The notes below the pieces were generated by a model, which worked only from the letters and a program-made list of their open reading frames with translations, was not told the DNA's origin and searched no databases. Below are positions 1-64,000 of a stretch of 64,000 nt of DNA, piece by piece. The stretch comes from Laceyella sediminis. Its GTDB lineage: Bacteria; Bacillota; Bacilli; Thermoactinomycetales; Thermoactinomycetaceae. Positions within the stretch are counted from its first letter, which is position 1; every line of letters begins with the position of its first letter. The translations under genes were made by a program, and so were the position numbers. The stretch is taken from assembly GCF_003003125.1 (NCBI RefSeq), contig NZ_PVTZ01000011.1, positions 1 through 64,000 of the forward strand, read 5' to 3'.

Positions 1-384
1 CATAATATGCATGACTTCTATAAAACATTGGAAACAACAGGTATGGATCCGAGCAATTTAATAATTAGTAAACAGCAACATCCTACTTTTCCCGGTTTGT
101 ATGAAGTATATTATAGGATTCCATCCTTAACTTATGGTCCAGATGGAAAACTAATCCCCTCTGGTCAATATAAAGTAATACCAACGCCTAAAACTGTGTA
201 TGACCCTAACGTTTATACTGATGCTCAAATGATTCAATGGGGAAAAGAGGCGATGGAAGAAGGCCTTAAAATGAAAAGAATTAAAGGGAGAGTAGTTACA
301 GGCTTTAGCCAAAATGGAATGAAATTTAGAGGTTTTATCAATGATCAAGGGGAAATCACAAACTTTTTTCCTACGTTTAATTAA
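1..384 (+). CDS. Polymorphic toxin C-terminal domain (5' end outside window)
   Basis: The frame is open to the left edge, so this is the tail of a longer protein; a Met codon at 7 is probably internal. The visible ~125 residues contain GLYEVYYRIP, YKVIPTPKTVYDP and ITGFSQNG-like segments (GRVVTGFSQNGMKF) and end in EITNFFPTFN. From memory this resembles CdiA-type and related polymorphic-toxin C-terminal domains. That assignment is inference. It is followed 40 bp downstream by a small acidic gene in the usual position of an immunity gene, which supports it. Base composition is AT-rich compared with the rest of the window, as is common for exchanged toxin cassettes. The delivery domain lies outside the window and cannot be identified. 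Confidence 0.6.
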   Translation, partial: HNMHDFYKTLETTGMDPSNLIISKQQHPTFPGLYEVYYRIPSLTYGPDGKLIPSGQYKVIPTPKTVYDPNVYTDAQMIQWGKEAMEEGLKMKRIKGRVVTGFSQNGMKFRGFINDQGEITNFFPTFN

Positions 385-404
385 TAACTTGATTATTATC
401 GAGG
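382..404 (+). repeat. Toxin/immunity junction repeat, copy 1
   Basis: A 23-bp segment starting TAATAACTTG and ending TTATCGAGG. It begins at the toxin stop codon and covers the spacer up to the immunity-gene ribosome binding site. An identical copy is at 1136-1158. Confidence 0.85.
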
Positions 405-424
405 TAATAGGGAGGATTTAATGT

Positions 425-823
425 ATGTACAATAACAAGGAGCAGATCTATAAAATCTTTGATGATGAGAAAGAAAAAAAGGATTTTATGAAATTTTATT
501 TTTGGTTTATTGGAGAAAGTTATTTCATTAATGCATTAAATAGATTTAAAGATAAAACAGGTTTTGGAATAGAATGTGTCAGGATTCTATTTCATGATGA
601 TTTTGATGAATGGGAGGAATATCGTTGTAAAGAAGATGAAGTATCTTTAATTAAAGATTATCCTGCGGCGGAAGAAGATACAATGGGCTATTTGAGTTTT
701 AAGGATTTTTATAATTGTCTTATTGATCACAGTAAAGAATATATCAAAAAATTTCCGGAGCAAGAGGAAGAGGTTTGCAAACTGTTAAGTGAAATTAAGG
801 AGAGTTTAAATATAAACACATAA
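425..823 (+). CDS. Probable toxin immunity protein
   Basis: A 132-residue acidic, soluble protein with no signal peptide or membrane segment. An AGGGAGG ribosome binding site at 409-415 decides the ATG at 425; an ATG at 421 is in a frame that stops after four codons. The position directly after a toxin tail, the small size, the acidity (EEDTMGYLSF, PEQEEEVCKLL) and AT richness fit an immunity protein that neutralises the cognate toxin. From memory it recalls CdiI-type ribonuclease-immunity families, but I would not name one. A degenerate homologue of its C-terminus lies just downstream (830-998), showing that this cassette family has duplicated here. Confidence 0.55.
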   Translation: MYNNKEQIYKIFDDEKEKKDFMKFYFWFIGESYFINALNRFKDKTGFGIECVRILFHDDFDEWEEYRCKEDEVSLIKDYPAAEEDTMGYLSFKDFYNCLIDHSKEYIKKFPEQEEEVCKLLSEIKESLNINT

Positions 824-829
824 CTTAAT

Positions 830-998
830 GATTTTGGAGTCCATTTGAGCAATGGTTATCTATTTCAAACGAAGTAGGGGATTATGATGACTTTTGCCAC
901 GTAATAGGTGCTTTTAGACAGATATATATCTAGAACAAGAAGTAGAGGTTGGTAAATTATTAAGAGAAATTAAGGATAGCTTTAATATAGGCAAGTGA
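830..998 (+). pseudogene. Remnant of a second immunity gene
   Basis: The frame ending at the TGA at 996-998 reads LEQEVEVGKLLREIKDSFNI. This parallels PEQEEEVCKLLSEIKESLNI at the end of the intact immunity protein at 425-823. The upstream part, in another frame, reads FEQWLSISNEVGDYDDF and vaguely matches the middle of that protein, with stops between. There is no start codon with a ribosome binding site and at least one frameshift, so it is a decayed paralogue. Confidence 0.6.
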
Positions 999-1018
999 CG
1001 TTCATTTAACATCATATT

Positions 1019-1138
1019 AATTCTCCGGATCGAGGGCCAAGTACAACACTGGCTCATCCATGTCTAGGCAAAGTTGGCTCAGACGGTGCGGCAGGAGTTA
1101 CGAACAGTGTATTCCTAGCTAGTACTATTAATGAATAA
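1019..1138 (+). pseudogene. Possible tail of an orphan toxin cassette
   Basis: An open frame without a start reads ...LGKVGSDGAAGVTNSVF and ends STINE-stop at 1136-1138. Its stop codon begins a 23-bp stretch identical to the one that begins with the stop codon of the toxin at 382-384. I infer a displaced toxin C-terminal end that kept its own junction to a lost immunity gene. The protein family is not recognised. Confidence 0.35.
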
Positions 1139-1158
1139 TAACTTGATTATTATCGAGG
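1136..1158 (+). repeat. Toxin/immunity junction repeat, copy 2
   Basis: Identical over 23 bp to 382-404, and like it begins exactly at a TAA stop codon. Downstream no immunity gene follows; a terminator-like hairpin does (1196-1226). Confidence 0.85.
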
Positions 1159-1195
1159 ATTAGATGAATCTCTCTCAATGGTGCTGGTTATTTGG

Positions 1196-1226
1196 CCTCC
1201 TCTGAATGAATCAGAGGAGGTTGTTT
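1196..1226 (+). terminator. Rho-independent terminator of the toxin locus
   Basis: A perfect 10-bp stem CCTCCTCTGA / TCAGAGGAGG with a 5-nt loop (ATGAA), followed by TTGTTT. Confidence 0.7.
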
Positions 1227-1528
1227 AAGTGTCTGTGTGATTCTAAAATCAACTTACCGCAGGCTGAGGTTATCTCGCCCAAGCGAAAAAAAGAATATGG
1301 TAATGTCCCAGCTATGTAGCCGACAAATGTTATAACCGGGATAAATGGTATGATCCTCTTCACTGTCGAATGCGCCAACAACTTCTCACGGTTTGCAAAT
1401 GGAGAGCACAAACCCAGTACTAAAAAGTCTGTGAACCTCCCGGGGTTTTTGCATCATTAACGGTTCACAGATTATTTTGGTTTTTGTTATAATGAAAATG
1501 CTTGAAATGACTGATGTTCACATACGGG

Positions 1529-1626
1529 GTTTAGTTGTAACCATAGTGGTATTGAAAGTTGATGTCATCAGCCGATAATGTGTACTTGGCAAAGTTTTAG
1601 TTGAATCCATAGTGATATTGGGAAAG
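1529..1626 (+). CRISPR. Possible degenerate CRISPR relic (two repeats, one spacer)
   Basis: A 30-nt unit at 1529-1558 (begins GTTTAGTTGTAACC, ends GGTATTGAAAG) recurs at 1594-1626 with three substitutions and three inserted bases (begins GTTTTAGTTGAATCC, ends ATATTGGGAAAG). They are 35 bp apart. Unit length, GTTT start, ATTGAAAG end and spacer length all fit a CRISPR array. With only two diverged units and no cas genes in the window, chance similarity or a simple duplication remains possible. Confidence 0.35.
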
Positions 1627-1758
1627 AGATTTTGTTTTTGGAAGATGCAAAGTTCTGCACCTATATGGTGATCAGTTTTCAACAACTTCGTTCCTTGGAA
1701 TCTATCCGACATCCCTTTTCAAAACAATAGGTCTAAATAATTACATAACGCAAATTAG

Positions 1759-1794
1759 CACCCTCGGTAATTCAAGAGCCGAGGGTGTTGCTTT
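1759..1794 (+). terminator. Terminator-like hairpin
   Basis: Stem CACCCTCGG / CCGAGGGTG (1759-1787) followed by TTGCTTT. No intact gene lies directly upstream, so it may be left from a lost gene. Confidence 0.55.
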
Positions 1795-1934
1795 TGGAAA
1801 TGTAATTGGCACGATTGGACAACATATGCCTGTTGATACAAGTGGACAGTGAACGATTTCATCGTACTTCCTAACTCTTGATTGAATCATTCGCCCTTGG
1901 GAGAAATGGATTAAAAATGAGCGTCATTTTATTT

Positions 1935-2003
1935 TTGTCAACATTGGGGATGACGAAGTTATGTTTTCATTTTGTTGAAGTAGGCATGGAACCGCTTTAC
2001 TAT
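1935..2003 (+). promoter_or_regulatory. Probable mtl operon promoter and activator site
   Basis: A -35-like TTGAAG (1975-1980) and -10-like TACTAT (1998-2003) are 17 bp apart, about 55 bp before mtlA. Upstream, an imperfect dyad TTGTCA (1935-1940) N10 TGACGA (1951-1956) lies where the activator MtlR would be expected to bind. It recalls the TTGNCA...TGNCAA dyads reported for bacillar MtlR, but the spacing is not exact. Confidence 0.4.
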
Positions 2004-2055
2004 ATGGACGAGGGAATAATTATTTTATCATTTAAAGTTAGAAAGGAGCTAGGTT

Positions 2056-3492
2056 ATGGGTGAATCTGTGAAACAGGCTGAAAACAACACAAACATTCGT
2101 GTCCGTATACAAAAATTTGGTAGGTTTTTAAGCGGAATGGTAATGCCAAACATTGGGGCATTTATTGCATGGGGACTGATTACTGCATTATTCATTCCAA
2201 CGGGATGGATTCCCAATGAAAAATTGGCTGAGCTGGTTGGGCCGACCATCAAATACTTGTTGCCTCTGCTCATCGGTTATACAGGCGGAAAGATGATTTA
2301 CGACGTTCGAGGCGGTGTGATGGGGGCCCTTGCTACGATGGGGATCATCATTGGTACGGATATTCCGATGTTTTTGGGCGCGATGATCATGGGCCCGCTG
2401 GGTGGCGTCGTGATCAAGCTGGTTGATGGGTTGTTTAAAGGAAAAATTCCCGCAGGTTTTGAAATGCTGGTCAATAACTTTGTGGCGGGAATTATCGGTG
2501 CGATGTTAACCATTTTGGGCTATGTTGCCATCGGGCCTGTGGTGGCTACTTCAACTCAATTGCTAGGGTCTGGTGTTGAATGGATTGTCCATGCAGGGTT
2601 GCTGCCTTTGGCCAGTATATTTATCGAACCGGCAAAAGTATTGTTCCTCAATAACGCGATTAACCATGGCGTACTGAGTCCTTTGGGGCTAAAAGATGCA
2701 TCAGAAATTGGCAAGTCCATCTTTTTCTTGCTTGAACCGAATCCAGGACCTGGTTTGGGGATTTTGCTGGCCTACTGGTTATTCGGTAAAGGCTCTGTGA
2801 AACAATCAGCTCCAGGAGCTGCCATCATTCACTTCTTGGGTGGTATTCACGAGATTTATTTTCCGTATATCCTGATGAACCCTCGCTTAATCCTGTCGGT
2901 AATCGCCGGTGGTATGAGTGGTGTGTTCATTTTCCAACTGTTGGATGCAGGCCTGGTTGCTGTACCATCTCCCGGAAGTATCTTTGCCTTGATCGCGCTG
3001 GCTCCTAAAGGTGGTCTCCTTGCGGTATTGGTTGGTATTGCTGTGAGCACGGTTGTTTCCTTCCTTGTCGCCGCTGTGTTCCTGAAATCCAAGTCGGGCG
3101 CCGATGAAGAGGGCTTTGCTAAAGCCGCTGAAAAGATGCAAGAACTGAAAGGCAAGAAAAGTGAAGTTGTGGAACAGAATGCTGTGCAACAGAAAGAAAG
3201 TGCTTCAGTTAAAAAAGTTGTGTTTGCTTGTGATGCGGGAATGGGCTCGAGTGCGATGGGAGCTTCTATTCTGCGAAAAAAATTCAAGGACGCCAATGTC
3301 ACTGTGGAAGTGACGAATACCGCCATTAATGATATTCCGGAAGATGCAGATATTGTCGTTACCCAAGTGACGTTAACCGATCGCGCCAAAGCCAAAGCTC
3401 CGCATGCTGAGCACATCTCGGTCGACAATTTCTTAAATAACCCGAAGTATGATGAATTGACCAAACGGCTTAGTGAGCAAAATAAAGGATAA
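2056..3492 (+). CDS. mtlA: Mannitol-specific PTS transporter, EIICB component
   Basis: Transports mannitol across the membrane and phosphorylates it to mannitol 1-phosphate. The 478-residue protein begins with a soluble ~20-residue leader, then the polytopic EIIC domain (about residues 25-340, e.g. GRFLSGMVMPNIGAFIAWG and the conserved NHGVLSPLG and GGIHEIYFPY segments). An EIIB domain follows (about 385-475) with the phosphorylatable Cys392 in FACDAGMGSSAMGAS. There is no fused EIIA; that is supplied by mtlF downstream. A GAAAGGAGC ribosome binding site precedes the ATG. First gene of the mtlA-mtlR-mtlF-mtlD operon, probably activated by MtlR. Confidence 0.96.
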   Translation: MGESVKQAENNTNIRVRIQKFGRFLSGMVMPNIGAFIAWGLITALFIPTGWIPNEKLAELVGPTIKYLLPLLIGYTGGKMIYDVRGGVMGALATMGIIIGTDIPMFLGAMIMGPLGGVVIKLVDGLFKGKIPAGFEMLVNNFVAGIIGAMLTILGYVAIGPVVATSTQLLGSGVEWIVHAGLLPLASIFIEPAKVLFLNNAINHGVLSPLGLKDASEIGKSIFFLLEPNPGPGLGILLAYWLFGKGSVKQSAPGAAIIHFLGGIHEIYFPYILMNPRLILSVIAGGMSGVFIFQLLDAGLVAVPSPGSIFALIALAPKGGLLAVLVGIAVSTVVSFLVAAVFLKSKSGADEEGFAKAAEKMQELKGKKSEVVEQNAVQQKESASVKKVVFACDAGMGSSAMGASILRKKFKDANVTVEVTNTAINDIPEDADIVVTQVTLTDRAKAKAPHAEHISVDNFLNNPKYDELTKRLSEQNKG

Positions 3493-3547
3493 AACACTTG
3501 CACCATGCCAGTAATTTATCTCTTTGTGCAAATCGGGGTAAGGGATT

Positions 3548-5641
3548 ATGAATATTTCCTCTAGACAGCGCCATATTCTTGAAATCTTGCTAAGAGAGCT
3601 TGATGGTGTGACGATCGGGAAAATCGCGGAAGAAGTGCAAGTCAGTTCCCGTACGGTTCACCGGGAACTGGATGAGCTTGATAAGCTGATAACAAGTCAT
3701 GGATTAAAACTGAAGAAAAAGGCCGGAACAGGGCTGATCATTCAAGGGAATAAAGAGAAGTTGAATGAGCTGAAGCAAGCTTTGTCTGAGATCACTCCCA
3801 TTGAATACACGCCGGCGGAAAGAAAAACCGTTATTTTATGCACCCTATTAGAAGCCAAAGAACCGGTGAAAATCATATCGCTGGCTTATGATTTAAAAGT
3901 GACGCCCGCCACAATTAGCCATGATCTCGATCATCTCAATGATTGGATTAAGCAGTTCAACCTTGAATTGGTCAGAAGGCGGGGATATGGGATTGAAATT
4001 ACTGGTGCTGAAGCATCAAAAAGAAAAGCGATCAGCGCGTTAATCTTTGAGAATCTAAACGAGTCGCAGCTCATGGAGCTATTGAAAGAAAACATTCAAA
4101 ATAAGCCCGTTACAACAACGGATACTGCATCAGAAAGATTGCTCAACTTGATTCCCAAAGAAAAGCTGATCGCTATTGAAAACACATTGCGCAACATCAG
4201 CGAACTTCTTTCGTATCCCTTGGCCGACAGCGCTTTTATTGGACTTGTCATCCATCTTTCTTTGGTGATTGAACGGATAACCAAAGGAGAGAAAATCAAA
4301 ATCGACCCCGATTATTTGAAAGAACTTGAAGGCACACCTGAATATCAAGTTGCTAAACAGATCGTGGCGCAACTAGAATCTTCTTTTGGCCTTCCCATTC
4401 CAGTGGATGAAATCGGCTTTGTCACCATGCATTTAAGAGGGGCCAAATTAAGGCTTTCGCAAATCGGATCGCCGGAAGATGCCAACGCCGAATTAATTGC
4501 GATTGCCAAGAATCTAATTCATTTTTGTGAAGAAAAGGTGGGAGTAAATCTAAGTGAGGATCGTTCATTGCTACACGATCTCATCACCCACCTAGAACCG
4601 GCAATTCACAGAATGAAGAGAAATATGAAGATTCGTAATCCGATGCTTGATATCATCAAAAAGGATTACCCTGATTTATTCCAAATTGTTAAGCAAGCAG
4701 CGAAAGAGTTTTTCCCTCGATTGCAGGTGCCAGATGAAGAAATCGGATATTTGGTTATGCATATCGGCTCCTCTTTGGAAAGAGCATCGCGGCCCAAAAA
4801 GCGTTTTCGTGTACTGATCGTATGTTCAAGTGGGATAGGTTCTTCGAAAATGTTGGCCAGCCGTCTGGCAAGCTCCATTCCCGAGATTCAGGTGCGACGG
4901 AATGTGTCGGTGTTTGAGCTGAACAACATCGATGAGAGTGAATACGACTTTATCGTATCCACGATACCCATTCCATCCAAAAAGCCTGAGGAATATATCA
5001 GGGTGAGCCCTATGCTGACAGACAAAGAGATTGAAAAGATCTATTCGTTTTTAAGGAAGTATGAGCCTGTCACGAGCGGGAAAGCCCAGCAAACATCCCA
5101 GCCAAACAGCTTGCACCAACTTGAATCATTGCACTCTTTACTTGGCCATGCCATTGATTTGATGAAGAACTTTTGCTTATTACAAATAGAGAATCGAAGC
5201 CTGAGCAAAAGAGAAATTCTTTCTCAAGCATGCGAAATACTGGAGAGCAAAGGTGTCATTATTCAAAGTGAACCGGTTGTTCACCAGCTGCTTGAAAGAG
5301 AGAAGCAAGGAGGTCTTGGGGTCCCTGACGCCAAGCTGGGGCTGTTTCACTGTCGAAACGATCAGGTGACCCAACCCTCTTTTACCATGCATGTCCTGAG
5401 TGAGCCGATTCTAATCAAATCGATGGATGAAGGAACGGTTGAGATCGATAAGATTCTTCTATTGTTGAGTCCGGTGTCGATCCCGAATGAGGCGATAGCT
5501 GTTTTAAGTGAAATCAGTGCATTGTTAATCGAACCGGAAACCAACCGGGTTCTTGAATCCCATGATCAGTCCCAAATCAGGCAATATTTTGTGCAACACT
5601 TGTATCGATTTTGCTCAGAAAAAATGAACATCAAGGAGTGA
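3548..5641 (+). CDS. mtlR: Mannitol operon transcriptional activator MtlR
   Basis: A PRD-containing activator of the mannitol operon, controlled by PTS phosphorylation. Its 697 residues show an N-terminal helix-turn-helix (ILLRELDGVTIGKIAEEVQVS), a second HTH near 90-150 and two PRD domains with conserved His residues (VIHLSL, TMHLRGA, LITHLEPAIHRM, VMHIGSSLERA). A GatB-like EIIB domain carries the cysteine motif VCSSGIGSSKMLASRL near residue 425, and a C-terminal EIIA-like domain occupies about 540-690. In bacillar MtlR, phosphorylation of these modules by HPr, EIIA and EIIB tunes DNA binding. It lies 55 bp after mtlA and 5 bp before mtlF, the Geobacillus-type order. Confidence 0.95.
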   Translation: MNISSRQRHILEILLRELDGVTIGKIAEEVQVSSRTVHRELDELDKLITSHGLKLKKKAGTGLIIQGNKEKLNELKQALSEITPIEYTPAERKTVILCTLLEAKEPVKIISLAYDLKVTPATISHDLDHLNDWIKQFNLELVRRRGYGIEITGAEASKRKAISALIFENLNESQLMELLKENIQNKPVTTTDTASERLLNLIPKEKLIAIENTLRNISELLSYPLADSAFIGLVIHLSLVIERITKGEKIKIDPDYLKELEGTPEYQVAKQIVAQLESSFGLPIPVDEIGFVTMHLRGAKLRLSQIGSPEDANAELIAIAKNLIHFCEEKVGVNLSEDRSLLHDLITHLEPAIHRMKRNMKIRNPMLDIIKKDYPDLFQIVKQAAKEFFPRLQVPDEEIGYLVMHIGSSLERASRPKKRFRVLIVCSSGIGSSKMLASRLASSIPEIQVRRNVSVFELNNIDESEYDFIVSTIPIPSKKPEEYIRVSPMLTDKEIEKIYSFLRKYEPVTSGKAQQTSQPNSLHQLESLHSLLGHAIDLMKNFCLLQIENRSLSKREILSQACEILESKGVIIQSEPVVHQLLEREKQGGLGVPDAKLGLFHCRNDQVTQPSFTMHVLSEPILIKSMDEGTVEIDKILLLLSPVSIPNEAIAVLSEISALLIEPETNRVLESHDQSQIRQYFVQHLYRFCSEKMNIKE

Positions 5642-5646
5642 GTTTA

Positions 5647-6078
5647 ATGGGGATCTTATCTAAAGATAAAATCATCTTAAACCAAAATGTGGAGACGAAA
5701 CGAGAAGCGATTGAGTTAGCTGGAAAATTGTTGGTTAAAGAAAATCATGTTTCTGAAGAATATATCGGCAAAATGATTGAGCGGGAAGAAGATCTGACAA
5801 CCTATATTGGAAACGGAGTAGCCATTCCTCATGGGACAAACGATGCCAAACAATGGATTCGCTCCACTGGCATTTCGATTGTGCAAATTCCCGACGGAGT
5901 CGATTTTGGCAATGGCAATACAGCTTATCTGGTGATCGGCATCGCTGCGGTGGGTGATGAGCATCTGGAGATACTTTCCAATCTCGCTATCATCTGCGCT
6001 GACGAAGAAAACGTGAAGAAATTAATTCAAGCCAAATCTGCCGAAGAATTGATTGCCCTTTTGGAAGGAGGAATGTAA
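5647..6078 (+). CDS. mtlF: Mannitol PTS EIIA component
   Basis: Transfers phosphate from HPr to the EIIB domain of MtlA. The 143-residue single-domain protein has the active-site His62 in NGVAIPHGT, standard for the fructose-mannitol EIIA family. I chose the ATG at 5647, preceded by AAGGAGTGAG; an in-frame ATG at 5611 lies inside mtlR and would add 12 unlikely residues. The next gene, mtlD, starts 1 bp after its stop, and the GGAAGGAGGA ribosome binding site for mtlD lies in its last codons, so the two are probably translationally coupled. Confidence 0.95.
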   Translation: MGILSKDKIILNQNVETKREAIELAGKLLVKENHVSEEYIGKMIEREEDLTTYIGNGVAIPHGTNDAKQWIRSTGISIVQIPDGVDFGNGNTAYLVIGIAAVGDEHLEILSNLAIICADEENVKKLIQAKSAEELIALLEGGM

Positions 6079-6079
6079 G

Positions 6080-7255
6080 GTGAAGGCATTACATTTCGGG
6101 GCAGGAAATATCGGCAGAGGATTTATCGGCGCCTTATTGAGCCGTGCCGGATATGAAGTTTGCTTTGTTGATGTGGTTTCGGAGTTGGTGGATGAAATCA
6201 ACCGGAGACAAGAATATACAGTGGAAATTGCTGATGACGGGAATGAACAAATTCATGTGAGCGGAGTTAGAGCCATCAACGGGCAAGATGCAAACGCCGT
6301 AGCGGCAGAAATGATGGACGCAAATCTGGTGACAACGGCGGTTGGTCCCAATGTGTTAAAATTAATTGCCCCAACCATCGCAAAAGGATTGGCAGAACGA
6401 GTTAATAAAAATGTACAACCGCTCAATATTATTGCTTGTGAAAATGCGATTGGCGGAAGTTCTATGCTAAAAGAATACGTCTATCAGCATTTAAGCGAAG
6501 CAGATCAAAGAAAAGTGGATGAACTCGTTGGTTTTCCGAATGCGGCGGTAGACCGAATCGTCCCATTGCAAAAGCATGAAGACAAACTTCGTGTTGCTGT
6601 TGAGCCTTTCTATGAATGGGTGGTTGAACGGGCCAACATGGTAGGAGAAGTCCCTCCGATTGAGGGAGTCGACTATGTCCCAAACCTGGAGCCATATATC
6701 GAGCGCAAACTATACACGGTAAACACCGGTCACGCAACGGCTGCTTATCTTGGATATTATTTTGGATATAAGGCGATTGCTGCGGCCCTGCGAGATGAAT
6801 TTATCCAAAACACAACCAAACAAGCGCTTATGGAAACCAGCCGCCTGCTAACAACCAAATATCACTTTAGCTCAGAAGAACAAGAAAGATATATTGAAAA
6901 GATTATGTACCGCTTTTCTAATCCCTATCTTTCTGATGTGGTGACGAGAATCGGCCGGTCACCAATAAGAAAGCTGGGACCCAACGACCGTTTAGTCGGC
7001 CCTGCTGTTCAATTGTTAAACTTGGGTGTAACTCCTGAGCATTTGTGCATTGGTATTGCTGCGGCATTCCATTTTAATTACGAATACGATGAGGAAGCCG
7101 TCCAAATTCAGAAAGACATCAAAGAAAAAGGGCTGGCTGAAACCATTGCTCTTTATACAGGCATTGGATCGGACTCTCCATTGTTTTCATTAATCATGGA
7201 AAAAGAAAAGATGTTACATGCATTAAGGGCAGATCGAAGTAAATACATGAAGTGA
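6080..7255 (+). CDS. mtlD: Mannitol-1-phosphate 5-dehydrogenase
   Basis: Oxidises mannitol 1-phosphate to fructose 6-phosphate with NAD, delivering the sugar to glycolysis. The 391-residue protein starts at GTG 6080; the matching N-terminus VKALHFGAGNIGRGFIG places the Rossmann GxGNxGRG motif at residues 7-14. The C-terminal half carries the family segment YTVNTGHATAAYLGYYFG. Length matches the family (about 380-390). Last gene of the mannitol operon, followed by a terminator hairpin. Confidence 0.96.
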   Translation: MKALHFGAGNIGRGFIGALLSRAGYEVCFVDVVSELVDEINRRQEYTVEIADDGNEQIHVSGVRAINGQDANAVAAEMMDANLVTTAVGPNVLKLIAPTIAKGLAERVNKNVQPLNIIACENAIGGSSMLKEYVYQHLSEADQRKVDELVGFPNAAVDRIVPLQKHEDKLRVAVEPFYEWVVERANMVGEVPPIEGVDYVPNLEPYIERKLYTVNTGHATAAYLGYYFGYKAIAAALRDEFIQNTTKQALMETSRLLTTKYHFSSEEQERYIEKIMYRFSNPYLSDVVTRIGRSPIRKLGPNDRLVGPAVQLLNLGVTPEHLCIGIAAAFHFNYEYDEEAVQIQKDIKEKGLAETIALYTGIGSDSPLFSLIMEKEKMLHALRADRSKYMK

Positions 7256-7262
7256 AAATCAC

Positions 7263-7297
7263 AAGAGCAAGGGGCAATGACTCCTTGCTCTTTAATC
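7263..7297 (+). terminator. Terminator of the mtl operon
   Basis: Stem AAGAGCAAGG / CCTTGCTCTT (7263-7292) with a 10-nt loop, followed by a weak T run. It can also serve the convergent regulator gene on the minus strand. Confidence 0.7.
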
Positions 7298-7327
7298 TAT
7301 TTAAGCGTGCTGAGTGGTGCAGAGGTT

Positions 7328-8665
7328 TTACCAGTTTTCCTGCTTTACTGCCTCAATGATCGCTTTGACCCCCTCATCGATTTTCTCCGGTTGTACCCGA
7401 GAAATGCTGATCCGCAAAAACTTCTCTCGCTCCAAGTATCCCGACAAATAAAATCCTTTGCTGGATACCACTTTGATCTTCCGTGCCGCAAGCCGTTGTG
7501 TCAGACGTTCGAGATTAACAGTGATCGGTAGTTTAAATTGTACATAGACCCCGTATCTGACGTCCGATACTTCAATCAATCCCGCATCATTGTGCCGCCG
7601 TACCGCTTCATTCAGCAACTGTATTCGCGTTGCATATTGCTTGGAAATTTTGTGCTTATGTCGCTCGTACATGCCGCTTTTGATGTATACTTCTAGCGCT
7701 GCCTGGGACAAAAGCGAGGTATCGGTGTAATTTTTGTAAGTGTAAAACATGTCTAACAATTGTTCCGGGATTACGGCTGCTCCCAATCGTAAACCTGGGA
7801 AAATGATTTTTGAAAAGCTTTTCAAATAAATGACGCGTGACGTTTGGCTGTACGCGTAGATTGGGTTGAAGCTCCGTTCTTGGCCCAAGTCAGCCATGTA
7901 ATCGTCTTCTACAACGAATACGTTGCATTTGTCGGCCAAACTGGCGATGGTTTTTCTTTCCTCCGTGGTAAATGAGGTGCCTAGTGGATTGTGAAATCTC
8001 GACATGGTGTAGAAAAATTTGATGCTGCCGCTTTTAAATTTCTCCTCTAATTCCCGCAGATCTATTCCTGACGCAGTGCGTCGTATTCCGCAAACGGGTA
8101 TGCCCTCTGCCTCTAGGAAATGCAGATACAGATTGTAACTTGGCTGTTCGACCAAGATGACCGAATTCCCGTTAGGAAACGGCATCTTCGCCAAAATTTC
8201 CAACGCCTGCTGGATGCCCGAAGTGACGGAGATATTTTCCACATGAGCGAACACTTGGCTGTCTGCCAAATGGGAGACAAGCGTATGGCGTAGCTTTTCC
8301 AGTCCTTTTGAATTGCCGTATGTAAACAGGTGGTATTTGTAAATATCGATCGCTTTATTTAAACAATGCTGGAAATCGAGATACGGAAACACAGTGAAAT
8401 CAGGTGACGCGGAAGCGAAATCGATCAGGTCGCTCGCGGTGTCGCTTGAAGAATCTGACTGTCCGACTACATAATAACCACTTTGCGCGATGGAGTAAAT
8501 CGCGTGCCGTTTTTCTAGTTCTGCGTATGCCCGGGTGACTGTACTGATGCTGCATCCGTACGACTTTGCCGCCTTGCGTACGGAAGGTAGCTTTTGGCCC
8601 GGACGGTATTCTCCTTCCATGATTTTTTGTTCTATATCGGAAAGAATAGATAAATATTTTTTCAC
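7328..8665 (-). CDS. MocR-type (GntR/aminotransferase) transcriptional regulator
   Basis: The 445-residue protein has an N-terminal GntR winged helix (about residues 1-75; GQKLPSVRKAAKSYGCSISTVTRAYAELE) and a fold-type I aminotransferase-like domain. The PLP-binding lysine is in YLKSFSKIIFPGLRLGA, and HNPLGTSFTTEER is a substrate-domain motif. MocR regulators sense PLP or amino compounds and control nearby transport or metabolic genes. The GTG start at 8665 follows GGAGGGAGC. It diverges from an EamA exporter gene across an 18-bp perfect palindrome, so that gene is its likely target; the ligand is unknown. Confidence 0.9.
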   Translation of the reverse strand: MKKYLSILSDIEQKIMEGEYRPGQKLPSVRKAAKSYGCSISTVTRAYAELEKRHAIYSIAQSGYYVVGQSDSSSDTASDLIDFASASPDFTVFPYLDFQHCLNKAIDIYKYHLFTYGNSKGLEKLRHTLVSHLADSQVFAHVENISVTSGIQQALEILAKMPFPNGNSVILVEQPSYNLYLHFLEAEGIPVCGIRRTASGIDLRELEEKFKSGSIKFFYTMSRFHNPLGTSFTTEERKTIASLADKCNVFVVEDDYMADLGQERSFNPIYAYSQTSRVIYLKSFSKIIFPGLRLGAAVIPEQLLDMFYTYKNYTDTSLLSQAALEVYIKSGMYERHKHKISKQYATRIQLLNEAVRRHNDAGLIEVSDVRYGVYVQFKLPITVNLERLTQRLAARKIKVVSSKGFYLSGYLEREKFLRISISRVQPEKIDEGVKAIIEAVKQENW

Positions 8666-8715
8666 GATGCTCCCTCCGGAGTTGGCAGATCTTGCTTTTC
8701 ACTGATTATTATATC

Positions 8716-8744
8716 TTGACCGAATCAACTGTATCGATACAGTT
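8716..8744 (+). promoter_or_regulatory. Promoter with overlapping palindromic operator
   Basis: Perfect 18-bp palindrome AACTGTATCGATACAGTT at 8727-8744 in the divergent intergenic region. On the plus strand a -35-like TTGACC (8716-8721) and -10-like TACAGT (8738-8743) embrace or overlap it, so a bound regulator would directly control the exporter promoter. The MocR-type protein next door is the obvious ligand. Confidence 0.6.
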
Positions 8745-8849
8745 TTGCCAAAATGACATTGTTTGGAATGGCCATTTACCATACTTTTTATATAACGGAT
8801 GATTCATTTCCAAAATGATTTTGCCAACCTACAGAAGGGAGAAGCTACG

Positions 8850-9767
8850 ATGAAAAACGAAAGCGGATTGAAACTCGCTTACTTATGTGCCGTGTTGAAT
8901 GCGGTAATCATCGGTTTTTCGTTTTTGTTCACCAAAGTGGCGCTTGAACACGCCAACCCGGTTGACACATTGATGCACCGGTTTGCAGTTTCGTTTGTGG
9001 TGATGTCAATTCCCGTTGCTTTCGGCTGGGTGAAATTTAAGTTCCGCGGCAAGCTTTTAGCATTGTTGTTGCTGGCAACCATGTACCCAGTTGGATTCTT
9101 TCTCTTTCAAGCGTTTGGATTGCAACACGCTTCGTCAGCCGAAGGAGGTATTTTGTACGCCTTTACACCGATCGTGACCATGGTACTGGCCTCCGTTTTT
9201 TTGAAGGAAGTGACAACACTCTTTCAGAAGGTATCGATCTTCTTGTCGGTATCTGGCGTTGTGTTGATCTTCGTTATGAAGGGAGCAGACTTCGATTTCT
9301 CGAATTTCACCGGGATTTTCTTATTGCTCATGTCGAGCTTGGCTTTTGCCGGTTACAGCGTATTAGTCCGGTCGCTTTTGCGGGTTTACAGCCCGACAGA
9401 AATCAGTTATGTGATGCTGGGAATCGGATTCGTCTCTTTTTCGGCGGTTTCAATCACCACTCATGTGGCCGACGGCACGCTTGACCTCCTTTTAGCCCCG
9501 CTTACCAGTGGTTCCTTTGTTGTTTCCATTCTCTACTTGGGTGTATTGTCCTCACTTGTCACAGCGCTGACTGCAAACTACGCCTTGTCAAAAATAGAAG
9601 CTTCAAGAATGAGTGTTTTCGCCAATCTAGGGACCGTCGTCTCCATTATCGCTGGAGCCATATTTCTGGGAGAAGAAATCACGGTGCACCATCTCATCGG
9701 TTCGGCACTGATCATCGCCGGAGTGATCGGAGCGAATCGTTTGGGGAGAAAAAAGGTGACGGCGTGA
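8850..9767 (+). CDS. EamA/DMT-family transporter
   Basis: An integral membrane exporter of the drug/metabolite transporter superfamily, 305 residues with about ten hydrophobic segments arranged as two EamA repeats (N-terminal LAYLCAVLNAVIIGFSFLF, C-terminal SVFANLGTVVSIIAGAIFLGE, the latter a typical EamA signature). The ATG at 8850 follows GAAGGGAGAAG; an in-frame ATG at 8799 would add 17 residues without a ribosome binding site. The substrate cannot be told from sequence; members export amino acids, metabolites or drugs. Regulated probably by the divergent MocR-type gene. Confidence 0.88.
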   Translation: MKNESGLKLAYLCAVLNAVIIGFSFLFTKVALEHANPVDTLMHRFAVSFVVMSIPVAFGWVKFKFRGKLLALLLLATMYPVGFFLFQAFGLQHASSAEGGILYAFTPIVTMVLASVFLKEVTTLFQKVSIFLSVSGVVLIFVMKGADFDFSNFTGIFLLLMSSLAFAGYSVLVRSLLRVYSPTEISYVMLGIGFVSFSAVSITTHVADGTLDLLLAPLTSGSFVVSILYLGVLSSLVTALTANYALSKIEASRMSVFANLGTVVSIIAGAIFLGEEITVHHLIGSALIIAGVIGANRLGRKKVTA

Positions 9768-9902
9768 ATGCATTCCGGCTGACTGTTGGAAGAAAGACGG
9801 AACGGACTGGAAACCATGCGTGGGGGTGGATGGCTTTACGGATGGAGATTTAAGCAATGTGGAAAGTAAGAATGGGCAGAAATCTGTGATAGCATAATGA
9901 AG

Positions 9903-9932
9903 CTCCCCGTTATCAGATGGGGAGCTTTGTGC
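9903..9932. terminator. Bidirectional terminator between EamA gene and htpG
   Basis: Stem AAGCTCCCC / GGGGAGCTT with a loop of about ten bases between two convergent genes. The 135 bp before it hold no recognisable gene. Confidence 0.65.
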
Positions 9933-9948
9933 TACGATGTTTAGCTTA

Positions 9949-11828
9949 TTAAACCATGATTTTGCACATGTCGTTCGTAAATTGGACAGGGTCTTCAATC
10001 GGCAATCCTTCGATTAGGAGCGCTTGATTGTAAAGCAGGTTTGTATACAGGTTTAGCTTATCCTTATCTTTTTCAAACGCATCCTTTAGCGTTTGGAAAA
10101 CCTCGTGGTGGATGTTAATCTCCAAGACCTTATTTGCTTTTATATTCGGGTTGTTAGGCTGGGCGTTTAATATTTTCTCCATCTCGATGGTAATTTCACC
10201 TTCTGAAGACAGACAGACGGGGTGGTTTTTAAGGCGCTTAGAAGCTTTTACATTCGTCACTTTACCCGATAATTGGTTTTTCATGTATGCAAATAGCTCT
10301 TGGTTTTCCTGCTTTTCTTGATCGGTCTCTTGTTCTTCGGCTTCGATTCCCAGATCGCCACTTGATACATTCTTGAATGGCTTGTCCTTGTAACTCATCA
10401 TCATTTTTATAGCAAACTCGTCGATATCATCGGTAAAGTATAGGATTTCGTAGCCTTTGTCAGCGACGAGCTCGGTTTGCGGAAGCTTTTCAATTCGTTC
10501 GATGGAATCGCCGGTGGCATAATAAATGTATTTCTGATCTTCTGGCATTCTCGATACATATTCGTCCAGCGTGACGAGTTTCTTTTCTTTAGAGGAGTAG
10601 AACAGCAACAAATCCTGCAGCGTTTCTTTGTTGGCACCAAAGTCGCTATAAACGCCGTATTTCAATTGTCTGCCAAAGGATTTATAAAACTGCTCATACT
10701 TTTCCCTTTCATCCTTTAGCATGCTTTGCAATTGACTCTTGATTTTACGCGCAATATTTTTGGCGATCAGCTTTAATTGCTGGTCATGCTGTAGCATCTC
10801 GCGAGAGATATTCAGCGATAAGCTGTCGGAATCGACCATCCCTTTGACGAAGCTAAAGTGGTCAGGAAGCAGGTCAGCGCATTTATTCATGATTAATACA
10901 CCGTTGGAATACAGTTCCAGCCCTTTTTCGTATTCCTTTGTATAATAGTTAAAGGGGATGGTTTCAGGGATAAACAGGATCGCCTGATATGTTACCGTAC
11001 CCTCGACGTTGAGATGCACATATTTGATGGGTTTATCAAAACCGTAATGCTTCTCCTTATAAAACTGCTCATAATCCTTAGGAGTCAGCTCGTTTTTATT
11101 CTTACGCCAAATCGGCACCATGCTATTGATGGTCTGTTCTTCCTGAACATCTACTAATTCGTTTTCGCTGCCTTCCTTGAGCTTTTTGACAGTCACGTCC
11201 ATTTTGATGGGGTAACGGATGAAATCCGAGTACTTTTTGATGATTTCTTGTAATCGGTACGTTTCTAAGAATGCATCATAGTTCTCTTCTTCGGTGTTTT
11301 CCTTTATCTTGAGAATAATATCCGTGCCGACCTCAGCTTTTTCACAGGGCGTAATCGTGTATCCATCTGTCCCCGTAGATTCCCACTTAAAGGCATGATC
11401 GCTGCCAAGAGCCCGGCTAATCACGGTCACTTTGTCTGCCACCATAAAGGCAGAATAGAATCCACGCCAAACTGGCCGATTAATTCGTGCCCATCTTGGG
11501 ATTCGTGTTCTTTCTTAAATGCCAAAGAACCACTCTTCGCGATGGTGCCAAGGTTGTTTTCCAACTCGTCCTCGGTCATGCCAATCCCGGTGTCGCGAAT
11601 GGTTAGTGTACGGTTCTCTTTATCGGCAATCACTTTGATATAATAATCCTCTTTATTAAAGACCAACTTAGGGTCGGTTAACGCTTTGTAATAAATCTTA
11701 TCGATGGCATCGCTGGCATTGGAGATTAACTCCCTTAAGAAGATTTCTTTCTGTGAATAAATCGAACTGATCATCATTTCCAGCAGTCTTTTTGATTCGG
11801 CTTGAAACTGCTTCTTTTCCATGCTCAT
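9949..11828 (-). pseudogene. htpG: HtpG (Hsp90) chaperone gene interrupted by a frameshift
   Basis: Two overlapping frames together encode one Hsp90 protein of about 626 residues. The first (start 11828, [19 protein letters not shown]) carries the N-terminal ATPase motifs [13 protein letters not shown] and [11 protein letters not shown] and runs to IGQFGV. The second resumes with [21 protein letters not shown] and continues to the normal C-terminus. The expected linking segment [13 protein letters not shown] is restored by inserting one G after GTGG at about 11462. So a base is missing from a short G run, either a real inactivating deletion or a sequencing error. Everything else, including length and C-terminal dimerisation region, looks intact. 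A promoter and CIRCE element lie upstream. Confidence 0.9.
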
Positions 11829-11871
11829 TCTCTCCTTTGAATCTAGAAAATTAGCAGGTGAGAAAGCTTTG

Positions 11872-11898
11872 TTAGCACTTGATGGTGACGAGTGCTAA
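11872..11898 (-). promoter_or_regulatory. CIRCE operator (HrcA binding site) of htpG
   Basis: TTAGCACTT-N9-GAGTGCTAA matches the CIRCE consensus TTAGCACTC-N9-GAGTGCTAA with one mismatch. It sits between the htpG promoter and start codon, so HrcA would repress htpG in the absence of heat stress. Confidence 0.92.
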
Positions 11899-11907
11899 GC
11901 ATCTATT

Positions 11908-11936
11908 TTTATAACATTCAATTTTTTTGATGTCAA
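11908..11936 (-). promoter_or_regulatory. SigA-type promoter of htpG
   Basis: Read on the minus strand: TTGACA (11936-11931), 17-bp spacer, TATAAA (11913-11908), immediately upstream of the CIRCE element. Confidence 0.85.
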
Positions 11937-12023
11937 TATTGCACAACTAGGTAGCGGAAACAGTAGGAGAGAGGTGGTTGTCCGTCCTATTTGAAGCTCT
12001 CATGAAGAAGCAAGGTATCCTGA

Positions 12024-12160
12024 CTAGGGTGTGTCTGATGAATAGGCCAGCGACTGCAAAACCATTTTCTCATTCGCTTCACGCGTGGCGAGGCGCTCCT
12101 CAAGAAAAGGTTTTTCCGTCGCTTCTTCCCCACCAACTTGATTTGCCAGACACACCCTAG
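12024..12160. mobile_element. MITE-like repeat, copy A
   Basis: A 137-bp element with perfect 14-bp terminal inverted repeats, CTAGGGTGTGTCTG at 12024-12037 and its complement at 12147-12160. A second, inverted copy is at 32072-32206 and a 24-bp end fragment at 47721-47744. The internal part (e.g. CATTTTCTCATTCGCTTCAC) is conserved between copies. The TA inside each terminal CTAG could be a target duplication, as left by IS630/Tc1-like transposases. The element encodes no transposase. Small frames across it are by-products, not genes. Confidence 0.85.
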
Positions 12161-12261
12161 ATACCAGCTGACCAGAAAAGAGGGTTGAGGGAGAGGGGGA
12201 GGGTTGCTTTCTTATTATTAATTTCATAGTATTCTGATATAAAAATGAAAGGGAGAAGGGT

Positions 12262-13158
12262 ATGTTTTATCCAGCGGCGAGAAAAAGAAGAATGAGGCAA
12301 CGACAAATGGCACAAGCTGCAAGGAATGCAGGGAGATTCGGGAGCCAGCAAATGAATCAGCAAGAGAATGGAAACGGGTTTCTAGGTTGGACATGGTGGC
12401 AGCAGTTGATCGGGGTGGAGTTATTAATTGGTGGGTTTATTATCTCTTGGTATGTGATTACTTTTTGTTATCAAGTAGGTTTCAAGAATTATTTGGTTAT
12501 TCCGCTGTATTATATGGATTTTTCGTTGTTTACGCTATTAAAACCAGGTTTGAATTTGTTAATTGTATTGTTTTATCTGATCATATTGTTTTTATGGTTT
12601 TTCACTAAAGATCGCTTGATGAAGTATGTCTTTTGGATTGCATTTCCTTTTTTTGCGGTAATAACTAACTTTGATATAACTGGAAAAGGTACGTTGTTTT
12701 TATTTATCTTCCTTCTTTGTCTTGCTACTATATTGATCCGTCGTGCAAATAAGTTGGGAAGGTATGATAAAAAAGCCGAAGAGCTTCAGGAGAGTCCTGT
12801 TAGTATCGCTTTATTTATCATCATTGTCCTCGTATTCGCCTGTGTATCTTCTATGTCAAACGGTTTAATTGAAGCAAGAAATCAAGAACGCTTTTATATT
12901 ATTGATGATCATAAAGAGAAAAAGGTCGTTCTTGATACATACAAAGACTACTATATCACTGCCCCAGTTAACATCAAAAAGAAAACCTTTAAACCTGAAT
13001 TTGAGTTGATCCCTATATATAAAGACGATAAAGAACCGCCTGTCAAAGTGGTTAAAGATAGTAAAGAGTTAAACCAGGCAGAGAAGCAAGAAGAAAAGAT
13101 CGTGCTAAAATATATGGAAATTGGCCCTTTAAGACCAGAAAACCCCTATAAACCTTAA
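12262..13158 (+). CDS. Membrane protein of unknown function
   Basis: A 298-residue protein with a basic, Gln-rich cytoplasmic N-terminus (RKRRMRQRQMAQAARNAGR), then about five hydrophobic segments: near 47-70 (LIGVELLIGGFIISWYVITF), 90-112, 120-140, 145-160 and 178-200 (SIALFIIIVLVFACVSSMSNG). A polar ~100-residue tail rich in Lys and Glu follows, probably outside the membrane. A GAAAGGGAGAAGGG ribosome binding site precedes the ATG. I do not recognise the family. It stands alone, 100 bp after a MITE copy. AT-rich codon use differs from the flanking core genes, hinting at an accessory gene. Confidence 0.7.
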   Translation: MFYPAARKRRMRQRQMAQAARNAGRFGSQQMNQQENGNGFLGWTWWQQLIGVELLIGGFIISWYVITFCYQVGFKNYLVIPLYYMDFSLFTLLKPGLNLLIVLFYLIILFLWFFTKDRLMKYVFWIAFPFFAVITNFDITGKGTLFLFIFLLCLATILIRRANKLGRYDKKAEELQESPVSIALFIIIVLVFACVSSMSNGLIEARNQERFYIIDDHKEKKVVLDTYKDYYITAPVNIKKKTFKPEFELIPIYKDDKEPPVKVVKDSKELNQAEKQEEKIVLKYMEIGPLRPENPYKP

Positions 13159-13171
13159 TCTCGGTGGTATT

Positions 13172-13267
13172 TTGAGATTAAATGAGTTAGATGCTGTAGA
13201 ACCAATCATGTCCGATATCTTAGGATGTGGATGTTGCGTGTCCAAGTGCGAAATAGATATAAAATAA
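13172..13267 (+). CDS. Possible small Cys-rich peptide
   Basis: A 31-codon frame beginning TTG at 13172 (or 19 codons from ATG 13208) ends with LGCGCCVSKC followed by EIDIK and a TAA just before a strong terminator (13270-13305). It begins 13 bp after the membrane-protein gene and has only a weak ribosome binding site (GGTGG). Four Cys within ten residues and the acidic preceding segment recall a modified-peptide precursor, but no maturation genes are visible. It could equally be non-coding. Confidence 0.25.
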   Translation: MRLNELDAVEPIMSDILGCGCCVSKCEIDIK

Positions 13268-13269
13268 TA

Positions 13270-13307
13270 AACACTATCTTCATCAGATAAGAAGATAGTG
13301 TTTTCTT
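13270..13307 (+). terminator. Rho-independent terminator
   Basis: 12-bp stem AACACTATCTTC / GAAGATAGTGTT (13270-13302) followed by TTCTTTT. Confidence 0.85.
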
Positions 13308-13528
13308 TTGCGATTTAGTTTGAGGGGCCTGATGAGTATACTGTTGAAATGGCATATTGGACGAATAGAGAGCGATGCCTTAATGAGGCATAGTCCAAAC
13401 AATTAGTGCCACAGTGATTTACATGGATGAACATGTTGCTGGGATGTTTAGCAAGCTGAATGTTTTTGTGTTAAAATATAATCTCTCCTTATTTTCATAG
13501 TATTATGAAAAGGGGAGGGGTTTTTATT

Positions 13529-14053
13529 ATGTATAAACAGTTAAGCTTTTTTAATCGTGTAAACTCATGGTGGATGTCAGTTAAGAAAACTTATCGCAGA
13601 GTCAGACGGAAATACATTGTGACCAAACGATCTGTAAAACAAATGGTACGCTGGATACTTTCCCCGTTTCTGGCGATACAGTTTATCTTTGAGCAGATCG
13701 CGTGGGGGCACTTTCCGGTGCTGGATAAAAACATGTTCATGACGGATAGCATCTTGGAACGGTGGATGTATTATGACATCCGGTCAACCTACAAAGGACA
13801 GATTATTTCGCAATATCCGATAGGTCCCTACTGGGCAGACTTTGCCTTGCCGAAATATAAATTGGTGATCGAATTAGATGGGAGAAAGTATCATAAGGGA
13901 CGAGAAGATCATGACCGTCGACGTGATGCTTTTATGCGAAAAAAAGGGTGGAAGGTTATGCGGTTTACTTATCATGATGTAAAGAAGCGTAGAGCAAAAT
14001 CAGTTGATAAGATTTTGAACTATACGCGGAAACTTGATAATAAAACCAAATAG
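13529..14053 (+). CDS. DUF559-type endonuclease-like protein
   Basis: 174 residues. The C-terminal half is a PD-(D/E)XK-fold DUF559/Vsr-like domain: QIISQYPIGPYWADFALPKY, then LVIELDGRKYH and a following helix with DRRRDAFMRKKGWKVMRFTY. The acidic residues in YWADF and IELDG form the expected metal site. The first ~60 residues are basic and may contact nucleic acid. I chose the ATG at 13529 because the AGGGGAGGG at 13511-13519 sits 9-10 bp before it; an in-frame ATG at 13505 lies upstream of that site. It is a stand-alone gene, so its DNA target is unknown. Members often occur near mobile or defence genes. Confidence 0.75.
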   Translation: MYKQLSFFNRVNSWWMSVKKTYRRVRRKYIVTKRSVKQMVRWILSPFLAIQFIFEQIAWGHFPVLDKNMFMTDSILERWMYYDIRSTYKGQIISQYPIGPYWADFALPKYKLVIELDGRKYHKGREDHDRRRDAFMRKKGWKVMRFTYHDVKKRRAKSVDKILNYTRKLDNKTK

Positions 14054-14122
14054 CGCTCTGAAACTGTGCCTTAAATAACGATATTGCAACGAATAATCAT
14101 ATAGTACCCCGGAGCTTTTTTG

Positions 14123-14153
14123 GCCAACTACATAGAAGTGGTTGGCTTTTTTT
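14123..14153 (+). terminator. Terminator after the DUF559 gene
   Basis: Stem GCCAAC / GTTGGC (14123-14146) followed by seven T residues. Confidence 0.6.
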
Positions 14154-14190
14154 AATCCATGGTGCAAGTCTGTCACAGGAGTGAATCAAC

Positions 14191-14703
14191 ATGAAATATG
14201 TATTTGTATTCATCATGAGCTCGATCCTAACTATTTTGTCTGTAGGGTGTACAAAAGAAAATCATTTTGATCTTGTGTTTCTCATTCCTAAAGGCTTTAC
14301 TGGATGGGTTTATGCTGTCGGGGATATTCCAGGAAAAAAAGCGCTTGTTAAAGAGGATGGAAAGTGGTTGGTACCGATTTCACATGATGGTCAATTGCGG
14401 ACGTGTACATCTTTGGGTGGGGAAGGAGGGGTTGAATTTTACTTTGTAGACGAAAAAGGAAAACGGACAAAGGCACATATGGAATATGAAACCATTGATT
14501 GGGTTCCGAAAAAAGGTGTGATCTATGTACAAGGGTTTCATTCTGTCGGACGTGAGGATGAAAAAGGAGAATATCCGACTATGCAACAGTTCTTTGTTGG
14601 CACGGCTCAACAGTACGAAGAATCCTTGTATATGAATCAGCATGAACAGTATCCTGATGATGTTCCTCCGCTCAATTCATCAAAACAAAATGCTTGTAAG
14701 TAG
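14191..14703 (+). CDS. Putative lipoprotein, DUF6843-like
   Basis: 170 residues. An N-terminal signal (MKYVFVFIMSSILTILSVGC) ends in a lipobox, so the mature protein is probably anchored by Cys20 on the outer face of the membrane. The remainder is a single soluble domain with FLIPKGFTGWVYAVG and VYFVD-like strands; from memory this resembles small Bacillus lipoproteins annotated DUF6843. Function unknown. GTCACAGGAGTG before the ATG is the ribosome binding site. The next gene starts 32 bp after its stop and may be cotranscribed. Confidence 0.7.
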   Translation: MKYVFVFIMSSILTILSVGCTKENHFDLVFLIPKGFTGWVYAVGDIPGKKALVKEDGKWLVPISHDGQLRTCTSLGGEGGVEFYFVDEKGKRTKAHMEYETIDWVPKKGVIYVQGFHSVGREDEKGEYPTMQQFFVGTAQQYEESLYMNQHEQYPDDVPPLNSSKQNACK

Positions 14704-14735
14704 ATTTGATAAAATCCAAATAGAAAGGAAAGTGT

Positions 14736-15395
14736 ATGTACATGACTCATTCCGAGACAAGTAAACAAATCTCATTGGATTCGGATACCGGACGTGTTCT
14801 TATGGTGTATAACTTCCCAGTGTACCCCGAAACAAATGAAGTCCATTTACGTTCAGCAGAAGATATAGCGAAGCGTGCTTTGGCTCTTCATTTACTATTA
14901 GGGGTAATATTTTATCGTGAGCCGGAGAAAGTGGTAGAGTGGGCAAGGGAAGAAGGATTATGGGATTCGCTGAGCCCGCAAGAGCAAAATGTATTTTCTG
15001 TACCGATCTCTGATCTCAGCCCGGCAGAGAAAAGTTGGAATCAACGAGCGATGCAATCGAACCTACTTACTTGGCGAATTGAAGGCTTGCTTGCATTATT
15101 ATGGAGCTTGAATTTAGTTGAAGAGCTTGATTTACCAATTGAACGGTGCGATGGTAGTTTCATTCGTGAGGTGTTGCCAGGGCTGGGTGAGCCACTTGAA
15201 CCATTTATCGCTAAAGCGGAATGCCGTCCGATTGAAGAGATCGTACATATGCTTGACAAGCATTTTGAAATTTATAATCAACAGGTGGAAGCTTTCAATC
15301 ACGATGAAACGCTTGAGTATGATATGCTGATTACGTATGAACGCATTCATGCATTAAACTGGGTATGTGGTTTGATAAGTAAATGGGATGACTGA
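14736..15395 (+). CDS. DUF4272 family protein
   Basis: 219 residues, cytoplasmic, mostly helical and acidic. RSAEDIAKRALALHLLLGVIF and TWRIEGLLALLWSLNLVEELDLP are the conserved segments I associate with the DUF4272 family, and ERIHALNWVCGL is the typical C-terminal motif. The biochemical role of the family is not established. An AGAAAGGAAAG site precedes the ATG. Followed by a terminator-like hairpin, so it ends a short two-gene unit with the lipoprotein. Confidence 0.75.
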   Translation: MYMTHSETSKQISLDSDTGRVLMVYNFPVYPETNEVHLRSAEDIAKRALALHLLLGVIFYREPEKVVEWAREEGLWDSLSPQEQNVFSVPISDLSPAEKSWNQRAMQSNLLTWRIEGLLALLWSLNLVEELDLPIERCDGSFIREVLPGLGEPLEPFIAKAECRPIEEIVHMLDKHFEIYNQQVEAFNHDETLEYDMLITYERIHALNWVCGLISKWDD

Positions 15396-15423
15396 GATTG
15401 AAACATTGTACCCAGAAAATGAA

Positions 15424-15454
15424 AAGGACACCTCAAAATTATAGAGGTGTCCTT
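15424..15454 (+). terminator. Terminator-like hairpin
   Basis: Perfect 11-bp stem AAGGACACCTC / GAGGTGTCCTT with a 9-nt loop; no T run follows, so efficiency is uncertain. Confidence 0.5.
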
Positions 15455-15791
15455 AGGAGAAAATTCAATTCAAAGCATCCCCAACGTGAAATAGTCTGAC
15501 CTTAACCTTTGGGCATGCGTCATAGTGTGATGGGTTTGATGGTTTTATTTTCTGAATCATTTAGATATAATGAGTAGAGGGTGTAGGTTGTTGGCTTAAT
15601 AATGCGAACACCCATTGCTTCGGAAAAAAGCCAGGGGGCCGTCGGAAATGCCCAATCCCTTATGAATCAAGGGGTTTGCCATTTGATGCATGTATGATAA
15701 AACGGTTTTCTGGTGATAAAAACTTAATTTTTGGAGGAGTGTTCGGAAAAGGGACAGCTAGACATTGATTTTTTACAGGTTTTCGCGAACG
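15455..15791. other. Non-coding stretch, possible CRISPR leader at its right end
   Basis: No supportable gene. The last ~100 bp before the orphan CRISPR repeats are AT-rich (…ATTGATTTTTTACAGG…) and are on the side where a leader would be, given that the repeats end in GAATTGAAAC on the plus strand. No cas genes are nearby. Confidence 0.4.
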
Positions 15792-15902
15792 CGTATCAAT
15801 GAAATACATCTCAGTTAGAGAATTGAAACCTGACATTCCATATCTCTGCGATCTCTTTGGTTGTCGTATCAATGAAATACATCTCAGTTAGAGAATTGAA
15901 AC
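15792..15902 (+). CRISPR. Orphan two-repeat CRISPR array
   Basis: Two identical 38-nt repeats (15792-15829 and 15865-15902) begin CGTATCAATGAAATACATC and end AGAGAATTGAAAC, separated by a 35-bp spacer (15830-15864) beginning CTGACATTCC. The GAATTGAAAC end is typical of type I-B/III repeats. A 7-mer TATCAAT followed by AAAA at 15944-15954 may be the start of a decayed third unit. There is no Cas gene in the window. Confidence 0.82.
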
Positions 15903-15988
15903 GGGGTTCTATACCAGTTGCCATTTTTCATGATTTTGAACTATATCAATAAAACCCAGAATGCAAACCGCCAGGGAATCTATAAACA

Positions 15989-16027
15989 AAAACCGGCCGG
16001 AGAAGTCTTTCTCCAGCCGGTTTTATT
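15989..16027 (-). terminator. Terminator of the M1 peptidase gene
   Basis: Long stem AACCGGCCGGAGAA / TTCTCCAGCCGGTT with one mismatch. On the minus strand it is followed by TTTTTGTTT. Confidence 0.8.
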
Positions 16028-16030
16028 TTT

Positions 16031-17509
16031 TTATTCCTGATCAGATACAAACACATAATGCTCTGCAAAGAACTTGTCCAAATCTCGCCCGCTGGTTTGT
16101 TCCATGATGCGGATGAAGTCTTTGGTGGTGGTGATGTCGAATTTCTTTTGTTTGTAGTAGGCTTGCATCGAGGCATAAAATTGCTTGTCTCCCAACAGCT
16201 TGCGCAAGTCGTTCAAGGTGCGGGCGCCGTAATCGTAGACCGTGTCGTAGTAGGCGTTGATGCCTTCTTGGCCGTAGGCGGTGAAATAGGAGATCGGATG
16301 GGAGAGATGGAATCCGGGAATCGGTTCGGCGGTGAGTTGGTCGAGTTCGTTGTCATATAGAGCGGCGGCGAAAGTGGCGAAGGATTCATCTAACCAAGCC
16401 TCGTCATATTCGTTGTTGCCAATGATGCCGTAGAACCATTGGTGTCCGATTTCGTGGGCATTGACGCTACGTACCCAGGCCGGGGTGGCGTTGTCACGGA
16501 GGGAGATCATGACCAGCTGCGGATATTCCATGCCACCAAACCAGCCTTTCATGCTGACTACATCCAGTTCTGGCCAAGGATAAGCGCCGAATTTTTCACT
16601 GAAGAGCTTCATGCTGTCCACGCCGCTTTGCAGGAGGTCTTGGGAGAACTTGGCGTGCTCTTCCGCGTAGTAGACATTCACTTTCACTTTGTTGACGGTG
16701 GTGGAGATGATTTTGTAGTTGGGGTTCATCTCCATGGCGAAGTCACGCACCTGTTTGGCGATATAACGATGGGTGGCGAGGTTTCCTTTGAGCTTGGGCT
16801 TCCCGATTTCGGTTCCGGTTGCGGCGATGACTTGCTTTTTGTCGGTGGTGACGGTGACGTCGAAGTTGCCGGTCAGGGAGTAAAAGCTTTCACCGTATGG
16901 AAAATAAGGGTCGACGTTCCAGCCTTCATCATCATAGACGGCCAAAATGGGGAACCAATTGCCCAAGGAAACGGTGTCACCATCCCAACCGAACCGGTCC
17001 TGCCCCTTTGGCACATGGACGGTGAAATCCATGGAAACAGTGGACTTGCGGTTTTTGGGCAAGGTGGCGTCAATGTGCAAGGCGGTTTCTTGAAGGTGAT
17101 GGTTGGCTGTTTTCCCATTCACTTTCACGTTTTTTACATCCATGCCACCCCCGTTTGTACGGAAATTGGCGGCGTTGCCCCAGAGGTTGAAGTATACCTC
17201 GTTCAAGCGAACCCCGGTGTTGTTGGTGAAGGTGACAGATAGTTTTCCGTTAATGATATGGTTTTGGCTATCATAGGTGACATGCATTTTATAATTCGGA
17301 TGAATCGGGCCGCGTGTGACACGCTGGTTTTTCTTGTGTTTGTTGAATGGCTTAGGCACTTTTCCCTCTGTGATTGCATGCTCGGCTTGCGGGGGAAGAT
17401 AGGCTCCAGCGGGTGTGTCGACAGGCGATTGTGCGAAACTGACACCCGGTGCGAGCATGGTTCCCAATGCGAGGGTGCTGGCGAAGATGCTTTTCCAAGT
17501 GGTCCACAT
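16031..17509 (-). CDS. Secreted M1-family zinc aminopeptidase
   Basis: 492 residues. A cleavable signal peptide (TWKSIFASTLALGTMLAPG, cleavage near SFA-Q) indicates export. The gluzincin motif HEIGHQWFYG followed 18 residues later by the Glu in DEAWLDESFA is the M1 zinc site, and the upstream exopeptidase-like segment is GGMEYPQLVMI. An N-terminal beta-rich domain (residues 60-220) precedes the catalytic part, and the helical domain is short, so it is a compact M1 protein like those annotated M1 family metallopeptidase in Bacillales. It would trim peptides outside the cell. GGAGGAAAG lies before the ATG. It diverges from cobQ and has its own terminator. Confidence 0.9.
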   Translation of the reverse strand: MWTTWKSIFASTLALGTMLAPGVSFAQSPVDTPAGAYLPPQAEHAITEGKVPKPFNKHKKNQRVTRGPIHPNYKMHVTYDSQNHIINGKLSVTFTNNTGVRLNEVYFNLWGNAANFRTNGGGMDVKNVKVNGKTANHHLQETALHIDATLPKNRKSTVSMDFTVHVPKGQDRFGWDGDTVSLGNWFPILAVYDDEGWNVDPYFPYGESFYSLTGNFDVTVTTDKKQVIAATGTEIGKPKLKGNLATHRYIAKQVRDFAMEMNPNYKIISTTVNKVKVNVYYAEEHAKFSQDLLQSGVDSMKLFSEKFGAYPWPELDVVSMKGWFGGMEYPQLVMISLRDNATPAWVRSVNAHEIGHQWFYGIIGNNEYDEAWLDESFATFAAALYDNELDQLTAEPIPGFHLSHPISYFTAYGQEGINAYYDTVYDYGARTLNDLRKLLGDKQFYASMQAYYKQKKFDITTTKDFIRIMEQTSGRDLDKFFAEHYVFVSDQE

Positions 17510-17723
17510 GATGCTTTCCTCCTTGTAAATTGAATAATCAAATATTTCTACATTTATAAATAAAATCCTTTATTATTGAATTGCTTACCGCGACAACACC
17601 GTTTCTCGAGTCCAAACACAAGGCTAGCCAGCGCTTGCACATGATGGTCTTCTGGGCTAAGATAAGCGAGATGTACGAAGGTCTTGCTGATGATTCCACT
17701 TGATATCCAAAGGGGAGGATATA

Positions 17724-19211
17724 TTGAAGACGATCATGATCCAAGGCACTGCATCTGATGTGGGAAAAAGCGTGATTTGTACGGCCTTATGCCGGCATTT
17801 TTATGAACGGGGCTATCGAGTGGCGCCTTTTAAATCGCAAAATATGTCTTTAAACTCTTATGTGACACGCTCGGGTCATGAGATCGGCCGAGCGCAAGGA
17901 GCGCAGGCGGAGGCGGCAGGGATTGAAGCGACATACGACATGAATCCGATTCTCCTCAAACCGAAAGGGGAGATGGTGTCGGAAGTGATCGTGCATGGGA
18001 AGCGATGGGCAGATATGCCTGCGATGGCGTACCGCGCTCGGACGTTGGAGGAGATGTTGGAACCAGTGCGGGCGTCGCTTGCGCGTTTGGCGGAACAAGT
18101 GGAAGTATTGGTGATTGAAGGGGCGGGTAGCCCGGCTGAAATTAATTTGAAAGATCGTGATATTGCCAATATGCGAGTTGCCGAGTTGGTGGATGCTCCC
18201 GTCTTGTTGGTGGCGGATATCGAGCGGGGTGGGATGTTTGCGTCTTGCGTAGGAACATATGAACTCTTGACTGAAGAGGAGCGAAAACGGGTTAAGGGAT
18301 GGATCGTCAATAAGTTTCGTGGAAGCAAAGAATTGCTGGAATCCGGCCTGGCTTGGCTGGAAGAGAGGACTGGCGCCCCGGTTCTGGGTGTCCTGCCAAC
18401 CATCCGAATGGAAGTAGATCCAGAAGATTCTCTCGCTTTGCAAAACATGCGCGGCGATCAACAAGCGGGGGACAAGCTGGACGTGGCAATTGTGCGCCTA
18501 CCCTATATTTCCAACTTCACTGATTTTGTGCCGTTGTCCCGCCAGTCGGCATGCGCTGTCCGTTATGTGCAGTCTGTGGAGCAGTTGGGTGCGCCGGATG
18601 TGATCATCCTCCCAGGCACCAAAAACACCATCCATGATTTGCAGTGGCTTAAAGCGAATGGCTGGATGGAAGCGATCCAACAAGCTTATGAACGCGGGGC
18701 GTTTGTCGTTGGCATTTGCGGTGGATATCAGATGTTGGGTAGTGTGCTGCGGGATGAAGAGCAGGTCGAGGGTGCTGGCGGGGTAGAGTCAGGGTTAGGT
18801 TTGCTTGCGGTAGAGACCGATTTTGTGCCTGTTAAAGAAACAAGGCAACAAACAGGGTACCTGCTAGCGGAGTGGGCTGATCAAGTGGAAGTGTCCGGTT
18901 ATGAGATACATCTGGGGCGCACCACCAGGGGAAAGGGTGTCATGCCGTTGTTGCGTTGGGTCGATGGAAGAGAAGATGGAGCGATATCTGCCAATGGGCG
19001 GGTCATGGGGACGTATCTGCACGGGTTGTTTGACAATGAACGGTTTGTGCAAAAGTGGTTGCAGTTTATTGGAGAGGCGAAGGGGTTGACGCTCGCCTCA
19101 GATCCCGCCGTTGACCGCCAACAAGTGTATGCTGATTTGGCAGAGTGGTTGCGCCAGCATGTGGATGTGGAGCGAATCGAAAGGATCATGGGCATACACA
19201 CAGACAGATGA
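17724..19211 (+). CDS. cobQ: Cobyric acid synthase
   Basis: Amidates side chains b, d, e and g of adenosylcobyrinic a,c-diamide using glutamine and ATP. The 495-residue protein has an N-terminal dethiobiotin-synthetase-like ATPase (MIQGTASDVGKSVICTALCR, then NPILLKPKGEM) and a C-terminal triad glutamine amidotransferase (VGICGGYQMLG with the nucleophilic Cys, YLHGLFDN with the His). I chose the TTG at 17724 after GGGGAGGA; the N-terminus LKTIMIQGT matches the family. It is solitary: no other cobalamin gene lies nearby, so it may serve salvage of corrinoids, or the pathway lies elsewhere. Confidence 0.95.
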   Translation: MKTIMIQGTASDVGKSVICTALCRHFYERGYRVAPFKSQNMSLNSYVTRSGHEIGRAQGAQAEAAGIEATYDMNPILLKPKGEMVSEVIVHGKRWADMPAMAYRARTLEEMLEPVRASLARLAEQVEVLVIEGAGSPAEINLKDRDIANMRVAELVDAPVLLVADIERGGMFASCVGTYELLTEEERKRVKGWIVNKFRGSKELLESGLAWLEERTGAPVLGVLPTIRMEVDPEDSLALQNMRGDQQAGDKLDVAIVRLPYISNFTDFVPLSRQSACAVRYVQSVEQLGAPDVIILPGTKNTIHDLQWLKANGWMEAIQQAYERGAFVVGICGGYQMLGSVLRDEEQVEGAGGVESGLGLLAVETDFVPVKETRQQTGYLLAEWADQVEVSGYEIHLGRTTRGKGVMPLLRWVDGREDGAISANGRVMGTYLHGLFDNERFVQKWLQFIGEAKGLTLASDPAVDRQQVYADLAEWLRQHVDVERIERIMGIHTDR

Positions 19212-19249
19212 TAAAGTCTTGAATGTACGTGTCCGCTTAAAAATGGGTC

Positions 19250-19297
19250 AAGCCTTTGATTTGACGCATACGCACCCAAATCAAAGGCTTGTTTTTC
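19250..19297 (+). terminator. Terminator of cobQ
   Basis: 13-bp stem AAGCCTTTGATTT / AAATCAAAGGCTT (19250-19290), followed by GTTTTTC. Confidence 0.85.
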
Positions 19298-19331
19298 TTC
19301 AAGAGGGTTCCCCTGTTCGTTTCCAGCCGAT

Positions 19332-19829
19332 TCACTCGAGGGAAACGGCACTGGCCGCGATTTTTACTAGCTGTTCTTTGGTAAGTTTGTATTGTTTTTG
19401 TTTGGAGTGGTCTACCGTTGACAGGAGGTAATGAACATCGTTTTTCTTATCATTCCAGTATAAGATTCCTTTTTTTTCATAAAATGCGTCGATTTCACTG
19501 GTTAGCTTTATTTTTTCCAGGTTGTTGAAAGTGGAAGTTCCCTCCATGATGATGAAATAAACCACATGGTCTGTGTTTTGCACATAATCTTGTTGATAGC
19601 TATGTTTGTGCAATGATGAATAATGGGCCTCCATGTTTGTCGGTTTAAACGGAATGTGTGTGGGCAGGCGCATCTTTTTTTTGAAATGATCGGGGATGGT
19701 GTGGAGAACCTGTTTAACCTTTTCGTTGGTTAGCGGTTCTTTCGCTGGTTGGTCATTCTGACAAGACACCAAGAAAAGCATCATCGAAGCGAATATGGTG
19801 ATGCATGCCGCTCTAATCAAATAAACCAC
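19332..19829 (-). CDS. Putative lipoprotein of unknown function
   Basis: 165 residues. A hydrophobic signal (RAACITIFASMMLFLVSC) ends in a lipobox, then a Lys/Glu-rich linker and a single domain containing LPTHIPFKPTNMEAHYS and a C-terminal KQYKLTKEQLVKIAASAV helix. This C-terminal pattern is common in Bacillales outer-surface lipoproteins of unknown role. The start is ambiguous: GTG at 19829, or TTG at 19820, which is better spaced from the AGGGTGG. Convergent with cobQ. Confidence 0.7.
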   Translation of the reverse strand: MVYLIRAACITIFASMMLFLVSCQNDQPAKEPLTNEKVKQVLHTIPDHFKKKMRLPTHIPFKPTNMEAHYSSLHKHSYQQDYVQNTDHVVYFIIMEGTSTFNNLEKIKLTSEIDAFYEKKGILYWNDKKNDVHYLLSTVDHSKQKQYKLTKEQLVKIAASAVSLE

Positions 19830-19887
19830 CCTGCTTTATCCATGGTTTGTCTGATTCTATATAAAACAGAGGGGGAAATTCCCCCTC

Positions 19888-20424
19888 TTAGCCCTTCGCG
19901 ATTGTCAGTGCAGGATTGAGAATATGGGCAACGTATTGTTCGGCGCCGGCTTCGATTTGTTCGTCGGTGGCGGTGTTGGCTCCATAGAAGTGGAAGGGTT
20001 CGAGATAAGTCATACCGGTGAAATGGTTCATGGCTTTGAGAGGGAGCGTGAGCAGGTCGACTGAATAGCCCATCGCTTTGTAGTTGTCCTGGGGACCGCC
20101 GATGGATACGGCTGCCACAAACTCTTTGCCATGGAGTTTGGTTCCTTCTTTGCCGTAGGCCCAGCCATAAGTCAACACGTCATCCTGCCATTGTTTCAAC
20201 AGCGCCGGGGTGCTGTACCAATAAAAGGGGAACTGGAAGACGATTCTGTCATGTTCCATTACCAGAGCTTGTTCTTTCGCCACGTCGATGTTTCCGTCGG
20301 GATAAGTTGCATATAAGTCATGAACAGTCACTTGTTCAGGATATTCGCGTAATTTGGCCACCCAACGTTTGTTGATGCGGGATTGATCCAGATTAGGGTG
20401 GGCCACAATCACCAGTGTTTTCAT
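19888..20424 (-). CDS. NAD(P)H-dependent flavin oxidoreductase (quinone reductase-like)
   Basis: 178 residues, flavodoxin-like fold. KTLVIVAHPNLDQSRINKRW is the phosphate-binding N-terminus and IVFQFPFYWYSTPALLKQWQDDVLTYGWAYG is split here over the conserved FPFYWYS and WAYG motifs typical of the KefF/YwrO/MdaB quinone reductases. GGGPQDNY-like (SIGGPQDNYKAMGY) binds the flavin ring. The ATG at 20424 follows GGAGGTC; a longer frame from 20469 has no such site. It lies 66 bp downstream of a MarR regulator on the same strand and shares its operator-like motif, so it is probably induced by electrophiles or quinones. Confidence 0.9.
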   Translation of the reverse strand: MKTLVIVAHPNLDQSRINKRWVAKLREYPEQVTVHDLYATYPDGNIDVAKEQALVMEHDRIVFQFPFYWYSTPALLKQWQDDVLTYGWAYGKEGTKLHGKEFVAAVSIGGPQDNYKAMGYSVDLLTLPLKAMNHFTGMTYLEPFHFYGANTATDEQIEAGAEQYVAHILNPALTIAKG

Positions 20425-20490
20425 GTGTGTCGACCTCCTGCATGGTGAGCTCGTAAAATGTGTGTACAAAACAAATGATGGATCAAAAGT

Positions 20491-20934
20491 TTAGTTGTGT
20501 TCTTGTTCCAGTTTAGCATTGGCGATCATTAGCCGTTCCGCCAATTGGCAACCTTCATCTACCCCGAGCAAGGTTGAATAGCGTGTGTACAAGTTCTTCC
20601 AGCATTCGCGGATGGGTTCGACCAAAGCGAATCCCTTCTCGGTGGGGTACATCAAAGCAAGTTTGCCCACTGCTTTTCTCTCCACCAATCCTTTGGCGAT
20701 CAATTTGTCAATAAACCGGGTGCCTGTCGAGGGGGCGATATGTAATTTTTCGCAACACTCCTTGAGTGAAAGGCCCGGCTTTTCCGCTATGATCATCAGC
20801 AGGAAAGCGTAAGTGGGAGACAAATGGATAGAGGCAAACTCTTCTTCGGCCATTTTGGTGATCGTTCGTGAAAAGCGGTTAACGGCAACGAAAAGACAAC
20901 GGCTCATTTGTTCTTCGATCATTGTAAATAGCAC
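20491..20934 (-). CDS. MarR-family transcriptional regulator
   Basis: 147 residues with the MarR winged helix: SPTYAFLLMIIAEKPGLSLKECCEKL leading into the recognition helix APSTGTRFIDKLIAKGLV, then the wing with VGKLALMYPTEKG. GTG at 20934 follows AAAGGA; ATG at 20922 is the alternative start. Upstream lies the dyad TTTGTA-CA-TACAAA and a related half-site precedes the oxidoreductase gene, so it probably represses itself and that gene. Six Cys residues, two of them adjacent near residue 60, would allow thiol-based sensing; that is inference. Confidence 0.88.
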   Translation of the reverse strand: MLFTMIEEQMSRCLFVAVNRFSRTITKMAEEEFASIHLSPTYAFLLMIIAEKPGLSLKECCEKLHIAPSTGTRFIDKLIAKGLVERKAVGKLALMYPTEKGFALVEPIRECWKNLYTRYSTLLGVDEGCQLAERLMIANAKLEQEHN

Positions 20935-20945
20935 TCATTCCTTTG

Positions 20946-20959
20946 TTTGTACATACAAA
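20946..20959 (-). promoter_or_regulatory. Putative MarR operator
   Basis: Perfect dyad TTTGTA-CA-TACAAA 12 bp upstream of the MarR start codon. A related TTTGTACACACA sequence (minus strand, near 20461-20472) lies between the MarR gene and the oxidoreductase gene. Confidence 0.5.
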
Positions 20960-20991
20960 TGATATCGTGTTCTTGCCATCGTGTCAAGTAA

Positions 20992-21024
20992 GATGGGAAG
21001 GGTTGCGAGAAGCCTCCTTCCCAT
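20992..21024. terminator. Strong hairpin, possible terminator
   Basis: Perfect 10-bp stem GATGGGAAGG / CCTTCCCATC with a 13-nt loop. It sits downstream of a decayed minus-strand gene; there is no clear T run. Confidence 0.4.
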
Positions 21025-21032
21025 CTCCATGC

Positions 21033-21363
21033 TTAGAGTGTTTCATAGAAGGATTTGTATTTTCGCATCTCATCCATCAGGTTGCTACAATCTTCATTTG
21101 CTTTGTGAAGAAAACGGGTTGCATCAAAGGAAATTACGTGCAAGCCGGGGCGCCAATCGGTGGCAGGTGGGACTGTGAGGAATCGGTTCGGCCAACGCTA
21201 CGAACTCTTCCTTGGTGGTGAAGAAAATGTCGGTGGTGAAAAATTTAGGCAATACTAAAAGATCGACGCGTTGGGCTGTTTGTGCAAGGGTTGAATCAAT
21301 AAAGTTCAGGTTGGCTTCTTTCTGTTTCGGAATGATATCCATTTGCAGGGTGCCGGCATACAC
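21033..21363 (-). pseudogene. Decayed carbon-nitrogen hydrolase gene fused to another remnant
   Basis: From 21363 (start MYAGTLQMDIIPKQKEANL) the frame reads like the N-terminus of a nitrilase-family carbon-nitrogen hydrolase (TAQRVDLLVLPKFFTT, FVALAEPIPHSPTCHRLA) but stops after 79 residues. In another frame a second coherent piece follows, VISFDATRFLHKANED...NLMDEMRKYKSFYETL, ending at 21033, which is not a nitrilase C-terminus that I recognise. The Glu expected in the LPE motif is also changed to Lys. I read this as a gene collapsed by internal deletion and frameshift. Confidence 0.6.
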
Positions 21364-21415
21364 TTAGTGAGTGCCTCCCTTTGAACGATGATGTGTTTGT
21401 GTGAGATAAGAAAAG

Positions 21416-21441
21416 GTCTCCCCAAGAATAGGGGAGACGGA
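21416..21441 (-). terminator. Terminator of the amino-acid permease gene
   Basis: Stem GTCTCCCC / GGGGAGAC (21416-21438), followed on the minus strand by CTTTTCTT. Confidence 0.75.
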
Positions 21442-21448
21442 TATGACA

Positions 21449-22807
21449 TTATGCGTTGTTTTTATTGTATCTGCGCACCAATTGGTAACTCAAGGCGAGA
21501 ATGCCGAACCAAATGGGCGCCACATACAGGGCGATGCGGGTGCTTTCTTCCAAATACAGCAGCGCCCCCACGCCGATCAAAAAGATGATGCCAATCCAGT
21601 TGGTCCAAGGTGTGCCCGGCATTTTAAACGAAGTGGGCTGGTGTTTTTTTCTGAACTTGATATGGGCGTACAAGATAATGCCCCAGACCCACAATGCACC
21701 AAAAGTTGCTACGCTGGTGATGTAAGTAAACGCTTTCTCAGGAATGAAATAATTAAGCACCACGCCAAACAACAAGACAATGGCGGACACCGTGATTCCT
21801 CGGGATGGAACTTGGCGTCTGCTCACATAGTGAAGTGCTTGTGGTGCATGATTTTGTCCCGCCAGTGTGTACAGCATGCGACCGGTGCTGAAGATGCCGC
21901 TGTTACAGGAAGACAAGGCGGCAGTCAGGATGACGAAATTAATGATGCTGGCCGCGGCGGGAATGCCGATCTTGGCAAAGGTCAATACAAATGGACTCGT
22001 TTTGCCGTCCAGTTGGTTCCATGGATAGAGCGAGAGGATTACAATCAACGCTCCGATGTAAAAAATGAGAATGCGCCAGATGATTTTATTCACTGCCGAA
22101 GGGATTGTTTTCTCCGGATTTTGGGCTTCCCCGGCGGCAATCCCCACCATCTCAACGCCCAAGAAAGCGAACATGACCATCTGCAAAGCAAACAATACGC
22201 CCGTAATTCCTTTGGGCATGAAGCCGCCATGCTCCCACAGGTTGGAGAATCCGACAGCTTCTCCGTTGTTGCCCCAGCCGGTTGTGATCATGACGAGACC
22301 GACTACGATCAATACCAAGATGGTGGCTACTTTGATCAGGGCAAACCAGAACTCCACCTCACCAAATGCCTTGACGGCGATGAGGTTGACCAAATACACC
22401 GCAACGAGGGCGATGAGTGCGGGAATCCACTGTGGTATGTCCGGGAACCATGTGTTCACATAGATGCCCACAGCCGTGATTTCGGCCATCCCTGTGACGA
22501 CCCACATAAACCAATACGTCCAGCCGGTGATGAATCCCGCCCATGGCCCGATCATTTCAGCCGCGTATGTACTGAAGGAACCGGAGACAGGTTTGTAGAG
22601 GATCAGCTCTCCTAATGCACGCATGATAAAAAAGATGATAATCCCGCCAATGGCGTAAGAGAGCACCAGTGCGGGCCCCGCTGCTTGGATGGCGGAAGCT
22701 GAACCTAAAAATAATCCGACGCCGATTGCGCCCCCAATCGCGATCAGCTGGATATGCCGGTCGCTTAATCCTCTTGCCAATGACTCATTCTGTGTTTGCT
22801 TGTTCAT
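21449..22807 (-). CDS. Amino-acid permease (APC superfamily)
   Basis: 452 residues with about 12 membrane segments. The N-terminus RGLSDRHIQLIAIGGAIGVGLFLGS is the conserved amino-acid permease (AAT family) signature around the unwound first helix, and GEVEFWFALIKVATI in the middle is another. The protein resembles Gram-positive GABA/aromatic/proline-type permeases (AapA, GabP, YbxG), but the substrate cannot be assigned. The ATG at 22807 follows AAGGGGG; a longer frame to 22855 has no ribosome binding site. It is monocistronic, with a terminator just downstream. Confidence 0.9.
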   Translation of the reverse strand: MNKQTQNESLARGLSDRHIQLIAIGGAIGVGLFLGSASAIQAAGPALVLSYAIGGIIIFFIMRALGELILYKPVSGSFSTYAAEMIGPWAGFITGWTYWFMWVVTGMAEITAVGIYVNTWFPDIPQWIPALIALVAVYLVNLIAVKAFGEVEFWFALIKVATILVLIVVGLVMITTGWGNNGEAVGFSNLWEHGGFMPKGITGVLFALQMVMFAFLGVEMVGIAAGEAQNPEKTIPSAVNKIIWRILIFYIGALIVILSLYPWNQLDGKTSPFVLTFAKIGIPAAASIINFVILTAALSSCNSGIFSTGRMLYTLAGQNHAPQALHYVSRRQVPSRGITVSAIVLLFGVVLNYFIPEKAFTYITSVATFGALWVWGIILYAHIKFRKKHQPTSFKMPGTPWTNWIGIIFLIGVGALLYLEESTRIALYVAPIWFGILALSYQLVRRYNKNNA

Positions 22808-22956
22808 AGACTGCCCCCTTGATTTGATTTTTTGGTGCATTGTTATTTTTACCATTGGGGAAGAATTGCATCATGATTTTAACTTAGAATAAAAATCCGT
22901 TCAAGCTAGGTTTGCAGGGGCCCCCCCTGCGAATGGTTCTAAGATGAGGGGGGATA

Positions 22957-23700
22957 CTAGTTGCCGTTGTTTTCCCCTTTGAGCAAGGCGAGTTCTTCCG
23001 GTGTCAATTCCCTGTATTCGCCTGGTTCCAAGTCGGGGTCCAATGTAAGCGGCCCCATAGCGATCCGCTTGAGAAACACCACTTTTTTGCCGACGGCTTC
23101 AAACATGCGTTTGACCTGATGGTATTTGCCTTCGTAGATGGTTAACTCGACTTCGGATCGAGGGCCGGACGAGAGAATGGTAAGTTCGCTAGGCATAGTT
23201 ACGTAGCCGTCATCCAAGGTCACTCCGTTTTTAAAGGCGAGCGCATCTTCTTCCGTAACCACGCCATCCACCTCAGCGTAATAGGTTTTGGGCACGTGTT
23301 TTTTGGGAGAAAGCAACTGGTGCGACAATTTTCCGTCGCTAGTGAGCAACAGCAGCCCTTCGGTATCCTTGTCTAACCGTCCGACGGGAAACGGTTCAAA
23401 TACGCGGTGTTCTTGTTCCAACAGGTCAGTGACGACTTCTTCATTACGGTCTTCGGTTGCTGATATGACGCCTTGCGGTTTGTTCATCATCAAATAGATA
23501 TGCTCGCGGTAATCGATTGTAATGCCGTCGACGGTGATATCGTCCGTTTCGGGCATGACGTGCACACTCGGGTCATTCACCGCGGAGCCGTTCACTTTGA
23601 TTCGGCCTGCTTTGGTTAGTTTTCTAATTTCTTTGCGCGTGCCAACGCCCATGTGCACTAACACTTTATCTAAACGTTGACTTTTTCTTGTGGCCACCAT
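22957..23700 (-). CDS. RsuA-family 16S/23S rRNA pseudouridine synthase
   Basis: 247 residues. An N-terminal S4 RNA-binding domain (RLDKVLVHMGVGTRKEIRKL, residues 8-65) precedes the RsuA/RluB catalytic domain with PVGRLDKDTEGLLLLTSDG, whose Asp is the catalytic residue. A C-terminal GKYHQVKRMFEAVGKKV motif completes the fold. It isomerises a uridine in ribosomal RNA; RsuA (16S U516-type) is more likely than RluB because of the short C-terminus. AGGAGGGGG precedes the ATG at 23700. Upstream frame extension to 23766 is non-coding. Confidence 0.92.
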   Translation of the reverse strand: MVATRKSQRLDKVLVHMGVGTRKEIRKLTKAGRIKVNGSAVNDPSVHVMPETDDITVDGITIDYREHIYLMMNKPQGVISATEDRNEEVVTDLLEQEHRVFEPFPVGRLDKDTEGLLLLTSDGKLSHQLLSPKKHVPKTYYAEVDGVVTEEDALAFKNGVTLDDGYVTMPSELTILSSGPRSEVELTIYEGKYHQVKRMFEAVGKKVVFLKRIAMGPLTLDPDLEPGEYRELTPEELALLKGENNGN

Positions 23701-23899
23701 GCGCCCCCTCCTGCAATTAAGATGTGTGTGTAAAAATGTAAGTATGGTGAAAAAAACGCGGATCAATTGCCATCATAGCATATTGTGGAAGAAATGATAG
23801 GGGTTTTATCCATGTGATCGCAAATTAAGGATAGTCAGTCAGCCCTCAGGATGAGTATAATAGAAAAATATCAACTTTAAAAAAGTAAGGAGCATAGGA

Positions 23900-24535
23900 A
23901 TGATTATCGACATTTTTCATGACATTGTCTGTCCGTGGTGCCGGATCGGCAAGAAAAACCTATTCACGGCATTGGCTGAGTGGAAGCGAGAGCATGATGA
24001 AGAAGTGACTATCCGTTACCGATCCTATTTGCTGGAACCGAATATGCCTAAAGTAGGACGCCCATTCCAAGAGCATATGGCGGAGAAAATGGGCGGCCGG
24101 GAGCGGATGATGCAAGTATTTGCGCAAGTGACCCGGGCTGGAGCAGACGTCGGTCTCCACTTTGATTTTACGAAAGTCGAGCGGATGCCCAATACATGGT
24201 TGGCACACACTTTGCTTAAGTGTACCCCGACAGCGTTAGTGGATGGGATGCTGGATGCCTTGCATGTGGCTGAGTTTGAGGAAGGCAAAGATGTGGGGTC
24301 GTTGGAGGTCTTGCTGGAGCTGGCTGCCCGTGTGGGATTGGATTTGGATGAGGTGCGGACGGCATTGACGGAGGATGCGAAACGAGCGGAGATTGAAGCG
24401 GATTTGGCACTGGCGCGGCAAATCGGGATTCAAGGGGTTCCTTTTGTTATCATTGGCGAGAAGCTGGCTTTGTCCGGAGCCCATTCGCCAGCCAACTTTT
24501 TGAAAGCATTTGCTGAAGCGAAAAAAGTAGATTAG
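23900..24535 (+). CDS. FrnE-like DsbA-family oxidoreductase
   Basis: 211 residues with no signal peptide, so cytoplasmic. The thioredoxin-fold active site CPWC is at residues 12-15 (FHDIVCPWCRIGKK), with the helical insertion typical of the FrnE/2-hydroxychromene isomerase-like group (LEPNMPKVGRPFQEHMAEKMGG). The C-terminal cis-Pro loop is GIQGVPFVIIG. It would catalyse thiol-disulphide exchange. It is followed 200 bp later by thioredoxin reductase in the same direction, an apt redox neighbour, though the intergenic gap contains its own promoter-like elements. AAGGAGCATAGG precedes the ATG. Confidence 0.9.
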   Translation: MIIDIFHDIVCPWCRIGKKNLFTALAEWKREHDEEVTIRYRSYLLEPNMPKVGRPFQEHMAEKMGGRERMMQVFAQVTRAGADVGLHFDFTKVERMPNTWLAHTLLKCTPTALVDGMLDALHVAEFEEGKDVGSLEVLLELAARVGLDLDEVRTALTEDAKRAEIEADLALARQIGIQGVPFVIIGEKLALSGAHSPANFLKAFAEAKKVD

Positions 24536-24681
24536 AATGATTCTAAAAAAAGCAGTTTGGTACTTGCGGATGTAGGGAAATATAAGGCATGCCCGCAGGG
24601 ATATGAATCTCGGATGTTATATGGCTTAGCCTTGGATGAAAAACATCTTGCTGGATGCCGGGGCTGGGTTAAAATAAATGT

Positions 24682-24720
24682 TGGTTGATTCATTTACGAG
24701 ATACATATCGCATCAACCAG
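24682..24720 (+). promoter_or_regulatory. Inverted repeat in the trxB leader
   Basis: Arms TGGTTGAT and ATCAACCA flank about 22 bp directly upstream of the trxB ribosome binding site. It could be an operator or a leader hairpin. Confidence 0.3.
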
Positions 24721-24739
24721 GCAGTAGGAGGCGGAAAAT

Positions 24740-25684
24740 ATGAATAAAGTGATTGTTCTAGGCACGGGGCCAGCTGGTTTGACGGCGGCCATTTATTTGG
24801 CACGCGCCAACATGGAGCCGTTGGTGATCGAGGGGCCAGAACCGGGTGGGCAATTGACCACGACAACCGAAGTGGAGAATTTCCCGGGCTTTCCTGACGG
24901 CATCATGGGGCCGGAGCTGATGGATAACATGCGCAAACAAGCCGAACGTTTCGGTGCCCGGTTTAAGCGGGGATGGGTGCAAAAAGTCGATTTGTCGAAA
25001 CGCCCGTTCACGTTGTACATGGGGGAAGAACGCATTGAGACGGAAGCCTTGATCATTTCCACCGGGGCATCGGCAAAATTGCTCGGCATTCCGGGTGAGA
25101 AGGAAAACATCGGGCAAGGGGTAAGCACGTGCGCCACATGTGATGGGTTCTTCTTCAGAGGCAAGAAAATCATCGTGGTCGGCGGCGGCGATTCCGCGAT
25201 GGAAGAAGCTAATTTCCTCACCCGTTTTGCCACAGAAGTGACGTTGGTGCATCGCCGCAACGAGCTTCGCGCGTCTAAAATCATGCAAGATCGGGCCCGT
25301 AAAAACGAAAAGATCAAATGGAGCCTGAACCGCACGCCAGTGGAAGTTATCCGCGGCGAGCAAGGCGTGACTGGATTGAAAGTGAAAAACAACGAAACCG
25401 GTGAAGAGGAGATCATACACACTGACGGCATTTTTGTGGCTATCGGACACAAACCCAACACCGATTTCTTGGAAGGCCAATTGGAGATGGACGAGGCGGG
25501 TTACCTCAAAGTGGAGCCGGGAACAACCAAAACCAACGTGCCAGGCGTGTTTGCCTGCGGTGACGTGCAGGATCACGTGTACCGGCAAGCGATCACTGCT
25601 GCCGGCTCGGGGTGTATGGCGGCGTTGGATTGTGAACGTTTCCTTGAAGGTGATGCTGTGCATGACTGGAGCAAGTCCTTATAA
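24740..25684 (+). CDS. trxB: Thioredoxin reductase
   Basis: 314 residues. FAD-binding [18 protein letters not shown] at the N-terminus, the redox-active CATC in [11 protein letters not shown], the NADPH-binding [15 protein letters not shown] and the C-terminal FAD motif [12 protein letters not shown] are all in family order. It uses NADPH to reduce thioredoxin, which in turn reduces ribonucleotide reductase (encoded 3 kb downstream) and peroxidases. GTAGGAGGCGG precedes the ATG. A clear terminator follows. Confidence 0.95.
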
Positions 25685-25703
25685 TCTGTCGTAGGCGGTT
25701 ATG

Positions 25704-25739
25704 AACAGGGCGATGGCCGGATACATCGCCCTGTTTTTT
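25704..25739 (+). terminator. Terminator of trxB
   Basis: 12-bp stem AACAGGGCGATG / CATCGCCCTGTT followed by TTTTC. Confidence 0.88.
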
Positions 25740-25868
25740 CTCATCTATACAATAGACAAGTTTGCTGAGCAAACCAAATGTATGCTCTTGTCAGCCAGCG
25801 ACACTGGATGGGGGATAGAGGCTTCTATATCGTCTCAAAACGGCGAAATACCTTACCGTGAATAATCA

Positions 25869-25913
25869 ATCAAATGAGCAGGCCAACCATAAGTATTGGC
25901 CTGCTCATTTGAT
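25869..25913. terminator. Long perfect terminator stem before the SMR gene end
   Basis: 18-bp perfect stem (ATCAAATGAGCAGGCCAA and complement) with a 9-nt loop, between convergent genes; it terminates the SMR gene on the minus strand. Confidence 0.75.
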
Positions 25914-25914
25914 T

Positions 25915-26244
25915 TCAAGCGGAAGGTTGGTTAAAGAGATTCACCATCACACTGCCGACAATGATCAGTACGATGCCGGCCATCTGGGCCAGTTGCAATT
26001 TTTCGTCCCACAGTAAATTGGCAACAAGAATGGTACCGACCGTTCCCAATCCGGACCAGACGGCATAGGCGATCCCCAAGGGAATTTGTTCTAAACTGAT
26101 GGTGAATAGATAAAAAGCGATTCCGTAGCCGATGATCACGATCAAGCTGGGGAGCAATCGGGTGAAGCCGGCAGACTCTTTGAGCGCACAGGTTGCGATA
26201 ACTTCGCTGATGATTGCGATCAAGAGCAATAACACGGATTTCAT
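25915..26244 (-). CDS. Small multidrug resistance (SMR) family transporter
   Basis: 109 residues forming four transmembrane helices, the full length of SMR proteins. The membrane-embedded Glu14 (AIISEVIATCALK) that couples proton and substrate is present, as is the helix-3 motif AYAVWSGLGTVGT and the helix-4 LWDEKLQLAQMAGIVLIIVG. It resembles EmrE/EbrAB-type exporters of cationic compounds or guanidinium (Gdx); the sequence does not settle which. It is alone, so if a member of a pair it would have to homodimerise. GGGGTGGGATA precedes the ATG. Confidence 0.9.
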   Translation of the reverse strand: MKSVLLLLIAIISEVIATCALKESAGFTRLLPSLIVIIGYGIAFYLFTISLEQIPLGIAYAVWSGLGTVGTILVANLLWDEKLQLAQMAGIVLIIVGSVMVNLFNQPSA

Positions 26245-26385
26245 TATCCCACCCCAAATTGGAGATGCATACGAATGGAGACGAACGAGCAAAAAAACTT
26301 GGATATATATTCTAATTATACAATAAATTACATTTAAAGCAAATGGGAATTTTAGAATAGAACATAAACATTCAGCGTCGTGACG

Positions 26386-27711
26386 TCAGTTTTCCATTGC
26401 CTTTCTCATTTGGTGCGCGCCTTCATCCCAAATGTCGCTCCATGCCTCCCAACCGCTCTTTTGGATAGCGGCTTGCAAAGAGCGCCGGGTTTCCGTGAGA
26501 TAGGCGTCGAATTGGTCGCTTCGCTCCTGGATGAACTGTTTCAATTTTTCCCGCTGTGTGGGGGGATAGCCGGTTTGTTCTAAATAGCGCAATGCCAATT
26601 TCATCCGGTTCATTTCTCGGTCCGCGGTAGATTTCCAACGCATCAACAAACGATCCAACTCGCTCATTTTTTGCTGGCGCATCCGGAGCGCCTCGCTTCC
26701 GTTTTTCTGGCCCCAATGCAACCATTCACGCATGAGCCGCTGGTGTTCAGCACGCAAAAAACGATCCAACTCTTCACCGCTGTCTACATAAGTGAAGGTG
26801 CCCATACCGGCTTCGGCCATCTGTTTTAAAGCTTTTTGCCCTGCATCGTCGATGCGAAATCCGATCACATGGACGTGAGGGCGCATCGTGCTTTGGCGAA
26901 GTTGAGACATGAGTTGAACCGGATTTCCGCCGCACGTTTCCTCCCCGTCGCTGATCAGGTATAGATGGACTTCTTCAGCTTGAGGTGGAACATCTTTTTC
27001 TACCGCGGCCAGGCTAGCGGCGATGGGCGTCCAGCCGCTAGGTTTTATGGCGTCGAGTGCTTGGGAAAATCGGGTAGCGTTGTATGTGGATGCGGGAACG
27101 ATGGCTTCCGTGCTTCGGCATGAGAGCGCTTTGTCCGTAGCTTGGCTTGTGCCCTTGTGGCCGTACACCCGAAGGGAAATGGTGGCCGCTGGGGGCAAAT
27201 TGCTGACAAACGTAGAAATCGCTTTTTTGGCGCTTTGCATTTTTGTGCTAGCATTTACTTTTTCAGCCATGCTTCCACTGGCATCAAGCAGGATGGCGAA
27301 GTGTGTTGGCTTCTCAAGGATGATGGTGTTTGCTGGTTGTTGTGTTGTGGGGTTGATGTCCGTAGAAAAATTGGCGGTTTCCATGACCAAGCGCCGATAG
27401 TCTTCATGGAGCCATTGTAGCAATTGGCGGAAAGTGGCGTCTGCCGATTGGGTTCGCTTCATGGTGGCCAACCGCGCCTGGAGTTTATTTTCTGTAAACT
27501 GCGAGCCATGCAGGTCGCCGGGTTTGCGCATGAGGGTTTGTTCAAAAGGGGTGAGTTGCCGTTTGAGCATGGGTTGCGGCGCGGTTGCCCGCAAAGAGAT
27601 GGTTGACGCTCGATTGGACGCGGATGGAGAGGAGAGCTCCAATGGTGCACATGCGGTCAAGCACAATACCATAATGGTGGCTAACATGAAGGAGCGTTGA
27701 CTGTGAAGCAA
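26386..27711 (-). CDS. VWA-domain lipoprotein
   Basis: 441 residues. A signal peptide with a lipobox (ATIMVLCLTAC) places it on the outer face. A von Willebrand A domain follows (about residues 130-310) with a complete MIDAS DASGSMAEK, the T in GWTPIAAS and the D in LISDGEETC. A ~130-residue basic coiled-coil-like helical tail (MREWLHWGQKNGSEALRMRQQ) ends the protein. Similar proteins (YfbK/chloride channel type) are common in Bacillales; the ligand is unknown. The TTG start at 27711 is supported by TAGGAGG eight bases upstream. It is monocistronic. Confidence 0.85.
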   Translation of the reverse strand: MLHSQRSFMLATIMVLCLTACAPLELSSPSASNRASTISLRATAPQPMLKRQLTPFEQTLMRKPGDLHGSQFTENKLQARLATMKRTQSADATFRQLLQWLHEDYRRLVMETANFSTDINPTTQQPANTIILEKPTHFAILLDASGSMAEKVNASTKMQSAKKAISTFVSNLPPAATISLRVYGHKGTSQATDKALSCRSTEAIVPASTYNATRFSQALDAIKPSGWTPIAASLAAVEKDVPPQAEEVHLYLISDGEETCGGNPVQLMSQLRQSTMRPHVHVIGFRIDDAGQKALKQMAEAGMGTFTYVDSGEELDRFLRAEHQRLMREWLHWGQKNGSEALRMRQQKMSELDRLLMRWKSTADREMNRMKLALRYLEQTGYPPTQREKLKQFIQERSDQFDAYLTETRRSLQAAIQKSGWEAWSDIWDEGAHQMRKAMEN

Positions 27712-27953
27712 GTGAATCGCCTCCTAAAAGTCAAAAAATTTTTTGGAGATTAAACTACGCCAAAGTATGTTATTATGTTGCTTTGTTGAGTCTTACTATC
27801 TTTTGATAATGAAACGTGCTGATATGGTTTTATTAATATATTTCAAGTGTTAGTCAAACCTGAGAGAGAGGAGTTTAAAAGAGAAAAAAGACAAAAACAG
27901 ATGGTAATGTCTTAATGGTTCCTCGTATTTCTTTTTTCCTCCTTTTTTTCGAT

Positions 27954-28005
27954 TTGGCACAATATCTTGTATTAGCTATACTACTAAAGCGACTATATAT
28001 AGTAG
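27954..28005 (+). promoter_or_regulatory. nrd promoter with two NrdR boxes
   Basis: A promoter TTGGCA (27954-27959) N17 TATACT (27977-27982) is overlapped by box 1 ACAATATCTTGT (27959-27970) and followed by box 2 ACTATATATAGT (27992-28003). The centres are 33 bp apart, about three helical turns, matching tandem NrdR boxes of nrd operons. NrdR with bound dATP would repress. Confidence 0.8.
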
Positions 28006-28022
28006 AACGGACGTGATGATCC

Positions 28023-30233
28023 ATGATCGATATTTCTGTTGATAAGCTGACGCGCTACCGTGGCTTAATCGATGATGCGTGTGCGCGTTTCACTCATTTA
28101 AACAAAGAACAATTGATTGAAGATGCGGCGATGCAGTTGCGAGACAACATGAGCGACAAAGAGGTGTTGCAAATCGTCATCCAAGCCGCTGTTGAAAAAA
28201 CAAGCGTCGAAGAGCCTGACTGGCAATTTGTCGCTGCCCATCTGCTCGCCCATGGCTTGTATGAGGAAGCGGCCCAAAACCGGGGGTATAAAGCGCAGGA
28301 TAAATACGGCAATCTGCATGCTCTGGTACATACCTTGACGGAAAAGGGCTTGTACGGAAAATATTTGCTGGAGCGTTACACGAAAGCAGAGCTGGATGAG
28401 CTGGAGAAGTACATTAAGCCTGAGCGGGACTATCTATTCAATTATATCGGATTAAAAGTGCTGGCGGACCGGTATATCGTGCGTGACTATGATGGAAAAG
28501 TGATGGAACTGCCTCAAGAGCGCTTCATGGTGATCGCTATGCATCTGGCGCAAAACGAAGTCGACCGTGTCGGTTGGGCCAAGCAGTTTTATGATGTGCT
28601 GTCCAAGCTGGAGATGACAGTGGCCACCCCGACGCTCAGCAATGCAGGTAAACCACTACACCAGCTGTCTTCATGCTTTATCGACACCGTGGATGATTCC
28701 CTGTGGTCGATTTACAACACCAACTCCGCGACGGCGCAAGTGTCCAAACACGGCGGTGGAGTGGGGATTTACTTGGGTAAAGTGCGTTCCAAAGGATCAA
28801 AAATCCGCGGTCACAAAGGGGCTTCCGGCGGTGTGATCCCATGGATCCGCAACTACAATAACACGGCCGTGGCAGTGGATCAGCTCGGTGTTCGCCGAGG
28901 GGCATTCGCCATTTACTTGGATGTGTGGCATGCTGACATCCTCGACTTCCTCAATTTGAAGACCAACAACGGGGATGATCGCCTCAAAGCCCATGACATT
29001 TTCCCTGGCGTATGCATTCCCGATGTGTTTATGGAGCGGGTGAAAGCGCGGGAGAACTGGTACTTGTTTGATCCTCATGAAGTGCGCGAAGTGATGGGCT
29101 ATTCCATCGAGGATTATTGGGGAGAGGAATTCACTCGCCGCTATGAAGAATGCGTAGCCAACCCGAACCTGCACAAGACCGAGATTCCGGCCATCGAGAT
29201 CATGAAGCGGATTATGGTGAGCGCATTTGAGACCGGAACGCCGTTTATCTTCTTCCGTGATACGGTGAACCGAGCCAATCCCAACAAGCACAAAGGAGTT
29301 ATTTATTCTTCCAACCTCTGCACCGAAATCTGCCAAAACATGTCGCCGACTGAATTTATCTCTGAAGAACTGGAAGACGGCGTGATCGTCACGAAACAAA
29401 AGCCAGGTGACTTCGTCGTGTGCAACCTGTCTTCGATCAACTTGGGCCGGGTGAAAAGCAAAGATGACATTGCTCGTATCGTATCCGTGCAGATGCGGAT
29501 GTTGGACAATGTGATCGATCTCAACATCTATCCCGTAAAGCAAGCGGAATTGACCAATAAGAAGTACCGGGCAGTGGGATTGGGCACCAGCGGCTACCAT
29601 CAATACTTGGCGCAACGGAAAATCATGTGGGAATCGGAAGAGCATGTGAACGAGGCGGATGAGCTGTTTGAAGAGTTGGCGTACCATGCGATTCGCAGCT
29701 CAATGGAAATCGCTAAAGAGAAAGGGCATTATCCGTTGTTCGAAGGAAGCGAGTGGCAGACCGGAGAGTATTTTAAACAGCGCGGTTATACCGATGAGCG
29801 TTGGCAGAAACTACAGGCAGAAGTGGCCAAGCACGGCATGCGCAATGCGTGGGTTTTCGCCGTAGCTCCGACCGGGTCCACATCGCTGATCGCAGGCTCA
29901 ACTGCGGGCATTGATCCAGTGTACGCCAAGTATTTCGTTGAAGAAAAACGCGGTGCGGTCATTCCGCAAACGGCTCCCAACCTGAGCCCTGAAACGACAT
30001 GGTATTACAAAGAAGCGCATGCGATCGACCAGCATTGGAGCATTCGGGCGGCTGGAAGACGGCAGCGTCATATCGACCAATCGCAATCCTTCAACCTGTA
30101 TATCACGCCGAACACCACCGCGCGTGAATTCTTGGATCTGTACATGGATGCGTGGAACAACGGCTTAAAAACCATCTATTATGTACGTAACCAATCATTG
30201 GAAGTGGAAGATTGCGTGAGCTGTTCTTCATAA
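28023..30233 (+). CDS. nrdA: Ribonucleoside-diphosphate reductase, alpha (large) subunit
   Basis: 736 residues. Reduces ribonucleoside diphosphates to deoxyribonucleotides. Catalytic cysteines are visible in LSSCFIDTVDDSLW, SSNLCTEICQNMS and VVCNLSSINLGR; the redox pair at the C-terminus is CVSC, re-reduced by thioredoxin. The N-terminal ~90 residues resemble the stretch after the ATP-cone of class Ia NrdA, but the ATP-cone itself is missing, so allosteric activity control through dATP is probably absent. I call it NrdA-like rather than NrdE. It leads the two-gene operon with nrdB and is preceded by NrdR boxes. The ribosome binding site is weak. Confidence 0.93.
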   Translation: MIDISVDKLTRYRGLIDDACARFTHLNKEQLIEDAAMQLRDNMSDKEVLQIVIQAAVEKTSVEEPDWQFVAAHLLAHGLYEEAAQNRGYKAQDKYGNLHALVHTLTEKGLYGKYLLERYTKAELDELEKYIKPERDYLFNYIGLKVLADRYIVRDYDGKVMELPQERFMVIAMHLAQNEVDRVGWAKQFYDVLSKLEMTVATPTLSNAGKPLHQLSSCFIDTVDDSLWSIYNTNSATAQVSKHGGGVGIYLGKVRSKGSKIRGHKGASGGVIPWIRNYNNTAVAVDQLGVRRGAFAIYLDVWHADILDFLNLKTNNGDDRLKAHDIFPGVCIPDVFMERVKARENWYLFDPHEVREVMGYSIEDYWGEEFTRRYEECVANPNLHKTEIPAIEIMKRIMVSAFETGTPFIFFRDTVNRANPNKHKGVIYSSNLCTEICQNMSPTEFISEELEDGVIVTKQKPGDFVVCNLSSINLGRVKSKDDIARIVSVQMRMLDNVIDLNIYPVKQAELTNKKYRAVGLGTSGYHQYLAQRKIMWESEEHVNEADELFEELAYHAIRSSMEIAKEKGHYPLFEGSEWQTGEYFKQRGYTDERWQKLQAEVAKHGMRNAWVFAVAPTGSTSLIAGSTAGIDPVYAKYFVEEKRGAVIPQTAPNLSPETTWYYKEAHAIDQHWSIRAAGRRQRHIDQSQSFNLYITPNTTAREFLDLYMDAWNNGLKTIYYVRNQSLEVEDCVSCSS

Positions 30234-30259
30234 CAGAAGCAGTAGAAAGGTGATAGGGC

Positions 30260-31291
30260 ATGAAATTAGAACGCAAAAAGATATTCAACGAACATGGGCA
30301 ACGGGGAACCCAACGCATGATCAACGGCAACACCACCAATCTGCGCGAGTGGAACCGGATCAAATACGACTGGGCACACAAGCTGTATCGGGCGATGCTG
30401 AACAATTTCTGGATTCCCGAAGAGATCCCGCTGGCGAGTGACGCGAAACAATTCATGGAATTGTCGCCGGCGGAAAGACGCGCATTTGACAAGACGATTT
30501 CCTTTTTGAACTTCCTGGATTCGATTCAAGGGGAGAATTTGCCCAACATCAATGAGTATGTGACGGCCCCAGAAGTAAGCTCCCTGTTGAACATTCAAGC
30601 GTTTCAAGAGGAGATTCACGCCCAATCTTACAGCTATATCTTGGATAGCGTTTGTTCGCCGGAGACGCGCGAAAACATTTATGACGAGTGGCGCAACGAC
30701 GAACACCTCTTGCGCCGGAATCGGTTTATCGCCGATTTGTACCAGCAGTTCGTCGACGACACAAACGACAAAAACTTTGTTCGCACATGTATGGCTAACT
30801 TCTTGTTGGAGTCTTTGTACTTCTACAGCGGATTTTCCTTTTTCTATGCGTTAGCGCGGCAAGGAAAGATGACCGCTACGGCGACGATCATCAAGTATAT
30901 CCAACGGGACGAACTCACCCATGTCGTTTTGTTCCAAAACATGATCAAAGAGTTGCGTAGCGAAAATCCGGACTTGATCACTCCGGAGTTTGTTGAAGAG
31001 TTGCGTGAGATGACGCGGACGGCGGTGGAGCATGAGATCGCTTGGGGCCAATACATCACCAACAATGAAATTCAGGGGCTTACCAATGACGTGTTGGAAC
31101 GGTACATTAAGTACTTGGCGAATGAGCGGTTAAGCCGGTTGGGCTTTGAGATCCTGTATCCTGAAATCACTTCTCATCCTATGAAATGGGTGGAAAGCTT
31201 CTCCAACTTGAATGCGACTAAAACGGACTTCTTCGAACAGAAAGTGACCAACTATTCCAAGGCAAGTTCACTTGATTTCGGCGACCTGTGA
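30260..31291 (+). CDS. nrdB: Ribonucleoside-diphosphate reductase, beta (radical) subunit
   Basis: 343 residues. Holds the diiron-tyrosyl radical cofactor that initiates catalysis in the alpha subunit. Metal ligands are visible as Asp in LDSIQGENLP, Glu and His in EEIHAQSYSYIL, Glu in NFLLESLYFYSG and Glu/His in QRDELTHVVLF. The radical Tyr is in the SYSYI segment, so it is a standard tyrosyl-radical R2, not an R2c form lacking Tyr. It lies 26 bp after the alpha gene, with AGAAAGGTG before the ATG. Followed by a strong terminator. Confidence 0.94.
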   Translation: MKLERKKIFNEHGQRGTQRMINGNTTNLREWNRIKYDWAHKLYRAMLNNFWIPEEIPLASDAKQFMELSPAERRAFDKTISFLNFLDSIQGENLPNINEYVTAPEVSSLLNIQAFQEEIHAQSYSYILDSVCSPETRENIYDEWRNDEHLLRRNRFIADLYQQFVDDTNDKNFVRTCMANFLLESLYFYSGFSFFYALARQGKMTATATIIKYIQRDELTHVVLFQNMIKELRSENPDLITPEFVEELREMTRTAVEHEIAWGQYITNNEIQGLTNDVLERYIKYLANERLSRLGFEILYPEITSHPMKWVESFSNLNATKTDFFEQKVTNYSKASSLDFGDL

Positions 31292-31295
31292 ACAT

Positions 31296-31326
31296 GAAAG
31301 CACCTCCCCGCCGGGGAGGTGCTTTC
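31296..31326. terminator. Terminator of the nrd operon
   Basis: Stem GAAAGCACCTCCCC / GGGGAGGTGCTTTC with a very short loop. It lies between nrdB and the end of a convergent small gene. Confidence 0.75.
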
Positions 31327-31486
31327 ATATGGGGATCGGATTGAACAACAAGGTAAGCGCGGCAGCACACAAGGAGAGGCGATAAACGAAATCGAACCAA
31401 TTCTGCACTCGGAACAGCTGGTAGGCGTTCAAGATGGAATGAATGGTGATAAATACTAGAGCGATTTGAAATAAGAGCAACCACAT
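31325..31486 (-). CDS. 53-residue membrane protein
   Basis: A frame too short for usual calling. It begins ATG at 31486 after an excellent AGGAGGTGAGG site, reads MWLLLFQIALVFITIHSILN, then AYQLFRVQNWFDFVYRLS and LCAAALTLLFNPIPI, and ends at TGA. Two hydrophobic segments flank a polar, aromatic loop, so two membrane helices are likely. Its stop overlaps the shared terminator hairpin at 31296-31326. Function unknown. The ribosome binding site and clean amphipathic design make it a credible gene. Confidence 0.7.
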   Translation of the reverse strand: MWLLLFQIALVFITIHSILNAYQLFRVQNWFDFVYRLSLCAAALTLLFNPIPI

Positions 31487-31559
31487 AAGATCCTCACCTC
31501 CTGGTAACGAAATTATTCAATGTGGGTTAGGACTATGCAAATGAATGGAGGCCATCTTT

Positions 31560-31970
31560 ATGGATAAAGCATGGAAAGATGTGAAGGCGTTTCATGAAGC
31601 GTTTAATGTCCCTGTACAAGAAAAGCCGTGTAAATTGGAACAGGATCGCGTGCACAAGCGGGCTGATTGGATGATGGAGGAGATCCGAGAGTTTCTGGAG
31701 GCAAAAACGCTAACTGAGCAAGCGGATGCCATGATTGATGTCATGTATCTGGCGCTGGGGACACTCGTCGAAATGGGTGTGCGGCCGGAAGAACTCTTCC
31801 GCATCGTGCACGAAGCCAACATGTCTAAATTGTGGGAGGATGGCAAGCCACGCTACCGGGAGTCAGATGGGAAAGTGATCAAGCCTCCGACATGGCAAGC
31901 TCCCGAACCATTGCTAAGCAAGGAGATCGCGCGACAACAATCAGAATGCGATGATAAGCAGGAACAATAG
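31560..31970 (+). CDS. MazG/HisE-type NTP pyrophosphohydrolase-like protein
   Basis: 136 residues, all alpha-helical. KRADWMMEEIREFLEAKTLTEQADAMIDVMYLALGT contains, in two pieces, the EExxE...ExxD metal-binding pattern of the MazG/PRA-PH all-alpha superfamily (EEIREF, then DAMIDVMY). Similar stand-alone proteins are annotated phosphoribosyl-ATP pyrophosphohydrolase-like, but no histidine gene is near. A role in hydrolysing an aberrant NTP fits its place after the nrd operon; that is inference. GGAGG precedes ATG 31560; the ATG at 31545 lies upstream of it. Confidence 0.8.
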   Translation: MDKAWKDVKAFHEAFNVPVQEKPCKLEQDRVHKRADWMMEEIREFLEAKTLTEQADAMIDVMYLALGTLVEMGVRPEELFRIVHEANMSKLWEDGKPRYRESDGKVIKPPTWQAPEPLLSKEIARQQSECDDKQEQ

Positions 31971-31989
31971 AAGAGCAAATGATCTTAAG

Positions 31990-32016
31990 CGGCCGGGAAC
32001 ACCTCGGCCGTTTTTG
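31990..32016 (+). terminator. Terminator of the MazG-like gene
   Basis: Stem CGGCCG / CGGCCG (31990-32010) followed by TTTTTG. Confidence 0.75.
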
Positions 32017-32071
32017 CATAGGGAATTTACAGGAAGGGGATAGTATGGTGGGAAATTTGATACGGGTGGGC

Positions 32072-32206
32072 CTAGGGTGTGTCTGGCAAGTCAAGTTGGT
32101 GAGGAAGAAGCGGCGGAAAAACCTTTTCTCGAGGAGCGCCGATGCACAAGTGAAGCGAATGAGAAAATGGTTGGAGCCGCTGTCCAATTCATCAGACACG
32201 TCCTAG
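32072..32206. mobile_element. MITE-like repeat, copy B (inverted relative to copy A)
   Basis: 135 bp. The left end CTAGGGTGTGTCTG is identical to that of copy A; the right end CAGACACGTCCTAG has two changes. The reverse complement aligns with 12024-12160 throughout. It lies just upstream of the nagA promoter. Apparent small proteins with AEKPFLEER across it are artefacts of the element. Confidence 0.85.
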
Positions 32207-32259
32207 TCATAACTATTTGTTCTCGGTGTCGCGGACAGGTGATCTGGCGAAAGGGGACG

Positions 32260-32295
32260 AGTGGTATAGACAACTATACATGATGGTGATACACT
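32260..32295 (+). promoter_or_regulatory. nagA promoter with dre operator
   Basis: AGTGGTATAGACAACT at 32260-32275 matches the dre/NagR-box type (WTTGGTATAGACAACT). It covers a -35-like TAGACA (32267-32272) that is 17 bp from TACACT (32290-32295). The GntR-type gene at 39925-40677 probably binds it. Confidence 0.75.
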
Positions 32296-32329
32296 TAAAT
32301 TGTAACGAAAGGAAAAAGGAGATAATCAT

Positions 32330-33517
32330 ATGAATCCGGTTTCCCCACTTATCATATGCAATGTAACGATTTTTACGGAGAATGGAAAAATCACACCTGG
32401 ATATATTGAACTAGTCAATGGCAAAATCAAAAATTTCGGACCGATGGATCACATGCCAGATTTCACAGACGCGCAAGTGATCCAATTGTCGACGGAACAC
32501 CAAGTTCTTCCTGGCATGATTGATGTCCACATCCACGGAGCCGCTGGTGCGGATACCATGGATGCGACAGTGGAAGCACTTGACACAATGGCCTCGCACT
32601 TGCCGAAAGAGGGCACGACCTGTTTTCTGGCGACGACGATTACACAAACGCACGAGAATATCGAGGCCGCGCTGATCAATGCGGCTGACTTCATTGAACG
32701 GCATCAGGTGCCGGGGAAAGCGGAATGCGCAGGGATTCACTTGGAAGGGCCGTTCATTAACAAGAAGCGCGCTGGCGCGCAACCCCCAGAGTATATTGTC
32801 CATCCCGACCGGGAACAATTCGCCAAATGGCAGTCCATGGCTCGAGGGCACATTCGATTGGTCACTTTGGCTCCGGAAGAACCAGGCGGGCTGGAATTAA
32901 CCCGTTATCTCAAGGAAACAGGGGTCATTGCATCCGTGGGCCATTCAGACGCCTGTTACCACCAGATTAGCGAGGCTATCGACGCAGGCTTAAGCCACGT
33001 TACCCATCTGTTTAACGGCATGAGAGGGTTTCACCATCGTGAACCGGGTGTCGCTGGTGCGGCGATGGTGCGCGACGAATTGATGGTGGAAATGATTGTT
33101 GACGGTATTCACATCGAACCAAACAGTGTAAATGTAGCGTATAAGGCCATCACTCCAGAACGGATCATCCTTATCACCGATTCCATGCGGGCCAAATGCC
33201 TCAAGAGCGGGACATATGATCTCGGCGGGCAAGAGGTCACGGTATCGGATCGTGATGCCCGGTTGGCTGATGGGACCCTGGCCGGTAGTATTTTGAAAAT
33301 GAAAGATGCACTGAAGAACATGCATCAATATGTTGACTGCACCATGGAACAATTGATTCAAATGACGGCGACTAACGCTGCGAAAGAATTGAATTTATAT
33401 GATCGCAAAGGAAGCATTGCGGTGGGAAAAGACGCTGATCTTGTGATCCTTGATGAAAAAATGGATGTATTCATGACGATTTGCCGCGGGGCAATCGCTT
33501 ATCAAGCAAAGGAGTAG
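32330..33517 (+). CDS. nagA: N-acetylglucosamine-6-phosphate deacetylase
   Basis: 395 residues, amidohydrolase superfamily. Converts GlcNAc-6-P to glucosamine-6-P and acetate. The family metal and catalytic motifs are DVHIHGAAGADTMD, the Glu in HLEGPFINKKRAGAQ, GHSDACYHQI, HLFNGMRGFHHREPG, and the catalytic Asp in LITDSMRAKC. A C-terminal GSIAVGKDADLVILDE segment closes the beta-sandwich domain. AAAAAGGAG precedes the ATG. First gene of nagA-nagB-SIS, under a dre-controlled promoter; nagB begins 5 bp after its stop. Confidence 0.95.
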   Translation: MNPVSPLIICNVTIFTENGKITPGYIELVNGKIKNFGPMDHMPDFTDAQVIQLSTEHQVLPGMIDVHIHGAAGADTMDATVEALDTMASHLPKEGTTCFLATTITQTHENIEAALINAADFIERHQVPGKAECAGIHLEGPFINKKRAGAQPPEYIVHPDREQFAKWQSMARGHIRLVTLAPEEPGGLELTRYLKETGVIASVGHSDACYHQISEAIDAGLSHVTHLFNGMRGFHHREPGVAGAAMVRDELMVEMIVDGIHIEPNSVNVAYKAITPERIILITDSMRAKCLKSGTYDLGGQEVTVSDRDARLADGTLAGSILKMKDALKNMHQYVDCTMEQLIQMTATNAAKELNLYDRKGSIAVGKDADLVILDEKMDVFMTICRGAIAYQAKE

Positions 33518-33522
33518 TAGTA

Positions 33523-34245
33523 ATGGAGATCATCAGAGCAACAGATTATGACGACCTATGCGAAAAAGCGGCGGTGATGCTCATCTCCCAAGTCCAGCAG
33601 AAGCCGAATGCAGTGTTGGGTTTGGCGACGGGGGCGACACCGACCGGGATTTATCAGAAAATGGTCGCCGACCACCAAGAGCGGGGAACATCGTATGCCG
33701 GCGTGCGTACATTTAACTTGGATGAGTATGTAGGCTTACCGCCGGAACATCCCAGCAGTTTTGCCTATTATATGCGGAAGCAGTTGTTTGACCGGATCGA
33801 TCTCCCATTGGCACAGACACATATTCCCTCTGGCATAGCGGCTGATTTAGAACAGGAATGTCGCCAATATGAAGAGGCCATTCTGGCAGCCGGAGGTATT
33901 GATATGCAGATTCTGGGGATTGGTATGAATGGGCATATCGGGTTTAATGAACCTGGCACCCCTTTTCAATCGGTTACACATGTAGTGACGTTGACAGAGT
34001 CGACGAGAAAGGCGAATCGCCGGTATTTCGATGAAGGGGAGACCATGCCTTCACACGCGATCACCATGGGTTTGGCGACGATCATGCGAAGCAAACGCAT
34101 TGTTTTGTTGGTGTCCGGCAAACATAAGGCGCCCATTTTACATCGTTTATTAAATGAACCTGTATCGGAGGATTTGCCAGCATCCATCTTGAAACAACAT
34201 TCCCATGTCACCGTGATTGCGGATGCGGACGCTTGGGATCAGTAG
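33523..34245 (+). CDS. nagB: Glucosamine-6-phosphate deaminase
   Basis: 240 residues. Converts glucosamine-6-P to fructose-6-P and ammonia. Family motifs: LGLATGATPTGIYQ (phosphate loop), FNLDEYVGL with the catalytic Asp, and GIGMNGHIGFNEPG with the His. The start at 33523 follows AAAGGAG that overlaps the end of nagA; a frame from 33481 lies in nagA. At 240 residues it is of the short Gram-positive type without the allosteric C-terminus of the E. coli enzyme. Confidence 0.96.
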   Translation: MEIIRATDYDDLCEKAAVMLISQVQQKPNAVLGLATGATPTGIYQKMVADHQERGTSYAGVRTFNLDEYVGLPPEHPSSFAYYMRKQLFDRIDLPLAQTHIPSGIAADLEQECRQYEEAILAAGGIDMQILGIGMNGHIGFNEPGTPFQSVTHVVTLTESTRKANRRYFDEGETMPSHAITMGLATIMRSKRIVLLVSGKHKAPILHRLLNEPVSEDLPASILKQHSHVTVIADADAWDQ

Positions 34246-34260
34246 AGAGGGGACATCCTG

Positions 34261-34995
34261 ATGATTTTAGCGTTCATGGAGTCGATCGAGCGAAAGCTGG
34301 GAGAGATCAAGCGGGAAGAATTGGCCCATATGCAAAAAGCGGGCCGTTGGATCGCAGAAGCTGTTGCACAGGGTGGGGTGGTCCATCTGTTTGGATGTGG
34401 GCATTCCCACTTGTTGGCGGAAGATGTGTTTTATCGTGCGGGGGGCTTGGCTCCCATTCATCCGATTTTGGTTGAAAAGTTGATGTTGCACGAGGGGGCG
34501 GCGCGCTCTTCGGAATTGGAGCGGCAACATGGGCTGGCTGAGACGTTCATGGAGGAGCAAGCGATTCAGCCAGGGGATGTGGTGATTGTGATCTCTACCT
34601 CCGGCATCAATCCGGTGCCGATCGAAGTGGCGCTGTTGGCTAAGGAAAAAGGGGCGAAGGTGATCGGTTTGACATCGCTCGCTTATGCCGGTGGGGTTCC
34701 GTCGCGGCACCATTCGGGCAGACATTTGTCAGAAGTGGTTGATTTGGTGTTGAACAATCATGTTGACAAAGGGGACGCTCTGCTTTCGCATGAGCGGGTA
34801 CCGGCCAGGTTCGGCCCGAGTTCGACCATTTTGGGCTCTCTCATTTTGCAATCGGTGCTGGTGGAGGCGGTCGGACTGATGGCCGATGCAGGTGTGGAAG
34901 TGCCTGTATTCCGCAGTGGCAATATTCCGGGAGCCGATGATTACAACAAAGCGCTCGTGGAGAAATACGCTTCCAAAATACCCACGCTAAAATGA
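34261..34995 (+). CDS. SIS-domain sugar isomerase-like protein
   Basis: 244 residues with one SIS domain. VVHLFGCGHSHLLAEDVFYRAGGL and VIVISTSGINPVPIEVALLAKEKGA form the phosphosugar-binding loops. Similar stand-alone SIS proteins (UPF0309-like) accompany amino-sugar loci in Bacillales; they could act as an isomerase or, like MurQ, cleave a MurNAc-6-P ether, but the MurQ catalytic motif is not evident to me. AGAGGGGACA precedes the ATG and the gene starts 15 bp after nagB, so it is the third gene of that operon. Confidence 0.82.
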   Translation: MILAFMESIERKLGEIKREELAHMQKAGRWIAEAVAQGGVVHLFGCGHSHLLAEDVFYRAGGLAPIHPILVEKLMLHEGAARSSELERQHGLAETFMEEQAIQPGDVVIVISTSGINPVPIEVALLAKEKGAKVIGLTSLAYAGGVPSRHHSGRHLSEVVDLVLNNHVDKGDALLSHERVPARFGPSSTILGSLILQSVLVEAVGLMADAGVEVPVFRSGNIPGADDYNKALVEKYASKIPTLK

Positions 34996-35012
34996 ATCAT
35001 GATGTCCACCGG

Positions 35013-35062
35013 ATGGGGGAGTGGCAGCGGTTGTAGCGCAATGCCGCTTCCCCATACGTTTT
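35013..35062 (+). terminator. Terminator of nagA-nagB-SIS
   Basis: Stem ATGGGGGAGTGGCA / TGCCGCTTCCCCAT with two wobble pairs (35013-35055), followed by ACGTTTT. Confidence 0.65.
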
Positions 35063-35139
35063 AAGATTGGCACGGGAGCTTGTCTATAGTAAATCAAGTT
35101 GATACGTACTTGGAGCAATAAGAATAAATATATTTTTTA

Positions 35140-35182
35140 TTGACATATTTTTGTGAATTAAATAAAATTGGTATAGTCAATA
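35140..35182 (+). promoter_or_regulatory. Promoter of the amino-sugar ABC operon with dre-like operator
   Basis: TTGACA (35140-35145), 17-bp spacer, TAAAAT (35163-35168). ATTGGTATAGTCAATA at 35167-35182 is a second dre-like site, overlapping the -10 and start region, matching the first site in TGGTATAG. Confidence 0.75.
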
Positions 35183-35212
35183 TTACAAATCATCATGAGG
35201 TTGGTGAATGGC

Positions 35213-36481
35213 ATGCGCAAATGGTGGCCAAGCTTGTTGGCTGTTGTCCTGATTTTGGTGGCTGCGTTGACTGGTTGTTCGCAAAGTGCTGACAACGGCA
35301 AGATTAAACTGCGGGTCGTGACGATGTTCGGCGGCACAGATCCGGCTAAGAAAGCATATGAGCAAGCATTAAAAGATTTTATGAAAGCGTATCCAGATGT
35401 CGAAATTGTCGATGAATCGATGACGGCCACAGGAGATGATTTTCGAACGAAAGTGAAAACCGATTTCGCTTCAGGCAATGAACCTGATGTGACGTTCTTC
35501 TTCACCGGAGCGGAAGCCGAACCAATCATCCAATCCGGCGCGGTGGTGCCGTACGAGGAGATTTTCGCCAAAGATAAGGCGTGGAGCGATGCCTTGTCCG
35601 ACAATGTTAAACAACAAGTGAAAGCGAAAGACGGCAAAATCTACGCTGTTCCGATTACTGGTTTTTATGAAGGGTTATTTGTCAATAAAAGTTTATTTAA
35701 GCGATACGGACTGGAGTTGCCGACGGATTGGGAGAAATTTACCAAAGCCGTCGAAACATTCTCTAAAAACGGAATTATTCCAATCGCTGGTTCATTGGAA
35801 GAGTCTTATTACTTGATTGAACATTTCATTCTCTCCGCAGGTGGTCCGGCGGGTCACAACAGCAAATTTGACAACGGTATCCATCCCTCTTGGGCACAAG
35901 GGTTGGAAAAAATTAAAGAAGTGTATGACATGGGTGGTTTCCCCAAAGATGCGCTGACTATCAAAGATGCGCAAGCGCAAGAGCTGTTCAAGAACAAGCA
36001 AGCGGCCATGATCGTTAATGGGTCATGGATTTTGGGGGGATTGACGGATAAGGAAGATGTTGAGGTGATCCCGTTCCCAGTAATGCTGGGGGGCAAAGCG
36101 AATCCGCAAGACTTGGTGGCGGGATACACGTCCGGCTTTTATCTGAGCAAGAAGTCCTATGAAGACAAAGACAAAAAAGGATTGGCGTTGGAATTGATCA
36201 AGTATCTCACTTCCAAAGAGATGGTGAAGAAATTCGCTGAGGCTAATGGGGGTGTGCCGGCGGTAGACACCAAGGTGGAGGGTTTGCCGACTGTTTACCA
36301 ACAAGGCCACCAGATGGTGCAGGAAGCCAATTCCCTCTCACTGCCCATCGACGCGCAAATCTCAGCTGAAGCGTTTAACGAAATAAGAAAAGGCATTCCC
36401 CACATCGTGCAAGGAAAGAAAACGGCTCAGGAAGTGTTGCAGGCCGCTCAGAAAATCGAGCAAGAAAAAATGCCAAAGTAA
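35213..36481 (+). CDS. Sugar ABC transporter substrate-binding lipoprotein
   Basis: 422 residues from ATG 35213 (an in-frame ATG at 35195 overlaps the likely ribosome binding site GAGGTTGGTG). The signal peptide RKWWPSLLAVVLILVAALTGC ends in a lipobox once split at the Cys. The rest is a cluster-1 solute-binding protein (LRVVTMFGGTDPAKKAYEQ, GLFVNKSLFKRYGLELPTDW). Position next to nagAB, a dre site and an intracellular hexosaminidase suggests binding of GlcNAc-containing oligosaccharides such as chitooligosaccharides or muropeptide sugars; this is inference. A hairpin separates it from the permease genes. Confidence 0.88.
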   Translation: MRKWWPSLLAVVLILVAALTGCSQSADNGKIKLRVVTMFGGTDPAKKAYEQALKDFMKAYPDVEIVDESMTATGDDFRTKVKTDFASGNEPDVTFFFTGAEAEPIIQSGAVVPYEEIFAKDKAWSDALSDNVKQQVKAKDGKIYAVPITGFYEGLFVNKSLFKRYGLELPTDWEKFTKAVETFSKNGIIPIAGSLEESYYLIEHFILSAGGPAGHNSKFDNGIHPSWAQGLEKIKEVYDMGGFPKDALTIKDAQAQELFKNKQAAMIVNGSWILGGLTDKEDVEVIPFPVMLGGKANPQDLVAGYTSGFYLSKKSYEDKDKKGLALELIKYLTSKEMVKKFAEANGGVPAVDTKVEGLPTVYQQGHQMVQEANSLSLPIDAQISAEAFNEIRKGIPHIVQGKKTAQEVLQAAQKIEQEKMPK

Positions 36482-36494
36482 TATCCACGGAGCG

Positions 36495-36532
36495 AAAGCG
36501 GCTGTTTTGCATGACGCAAGGCTGCCGCTTTT
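36495..36532 (+). terminator. Intra-operon attenuator-like hairpin
   Basis: Stem AAAGCGGC / GCCGCTTT (36495-36531) with a 21-nt loop followed by TTGCC. It lies between the binding-protein gene and the permease genes and would favour excess binding protein. Confidence 0.5.
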
Positions 36533-36553
36533 GCCAAAGAAAGGAGTTGTCCC

Positions 36554-37420
36554 ATGCACAAGGGTGATCGTGGCGTCATCTTTTTTTTCCTACTTCCCGC
36601 TGTCTTGTTGACGGGCGTGTTTTTGTACTATCCGTTCATTCACAGCATCATTAAGAGTTTTTATTATTCAGATGGCATGTTTATCAACCGTTTTGTGGGC
36701 ATTGAAAACTATATCCGCTTAGCACAGGATGAAGTCGTGAAGATCGCCACGCTCAATACATTGGAAATGATGTTGTACGCGGTGATTTTCCAGGTGGGGT
36801 TAGGGATTGTGCTGGCCCTTTTGGTAGACTCGATTCGATTTGGCAAGAATTTTTTTCGGTCGGTCTTCTTTTTTCCTGTCGCCATCTCGGCAACAGCGAT
36901 CGGATTGATGTTCACCCTTTTCTATAACTATGACAATGGTATGTTGAATCAATTGCTTGTTCGCTTCGGATTTGAAAAGGTGGTCTGGATGACTGAAGAA
37001 ACTTCTTTGTTGGCGGTAGCTGTGCCCGTCATCTGGCAGTATGTCGGGTTTTATTTTGTCATTATACTGACGGCGATCTCCAAGATTCCTGATGACTTTT
37101 ATGAGGCTGCGCAGTTGGAGGGGATCACCGGACTCCAAAAAACGATTTACATCACTCTCCCCCTGATCTGGGGTGATGTAAAAACATCCATCCTGCTCGC
37201 AATCACGGGAGCGTTAAAAGTGTTTGAACTGGTGTATGTCATCAGTTCCGGCGGTCCGGCGAACTCTTCTGAGGTGTTGGGTACCTATATGTACCAAAAA
37301 ACGTTTACGGGCCAAGCTTTCGGTTATGGAGCGACGATTGCTGTCTGGATTGTGATTTTGGGTCTTTTGTTCTCCGTTATCGCCAATCGCCTGCTCAAGA
37401 AAGAGGAGATCACTTATTGA
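36554..37420 (+). CDS. Sugar ABC transporter permease (MalF/UgpA type)
   Basis: 288 residues, six membrane segments. N-terminal GVIFFFLLPAVLLTGVFLYYPF and the cytoplasmic EAA loop YEAAQLEGITGLQKTIYITLP are characteristic of the CUT1 carbohydrate permease family. It forms a heterodimer with the product of the next gene. AAAGGAG precedes the ATG. No ATPase gene is in the locus, so a shared MsmX-type ATPase probably energises the transporter, as in other Bacillales CUT1 systems. Confidence 0.92.
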   Translation: MHKGDRGVIFFFLLPAVLLTGVFLYYPFIHSIIKSFYYSDGMFINRFVGIENYIRLAQDEVVKIATLNTLEMMLYAVIFQVGLGIVLALLVDSIRFGKNFFRSVFFFPVAISATAIGLMFTLFYNYDNGMLNQLLVRFGFEKVVWMTEETSLLAVAVPVIWQYVGFYFVIILTAISKIPDDFYEAAQLEGITGLQKTIYITLPLIWGDVKTSILLAITGALKVFELVYVISSGGPANSSEVLGTYMYQKTFTGQAFGYGATIAVWIVILGLLFSVIANRLLKKEEITY

Positions 37421-37438
37421 GTTTCGGAAGGAAATGAG

Positions 37439-38314
37439 GTGGGAAAGTTGAAACAACTTACCATATATGAAAAAATGACGCTGGCTTTGTTCCGGGGAAA
37501 AATCACCAGGATGGTAACGTTCATTTGTTTGGGGCTTTGGTCATTAACCACGATTTATCCGCTGTTCTGGGTAGTTAACAACTCTTTGAAACCCTCACAC
37601 CAAGTGATTAATGACTCGTTTTCCGTCGCTACGAATCCTACCCTTACCAATTACTTAAATGCATTTGAACAGGTGGATATTGGTCAAAGTTATCTGAACA
37701 GTTTTATTATGTCCGGGGGGACGGTGCTTTTGACGCTGTTGGTCGGTGGATTGGCGGCCTATGTTTTGGCTCGCTTCCGCTTCCGTTTGCGGGGACTGCT
37801 GCAAACCGTGTTGGTGGCAAGTTTGCTGATTCCAGCGTTCGCCACTGTGGTGCCGGTGTTTGGGATGTTGAAAGACTTGCAGTTGCTCAATACGTATTGG
37901 GCCTTGATCATCCCGCATACTGCAGGATTTTTGCCATTTACTATTTTGGTTTTGTCTTCATATATGGCAACGATCCCGAAGGATTTGGAAGAAGCGGCTA
38001 TCATGGATGGATGCAGCCGTTTTGCTATTTTTTGGCGCATCATGCTACCTGTGTCACGACCAGCGTTCATCACGGCGAGCATTTTTGTGTTCCTGTGGTC
38101 GTATAATGATTTGTTTTCGGCTCTGATTTTCGTCCCGCAGGAAGATGTGCGTCCCATCAACGTGCTCTTGACGACAGTCAGCTCACAATATGGGACCGAT
38201 TACGGTTTGTTGGCAGCGGCGGTGACGTTGACATTGATTCCGGTCATCGTCCTGTACAGCGTAGCCCAGAAATATGTAATTAAAGGTTTGACCTCGGGCG
38301 CTGTGAAAGGATAA
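37439..38314 (+). CDS. Sugar ABC transporter permease (MalG/UgpE type)
   Basis: 291 residues. Membrane segments include ICLGLWSLTTIYPLFWVVNNS, split here by a conserved N-S-L-K turn, and the EAA loop KDLEEAAIMDGCSRFAIFWRIMLP is intact over its key residues EEAA and G. CUT1 family partner of the upstream permease. Start uncertain: GTG 37439 after AAGGAAATGAG, or TTG 37448 after GAGGTGGG. The gene is 18 bp after the previous stop. nagZ begins 12 bp after its stop. Confidence 0.92.
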   Translation: MGKLKQLTIYEKMTLALFRGKITRMVTFICLGLWSLTTIYPLFWVVNNSLKPSHQVINDSFSVATNPTLTNYLNAFEQVDIGQSYLNSFIMSGGTVLLTLLVGGLAAYVLARFRFRLRGLLQTVLVASLLIPAFATVVPVFGMLKDLQLLNTYWALIIPHTAGFLPFTILVLSSYMATIPKDLEEAAIMDGCSRFAIFWRIMLPVSRPAFITASIFVFLWSYNDLFSALIFVPQEDVRPINVLLTTVSSQYGTDYGLLAAAVTLTLIPVIVLYSVAQKYVIKGLTSGAVKG

Positions 38315-38326
38315 GGGGGAGTTTGC

Positions 38327-39907
38327 ATGCTCAGCCAAATGGAAGAGCGATTGACATCGCTGAGTTTGGAACAAAAAATCGGCCAGTTGCTGGTCGGGCA
38401 AGCGGAGGGGACCGCCTTGAGCGAGTCCTTCCGCCGTTTCATTGAGAGGGTTCCACTCGCGGGTTATCGCATCAACGGGCCGAATATTGAACATCCGGCT
38501 CAGGTGAAGAAGTTGACGAGTGACATTCAGCAAGCTTATACAGCCTCTGGATTGGATTTGCCTGTGATCTTTGCATGCGACCAAGAAGGTGGCGTTTTGA
38601 GTGTGTTTGGCGATTGTGTCACCGAATTTCCCGGGAGCATGGCTTTGGGCGCGACTGGCTCGATAGAACTGACTGAACTTCAGGCCCAACAAGTCGGTTG
38701 GGAGTTGGCGGAAATGGGAATAAATCACTTGTTGGCGCCAGTTGCCGACCTCAATCTGGAGAAAACCAATCCAGTCATAGGGGTGCGGGCGTTTGGGGAT
38801 GATCCCGCACAGGTTGCCAGCCATTGCTTTCATTTTAGCCTCGGTGCCAACCGCGGTGGAGTGGCGGTCTGCGCCAAGCATTTTCCGGGACATGGCAACA
38901 CGGCGGCTGATACGCACGTTGGATTGGCGGTCAACCACGCCACTGAAGAGGTGTTGAGACAAACAGAATATGTGCCGTTTAAGAAGTTGGTTGACGGTGG
39001 GATCGATTCCGTGATGGTGTCGCATGTGGTTTGTTCTGCCTGTAGCTCCTTGCCGGCCAGCCTGTCTGAAGAAGTGATCAGTGGATTGTTGCGCCGAGAG
39101 ATGGGCTATGACGGATTAGTTATCTCCGACGACTTGGCCATGGGTGCGGTGCGCAATCTGTATTCTGCGGGTGAGGCTGTTTTGCGTTTTATTTTGGCAG
39201 GTGGAGATATCGCTTTCATTCATGACAGCCGCGACTCGGTCGAGGAAGCTTTTTACCGGTTGGTGCAAGCGGTTGAGCAAGGCGAATTGACGGAAGAGCG
39301 CATTGATACCTCCTTGAAACGTATTTTGCGGTTCAAGCAAAAAATCGCCGCCTACCAACAGAGCAGAAAGCTGCCGTCGATCAGCGGCGAGGAGCTGGTT
39401 CGCCAGATCGCGGAGCAGTCTATTACACTTGTGTGCGACCCGCGCCACCTCCTGCCCCTGTCTCCTGACACGAAGCTGTTGGTAATCTCCCCCCGGTTAA
39501 GCGATTTGTCGGAAGCGGATACATCTAGCCAGCAGGAATTGAAGTTGGCCGCTTATGTCAAACAGGCTTTTCCACACACCGTCTGTGTAGAATTGGCGCC
39601 GGATGAAGCGGAACAGGCGTTGGCTGAATTGAGGCTCCAGGCGGCCGAAGCTGACGTCATCTTGCAAGGGACGGTCAATGCTTACCGCTTCCCCGGGCAG
39701 ATCGCAGTGATGAAAGAACTTGCGAAGATGCGTCCCCTTATTGCAATCATGTTGCGTGACCCTTATGATAGTGAGTTGATACCGCATGATGTGACGACCT
39801 TGGCCACTTACGCCGCAACCAAGCAACAGCTGGCCACATTGGTTCGTCAGCTCTTGGGGGAAGTTGCATGCATGGGGGGCGTGCCGGTGCGGTTGGCCCG
39901 ACCATGA
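38327..39907 (+). CDS. nagZ: Beta-N-acetylhexosaminidase, glycoside hydrolase family 3 (NagZ-like)
   Basis: 526 residues with no signal peptide, so cytoplasmic. GH3 motifs are CDQEGGVLSVFG, CAKHFPGHGNTAADTHVGL with the NagZ-type catalytic His, and DGLVISDDLAMGAV with the nucleophile Asp. The C-terminal ~170 residues form an extra domain as in Bacillus NagZ/YbbD-type enzymes. In contrast to YbbD, it lacks an export signal, so it would cleave GlcNAc from oligosaccharides imported by the ABC system. Its stop overlaps an ATG (ATGA at 39904-39907) near the start of the regulator. Confidence 0.9.
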   Translation: MLSQMEERLTSLSLEQKIGQLLVGQAEGTALSESFRRFIERVPLAGYRINGPNIEHPAQVKKLTSDIQQAYTASGLDLPVIFACDQEGGVLSVFGDCVTEFPGSMALGATGSIELTELQAQQVGWELAEMGINHLLAPVADLNLEKTNPVIGVRAFGDDPAQVASHCFHFSLGANRGGVAVCAKHFPGHGNTAADTHVGLAVNHATEEVLRQTEYVPFKKLVDGGIDSVMVSHVVCSACSSLPASLSEEVISGLLRREMGYDGLVISDDLAMGAVRNLYSAGEAVLRFILAGGDIAFIHDSRDSVEEAFYRLVQAVEQGELTEERIDTSLKRILRFKQKIAAYQQSRKLPSISGEELVRQIAEQSITLVCDPRHLLPLSPDTKLLVISPRLSDLSEADTSSQQELKLAAYVKQAFPHTVCVELAPDEAEQALAELRLQAAEADVILQGTVNAYRFPGQIAVMKELAKMRPLIAIMLRDPYDSELIPHDVTTLATYAATKQQLATLVRQLLGEVACMGGVPVRLARP

Positions 39908-39924
39908 TAAAGAAGGAAGGAAGA

Positions 39925-40677
39925 ATGGTGAAGAATCAGAGGATGCGCAAGGTGTTGAAAAACAGTCCGGTGCCTTTGTATTACCAGCTGAAGGAAATCA
40001 TTCAGGAAATGATAGATAATGATCAGCTGAAGCCGGGCGACGCAATTCCCCCTGAACGGGAATTGTGCGAAATCCATCAAATCAGCCGCATGACGGCCCG
40101 CAAAGCCATTATCGCCTTGGTCAACGAAGGGGTGTTGTACAGGGAGCAGGGAAAAGGTACCTTTGTGGCCGAGCCGAAGCCGAAACATTTGATCACGCGT
40201 CTGAAAGGTTTTACCGAAGAGATGGAAGAACAGGGCTTGTCGGTAGAAACGCGGATGCTTAACTTCTCTGTCATGGATGCGACGCTCAATTTGAAACGAA
40301 ATTTGCGGATGCCTCCGGACCATGAGCAGGTCGTGGAAGTGAAGCGATTGAGAATCGTTGACGGAGAGCCTTTGGCGTTGGAAACGGTGTGGCTTGATGA
40401 ACAAAAAGTGCCTGGATTGAGCCAAGAGATGTTAGAAGGGCAATCATTGTATACGGTGTTGAGGGATCATTATCAGTATCAACCTATGTACGCTAGGCAG
40501 ACGATTGAACCTGTGCTAACAGATGAATATGAGAGCCAGCTACTGGGGCTACCAAACCACTCGTTGGCGATTTTGTTTCAGCGCACAACGTACATGGGGC
40601 AAGACCAAGTGATGGAGTACACGCGGTGTATTTATCGGACTGACCGTTATAAGTATGAGATTTTCCTGCAACCATAA
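39925..40677 (+). CDS. nagR: GntR/UTRA regulator, probable NagR (YvoA-like)
   Basis: 250 residues. An N-terminal GntR winged helix (PLYYQLKEIIQEMIDNDQL, ending in MTARKAIIALVNEGVLYREQGKGTFV split over wing and helix) precedes a UTRA ligand domain (FTEEMEEQGLSVETR onward). In Bacillus the YvoA/NagR family represses nagAB and is released by GlcN-6-P or GlcNAc-6-P. Its place at the end of the amino-sugar operon and the two dre sites at 32260 and 35167 make that role likely here. ATG 39925 follows AAGGAAGG; ATG 39904, overlapping the nagZ stop, is the alternative start. Confidence 0.85.
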   Translation: MVKNQRMRKVLKNSPVPLYYQLKEIIQEMIDNDQLKPGDAIPPERELCEIHQISRMTARKAIIALVNEGVLYREQGKGTFVAEPKPKHLITRLKGFTEEMEEQGLSVETRMLNFSVMDATLNLKRNLRMPPDHEQVVEVKRLRIVDGEPLALETVWLDEQKVPGLSQEMLEGQSLYTVLRDHYQYQPMYARQTIEPVLTDEYESQLLGLPNHSLAILFQRTTYMGQDQVMEYTRCIYRTDRYKYEIFLQP

Positions 40678-40687
40678 TGATGGGAAA

Positions 40688-40722
40688 GAAGGGTGATCGA
40701 ACTGATCACTCTTCTTTTTTTA
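40688..40722 (+). terminator. Terminator of the amino-sugar operon
   Basis: Stem GAAGGGTGATC / GATCACTCTTC (40688-40714) with one wobble, followed by seven T residues. Confidence 0.85.
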
Positions 40723-40755
40723 TGGGATGATGTCAAAGTATTTATTTCATTAGGT

Positions 40756-40776
40756 TGAATGTTTATGTTAAAATAT
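40756..40776 (+). promoter_or_regulatory. Extended -10-like promoter upstream of the MFS gene
   Basis: TGTTAAAAT preceded by TGAATGTTTA. Nearly the same block precedes the DUF559 gene at 13457-13479 (TGAATGTTTTTG followed by TGTTAAAATAT). Confidence 0.3.
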
Positions 40777-40863
40777 GAGTGAACATTTGTAATTTTAAAC
40801 CTTTTACATAATGAAAGTGTATGTTTGTATCTTGATTCGGAATGCAGAAAGTGGTGAAAAATC

Positions 40864-42093
40864 ATGAAACGAAATCGCTCTTTTCATTGCCTTTGGGTTG
40901 GTCAGACCATGGCCAACTTGGGGGACTCATTTTTTATTTTAGCGATGGTAACGTTGATTTATCAAATGACAGGTTTGACGTTGGTCGCCGCTTTATTCCC
41001 GCTTTTCAGGGTGATCGCTGTTTCGATGAGCGGCACGGTCGCGCCGCTATTGTTTGGACGGTTTCATTTGCAGCGCATCTTGTTCATGTCTCAAGCCTCC
41101 CAGACGGTGTTGTTGGCGGTGGTAGTCATCCTTGTTTTTTTGCACGGCAAGATTGAAGGCATGATTCCTCTTTTGTTGGTGCTAACGTTTGTCATCTCTT
41201 TTTTGGATGGCTGGACGACGCCGACGCGAAATGCGCTGGTGCCCAGATTGGTGGAGGACGGGGAGTTGGTGGAAGCAAACAGTTTGCTCAGCACGATGGA
41301 TCAGATCGCCCTTTTGACAGGGTGGTCGGTAGGTGGTGGGATTTTATCGGTGATGAGCGAGGCGGAGTTGTTGTCATTAACTTGGATTTTGTTTGCAGTC
41401 TCTACTGTCTCCACGTTGTTCATCAAGGATCGCTCCAAAGTTGAGCCCAAACGTTCGAGCGGACGCTGGAATCAGATCAAAAGCGGGTGGGTAAATATTT
41501 GGAATAGTCCTGCTGTTAGAATTGTTACCGCGATTGACTTGCTAATCGTGTTGGGGGCGGGGATCTGGACGGGTGCGGTCATTTTGGTCTTTGTCAACCA
41601 AGTTCTTCACAAAGGCGCATTCTGGTGGGGGATCATCAACACCGGTTACTTTGCTGGAACGATGGTTGCCGGCTTTGTGATTCTCTCCATATCAAAGTGG
41701 GTGTCGAAGCATATCGTCGCCAGCATGGCCATTGGCTTGACGGGAATGGTTTTGTTCACCTTTAGTTTTTCATTTACAACTTTGCCATGGTTAGCGCTTA
41801 CACTTATCACGCTGTTAGGGCCTATGTTTCAAATTCGGCGCGTCGCCCAGCAAACCATCTTGCAACGCAACACAACCAACGAAACCTATCCTGAAATTGC
41901 ATCTGCCCATTATACCATGTTAAACATTTTATATGCCGTTTCGGTCTTGCTGATGGGGTATGTCACAGATGTGTTGGGGGTGCGTTATGTATATTGGATC
42001 ACAACCATCTTTTATATCTTGTGCTTGATCCTTATTCCCCAATTGCACCGCCTGATCAAATCCCAAGCACAAAGTAGCAAAGAGAGTAGGTAA
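40864..42093 (+). CDS. MFS transporter
   Basis: 409 residues with about 12 hydrophobic segments, 6+6. The N-terminus RNRSFHCLWVGQTMANLGDSFF is the common start of the MFS-3/enterobactin-exporter-like group, and TPTRNALVPRLVEDGELVEANS is a loop typical of it. Such proteins are usually drug or metabolite exporters; the substrate is unknown. GTGGTGAAAAATC before the ATG is a poor ribosome binding site. It lies between a strong terminator and the glutathione-peroxidase gene, which may be cotranscribed. Confidence 0.88.
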   Translation: MKRNRSFHCLWVGQTMANLGDSFFILAMVTLIYQMTGLTLVAALFPLFRVIAVSMSGTVAPLLFGRFHLQRILFMSQASQTVLLAVVVILVFLHGKIEGMIPLLLVLTFVISFLDGWTTPTRNALVPRLVEDGELVEANSLLSTMDQIALLTGWSVGGGILSVMSEAELLSLTWILFAVSTVSTLFIKDRSKVEPKRSSGRWNQIKSGWVNIWNSPAVRIVTAIDLLIVLGAGIWTGAVILVFVNQVLHKGAFWWGIINTGYFAGTMVAGFVILSISKWVSKHIVASMAIGLTGMVLFTFSFSFTTLPWLALTLITLLGPMFQIRRVAQQTILQRNTTNETYPEIASAHYTMLNILYAVSVLLMGYVTDVLGVRYVYWITTIFYILCLILIPQLHRLIKSQAQSSKESR

Positions 42094-42161
42094 ATGTCGT
42101 CAAAGGTGGTATGATGAATAGGGGAAAATCTATCTATAGGTATATTAAAGGAGGCAAACTT

Positions 42162-42644
42162 GTGACGGTATATCAATTTGAAGCGAAGTTAGCCAACGGC
42201 GAAGTGAAACAGTTGGACGCATACAAAGGGAAAGTATTATTGATCGTCAACACTGCGAGCAAATGTGGCTTTACACCACAGTACAAAGAATTGCAAGAAC
42301 TGTACGAGCGATACAAAGATGCGGGTCTGGAGATTTTGGCCTTCCCCTGCAATCAGTTCATGGAACAAGAGCCAGGGACGGATGAAGAAATTGTCGAGTT
42401 TTGTTCCCTTAATTACGGGGTGACATTTCCCGTGTTTTCCAAAGTGGATGTGAACGGGGAACAAGCACACCCACTATTCAAGTATCTTTGCAAAGAAGCG
42501 CCGGGCCTCATGGGTAGTAAAGCGGTCAAATGGAATTTCACCAAGTTTCTCGTCAATCGCCGGGGCGAGGTGGTTGAACGGTACGCGCCCAACACTAAAC
42601 CGAGCGAGTTGACTGATCGCATCGTTTCGCTGTTGGAAGAGTAA
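42162..42644 (+). CDS. Glutathione peroxidase family protein (thioredoxin-type)
   Basis: 160 residues. The peroxidatic Cys is in VNTASKCGFTPQYKEL (Cys, not selenocysteine), the family GLEILAFPCNQFMEQEPG motif follows with the second Cys, and the Trp/Asn of the catalytic tetrad is in KWNFTKFLVNRRG. It reduces peroxides, in Bacillales usually with thioredoxin. I chose GTG 42162 because AAAGGAGG precedes it; the frame to 42111 adds residues unlike the family. Terminator follows. Confidence 0.93.
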   Translation: MTVYQFEAKLANGEVKQLDAYKGKVLLIVNTASKCGFTPQYKELQELYERYKDAGLEILAFPCNQFMEQEPGTDEEIVEFCSLNYGVTFPVFSKVDVNGEQAHPLFKYLCKEAPGLMGSKAVKWNFTKFLVNRRGEVVERYAPNTKPSELTDRIVSLLEE

Positions 42645-42654
42645 GTCGCAATGA

Positions 42655-42685
42655 AAACAGCCAGCCTAAGTGCTGGCTGTTTGTC
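42655..42685 (+). terminator. Terminator of the peroxidase gene
   Basis: Perfect 11-bp stem AAACAGCCAGC / GCTGGCTGTTT (42655-42682). Confidence 0.75.
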
Positions 42686-42718
42686 ATCATAAGGGTCGAA
42701 ATTGGTTAGTGAATAAAT

Positions 42719-43192
42719 TCACTCCGAATCTTCAGGAAGATCAGGTAGAATCCACGGAATCTTAGCCACAAACTCTAGCTGTATAACGGATTTTGGGAAA
42801 ATAGGTGATACCAATTGAAGATTTCTGGTAAACCCCATTTCAAAAGAATCTATTTTAATCAAGTTGATTTGATTCCAATTTTCAGGAGGTAACATACAGT
42901 CCGGTCCTTTTAACATTTCACCAACTAGATGATACCAACCACCGTAAAGATGCATTTGGTTTTCTTGCTCATATTCACTGATGTCCCCAGCACTTTTCGT
43001 TGGGTCTATTCCAAGCAATTCAAAGAATGAGCGTAATGGATTTGAAAAGTTTTTTGCTACCTCGGTGTAGTTGCGACAATAAATGCAACCACACTCCTCA
43101 GCAAAAGTACCAAGCTGAGAGTATAATCTTGTCGTTTGTTCAACATCTACTTTTAATAACCAGTCTTTTATTCTTATTTCCTTTATTGTCAT
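42719..43192 (-). CDS. Conserved hypothetical protein with CxxC pair
   Basis: 157 residues, soluble, acidic. CGCIYCRNYTEVAKNF holds a C-x-C-x2-C cluster that could bind zinc. LLGIDPTKSAGDISEY and MHLYGGWYHLVGEM are further conserved-looking segments. From memory the pattern recurs in small Bacillales hypothetical proteins, but I cannot name a family. No ribosome binding site of note except GGGGAGGTAATGACA just before the ATG, which is good (GGGGAGG). It is isolated on the minus strand, AT-rich, perhaps horizontally acquired. Confidence 0.65.
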   Translation of the reverse strand: MTIKEIRIKDWLLKVDVEQTTRLYSQLGTFAEECGCIYCRNYTEVAKNFSNPLRSFFELLGIDPTKSAGDISEYEQENQMHLYGGWYHLVGEMLKGPDCMLPPENWNQINLIKIDSFEMGFTRNLQLVSPIFPKSVIQLEFVAKIPWILPDLPEDSE

Positions 43193-43375
43193 TACCTCCC
43201 CTGCAGATTACGAAAATACTACTGCAAGTTTATCAGAGGTGTATAGATTTTTATATGTTAATAGCATTTTAATTTGTTGGTGTCACCGCATCTTGAAAAA
43301 AACACTGCAATCATCAGATTGATTTTGATGAAAGATAAGCGTTTAAGCCGGTGAAACAGCTCTCAGCTATAAAAC

Positions 43376-43403
43376 CAGGCCCATTCTGTTTAGAATGGGC
43401 CTG
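43376..43403. terminator. Bidirectional terminator
   Basis: Perfect 12-bp stem CAGGCCCATTCT / AGAATGGGCCTG with a 4-nt loop, between AAAA and TTAAAC flanks; it terminates the metzincin-CAP gene on the minus strand. Confidence 0.75.
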
Positions 43404-43424
43404 ATTAAACAAGATGTGTTTGGT

Positions 43425-44756
43425 CTATCTTCTGATGAATTGTTGTGTCCAGTAAGTTCCATAAGAACCGCCTTTGGCAAAACCAACGCCGATGGTCGTG
43501 TAATTGGGATTCAAGATGTTGCTACGGTGTCCGGGGCTGTTCATCCAAGAATTCATCACATCTTGCGGGGTTTGTTGTCCAGCGGCGATGTTTTCACCCG
43601 CATAGGTGTATTGGATACCAAACTTTCTCATCATGTCAAATGGAGAGCCATAAGTGGGCGATTGGTGAGAGAAATAGTTGTTGTCTCTCATATCTTCTGA
43701 TTTCAATCTGGCAACTTGAGACAATTTGGCATCCATCTGCAAAGGTTTATATCCTCTCCGTGTCCGTTCTTGGTTTACCAATTGAACGACTTGTGTTTCA
43801 AAGGAGGAAGGGTTAGAGGTTGGTACGTCTGGTTTATTTGGTTTATTGTTGTTATTTTGATCATTTTGATTGTTTTGGTTATTTTGTCTATTTCCGTACC
43901 AGTATTTGTTTCGCTCGATGATTTGGTTATGTTTTTGGTCCCAAATGTCCACCTGTGTCGTGTAATAATAGTTCATGATGCATCTTTCATATTGTGGGCC
44001 GTGTAAGTCATGTGGCACACCGAAGTTATGGGACAGTTCGTGTTGAACAACATGCCAAATAGCATTGGGATGCATGTCTGCCGTTACACTGACGGCACTT
44101 CCACCTGGGCCCCCCGTGGGCTGCATATAAGCGATTCCACCATAATTAAAGTAAGCGTCTTTGGTAAATCCGATGACAAAATCATAAACCCCTCTGTTTT
44201 TGTCTCGGTCCAAATCTTGCAGAATTTGCTCCCCGTTGTACCCATCTGATTTCCACTCGAGATATCCTGAAATCTTAAAATCGACTTGGTGATCGCGGAT
44301 AAACGCATTGTCCGCTTTTTCGACAATCTCTTTCGTTCTGTTTTGCCAATCAGGGTAAGCTCTTCGGTATTCTTCATCCGCCGCGATAACCGCGGTGACC
44401 ACCCGGTTTTTGGATTTTAAAGCTGCTTTTGGTGTTTTAGCAATGTGCTTTTGCCCTACCACTTTTCCTTTCTCGTTAATCACTTTGGCAGTGGTGTCCT
44501 GTTCGATGACAGTAGGTTCATTGGTTGCTTTGGGAGTGTTTTTTGGTAGTGGGTCAGATACGATCTTTACCTTACTACCAAGGGATACTACTTTTTCTGG
44601 TTGTGATACAGGTTTTGAGCCAAACCAACCTAAGATATGGTCAATCCATGACGTTTCCTTGGCAGGACTGGTTCCGTCGGCATAAACGGTGCCCATACTA
44701 GCAAATAACAGGACAACGAGCATGACGATAGGCAATATGCGAAGCTTTTTGGTCAC
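43425..44756 (-). CDS. Secreted metzincin-type metalloprotease fused to a CAP domain
   Basis: 443 residues from GTG 44756, preceded by GGGGGGTGG; the frame to 44849 is non-coding. Signal peptide: LRILPIVMLVVLLFASMG, cleavage near VYA-D. The central domain (about residues 110-290) has a metzincin zinc site HELSHNFGVPHD and a Met-turn CIMNYYY, so it should be an active extracellular zinc protease. A linker rich in Asn/Gln (QNNQNDQNNNNKPNKP) leads to a C-terminal CAP/SCP domain of ~125 residues (QLVNQERTRRGYKPLQMD, YFSHQSPTYGSPFDMM, AGENIAAGQQTPQDVM, SPGHRSNILNP) of the YkwD type. The combination is unusual. It is a single-gene unit on the minus strand. Confidence 0.85.
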   Translation of the reverse strand: MTKKLRILPIVMLVVLLFASMGTVYADGTSPAKETSWIDHILGWFGSKPVSQPEKVVSLGSKVKIVSDPLPKNTPKATNEPTVIEQDTTAKVINEKGKVVGQKHIAKTPKAALKSKNRVVTAVIAADEEYRRAYPDWQNRTKEIVEKADNAFIRDHQVDFKISGYLEWKSDGYNGEQILQDLDRDKNRGVYDFVIGFTKDAYFNYGGIAYMQPTGGPGGSAVSVTADMHPNAIWHVVQHELSHNFGVPHDLHGPQYERCIMNYYYTTQVDIWDQKHNQIIERNKYWYGNRQNNQNNQNDQNNNNKPNKPDVPTSNPSSFETQVVQLVNQERTRRGYKPLQMDAKLSQVARLKSEDMRDNNYFSHQSPTYGSPFDMMRKFGIQYTYAGENIAAGQQTPQDVMNSWMNSPGHRSNILNPNYTTIGVGFAKGGSYGTYWTQQFIRR

Positions 44757-44849
44757 AAGACCACCCCCCTGTGAAATGGTTTGGAATGGTAAGAAAAGAA
44801 TCTCATTTGATACGTTTTGAATTATATAACACGAAATTAAAGCCTTCAA

Positions 44850-45030
44850 TTATATGCTTAGATTTATAATTTTTTATCATTTTTTTGTTATCTTGTTATT
44901 ATTGTTTCTAGTTTATTGCTGGGATTTATAGGTGTGATTGGCGCGGGGTTAATCTGTAGTTTGTTAATAAATTTAATTATATTTTTAATATCCCAAGATT
45001 TAGAGGTGGGGGCGAGAGTATTATTATGCT
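44850..45030. other. AT-rich non-coding stretch
   Basis: Very T-rich on the plus strand (runs such as ATTTTTTATCATTTTTTTG). No gene is visible. It must contain the promoter of the minus-strand metzincin-CAP gene at its left end. Confidence 0.5.
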
Positions 45031-45061
45031 AAAAAGAGCCTACTCATTTGAGAGCAGGCTC
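45031..45061 (-). terminator. Terminator of the O-methyltransferase locus
   Basis: 10-bp stem GAGCCTACTC / GAGCAGGCTC with one mismatch (45036-45061), followed on the minus strand by TTTTT. Confidence 0.7.
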
Positions 45062-45096
45062 ATTGGCGCACAAAAAGAGTGATTTCTTAACTTACG

Positions 45097-45717
45097 TCAG
45101 ACACTTTTCACTTTGGCAATCCCCAATTCGTCGCCGATCGGCAACAGCATGGACTCAATGCGAGGATCTTGTGCCAAGGTTTGATTAACTTGACGAAGCT
45201 TGGCCAATATGGGGTTATCATTGGTTTCATCCAAGACGCTGTCGCCGAAATAAAGCAAGTTATCCATGGCAATTACCGCATTTGGCGCAGCCAAGGAAAT
45301 CGCTTTCTCCAGATAATGGTCGAAGTTGGGCTTGTCTGCGTCGATAAAGAAGAAATCAAAGCGTTCCCCCGACTGAGCTAGAATTTCCAACTGCTTTGAA
45401 GCATCGCCCACGATAACCGTCACTTGCTCGTCCAGGTTATTAGCAAAGCGGGCGTGTTCAGCGTTTAATTCAATGGTGAAGCACTTCCCGGTAGATGGCA
45501 AGGCCCGTGCCAAACAAATGGTACTGTATCCGCCTAGGGTTCCCAGTTCCAAAATTCTGGTGGCTCCGCTGATTTTAGCCAGAAGATACAATGTTCTGCC
45601 CACTTCGGGTGGGATGGATATTTGTGGCATTCCCCGTTCCGCCAATCCGTACGGAATTGACTTAAGTACCTCATCTTCCTTGGCAAACAGCTCTCGGATT
45701 TATGTTAAATCGTGCAT
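45097..45717 (-). pseudogene. SAM-dependent O-methyltransferase with an early nonsense codon
   Basis: From the ATG at 45717, preceded by CAGGAGGC, the frame reads MHDLT, then TAA (45702-45700), then IRELFAKEDEVLKSIPYGL and on without interruption to 45097. So the ribosome binding site and reading frame are intact except for codon 6. The body is a class I methyltransferase of the O-methyltransferase 3 (CCoAMT-like) family: RILELGTLGGYSTICLARAL (SAM loop), FFFIDADKPNFDHY and the metal-binding AMDNLLYFG. Translation could restart at ATG 45645 (182 residues) but this would lose a helix of the family. Either a fresh nonsense mutation or an error in the sequence. Confidence 0.8.
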
Positions 45718-45780
45718 GTTGAAAGCCTCCTGATCCCATTTGGATTTAAATATATGACCGAACTCCCAACTTCGACGACG

Positions 45781-46599
45781 CTAAAAATCCCATCCCTTTT
45801 CCCGAATGTAATAGTCAATAATCTTCTCGTAATTTTCGCCATATCGGCTTGCCAGCTCATCGCCGAAATCTTCCTCAATGCGCATCATAACGACATCATG
45901 GTAGAATGCGTTTTTAAGCAATTCCGTGATAGCCGGATGGTCCGTTTCCAATGCGGTCAACTTTACATCTCCGCCAAACCCACCCAGCAAGGCGGCTTGC
46001 CCGTCGATCAGGATGGAAAATTTCCTTGTCCCCATTTTTGGCCAAGCCTGTTCCAAATCATCAGCTTTATGGATGAACACATTTTTCAGGGAAGTTTGGC
46101 ATTCTCCCAGAACAATCAGGACAACGGTAATGCCCCGCTCTTCAGCGTCAAGCAATGCTTCTTCCACCCAATGCACATCTTCTGCCCAAATGTCGACAAG
46201 GATATTCTTTTTAGCATTGGAGATCATTCTGCGTATCGCGGTGTCTAAATGTTTGTTTCCTTGCCAATTATAAAAAGAGGGTTTGGAACGAGGAGGGGAT
46301 TTCAGTTCATTCACCAGTCCTTTTGCGGTTTGTTCAAACTTGACCCGCATATAGCGAATCAACTGATCGATGGGTACAGCGTCATAATGAACCGGATCGC
46401 CCTCGATGATTCGGCAAATGCCTTTGTCGGTGAGTGAACGTAAAGCAGCATAAACATTGGTGCGCGAGGTGGAAACGCGTTTGGCCACTTCGTACCCGGA
46501 TAAATGAGGCTCCTCATGGAGTGTGAGGTAACAACGCGCTTCGAGTTCAGACAGGCCAAGCTCTTTTAAACGCTGAATCAGATGAATTCCTCCTTTCAT
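45781..46599 (-). CDS. TrmB-family transcriptional regulator
   Basis: 272 residues. An N-terminal TrmB winged helix (LKELGLSELEARCYLTLHEE, recognition helix STSRTNVYAALRSL) is followed by a phospholipase-D-like/TrmB ligand domain (LDTAIRRMISNAKKNILVDIW, KFSILIDGQAALLGGFGG). TrmB proteins sense sugars or metabolites. The AAAGGAGG best placed as ribosome binding site lies inside the first codons after ATG 46599 and seven bases before a CTG (46581), so translation may start at that CTG. It is encoded 60 bp upstream of the O-methyltransferase locus in the same direction and may control it. Confidence 0.85.
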   Translation of the reverse strand: MKGGIHLIQRLKELGLSELEARCYLTLHEEPHLSGYEVAKRVSTSRTNVYAALRSLTDKGICRIIEGDPVHYDAVPIDQLIRYMRVKFEQTAKGLVNELKSPPRSKPSFYNWQGNKHLDTAIRRMISNAKKNILVDIWAEDVHWVEEALLDAEERGITVVLIVLGECQTSLKNVFIHKADDLEQAWPKMGTRKFSILIDGQAALLGGFGGDVKLTALETDHPAITELLKNAFYHDVVMMRIEEDFGDELASRYGENYEKIIDYYIREKGWDF

Positions 46600-46764
46600 C
46601 AGTGATGTTGGTGGATAATAGTAGTGTTTTTGAATAACGCTAGTATGGTTAAATACTACTATGGTGATTTTGTCATGTCAAGCGATGATGGATGCTTCTA
46701 TGTATAGCCGCATCGTCTCTTCTTCATTCTAAGAGATATATTTGCGAAAAAAGGAACGAGTTCC

Positions 46765-47718
46765 GTGGAATTGAAACCAATCATCCCTTTTGAACCCGTC
46801 GTGACGGATGCGCCACCTTCAGGAGAGCGCTGGATTGCTCAAGTCAAATGGGACGGGGTGCGGGTGTTGACGTATGTTGAAAATGGTCAGGTGAAATTGT
46901 TCAATCGGAAAAAGAATGAGCGAACCCATCACTATCCTGAATTGGCGCAGGTCAGTGACTATTGCACGGCTTCGTCTGTCATTTTGGATGGGGAGGTCAT
47001 CGCCTGGCGGGAAGGGAAGCCCTCGTTTTACGAAGTGATGAAACGGGATGGCTTACGCCAAATGAACAAAGTGCCACAAGCGATGAAGCGGGTGCCGATC
47101 ACGTATATGGTTTTTGATTTGCTTTATCTGAATGGCGAATGGATGACCGATTGTCCATTGGCTGAACGACAAGCGCAGTTAAACCAAATCATCCGGCCGG
47201 TGGACCATGTGCGGTTGGTGCCCAACTTCACCGATGTTGATGGCCTGTATGAGGCTGTGCGCCAGCAAGGGTTGGAAGGCATTGTCGTGAAAGATTTGAC
47301 CAGTGCTTATGTCATTGGTGGAAAAGATGGGCGCTGGCGCAAACAAAAAGTGACGCATGACCTGATCGCCGTGGTAGGAGGGGTGACGTTCAGGGGAAAG
47401 GTGGTCAACTCGCTTTTACTGGGGTTGTACGATAATTGGGACCGTCTTCACTACATCGGGCATGCCGGCACGGGGAAATTGACCCAGGCGGATTGGCGGG
47501 ATATCACCAAACGCGTCACCCCGTTGGTTCAAACTGAGATGCCTTTTTACAATCGGCCGGAGCGAATCAGCGGCGCAATTTGGGTCACTCCTTTGCTCAC
47601 AGTTAAAGTCAATTATCTGGAATGGGTGGATGGGCATTCTTTGCGACAGCCGAGCATTCAGGGGGTCGTCGATGCCGATCCGCTTTCATGCCGCGGTTTT
47701 CCGTCATCTAGTAGGTGA
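46765..47718 (+). CDS. ATP-dependent DNA ligase (LigD ligase domain)
   Basis: 317 residues. The adenylation motif is QVKWDGVRVLTY with the catalytic Lys at about residue 29. Further nucleotidyltransferase motifs are SVILDGEVIAW, ITYMVFDLLYL and GLEGIVVKDL, followed by an OB fold (VGGVTFRGKVVNSLLLGLYD). It corresponds to the ligase part of bacterial NHEJ LigD, here as a separate gene as in some Bacillales. GTG start after AAAAAAGGAACG. It is followed 50 bp later by the polymerase-domain gene. A MITE end fragment lies just after the stop. Confidence 0.9.
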   Translation: MELKPIIPFEPVVTDAPPSGERWIAQVKWDGVRVLTYVENGQVKLFNRKKNERTHHYPELAQVSDYCTASSVILDGEVIAWREGKPSFYEVMKRDGLRQMNKVPQAMKRVPITYMVFDLLYLNGEWMTDCPLAERQAQLNQIIRPVDHVRLVPNFTDVDGLYEAVRQQGLEGIVVKDLTSAYVIGGKDGRWRKQKVTHDLIAVVGGVTFRGKVVNSLLLGLYDNWDRLHYIGHAGTGKLTQADWRDITKRVTPLVQTEMPFYNRPERISGAIWVTPLLTVKVNYLEWVDGHSLRQPSIQGVVDADPLSCRGFPSSSR

Positions 47719-47720
47719 TG

Positions 47721-47744
47721 CTTGATTTGCCAGACACGTCCCAG
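47721..47744. mobile_element. MITE fragment, copy C
   Basis: CTTGATTTGCCAGACACGTC (47721-47740) and the following CCAG match the right end of MITE copy A with a few differences. The rest of the element is missing. It sits between the two NHEJ genes, directly after the ligase stop codon. Confidence 0.6.
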
Positions 47745-47767
47745 TCCGGCACAGAGGAGGGAGAAGG

Positions 47768-48658
47768 GTGGAGCATCGGATGGTTCATGTGGATGGAAAG
47801 GAATTAAAGATATCCAATCTCGATAAACGATTGTTTCCTCAGTTGAGCAAGTGGGAATTCATTCTGGCGTATTACCGGCTGGCCCCGTATTTACTCCCTT
47901 ATTGCCGGAACAGGGCGTTAACCACGATCCGTTTTCCAGATGGGGTGAAGGGGAAGTCGTTTTATCAGAAAAACGCCCCTCCCCATCGGCCGGATTGGAT
48001 AGAAACGGTCAGCGATGGGGATATCGAATATGTTATGCTCAATAATGCACCCACCTTGGTTTGGTTGGCCAATTTGGCGTGCGTGGAATTACATGTGTCG
48101 TTCAATACGGTTCATGACCCAATGAAACCGACGGAGCTGGTGTTTGATTTGGACCCTAGCGTCCCCGGTTTTCCACGCGTGGTGGAAGCGGCGCTGATGA
48201 TCCGGGAGTTGCTTCTGCAATTGGGATTGGACGGAATTGTAAAGACATCAGGGGCCAGCGGATTGCAGATCTACCTGCCGTTAGAGCCGCGATACACATA
48301 TGATGAGACACGCAGAGTCGGAAAATTCATCGCCCATTATTTCGCCGAGCGGCAACCCGCTTTGATCACTGTGGAGCGCTCGGTCAACAAGCGTGGGGAT
48401 AAAATCTACTTTGACTATCTCCAGCATTGGCGCAATAAAACCTTAATCGCGCCATATTCAATCCGGGCAGTGCCGGAAGCGACCGTCTCCACGCCACTTT
48501 CATGGGAGGAATTGACTCCCGCGTTATCCCCTAAGCAATTCACTTGCGCCAACATTTTTGACCGGCTGGAACAGAAAGGGGATCTGTTTGCGGAGGCTTT
48601 GCGGAAAAAGGTGCGGTTGGATGACATCCTGCAATTTATTGATCGGCACAGGCTATGA
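47768..48658 (+). CDS. LigD polymerase domain (AEP-type primase-polymerase) protein
   Basis: 296 residues, the size of a stand-alone LigD PolDom. Conserved segments are KRLFPQLSKWEFILAYY, FPDGVKGKSFYQKN, LACVELHVSFN, the catalytic metal motif VFDLDPS with two Asp residues, and KTSGASGLQIYLPL. In NHEJ this enzyme adds nucleotides, preferring ribonucleotides, at broken ends before ligation. GTG 47768 follows GGAGGGAGAAGG. Probably cotranscribed with the ligase gene. No Ku gene is present in the window. Confidence 0.9.
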   Translation: MEHRMVHVDGKELKISNLDKRLFPQLSKWEFILAYYRLAPYLLPYCRNRALTTIRFPDGVKGKSFYQKNAPPHRPDWIETVSDGDIEYVMLNNAPTLVWLANLACVELHVSFNTVHDPMKPTELVFDLDPSVPGFPRVVEAALMIRELLLQLGLDGIVKTSGASGLQIYLPLEPRYTYDETRRVGKFIAHYFAERQPALITVERSVNKRGDKIYFDYLQHWRNKTLIAPYSIRAVPEATVSTPLSWEELTPALSPKQFTCANIFDRLEQKGDLFAEALRKKVRLDDILQFIDRHRL

Positions 48659-48718
48659 AATTCTTTTCTCTTCGTGTACAGTAAGAAAGACAAATCAATG
48701 CAAAGCGAGGGGATGTCA

Positions 48719-50020
48719 GTGAAGCGGTTATTTATCAACGCGACCGTCGCGACCATGAAAGATGGTGCCGAAGTGCTGAAGCAGGGCGCTTTGGGCGTGG
48801 AGGATGACAAGATTACATATGTAGGGGAAGTCCCGGAGCCGCAAGTACAAGAACAGTTTGATGAGATCATCGATTGTAGCGGCAAGGCCATCCTGCCTGG
48901 CTTGGTCAACACACACGGTCATGCGGCCATGACTTTGTTGCGTGGGTATGCCGATGATTTGCCGTTGCAAACGTGGTTGGAAGAGCACATGTGGCCATTG
49001 GAAGCGAAATTTACCCATGTCCAAGTGCAGGCTGGAACAGCGTTGGCGGCGGTGGAAATGATCCGATCCGGAACCACCTGTTTCATGGATATGTACGATC
49101 ATATGGACGCTGTCGCCCGCGTGGTAGAAGAATCTGGCATGCGCGCCCGCTTGACTCGCGGGGTGATTGGATTGTGCAGTGAGGAAATGCAAAATAAAAA
49201 GTTTGAAGAGGCGGTTCGTTTCGCCACTGAATGGCATGGTCAAGCCGATGGCCGGATCACCACCATGTTGGCACCTCATGCGCCCTACACGTGCCCACCG
49301 GAGTATATCAAGCGGTTTGTGGAAAAAGCGGGGGAATTGAAGTTGCCCCTTCATACGCATATGTCTGAAACGGTGAAAGAAGTGGAGCAAAATGTGCGGG
49401 ATTATGGGGTTCGGCCCGTTGAGCATTTGCGTCGGCTCGGCTTCTTTGATCTGCCTGCGCTGGTTGCTCATGCGGTGCATGTGACAGAGGAAGAAATTGA
49501 TATATTGGCGCAACATGACGTAAAGGTGGCTCACAACCCGGGTAGCAATCTCAAATTGGGTAGCGGAATTGCCCCGGTGACGAGCATGTTGCGAAAAGGC
49601 ATGCGCCCAGGATTGGCTACTGACGGGGCTGCCAGCAACAACAATTTGGATCTCATCGAGGAAATCCAGCTTGCCGCGTTGATCCACAAGGGTGCCCAAC
49701 TTGATCCAGAAGCGGTACCGGCGCTGACGGCGTTAAAAATGGGGACCATCTATGGGGCGGAATGCTTATTCCTCGATCACGAAATCGGCACGTTGGAAGT
49801 AGGCAAAAAAGCCGACTTCATCACTTTGGACTTGACCGGTGCCCATATGCAACCGTTACATGACGTGGTGTCCCACGTCGTATATTCCGCGTCTCGTGGT
49901 GATGTGGTGGACATGTATGTAAATGGTCAGCCGCTGATGGTCAACCGCGAGCTGCTGACACTGGATGAAGAGAAAATCCGTCATGAAGCAACACGCGCTT
50001 TCCAAGCACTGTTGCAATAA
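48719..50020 (+). CDS. mtaD: 5-methylthioadenosine/S-adenosylhomocysteine deaminase
   Basis: 433 residues, amidohydrolase superfamily. Metal and catalytic motifs: LPGLVNTHGHAAMTLLRGYAD, LHTHMSETVKEVEQN, the HAVHVTEEEI segment, and TDGAASNNNLDLIEE with the final Asp. It deaminates MTA/SAH to inosyl derivatives. I chose GTG 48719, six bases after GAGGGG; ATG 48713 would abut that site and ATG 48674 has none. It overlaps no neighbour and is followed by a hairpin shared with the minus-strand small gene. Confidence 0.92.
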   Translation: MKRLFINATVATMKDGAEVLKQGALGVEDDKITYVGEVPEPQVQEQFDEIIDCSGKAILPGLVNTHGHAAMTLLRGYADDLPLQTWLEEHMWPLEAKFTHVQVQAGTALAAVEMIRSGTTCFMDMYDHMDAVARVVEESGMRARLTRGVIGLCSEEMQNKKFEEAVRFATEWHGQADGRITTMLAPHAPYTCPPEYIKRFVEKAGELKLPLHTHMSETVKEVEQNVRDYGVRPVEHLRRLGFFDLPALVAHAVHVTEEEIDILAQHDVKVAHNPGSNLKLGSGIAPVTSMLRKGMRPGLATDGAASNNNLDLIEEIQLAALIHKGAQLDPEAVPALTALKMGTIYGAECLFLDHEIGTLEVGKKADFITLDLTGAHMQPLHDVVSHVVYSASRGDVVDMYVNGQPLMVNRELLTLDEEKIRHEATRAFQALLQ

Positions 50021-50048
50021 AAAAAAGCACTGCCATCAATTGGCAGTG
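50021..50048. terminator. Terminator between mtaD and the small minus-strand gene
   Basis: Stem CACTGCCA / TGGCAGTG (50028-50048). The T run is on the minus strand (complement of the A run at 50021-50026), so it mainly ends the small gene at 50104-50301. Confidence 0.65.
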
Positions 50049-50103
50049 AATAGAATGAGGCGGAAGGTATAGGCAGGAATGTCTATGTCATACTAACAAC
50101 AGG

Positions 50104-50301
50104 TTATTCTTTAATGTCAATATCTAGATGAAAACGAAGAGGGATATCAGGAACGGGGTCATTCCATAAGCGTCGGTGCGCTGAAGGGGATATCCAGGTT
50201 TCTGTGTGGAGAAAAGATGAGATTTTCTCCAGTTCTTCTTGGGACAAGTGGGTTTGTAACAACTCGGGCATCCACTCGGGATAAAGGGAAGGATGCGGCA
50301 A
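50104..50301 (-). CDS. Small hypothetical protein
   Basis: 65 residues from TTG 50301, chosen because AAGGGAGGTGATT lies directly before it; the longer frame to 50400 lacks a ribosome binding site. The protein is polar, with LSQEELEKISSFLHTETWI as a helical core and a Trp-rich C-terminus. No membrane segment or signal. Family not recognised. The strong ribosome binding site and a terminator downstream argue that it is expressed. Confidence 0.5.
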   Translation of the reverse strand: MPHPSLYPEWMPELLQTHLSQEELEKISSFLHTETWISPSAHRRLWNDPVPDIPLRFHLDIDIKE

Positions 50302-50421
50302 AGGAATCACCTCCCTTGTTGATGTTAGTATCACCGTAGCGGAGGGCAATATGACTAACACATTTTGCCCCTTCGACCAAGATGTTGGCTCTGCTTCCAA
50401 CGTATAAGCGAAACAGGTACG

Positions 50422-50460
50422 AAAAGCGCTTTGTCAGCGTTAAGCTGATAAAGCGCTTTT
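50422..50460. terminator. Strong hairpin without a clear owner
   Basis: Near-perfect 17-bp stem AAAAGCGCTTTGTCAGC / GCTGATAAAGCGCTTTT with one mismatch and a short loop, flanked by A and T runs. It may isolate the lipoprotein-protease unit downstream from upstream transcription. Confidence 0.6.
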
Positions 50461-50551
50461 CTCATGCATGTTCACCAAGGGTTTGGCCAACGTGCGTAGT
50501 CTAAACGCACAGTTTTTTTCGTAGGTATTAGAAGAGAAGGGGGAGGGCAAA

Positions 50552-51196
50552 ATGAGAAAAATGGCCGGATGTCTGGTTTGCGCCTTGATGCTGATGGGTT
50601 GTCAAACGGACTTCGTCGCCGATCAGCCCACAGTTAAAGAAAAGGAGGCGTTGGCGCAGGAGAAGTTGGCGCAGACGGCTAGACAGGTGATTCAAGGGTG
50701 GTTGAAAAAAAAAGAATATCCGTTTCAACTGGAGATCATGTCTGGCAAACGTCGCTTTACTGGGAAGCAAGTGGCGGATAACTGGAGCTTGAAGGATGCG
50801 GCATCACAGAAATTGGTGATGCGACGCAACAGCGAGCATATTTATGCTTACCATGACAGCGGGACGGAATTAATGACTGTCAAACAAGCAGGTCTGGTGT
50901 CACCCCGCGACCATCTGTCCTTCGTCTTGAGCGTGGCCGGGAAATTTCGGAAAGGACCTGTGGAATGGGTGGATGGCCGGCGTGTTGACGTGATCGAGGT
51001 GGATATTGACAATGGGAAGCTGTTGGACAAATTGAAGCAGGCCTTATTTAGCAATGAGTCAGTGCGGTTGCCAGTAAATATGGCTGTTACCTACAAACTA
51101 GCTGTCCAAGACTCTCGACGCTTGACGCGGGTCACCTTGATTATTCGTGAACCCGACCGAGGCCAAGTGCAACAGCTAACATATCAATTGATGTAA
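50552..51196 (+). CDS. Putative lipoprotein of unknown function
   Basis: 214 residues. A short signal ends in a lipobox (KMAGCLVCALMLMGC). Then comes a charged helix (EKEALAQEKLAQTARQVIQ) and a beta-rich domain (PFQLEIMSGKRRFTGKQVAD, RRVDVIEVDIDNGKLL, VNMAVTYKLAVQDSRRL). The segment GKWSLKDAASQK-like (NWSLKDAASQKLVMRR) and the general layout recall LolA-like/sporulation lipoproteins such as YhcN only weakly. GAGAAGGGGGAGG precedes the ATG. It is the first of three same-strand genes leading to an FtsH-like protease; a functional link is speculation. Confidence 0.7.
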   Translation: MRKMAGCLVCALMLMGCQTDFVADQPTVKEKEALAQEKLAQTARQVIQGWLKKKEYPFQLEIMSGKRRFTGKQVADNWSLKDAASQKLVMRRNSEHIYAYHDSGTELMTVKQAGLVSPRDHLSFVLSVAGKFRKGPVEWVDGRRVDVIEVDIDNGKLLDKLKQALFSNESVRLPVNMAVTYKLAVQDSRRLTRVTLIIREPDRGQVQQLTYQLM

Positions 51197-51314
51197 GCAG
51201 TGCTGGGAAGCGCTGTTTTTTTATTTCCAACCTTTGGCGCTCGGTTCGATATATCAGATTATGATATACTTTTCAGGGAAGAATTATTATACAAATAGTA
51301 TAGGGGGCGGGCCA

Positions 51315-51839
51315 ATGAGACAAGCCAAAGTGCTGGTAGGCAGCTTGTTGGTCACGCTGGTGGTCTTGATGGGTGGTTTTCTCGCCAGTCAATGGTGGTT
51401 TGTGACAAAACCCATTCACCAGACTCTCGACCAGCAGTCAGGCCTGCATCCGGCAAAGATCAACGTGATGCCGACGGAAGTCCGGCTTCATTTGTATATA
51501 AATCCTACGTATGACTTTATTCAACGTTATCCTCGTTTGTTGGACAAATTGGAACAGACAGCAGGTCATCGTAAGCTGACCGTGGTGTTGGACAATCCGC
51601 GCTATCCGGAATTGGAACAAGCATGGTCCGACTTACAATTCGCCTTGCGCGAAGCAGTGGTGACCAAGCGCTACACCTTAATTCCGGACGCCGTCAAGCA
51701 GGTGGCGCGACAGCATAGGTTGACTTATAAAGTGCGGATCGATGAACGCTTTGTCTATGTGGAGTTGCAACAGGCCGATCGAACTTGGAGGCAAGTGGTG
51801 CCGTTGCAAACTGATCGGGCGGAAGCGTTGCCATCGTAA
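51315..51839 (+). CDS. Single-pass membrane protein, possible partner of the FtsH-like protease
   Basis: 174 residues. One N-terminal membrane helix (VLVGSLLVTLVVLMGGFLAS, residues 6-25) and a ~145-residue extracytoplasmic domain with several short strands and helices (LRLYINPTYDF-like, PRYPELEQAWSDLQFALRE, KVRIDERFVYVELQQADRTW). ATG 51315 follows TAGGGGGCGGG. The next gene, a compact FtsH-like protease with no extracytoplasmic domain, starts 21 bp after the stop, so this protein may supply the missing outer domain. I do not recognise its family. Confidence 0.7.
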   Translation: MRQAKVLVGSLLVTLVVLMGGFLASQWWFVTKPIHQTLDQQSGLHPAKINVMPTEVRLHLYINPTYDFIQRYPRLLDKLEQTAGHRKLTVVLDNPRYPELEQAWSDLQFALREAVVTKRYTLIPDAVKQVARQHRLTYKVRIDERFVYVELQQADRTWRQVVPLQTDRAEALPS

Positions 51840-51860
51840 AGAAAGGGGAGGTGAATCGGG

Positions 51861-53354
51861 ATGTTCCTGTATCTGATGACAGGTGTTGGCTTGGCAGTAG
51901 CCCTTTTTCTCATTTTTCTAGGGGTAAATCCGTTTCCACTTGTGGTGTTGTTGGCCATGGTTTGGCTGGTGACGTCCTTGCAGGGCGGACGAATATCGCA
52001 GGGCTCGTTTGGTGCAAAGAAAGCGGCTAACAACAAGGGAAGTTCCACGATTCCCACTACCCGCTTTGAGGAAATCGGCGGTCAGGAACACGCCAAAACG
52101 GAATTGAAAGAAGCCCTTGATTTCTTGTTGCATCACGAGCGGATGGAGGCATACGGCATCCGGCCGATCAAGGGGATTTTGTTGGCTGGGCCGCCCGGAA
52201 CGGGGAAAACGCTGATGGCCAAAGCAGCAGCGCATTACACGGATTCGGTGTTCGTCAGCGCGTCAGGCAGTGAGTTCGTGGAGAAGTATGTTGGCGTCGG
52301 GGCGCAGCGGATTCGCCGCTTGTTTCAGGATGCCCGTAAAGCGGCTAAAAAAAATCGCAAGAAAAGCGCCATTGTTTTCATTGACGAAATCGATGTGATC
52401 GGCGGTAAGCGGGAAGGCGGCCAACAACGTGAATATGACCAGACTTTGAACCAATTGTTGACAGAGATGGACGGCATTTATGTGGATGGGGATGTGCGCA
52501 TGCTGATCATGGCCGCGACCAACCGCAAGGAAATGCTTGACCCCGCTTTGCTCCGCCCGGGCCGGTTTGACCGCCATATCCTGGTGGATTTGCCGGACAA
52601 ACAAGCTCGCTTGCAAATCCTTACCCTACATGCGCGAAACAAACCATTGTCACCGGATGTCTCGTTGGACAAAGTGGCACAGGACACCTTTGGTTTTTCC
52701 GGCGCGCAGTTGGAAAGCTTGACCAATGAAGCGGCCATTTACGCGCTGCGCCAAGGAAGTGAGCAGCTGGAGCCGGCGCATTTTCAGGCGGCTATCGATA
52801 AAGTGATGATGGGGGAGAAGACGGATCGAAAAGCCGCCCACGACGAAAAATTGCGGGTGGCGATTCACGAGTTGGGCCATGCGATCATGGCAGAGCTGGT
52901 GCAACCGGGCTCTGTCTCCTCTGTTGCCCTGTCTCCGCGCGGGCAGGCGCTCGGCTATGTGCGGCAGCATCCGGGGCAGGATCGCTATCTTTACACCAAA
53001 GAACAGCTGGAAGGCCGGATTCGGGTTTGTCTGGCGGGTGCCGCCGCAGAACAATTGGTGCTCGGCTCGAAGAGTACCGGAGCGCAAAACGATTATGAGC
53101 AGGCGAATCGGTATGCTCGGGGTTTGGTGCAAAGTGGCCTATCTGAGCGCGGCATTATCGATGCCGAATTGATTGCAAAAAGTGAGTTGCACGAGACGAC
53201 CACCAAGATTTTGAATGAATTGCAAACCCGTACGGAACAGCAATTGGCTTCATACCTGCCGTTGTTTGAGGAGTGCACCGCGATTCTGATGCGCAAAGAA
53301 GTGTTGAACGGGGATGAATTTAGACAGTTGTTACGTGAAAAAGCGTCCGCATGA
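51861..53354 (+). CDS. Compact FtsH-like membrane AAA+ zinc protease
   Basis: 497 residues. Two close membrane helices at the N-terminus (residues 3-20 and 25-41) are joined by a few residues only, where normal FtsH has a ~70-residue outer domain. AAA+ motifs: Walker A LAGPPGTGKT, pore loop SEFVEKYVGVGA, Walker B IVFIDEID, sensor MAATNRKEML and SRH LLRPGRFDRHI. The peptidase has HELGH and the third zinc ligand in GAQNDYEQANRYA, so both activities should be intact. It therefore looks like a second FtsH-family protease beside the housekeeping copy expected elsewhere. GAAAGGGGAGGTG precedes the ATG. Confidence 0.92.
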   Translation: MFLYLMTGVGLAVALFLIFLGVNPFPLVVLLAMVWLVTSLQGGRISQGSFGAKKAANNKGSSTIPTTRFEEIGGQEHAKTELKEALDFLLHHERMEAYGIRPIKGILLAGPPGTGKTLMAKAAAHYTDSVFVSASGSEFVEKYVGVGAQRIRRLFQDARKAAKKNRKKSAIVFIDEIDVIGGKREGGQQREYDQTLNQLLTEMDGIYVDGDVRMLIMAATNRKEMLDPALLRPGRFDRHILVDLPDKQARLQILTLHARNKPLSPDVSLDKVAQDTFGFSGAQLESLTNEAAIYALRQGSEQLEPAHFQAAIDKVMMGEKTDRKAAHDEKLRVAIHELGHAIMAELVQPGSVSSVALSPRGQALGYVRQHPGQDRYLYTKEQLEGRIRVCLAGAAAEQLVLGSKSTGAQNDYEQANRYARGLVQSGLSERGIIDAELIAKSELHETTTKILNELQTRTEQQLASYLPLFEECTAILMRKEVLNGDEFRQLLREKASA

Positions 53355-53355
53355 G

Positions 53356-53377
53356 TTAAGCGGACGCTTTTTTAGTG
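53356..53377 (+). terminator. Terminator of the FtsH-like gene
   Basis: Stem AGCGTCCGC / GCGGACGCT spans the end of the gene (about 53343-53370) and is followed by TTTTTTAG. Confidence 0.7.
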
Positions 53378-54031
53378 CGATCCGTCCAGCTGGCGTTTCG
53401 CGATGCGCAGGTAAAAGAGAGGCAATAGGATGAACGAAAAGGCATATTTGAGCAAAATGTTGGACCATGTAACGCTGATGAGTGTTGCGTTGTCGATGAG
53501 TCCATAAAATGCGATGGTGCTCATGATGGCCGTGTCAAATGGAATAGAGACGGCATTGGACAGCACGACGCGCAAGTACCGCCGTTTTTCTCCAAACCGC
53601 CGTTGCACCGCTTGATAGATCAATCCATCCAACAATTCGGCGGTGACCCCGGCGATGACCGACCCCAAGATGATCCGGATGGAGGGGAGCAATACTTGGC
53701 CAAATGCCGTTTGCGGACCTACAGCAGGATCAGCGGGCAACACCGACACGACATAGATGATGCTGAACATCAGAAAGTTGCTTAATCCGGCATACACTAC
53801 CACGCGGTTGGTCAGCGTGAGATTTGTTTTTTGATGGAGCATGTCCCGCAGTACAAAAGTCAAAGGATAGAATAGCGAGCCAGCATCCATCGATAACGTG
53901 AACACCTTGATGATTCGGAGTGAACTGAGATTGGATAACATGGACAGCACGACATACAGGATGGACAGGAGAACAACTCCGGCCCAGTAAGTGGTGCCGA
54001 TCCCGTCGATTGTTTGTTTGTATGGATTCAT
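53372..54031 (-). CDS. VUT-family (YhhQ-like) queuosine precursor transporter
   Basis: 219 residues with six hydrophobic segments. The family signature elements are visible: FTLSMDAGSLFYPLTFVLRDML near residues 45-65 (DAGSLFYPLTF core), LGSVIAGVTAELLDGLIYQ and LSNAVSIPFDTAIMSTIAF, both with the conserved acidic residue. Such proteins import preQ0/preQ1 or queuine bases for tRNA modification. GTAAGGAAGC precedes the ATG. No queuosine gene is nearby and I did not find a preQ1 riboswitch consensus upstream, though that leader region is structured. Confidence 0.85.
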   Translation of the reverse strand: MNPYKQTIDGIGTTYWAGVVLLSILYVVLSMLSNLSSLRIIKVFTLSMDAGSLFYPLTFVLRDMLHQKTNLTLTNRVVVYAGLSNFLMFSIIYVVSVLPADPAVGPQTAFGQVLLPSIRIILGSVIAGVTAELLDGLIYQAVQRRFGEKRRYLRVVLSNAVSIPFDTAIMSTIAFYGLIDNATLISVTWSNILLKYAFSFILLPLFYLRIAKRQLDGSH

Positions 54032-54033
54032 CT

Positions 54034-54062
54034 TTGCTTCCTTACCCCGTTTCTGCTATAAT
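54034..54062 (+). promoter_or_regulatory. Promoter for the 54.1 kb candidate RNA
   Basis: Plus strand TTGCTT (54034-54039), 17-bp spacer, perfect TATAAT (54057-54062). It overlaps the 5' region of the divergent transporter gene and points towards the structured region ending in a terminator at 54208. Confidence 0.5.
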
Positions 54063-54068
54063 CATGTC

Positions 54069-54208
54069 CATTGCAGTATCCTATCACATTTTAGTGTGCC
54101 TGAAAAATTCAGGGCTGATCAAACACACCCCCAGCGGAGCGATCACAGGCGGCCGGCGCATACCTTTGTTTACGAGGTGTCTTGATAAATCGTTATCAAG
54201 GCTTTTTT
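54069..54208 (+). ncRNA. Candidate ~140-nt structured RNA
   Basis: Bounded by a good promoter and an intrinsic terminator (stem CTTGATAA / TTATCAAG at 54181-54200, then GCTTTTTTG). Inside are nested helices: GTGTG (54093-54097) pairing with CACAC around 54124-54129 and enclosing CCTGAA/TTCAGG, and ACCT/AGGT just before the terminator. It contains no open reading frame with a ribosome binding site. It could be a small RNA or a leader whose downstream gene lies at 54417. It does not match a riboswitch consensus that I know. Confidence 0.35.
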
Positions 54209-54416
54209 GCATTGTCCATGAATCCTTTCCGCAGGGGCATATATTTTGGATAAGGATGGAGCAACCTAGAGGGAGAGATAGAGAGAAGGGATGTAATTAT
54301 ATACATATAACAGGAAAAAGTACTTTTTTAGATAGTTTTTCGGAAATTGTTAACGATATGACGGCGAGAACCTGCTACAATAGACAAGGTTATTTAAGCG
54401 AAAGGAGCAAGAACTC

Positions 54417-55304
54417 GTGGCAAATATTCAGCACATCGCCGTGATCGGCGGCGGAACCATGGGACAAGGCATCGCCGAGCTCTTGGCATCCAAGGGAATT
54501 GAAACAACGGTGATTGAGAGAAATGATGAACTGGCGAAAGACGCTTATCATCATATTGAAATGAGTTTGGATAAAAAATTGGCAAAATGGGGCATTACGC
54601 CAGCCGAGAAAAAGATGACGCTGTCCCGGATTCACGCAACGGCAGATACGGAGGCCCTCAAACAGGTTGATTTCGTAATTGAATCGGTGGTGGAAGACCT
54701 CGACGCCAAATTGGAATTGTTTGCTCTGTGCGACCGGTTGTGTCGACCAGAAGTGATCCTGGCCAGCAACACGTCGACTCTTAGTTTGACCGAGATCGCT
54801 GCTGCGACGGAACGGCCAGATAAAGTGATCGGTCTGCATTTTGTGCATCCCGTGCCAAAGACCCCGTTGGTGGAAGTTGTGCGGGGATTGAAAACTTCGC
54901 AAGAGACGGTACAAACGGTGGTCGACTTGTTGGCGCAAATGGAAATGACCGGGATCGAGGTGTATGAATCACCCGGTTTTGTGACGACCCGCTTGATCTG
55001 TCTGTTGATCAATGAGGCAGTGTACACATTGATGGAAGGGGTGGCTAGCGCCTACGATATCGACCGGGCGATGAAAGCGTACCAATTCCAGTACGGCCCG
55101 TTGGAGATGGTGGATCGCTTCGGATTGGATTCTGTGCTGGCGGCGCTGGAACGCCTATACCGTGAATTTGGCGACACCAAATATCGCCCGGCTCCGCTGT
55201 TGAAAAAAATGGTGCGCGCTGGCCATTTGGGCGTGAAAACAGGTGAAGGATTCTTCCAATACAGCGAAGACGGCGAACGGATCATGAAGGAGGGCCAGGC
55301 ATGA
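54417..55304 (+). CDS. 3-hydroxyacyl-CoA dehydrogenase (3-hydroxybutyryl-CoA type)
   Basis: 295 residues. The NAD-binding motif is AVIGGGTMGQGIAELLASKG at the N-terminus, VDFVIESVVEDLDAK and SNTSTLSLTEIAAATERPDK follow, and the catalytic His-Glu pair is in GLHFVHPVPKTPLVEVV. The C-terminal helical domain carries YGPLEMVDRFGLD. It interconverts 3-hydroxyacyl- and 3-oxoacyl-CoA in short-chain fatty-acid metabolism. GTG start after AAAGGAG. Its TGA overlaps the ATG of ackA (ATGA), so the two are translationally coupled. Confidence 0.92.
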   Translation: MANIQHIAVIGGGTMGQGIAELLASKGIETTVIERNDELAKDAYHHIEMSLDKKLAKWGITPAEKKMTLSRIHATADTEALKQVDFVIESVVEDLDAKLELFALCDRLCRPEVILASNTSTLSLTEIAAATERPDKVIGLHFVHPVPKTPLVEVVRGLKTSQETVQTVVDLLAQMEMTGIEVYESPGFVTTRLICLLINEAVYTLMEGVASAYDIDRAMKAYQFQYGPLEMVDRFGLDSVLAALERLYREFGDTKYRPAPLLKKMVRAGHLGVKTGEGFFQYSEDGERIMKEGQA

Positions 55305-56494
55305 AGATATTGGTGATCAACTGCGGAAGTTCCTCGATTAAATACCAATTGTTTGATATGACTGATGAGTCCGTATTGGCGACGGGATTGGTTGAGAAGA
55401 TTGGTACTGAATCAGCGATGATCAAACATGAAGTTCCTGGTGCGGAAGAAAAGGTGCTAATCAGCGAGATCCTCGACCATCGCGTGGGCATGAAAAAAGT
55501 GTTGGACTTGTTGATGGACAAAGAAGAAGGCGTCATTCAAAGTGCGGATGAAGTGGCAGCCGTGGGCCATCGCGTCGTGCACGGTGGGGAGTTCTTTTCT
55601 AGTTCCGTCGTAATCGACAGCCAAGTGCGGCAAGCGATCCGCCAGACGATTGATCTGGCTCCACTCCACAATCCCCCCAACTTATTGGGAATCGACGCGG
55701 CTCAAGCGCAACTGCCTCACGCTACCCATGTGGCGGTATTTGATACGGCATTCCATCAGACGATGCCTGATTATGCCTATATGTATGCTTTGCCTCGGAT
55801 TCTATATCAAAAATACAAAGTGCGTCGGTACGGTTTCCATGGCACTTCGCACAAATACGTGTCGCAACGGGCGGCGGAATTCCTTGGCAAGCCGCTGGCC
55901 GATCTTAAAATCATTTCTTGCCACATCGGTAACGGTGCGAGCATCACTGCCGTTCAGGGCGGGAAATCAGTGGATACCAGCATGGGCATGACCCCGCTTG
56001 AAGGCTTGATGATGGGCACGCGCTCGGGGGATATCGACCCAGCCATTGTACCGTTTGTGATCGCTAAAGAAGAATTGACCATCGGTGAAGTAAGTTCGAT
56101 GATGAACAAGCACAGCGGCCTGTTGGGCGTGTCAGGCATCTCTTCGGACATGCGCGAAGTGACGGAAGCGATGTTTGATGGCAACAGCCAAGCCAAGCTG
56201 GCGATTGATATGTACATCTATAAGATCAAAAAAGTGATCGGCTCTTATGTGGCTGCGATGGATGGATTGGATGTGTTGCTTTTCACCGCAGGTGTAGGGG
56301 AAAACGCCTCATTGATTCGCGAACGGGTATGTGAAGGGCTGAGCTTCTTCGGTATTGAGATCGACAAAGAAGAAAACGCGATCCGCAAAAAAGAGGAACG
56401 CCGCATCAGCACACCGGCTTCCAAAGTGGAAGTGTTGGTGATTCCGACCAACGAAGAACTGATGATCGCCCGCGAGACAAAAGAACTGGTCTAA
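55301..56494 (+). CDS. ackA: Acetate kinase
   Basis: 397 residues. Interconverts acetyl phosphate + ADP with acetate + ATP. ASKHA-family motifs: ILVINCGSSSIKYQLFD, VGHRVVHGGEFF, the catalytic Asp/Arg in HVAVFDTAFHQTMP and RYGFHGTSHKYV, SCHIGNGASITAVQGGKSVDTSMG split over both conserved loops, and LFTAGVGENASLIRE. Overlaps by 4 bp with the 3-hydroxyacyl-CoA dehydrogenase gene, an unusual partner for ackA (pta is the usual one), suggesting a joint role in fatty-acid/acetate metabolism. Confidence 0.95.
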   Translation: MKILVINCGSSSIKYQLFDMTDESVLATGLVEKIGTESAMIKHEVPGAEEKVLISEILDHRVGMKKVLDLLMDKEEGVIQSADEVAAVGHRVVHGGEFFSSSVVIDSQVRQAIRQTIDLAPLHNPPNLLGIDAAQAQLPHATHVAVFDTAFHQTMPDYAYMYALPRILYQKYKVRRYGFHGTSHKYVSQRAAEFLGKPLADLKIISCHIGNGASITAVQGGKSVDTSMGMTPLEGLMMGTRSGDIDPAIVPFVIAKEELTIGEVSSMMNKHSGLLGVSGISSDMREVTEAMFDGNSQAKLAIDMYIYKIKKVIGSYVAAMDGLDVLLFTAGVGENASLIRERVCEGLSFFGIEIDKEENAIRKKEERRISTPASKVEVLVIPTNEELMIARETKELV

Positions 56495-56557
56495 GCCTGT
56501 TCAACCATGATAAGATGATGTGGATGGGATCTTGTTTTGAAGAGGGAGGTTCTCACG

Positions 56558-57742
56558 TTGAAATTATCCAAACGCGTCCAACAATTGGCCCCATCCCCAA
56601 CACTCGCCATCACTGCCAAAGCCAAAGCATTGAAACAAGCTGGCCATGATGTGATCGGCTTGGGTGCGGGTGAGCCTGACTTCAACACACCCGTACATAT
56701 CCTGCAAGCGGCCGAGGAAGCGATGCACAAAGGGTTGACGAAATACACGCCTTCCAGTGGTGTGGTTGAGCTGAAACAGGCGATTATCGAGAAATTTAAA
56801 CGAGATAATGGTCTGACCTATGAGCCGAATCAAATCATCGTGACGGTCGGTGCGAAGCATGCCTTGTACAACTTGTTCCAAGCTTTGTTGGATGAAGGGG
56901 ATGAAGTGATCATTCCTGCTCCATACTGGGTGAGCTACCTTGAACAGGTGAAGCTGGCCGGAGGGGTGCCGGTGGTTGTAGAAGGCAAAGAAGAAAATCA
57001 GTTCAAAATCACTCCTGCTCAATTGGAAGCGGCTGTCTCTGATCGAACCAAGGCGTTGTTGCTCAACAGCCCGTCCAATCCAACCGGCATGTTGTACACC
57101 GCAGAGGAATTGCGCGCAATCGGGGAAGTGTGCGTAAAACATGATATCCTCGTGGTGTCGGACGAAATTTATGAGCATTTGATCTACGGCGATGAAAAGC
57201 ATGTGAGCATAGCTAGTTTGAGCGATGAGCTGTATCAACGAACCGTGATCATCAATGGGGTGTCAAAAACGTATTCGATGACCGGCTGGCGGATTGGCTA
57301 TGCGGCGGGACCGGCAGAGCTGATCAAAGCGATGTCAGGCCTGTCTGATCATAGCACCTCCAACCCGACATCCATCGCGCAATATGCAGCTATTGCCGCA
57401 CTCCAAGGCACACATGAACCGGTGGCGGAAATGAAGCGGGCATTCAAAGAGCGCCGCGATTATGTGGTGCGTCGCGTGAATGCGATCCCCGGATTCCATT
57501 GCCAAATGCCGGCGGGGGCGTTTTACGCTTTTATCAACATCCGCGAGGCATTGAACCATTCCGGCAAGTATGCAAACCCTGACGAATGGTCTGCTGCGTT
57601 GTTGGAAAAAGCATTGGTTGCCGTGGTTCCAGGCTCCGGCTTCGGCTCGAATGACCATATCCGGATCTCCTACGCGACTTCCATGGAGCAGTTGGAGCAA
57701 GCGCTTGACCGCATCGAAAAGTTTGTAAAAGATCAGGCGTAA
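56558..57742 (+). CDS. aspB: Aspartate aminotransferase (class I/II, PLP-dependent)
   Basis: 394 residues. Motifs: VIGLGAGEPDFNTPVHI, KYTPSSGVVELKQAI, LLNSPSNPTGMLYT, VSDEIYEHLIYGD and the PLP lysine in NGVSKTYSMTGWRIGYAAGP. This is the subgroup Ib aspartate/prephenate aminotransferase pattern of thermophilic Bacillales. The TTG at 56558 follows GAGGGAGG; the frame to 56537 would place that site inside the gene. It transfers amino groups between aspartate and 2-oxoglutarate. It ends at a perfect bidirectional terminator facing lexA. Confidence 0.92.
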   Translation: MKLSKRVQQLAPSPTLAITAKAKALKQAGHDVIGLGAGEPDFNTPVHILQAAEEAMHKGLTKYTPSSGVVELKQAIIEKFKRDNGLTYEPNQIIVTVGAKHALYNLFQALLDEGDEVIIPAPYWVSYLEQVKLAGGVPVVVEGKEENQFKITPAQLEAAVSDRTKALLLNSPSNPTGMLYTAEELRAIGEVCVKHDILVVSDEIYEHLIYGDEKHVSIASLSDELYQRTVIINGVSKTYSMTGWRIGYAAGPAELIKAMSGLSDHSTSNPTSIAQYAAIAALQGTHEPVAEMKRAFKERRDYVVRRVNAIPGFHCQMPAGAFYAFINIREALNHSGKYANPDEWSAALLEKALVAVVPGSGFGSNDHIRISYATSMEQLEQALDRIEKFVKDQA

Positions 57743-57746
57743 AGCA

Positions 57747-57785
57747 AAAAAGCACTGGTGATGAATTGATCACCAGTGCTTTTCT
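57747..57785. terminator. Bidirectional terminator between aspB and lexA
   Basis: 15-bp perfect stem AAAAGCACTGGTGAT / ATCACCAGTGCTTTT with T runs on either strand. Confidence 0.9.
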
Positions 57786-57797
57786 TATAGTCAAGGT

Positions 57798-58421
57798 TTA
57801 CATCACTTCGCGGATCAAGCTGATCACTTTGCCCAAGATGGTGACTTCTGGCAAACGAATAGGTTCAAGCTGGTCGTTTTCCGGTTGTAGGCGAATGTGA
57901 TCTGGTTCCCGGAAGAAGCGCTTGACGGTCGCTTCCCCGTCTGGGGTCATGGCGACAACGATATCGCCATTGTTGGCCGTCGGTTGCTGGCGCACGACCA
58001 CGTGGTCTCCATCAAGGATGCCGGCGTTAATCATGCTTTCGCCCCGCACTGATAACAGGAAAACGGTCTGTTCATCACCGACGAGGCGGCGTGGCAAGGG
58101 ATAATAGTCTTCAATATTTTCAATCGCGGTGATCGGTTCACCCGCGGTTACTTTGCCGACGATAGGGACAAAAACGGTGTCCACTTGGGCTTTAGTAGGC
58201 AACTCAGCCCGTTTAAGTAATTCGATAGCGCGTGGTTTTGTCGGATCGCGCCGAATATAACCTTTTTTTTCTAACCGCGCCAGATGACCGTGGACGGTGG
58301 AGCTGGAAGCGAGGCCAACTGCTTCGCCAATTTCTCGCACTGAAGGCGGATATCCTTTTTCGAGTACGTTTTTTTGTATGTAGTTAAGAATGGCCTGCTG
58401 GCGTGGAGAAAGTTTGCTCAT
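57798..58421 (-). CDS. lexA: LexA repressor
   Basis: 207 residues. N-terminal winged helix ([21 protein letters not shown], recognition helix [18 protein letters not shown]) and C-terminal S24 autoprotease: cleavage site Ala-Gly in VTAGEPITA, catalytic Ser in [11 protein letters not shown] and Lys in [10 protein letters not shown]. It represses SOS genes and is inactivated by RecA-stimulated self-cleavage. I chose ATG 58421, nine bases after AGGGGAG; ATG 58430 abuts that site and the frame to 58556 runs through the promoter. Confidence 0.96.
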
Positions 58422-58475
58422 GTTTTTCATCTCCCCTGATTGTAAGCGTTCACGAGCCTTTTTTATCTTATTCTT

Positions 58476-58527
58476 AGTATACATGAAGAAAGAAAAAAGA
58501 ACAAACATTTGGTAGAATGTTTGTTCT
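58476..58527 (-). promoter_or_regulatory. lexA promoter overlapping a long dyad
   Basis: Minus strand TTGTTC (58504-58499), 17 bp, TATACT (58481-58476). The -35 lies in one arm of a 12-bp inverted repeat AGAACAAACATT / AATGTTTGTTCT (58498-58527). The arms contain GAACAAACATTC-like sequences close to the Bacillus SOS box GAAC-N4-GTTC. The same dyad, followed by T residues on the minus strand, would also terminate the recombinase gene. Confidence 0.5.
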
Positions 58528-58559
58528 TGAATTGGTATTAAATCGCCTGAAACCACTGA

Positions 58560-59636
58560 TCACAGCATTCGATCCAACCGATCTAGCGCGTCATCTTTTT
58601 CGGTGTTGATGACGTGGGTATAGATTTGGGTGGTCTGGATGCTAGAATGGCCCAAAATCTCCTGCACCACACGCAAATTTTCGCCGTTGGAGAGGAGCAA
58701 AGTAGCTAGCGTGTGGCGCAATTTGTGAGGAGAGATATTGGCGGCTTTGGGTGGAAGATTGGCTTCGCGCACGTATTTCTTGATGATTTCGGAAATGCCT
58801 TTGCGGCTGATCCGTTGATAATTTTTATTGAGGAACAAGGCGTATTGGTGTTCTGGCGGTACCGGATCTTTGGGCCGCCGTTCCAAGTAGGCTTTGAGAG
58901 CGTCCATAGCATTGCCGTTTAATTTCAACATGCGCTCTTTGCCGCCTTTGCCGATGATAATGATGCGGTACACCTGCCCATCCGTTTGAATGCTATTCAG
59001 ATTCAGGTTAATCAACTCGGAAACGCGCATGCCAGTGTTTAAAAACATCAGGATGATGGCGAGATCTCGCGTTTCAATCCAATTGGGGCTTTTGGTGTTT
59101 TTCTTTTGGTGGTAGTGATGGACTGCTTGGATGAGCCTGAGTGCTTCCTCCTTGGTCAGAAATACTGGCACTTTGGAGCGGGCGCGTGATTTGAGCGTCG
59201 CATCCTCATATTCTTCCATCGGGTCGCGGTCGAGAACATGGGATTTCACCAGAAACCGGAACAGCGAGCGGAGGGATGCGCGTTTGCGCTGTTTGCCGCT
59301 GCGCGAGTTTTCGCGGAAATGCGTGCGTTCTACCCAGACTTCTTTCATTTCTCCCGTAATGGGATCTTTTTTCTTCATTTTGATATGTACGGTGCGCTCA
59401 TACCCGTTTTCAATATGACGGAAAAACCGTTTAAGGGTCATGGCGTCGACTTGGTAGATGGTTTTGCCGCGCGTAGTTAAAAAATCAAAGAAAAGCGCAA
59501 AGTCATAAGCATAATTGGCTATCGTTTGTTTAGATCGGTCGGCGCTGATCATTTCTAGGAAGAAATCTTGCACCTCTTCTGGAAATTGGCCTACGATTCG
59601 ATTTATGCTTTCTGGTAGTTTGCGCGACACTATCAT
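58560..59636 (-). CDS. Tyrosine recombinase (XerC/XerD-like)
   Basis: 358 residues. An N-terminal SAM-like core-binding domain (residues ~20-150, with a basic insertion RTVHIKMKKKDPITGEMKE) and a C-terminal catalytic domain with Arg in NTGMRVSELINL, Lys in IGKGGKERML, HKLRH and GHSSIQTTQIYTH with the nucleophilic Tyr. All active-site residues are present. It is longer than XerC/D (about 300) because of the insertion and an extended N-terminus. Such a gene beside lexA is not linked to any obvious integrated element here, so it is more likely a chromosomal recombinase than a prophage integrase. It begins ATG 59636 after GGGGGGTG. Confidence 0.9.
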   Translation of the reverse strand: MIVSRKLPESINRIVGQFPEEVQDFFLEMISADRSKQTIANYAYDFALFFDFLTTRGKTIYQVDAMTLKRFFRHIENGYERTVHIKMKKKDPITGEMKEVWVERTHFRENSRSGKQRKRASLRSLFRFLVKSHVLDRDPMEEYEDATLKSRARSKVPVFLTKEEALRLIQAVHHYHQKKNTKSPNWIETRDLAIILMFLNTGMRVSELINLNLNSIQTDGQVYRIIIIGKGGKERMLKLNGNAMDALKAYLERRPKDPVPPEHQYALFLNKNYQRISRKGISEIIKKYVREANLPPKAANISPHKLRHTLATLLLSNGENLRVVQEILGHSSIQTTQIYTHVINTEKDDALDRLDRML

Positions 59637-59848
59637 GGTGGTTCACCCCCCTGGCAAGTACATATGTTAGCGATCAGGCCAGCATGACGGAAACAACATG
59701 TCCGCAAGCCGGATATGGCGTGAAAGGGCGATCAACCATTCCCATTTTACCATGTTTTTCATCAGCGGGAGGGACAAAGGGTGGGTTTTTCTCCCTGTTC
59801 ATGTTATGATGCAAGATGTCAGCAATCCTTGTGAAAGGGGTGCCTTTC

Positions 59849-60625
59849 TTGCTCATAAAACGATGGGCGTTGTTGTTGTCATTGGCGGTAGTGGGATTGA
59901 CTGGTTGCAGTTCGTTTTCGTTTGGGGACGGAACGTCAACTGCTCCGGGACAAGCGACGAAACAGATTGTCGGGATTGTGGAAAAAGCGGAGCGGGCTTT
60001 GCAAGAAAATCCGCAGAATACATACCGCTTGGAGGGAAAAGGGTTTTATGCGACAGTGGTGGCTGATTTCGCTCAAAACAAGATGCATATTTCCGGTTTA
60101 GATGAAGGCATGCAAATTCCCTTGAAAGGGTATGTCAGTGGGAATGATGTCTTTGAGAAATTGATGGTGACATCGGAAGCGAAATGGTATTCTTATGCGG
60201 CCATGGACTTGCCTTACATCGTGCAAATCTATCCACTTCCCGGTTATCTTCCGCATCTGCCCCGATACTTGGCTTATACCAAAAAATATTCAGGCGATAT
60301 CGAATTGACGGATGATGGGAACGTCTTCCGCTTGGAGTGGAAGGCACCGGAACCTGAACGGCTAGCCTTGCAAGAGCGCTTACGGAAGCTGGAGGCATAC
60401 AGTCTATTTCCCAATGAGGAAAATCCAGTTCCAACCGATATCGAATTGATGGAGATGCGCCAAAAGTTGACAATAGACAAGAAGACATATCAAGTGAAAG
60501 AAATTTGGATGGAAACTTATTATCCCGAGAATAAAATCGACATGAAGATGACATGGAAAAAAGCAGGTGCGAACCAAGTAGACGTGCCGGACAACGTCAA
60601 GAGCGAGGCCAAACAAATTAAATAG
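59849..60625 (+). CDS. Putative lipoprotein of unknown function
   Basis: 258 residues. TTG 59849 follows AAAGGGGTG; the signal RWALLLSLAVVGLTGC ends in a lipobox. The mature protein has a Ser/Thr-rich linker, a helix (KQIVGIVEKAERALQENP) and a large beta-rich domain (GKGFYATVVADFAQNKMHI, then KLTIDKKTYQVKEIWMET). The layout resembles LolA/LppX-like or DUF6612-like Bacillales lipoproteins that bind lipid or peptide, but I cannot assign a family. It is monocistronic with a hairpin after it (GGCTCTTACTTTTAGGTAAGAGCC, in parts: stem GGCTCTTAC / GTAAGAGCC, 60640-60662). Confidence 0.7.
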   Translation: MLIKRWALLLSLAVVGLTGCSSFSFGDGTSTAPGQATKQIVGIVEKAERALQENPQNTYRLEGKGFYATVVADFAQNKMHISGLDEGMQIPLKGYVSGNDVFEKLMVTSEAKWYSYAAMDLPYIVQIYPLPGYLPHLPRYLAYTKKYSGDIELTDDGNVFRLEWKAPEPERLALQERLRKLEAYSLFPNEENPVPTDIELMEMRQKLTIDKKTYQVKEIWMETYYPENKIDMKMTWKKAGANQVDVPDNVKSEAKQIK

Positions 60626-60639
60626 GATAGTTGAGCAAG

Positions 60640-60666
60640 GCTCTTACTTTTAGGTAAGAGCCTTTG
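60640..60666 (+). terminator. Terminator of the 59.8 kb lipoprotein gene
   Basis: Stem GGCTCTTAC / GTAAGAGCC with a 6-nt loop followed by TTTG. Confidence 0.75.
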
Positions 60667-60691
60667 TCATAAAACTAGCAGACAAACAGCC

Positions 60692-61195
60692 TTAACAAGC
60701 TACAAAGCCCAACTTGGTGTTGATTGCGAGCATGGGCTTGTTCATATGGGCGACTCGGGTTTCCACCCGTTGCACGCCTTTGGCCAAGCAGATGTGAAGC
60801 AAATGCTGTTTTAAGATCGTAGCCATTCCGGTGCCCCGGTATGCTTTGGACACGACTGTCAGCCCAGTGTGGGCGCACGTTCCATCAATGGCCAGCGTGC
60901 TTAGCGCGATCCACTTTTGGCCATGTGAGATGAGCAAAGTCGTTTCCCTGTGTGGCCAGTAAGAGGTTGGATAAATGCGTGTGACAAAGTCTTCATAACT
61001 CTCAAACTCTCCGCTCCGACATCCGGGGTCATCCAACACCCCTTCACGCACTAAGGGATAGAGGGCGCGTCTGGTCATTTCGTTGTCTCCCGCCTGCGCG
61101 AGCGTGAAGAGATGGTATGGCGGTTCAAGCGGTTTTGGAGAGATTGTGGTAGCATCAATAGTGGTCAGATCGAGGGAAAGATGAATGAATGACAT
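60692..61195 (-). CDS. GNAT-family N-acetyltransferase
   Basis: 167 residues. LTVVSKAYRGTGMATILKQHLL contains the acetyl-CoA binding Q/RxxGxG/A motif as RGTGMA, and VETRVAHMNKPMLAINTKLGFV is the typical C-terminal beta-bulge region in GNAT proteins (NKPMLAINTKLGF). The substrate is unknown. ATG 61195 follows AGGAGGCTTG. It stands alone on the minus strand, between a lipoprotein and the restriction locus. Confidence 0.88.
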   Translation of the reverse strand: MSFIHLSLDLTTIDATTISPKPLEPPYHLFTLAQAGDNEMTRRALYPLVREGVLDDPGCRSGEFESYEDFVTRIYPTSYWPHRETTLLISHGQKWIALSTLAIDGTCAHTGLTVVSKAYRGTGMATILKQHLLHICLAKGVQRVETRVAHMNKPMLAINTKLGFVAC

Positions 61196-61445
61196 GACAA
61201 GCCTCCTGTGACAAGATGTTTCATGCCTGGTTGTCAAATGGTTTATATTCCACCGACCGTTCAGTTTGATCGTATCGGCTTTAATTTGTTATGGCAAGGA
61301 TCATTGTATCCGTTGACATGGTATACCCCGCCATATGTTTCAAAGACGGGTGGTTCTTTATTTGAGCAAGGAGTTGTTTTAATTTAAAATGTTCTTGCTA
61401 ACTCATATGAGATCATTGAGAAACGGATGGGAGAGTTGAGGCAGG

Positions 61446-63185
61446 ATGAGCGCACAGCATCGTGGACGGAACGTGGAAGCGGAGTGCGAGTTGCGAATCT
61501 ATCCGTCTCCGCCAGAAGAGTGGAGGCAGGTGTGGTTGGTGGAGTCGCCCACTTTTGTAGAGGAGCCCGTTGAAAGAAAAATCAGCCGCTTGTCAATTGC
61601 GAAGCCTGGCTCCGACCCGATAATCCAACAGATACAATCCGGTGACCTGCTTGTATGCCATACCCGCGGCACAAAGCATCAAATCATGGAAGTGTTGTTG
61701 TTGGTAGACGAGCCCCCCCAAAGCGGCCGTCCGGTGACAGTGTACATAAAACAGTTTGAAGAGCATCCACCTGTGTTGTTGGATGCATTGATCGCCGCTT
61801 GTGCGGAATGCACCAATCCGCCGGCTGGCGGCACGTATCTCATCCCCGCTGATGTTTTGCACAGGATTCGTACCGTACAACCGGAGGTGAGCATGCTATT
61901 TGCGCGCCCCCGCCACTGGGTATTTCAATGCAATCCCCGCTTGTATGATTTGAAACAAGCGGTGCGGCGAAATCATTTGAAGACGTGGAAAGTGACGGCG
62001 CATAAGCAACGTATCAAAAAGGGCGACAAGGTGATCATGTGGATGACGGGGAGTGAAGCGGGATGTTACGCCCTGGCAACGGTGCGGACAGAGGTGTTCA
62101 AAGGATGGGGGGAGATGGTGGAAGCGGACTATTTTCATGCGGATGACTTGCCGGAATCGTGGGACCGATGTGAAATAGAGATTGACTTAGATTTGACCGC
62201 AACCCCCATTTTGCGGAAGACGACGGAAGCAGATCCGGAATTGGCGGGGTTGAAAGTGGGCATGCAAGGGACTAACTTTCAGGCGACCCCTGCACAATAC
62301 CAACAACTCTTGCGGCTGGCTTTGTCTGAGCGGAGAGGGATGATGGCAAAGGCCGCCCCTCGTTACAGCTTGGCCGATTTTTGTGCGGACACTGGCTATG
62401 CTGAACAAGAAGTAAATCGTTGGCTTCGTGCTATCCAGCGCAAAGGCCAAGTAATTTTTGGAGGGCCTCCGGGCACAGGCAAAACATATGTCGCTGAGCG
62501 CTTGGCCCGTTTGCTTACGAGCGAGGGGAATGGCTTTTATGAGATGGTGCAGTTTCATCCCAACTATGCATATGAAGATTTCATCCAAGGGATTCGCCCG
62601 GTGGTGACGGAGGAGGGCAAGCAAAAGGTTGAGCTGGTTCCGGGGCGCTTCTTGGAATTTTGTGAGCGGGCCCGGTGTTGTGGTGGTACATGTGTGATGG
62701 TCATTGATGAAATTAATCGTGCTCATCTGCCCCGCGTGCTAGGGGAGCTTATGCTCACTTTGGAATATAGGGAAATCGAAATCCCGTTGGCTGGTGGAAA
62801 CCGATTTTCCATCCCGAAAGGTGTGCGGCTGATCGGCACGATGAATACGGCTGACCGTTCCATCGCGCTGTTGGATGTGGCCTTGCGCCGGCGGTTCGCT
62901 TTTATTCGATTGTCGCCACAGTATGAACAGCTGCGCCGATTCCACCACCTCCGGGATAATGACGTTGAAGGGCTGATTCTATTGTTACAGGAAATCAATG
63001 AGCGTGTGGGCGATCCTTCTTTCGCGCTTGGAATTTCTTATTTTATGGTGGAGAATCTAGCCGAGGAATTGGAAGAGATATGGAAATGGGAAGTTGAACC
63101 CTACTTGGAGGACGTGTTGTTTGATCAACCGGACTCAGCCGCATCGTACTGCTGGGAACGGGTGAAAGGGCGCCTCCTTCCATGA
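61446..63185 (+). CDS. mcrB: McrB-type restriction ATPase with N-terminal EVE domain
   Basis: 579 residues. Residues 1-150 form an unassigned domain with a possibly EVE/PUA-like fold (SGDLLVCHTRGTKHQIMEV). Residues ~156-292 are an EVE domain (RHWVFQCNPRLYDLKQAV, KKGDKVIMWMTGSEAGCYA), a reader of modified bases. The AAA+ McrB motor follows: Walker A GPPGTGKT at 340-347, FHPNYAYEDFIQG, Walker B VMVIDEIN at 417-424 and the McrB signature MNTADRSI at 466-473. With McrC it forms a modification-dependent (type IV) restriction complex that translocates on GTP and cuts methylated foreign DNA. Its stop overlaps the mcrC start. Confidence 0.9.
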   Translation: MSAQHRGRNVEAECELRIYPSPPEEWRQVWLVESPTFVEEPVERKISRLSIAKPGSDPIIQQIQSGDLLVCHTRGTKHQIMEVLLLVDEPPQSGRPVTVYIKQFEEHPPVLLDALIAACAECTNPPAGGTYLIPADVLHRIRTVQPEVSMLFARPRHWVFQCNPRLYDLKQAVRRNHLKTWKVTAHKQRIKKGDKVIMWMTGSEAGCYALATVRTEVFKGWGEMVEADYFHADDLPESWDRCEIEIDLDLTATPILRKTTEADPELAGLKVGMQGTNFQATPAQYQQLLRLALSERRGMMAKAAPRYSLADFCADTGYAEQEVNRWLRAIQRKGQVIFGGPPGTGKTYVAERLARLLTSEGNGFYEMVQFHPNYAYEDFIQGIRPVVTEEGKQKVELVPGRFLEFCERARCCGGTCVMVIDEINRAHLPRVLGELMLTLEYREIEIPLAGGNRFSIPKGVRLIGTMNTADRSIALLDVALRRRFAFIRLSPQYEQLRRFHHLRDNDVEGLILLLQEINERVGDPSFALGISYFMVENLAEELEEIWKWEVEPYLEDVLFDQPDSAASYCWERVKGRLLP

Positions 63186-64000
63186 GCGTCGTGCAATGGC
63201 TGGAGCTGGAGGAGGAAATCGTTTGTGAATTTGGAAATGAGGAGTTGCCGCCGGAAGTGGGGGAGGAGATTTGCCGACGGTACTCCCGGTGGTTGGATGT
63301 CGAATTTCCATCTCCTAAAACAAACAATCGCTGGCGAATCCGAGCGAAAGGATGGGTCGGCTATATGCCGCTTGCGGGGGGACGGGGCATATATGTGCGG
63401 CCCAAGGTTCCGGTAACCAATTTGTTTCAGATGATGGAGGTGGCCTATGATCTGATAAGCTTGCGTCTCTTTGAAGGCCGAGCCGTGGTAGCTTCTTTGC
63501 CAGGCTTTTATGAGCGGGTGGTGGAGTCGCTGGCTGTCCGAGTGTTGCGGCGGGCGCGACAGGGATTTTATCAGGCATATGTGGCTAGAGAAGAAGTTTT
63601 GCCATACATCAGGGGACGTTGGCGAGCGGGGGACTACCCGCGTCATCCAGCTAGGCCGGGGTTCGCATGTGCGTTTGAAGAAATGGTTGTAGACAACGAG
63701 GAGAATCAAATCATTCTGTGGACGTTGCATCACGTGATGAAGAGTGGCTATTGTCAACGGCCTGAGGTATTATCCGCTGTGCGCAAAGCGTATCAAGCTA
63801 TGGAGGCAGGCGTTTCTTTGAGGCGGTATACGGCAGCGGATTGCGCGAATCGAAATTATCACCGGCTGAATCGTGATTACGCGCCGATGCATACATTATG
63901 CCAGTTTTTGTTGGATACATCAGGCCCTTCGCATGTGCGTGGTGATCGCATTTTTACTCCGTTTGCCCTTAACATGCCCCGTTTATACGAACGGTTTGTG
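63182..64000 (+). CDS. mcrC: McrC, nuclease subunit of the McrBC system (3' end outside window)
   Basis: The frame begins at ATG 63182, overlapping the McrB stop (ATGA), and is open through the last base (273 codons visible). The N-terminal WIGYMPL-like WVGYMPLAGGRGIYVRPKV and the following PVTNLFQMMEVAYDL are the McrC hallmark, with LRRARQGFYQAYVAREEVLPYIRGRW as the linker. In family members the PD-(D/E)XK nuclease lies in the part not visible here, so its integrity cannot be judged. Cotranscribed and coupled with McrB. Confidence 0.88.
   Translation, partial: MSVVQWLELEEEIVCEFGNEELPPEVGEEICRRYSRWLDVEFPSPKTNNRWRIRAKGWVGYMPLAGGRGIYVRPKVPVTNLFQMMEVAYDLISLRLFEGRAVVASLPGFYERVVESLAVRVLRRARQGFYQAYVAREEVLPYIRGRWRAGDYPRHPARPGFACAFEEMVVDNEENQIILWTLHHVMKSGYCQRPEVLSAVRKAYQAMEAGVSLRRYTAADCANRNYHRLNRDYAPMHTLCQFLLDTSGPSHVRGDRIFTPFALNMPRLYERFV

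Follow-up and report, generated by a model that had tools for sequence, protein, structure and literature searches.

A gene of Laceyella sediminis codes for a single protein in which an adamalysin-type metzincin is joined through a linker to a YkwD-type CAP domain, a new and rarely seen pairing of known domains, not a new kind of system. The gene lies in a window of 64,000 nucleotides, which is the whole stretch of DNA analysed (contig NZ_PVTZ01000011.1). The original prediction had read from this DNA a full metzincin zinc site and Met-turn in a central domain, an Asn/Gln-rich linker and a YkwD-type CAP domain, and all of these were confirmed, so that the architecture, as read from sequence, is well supported; a role for the CAP domain is what we infer. 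Here a natural fusion joins a bacterial CAP domain and a bacillary adamalysin-like protease in one protein from which each half can be removed, which could show what the CAP domain binds and what such proteases cut. The fusion alone leaves the picture of either family unchanged.

The fusion gene and its domains

The fusion gene occupies positions 43425-44756 of the window, on the minus strand as all the features given below, starts with a GTG codon and keeps an intact frame of 443 amino acid residues plus stop, delimited by the open frame and the domain matches. Chance or a frame artefact as the origin of this frame is ruled out by its intactness, by the homologues and by the dN/dS values. A G-rich stretch 5' of the GTG codon (44760-44771), read from the sequence, is a putative ribosome-binding site. 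The product would begin with a putative Sec-type signal peptide, recognised by eye (residues 1-26, ending in VYA; 44679-44756), and continue with a pro-region (residues 27-115; 44412-44678), defined by the equivalent region in standalone relatives and presumed to be taken off upon activation of the protease. The metzincin catalytic domain (residues 116-290; 43887-44411), an Asn/Gln/Pro-rich linker (residues 291-316; 43809-43886) and the CAP domain (residues 317-443; 43428-43808) follow.

A terminator-like hairpin of 15 pairs, identified by RNA folding, is located 18 bases 3' of the stop codon (43373-43406; the fold of 43360-43430 has -26.7 kcal/mol and z -6.06), which suggests that the fusion gene is probably transcribed on its own. 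An operon with functional neighbours was considered and rejected, since the neighbouring frames (an O-methyltransferase, a TrmB-type regulator, a glutathione peroxidase and an unmatched frame of 157 residues) show no functional link with the fusion gene, which has its own hairpin. The 157-residue frame (window positions 42719-43192, minus strand) has no Pfam match at E 0.01, and the gap between the fusion gene and the glutathione peroxidase gene of Laceyella sacchari (L003 6315-6482) holds no frame of this size. A sigma-70-like promoter match (10 of 12) at 44849-44821 means little; 7 such sites were found, against 6.5 in shuffles.

In the central domain, Reprolysin_5 (PF13688) was matched on residues 117-269 (E 1.6e-20, 74.6 bits, Pfam cut-off 27) and Reprolysin_3 also passed (44.6 bits, Pfam cut-off 22.4), with Reprolysin (PF01421; 18.5 bits, cut-off 20.8), Reprolysin_4 (19.7 bits, cut-off 22) and Reprolysin_2 (17.5 bits, cut-off 27) below their cut-offs. 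The HExxHxxGxxH/D zinc site of metzincins is present as HELSHNFGVPHD (residues 239-250; 44007-44042), with an invariant core (H239, E240, H243, G246, H249 and D250) in all eight rows of A1, the alignment and profile of eight metzincin relatives. The Met-turn, CIMNY (residues 259-263; 43968-43982), is likewise present, and its C, M, N and Y are invariant in the same eight rows. Compared with the PDB sequences, the A1 profile retrieved snake-venom metalloproteinases, ADAMs and an archaemetzincin (best E 2.1e-6). A structural model of the catalytic domain (residues 111-293, built from seven sequences), of moderate confidence (mean pLDDT 60.7; poorest around the Met-turn, there under 50), has the metzincin fold: in Foldseek its nearest structures are venom metalloproteinases and ADAM8/ADAM22 (prob 1.00; 3 matches with E <= 0.001), and in VIA-align they are again, among the 50 matches listed, ADAM and venom metalloproteinase catalytic domains (Z 9.0-10.0, 137-158 residues aligned, rmsd 3.6-5.0, 11-18% identity). 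With Pfam, the PDB profile search and the fold comparison in agreement on a metzincin, the fold class predicted for the central domain is well supported.

Among the matches listed, the catalytic domains of snake-venom metalloproteinases and of ADAM/ADAMTS proteins (M12B) are thus the nearest to the metzincin half, both as solved folds and as PDB sequences, but the identity is low. Animal adamalysins carry conserved disulfides, and animal M12B proteins carry other accessory domains. C259, in the Met-turn and invariant in the eight rows of A1, is the sole cysteine of the fusion protein, and therefore the disulfides of animal adamalysins cannot form; judged by its sequence, the protein is classed as a bacterial adamalysin-like metzincin and not as an animal-type adamalysin. 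The closest characterised protease is MprBp from Bacillus pumilus, described together with MprBi from B. intermedius as a secreted adamalysin-like metalloendopeptidase with the zinc motif and the Met-turn (PMC10779165). Both enzymes are secreted Bacilli metzincins of the adamalysin/reprolysin type, as would be the metzincin half here, but a CAP domain is undescribed for them, and the standalone copies found here also stop at the metzincin domain. The standalone copies of f20/g41 probably belong to the MprBp/MprBi family as described there, an assignment made by family and motif and not by alignment with the sequences of the named enzymes.

The C-terminal half was matched by the CAP family PF00188 on residues 325-440 (E 5.1e-26, 92.3 bits, Pfam cut-off 21.1) and, in common with YkwD-type CAP proteins, by the NCBIfam model spore_YkwD, TIGR02909, on residues 318-441 (E 1.3e-62, 209.3 bits, cut-off 171). 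By sequence, the solved structures closest to it are 4ifa (E 2.1e-23), 4h0a and 4d53. At the sequence motif positions H364, E388 and H410 are kept, presumably as residues of the CAP central tetrad. Laceyella is spore-forming. At the search threshold, CAP genes number two in the window genome: the fusion gene and, on C5, one that stands alone. The YkwD-type CAP relatives compared here differ from the fusion protein in that their N-terminal part is short, lipobox-like or LysM and in that, fusions excepted, they have no protease. LysM was found in four of the six CAP relatives scanned, which had been selected in part for LysM recognisable by eye. In 61 distinct CAP frames, counting by crude patterns yielded 6 LysM-like and 14 lipobox-like matches, one of the latter being false (the window's own, which sits before its start codon). 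The NCBIfam equivalog model of DalA, from Rhodobacter sphaeroides, also matches the CAP half, far below its cut-off (66.4 bits vs 200, E 2.7e-18). DalA binds peptidoglycan non-covalently (PMC10470522); it differs from the fusion protein in being an outer-membrane lipoprotein without protease.

Distribution and origin of the fusion

Among the loci compared, 49 distinct frames match a metzincin profile and 34 of them constitute the close family (E below 1e-60); a CAP domain is present in three of the 34, all three from the taxonomic order of the window genome, and in none of the remaining 15. Among the frames compared, metzincin and CAP share a frame only in the window genome, in L. sacchari (broken) and in G037, a genome from another family of the same order, so that a common architecture was rejected for the genomes sampled. 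The domain-architecture search, which covers the window's own phylum (with one further sample of 11 genomes of the same phylum), hence finds the fusion to be rare. The metzincin query was matched in 4/42 genomes of the order (the window genome, L. sacchari, G037, with two metzincin genes, and G007, whose metzincin is divergent and has no CAP) and in 9/398 genomes of the class, and the profile in 11/398 genomes of the phylum sample. Matches were also obtained in 11/295 genomes of family f9 and in 30/80 genomes of family f20, all of one genus, and PF13688 was matched in 37/299 genomes of the class, in 7/299 above the cut-off (these genome samples overlap). In family f20, 15 of the 35 places lie outside the frame comparison and have open frames of 52-288 aa, too short for the fusion.

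The metzincin-CAP fusion is undescribed in the open-access papers searched (most subscription papers lie outside that search). Joining a protease to a CAP domain is in itself not without precedent, as a serine protease of this kind was listed in 2008: the trypsin-PPC-SCP protein YP_434226.1 resembles the fusion protein in being a protease from a prokaryote and in carrying CAP (SCP, PF00188) at its C-terminus, but it has another fold and a PPC domain in between, and it is the single protein listed (PMC2605481).

A mobile origin was also rejected, as the metzincin tblastn gave no match against 72,556 records from plasmids and 50,697 from phages and a viral-contig scan yielded only five standalone metzincins, a second profile leading to the same five contigs. 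These contigs (L113-L117, called viral in IMG/VR) carry standalone metzincins of this family, possibly genes flanking prophages. In another genus of the phylum (g194), two metzincin-like frames, L053 and L054, have tandem repeats of ~50 aa before their protease part.

G037 has a standalone metzincin of 307 aa (L041) and a fusion of 555 aa (L043), ~10 kb apart, and the linker of its fusion is Asp/Glu-rich, unrelated to the Asn/Gln linker of Laceyella. This fusion (L089:14511-16178, minus strand) immediately follows, on the same strand, a gene (16340-18988) for a subtilase that contains PA and Ig-like domains. In the metzincin tree, which omits the divergent metzincin-like rows L042, L052, L053 and L054 and any row shorter than 150 aa, the standalone copy of G037 adjoins the Laceyella fusions, with the fusion of G037 outside them (starred support). 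A single fusion clade was rejected, with p-AU 0.029 for 27 rows and 0.0078 for 11 rows, a chosen subset of the 27. In the CAP trees, where pieces under 105 aa were dropped (both broken L. sacchari pieces among them), the two fused CAP domains were sisters in 0/200 bootstrap trees; constraining them together, with four long rows dropped (L107, L108, L109 and L009), gave p-AU 0.34 and was not rejected. Alignment A2 was not used, its metzincin-only rows being misaligned.

Since the metzincin tree rejects a single clade and the CAP tree does not, the fusion may have arisen either twice, or once with one loss. That the linkers are unrelated speaks slightly for two fusions. The last residues of the standalone G037 copy, WYGNKNNGE, bear a faint resemblance to the beginning of the Laceyella linker, and this speaks slightly for the loss; no CAP remnant was found by tblastn near this copy. 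It is possible, if somewhat doubtful, that within one order two independent events joined these two domain families, with a linker of Asn/Gln type in Laceyella and one of Asp/Glu type in a distant genus; in that case, YkwD-type CAP and adamalysin-type protease would be a selected functional pair, with the CAP domain giving the address or the substrate.

Selection and possible role of the CAP domain

The L. sacchari protein has the same architecture, at 95-96% identity, and, this broken copy excepted, the fusion appears conserved in sequence within the genus. Between the two Laceyella copies we counted 20 synonymous and 2 nonsynonymous differences in the metzincin domain (dN/dS 0.022), 8 and 1 in the CAP domain (dN/dS 0.03, over the 121 codons outside the deletion) and 5 and 9 in the pro-region (dN/dS 0.53). 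The metzincin and CAP domains are under strong purifying selection and the pro-region is not, and conserved domains with a drifting pro-region would be as expected for a zymogen. In L. sacchari DSM 43356 (L003:5001-6315), the CAP part carries a 17-bp deletion that shifts the frame, and the remaining frame of 368 aa contains the protease and a cut-short CAP domain. Because divergence is low on both sides of the deletion, this break, seen in one strain, would be either recent or an assembly or strain-specific error.

We tentatively favour, as the most plausible reading, a secreted zymogen zinc endopeptidase tethered by its CAP domain near a wall, spore-surface or extracellular partner. The protein would be exported via its Sec-type signal peptide, which would then be removed, and removal of the pro-region would follow, giving an adamalysin-type metzincin. 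The YkwD-type CAP domain, riding at the metzincin C-terminus on a flexible linker, would bind a partner in the cell wall, on the spore surface or outside the cell, and so keep the protease close to its protein substrates. The original prediction had likewise suggested a protease directed by, or acting on, cell-wall or secreted partners. Secretion, zymogen removal, catalytic activity and a tethering or partner-binding role of the CAP domain are what we infer in this reading, which accords with domains that pass curated cut-offs, with the metzincin fold class, with invariant zinc-site and Met-turn residues and with purifying selection on the metzincin and the CAP domain but not on the pro-region.

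By analogy, the DalA match below cut-off and the presence of LysM in CAP relatives speak for a CAP domain that acts on the wall side. Nevertheless, where CAP relatives have LysM or a lipobox-like site, a further anchor seems to be required, an argument against CAP as the anchor; and because these relatives often carry such an anchor of their own, the role of the CAP domain may be to bind a partner rather than to anchor. Against a need for tethering, L. sacchari DSM 43356 keeps the protease though its CAP domain is broken, and, as far as intact frames show, the standalone relatives would work without CAP.

It is rather unlikely that the CAP domain is a dispensable tail, acquired by chance recombination, and that the protease acts like its standalone relatives: the loss of CAP integrity in L. 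sacchari DSM 43356 and the 31 of 34 distinct close-family frames without CAP are consistent with it, but the CAP dN/dS of 0.03 and the existence of a second fusion in G037 argue against it. The linker might also be a processing site, cut by the metzincin or by another protease to give a separate protease and a separate CAP protein, with the fusion serving for co-expression only. Both fusions have long, low-complexity linkers, with sequences unrelated between the two, and both halves occur alone within the same order; even so, we consider processing unlikely, as the standalone CAP gene of the window genome would make a released CAP domain partly redundant. Direct regulation of the protease by the CAP domain, as an intramolecular inhibitor or as a metal- or ligand-sensing domain, is quite improbable, since a linker that is long and flexible gives no hint of a fixed interface and the full-length model (pLDDT 41.8) is too poor to reveal one, even if H364, E388 and H410 are kept and the SCP domain of the trypsin-PPC-SCP protein is assigned a calcium-chelating, signalling role (PMC2605481).
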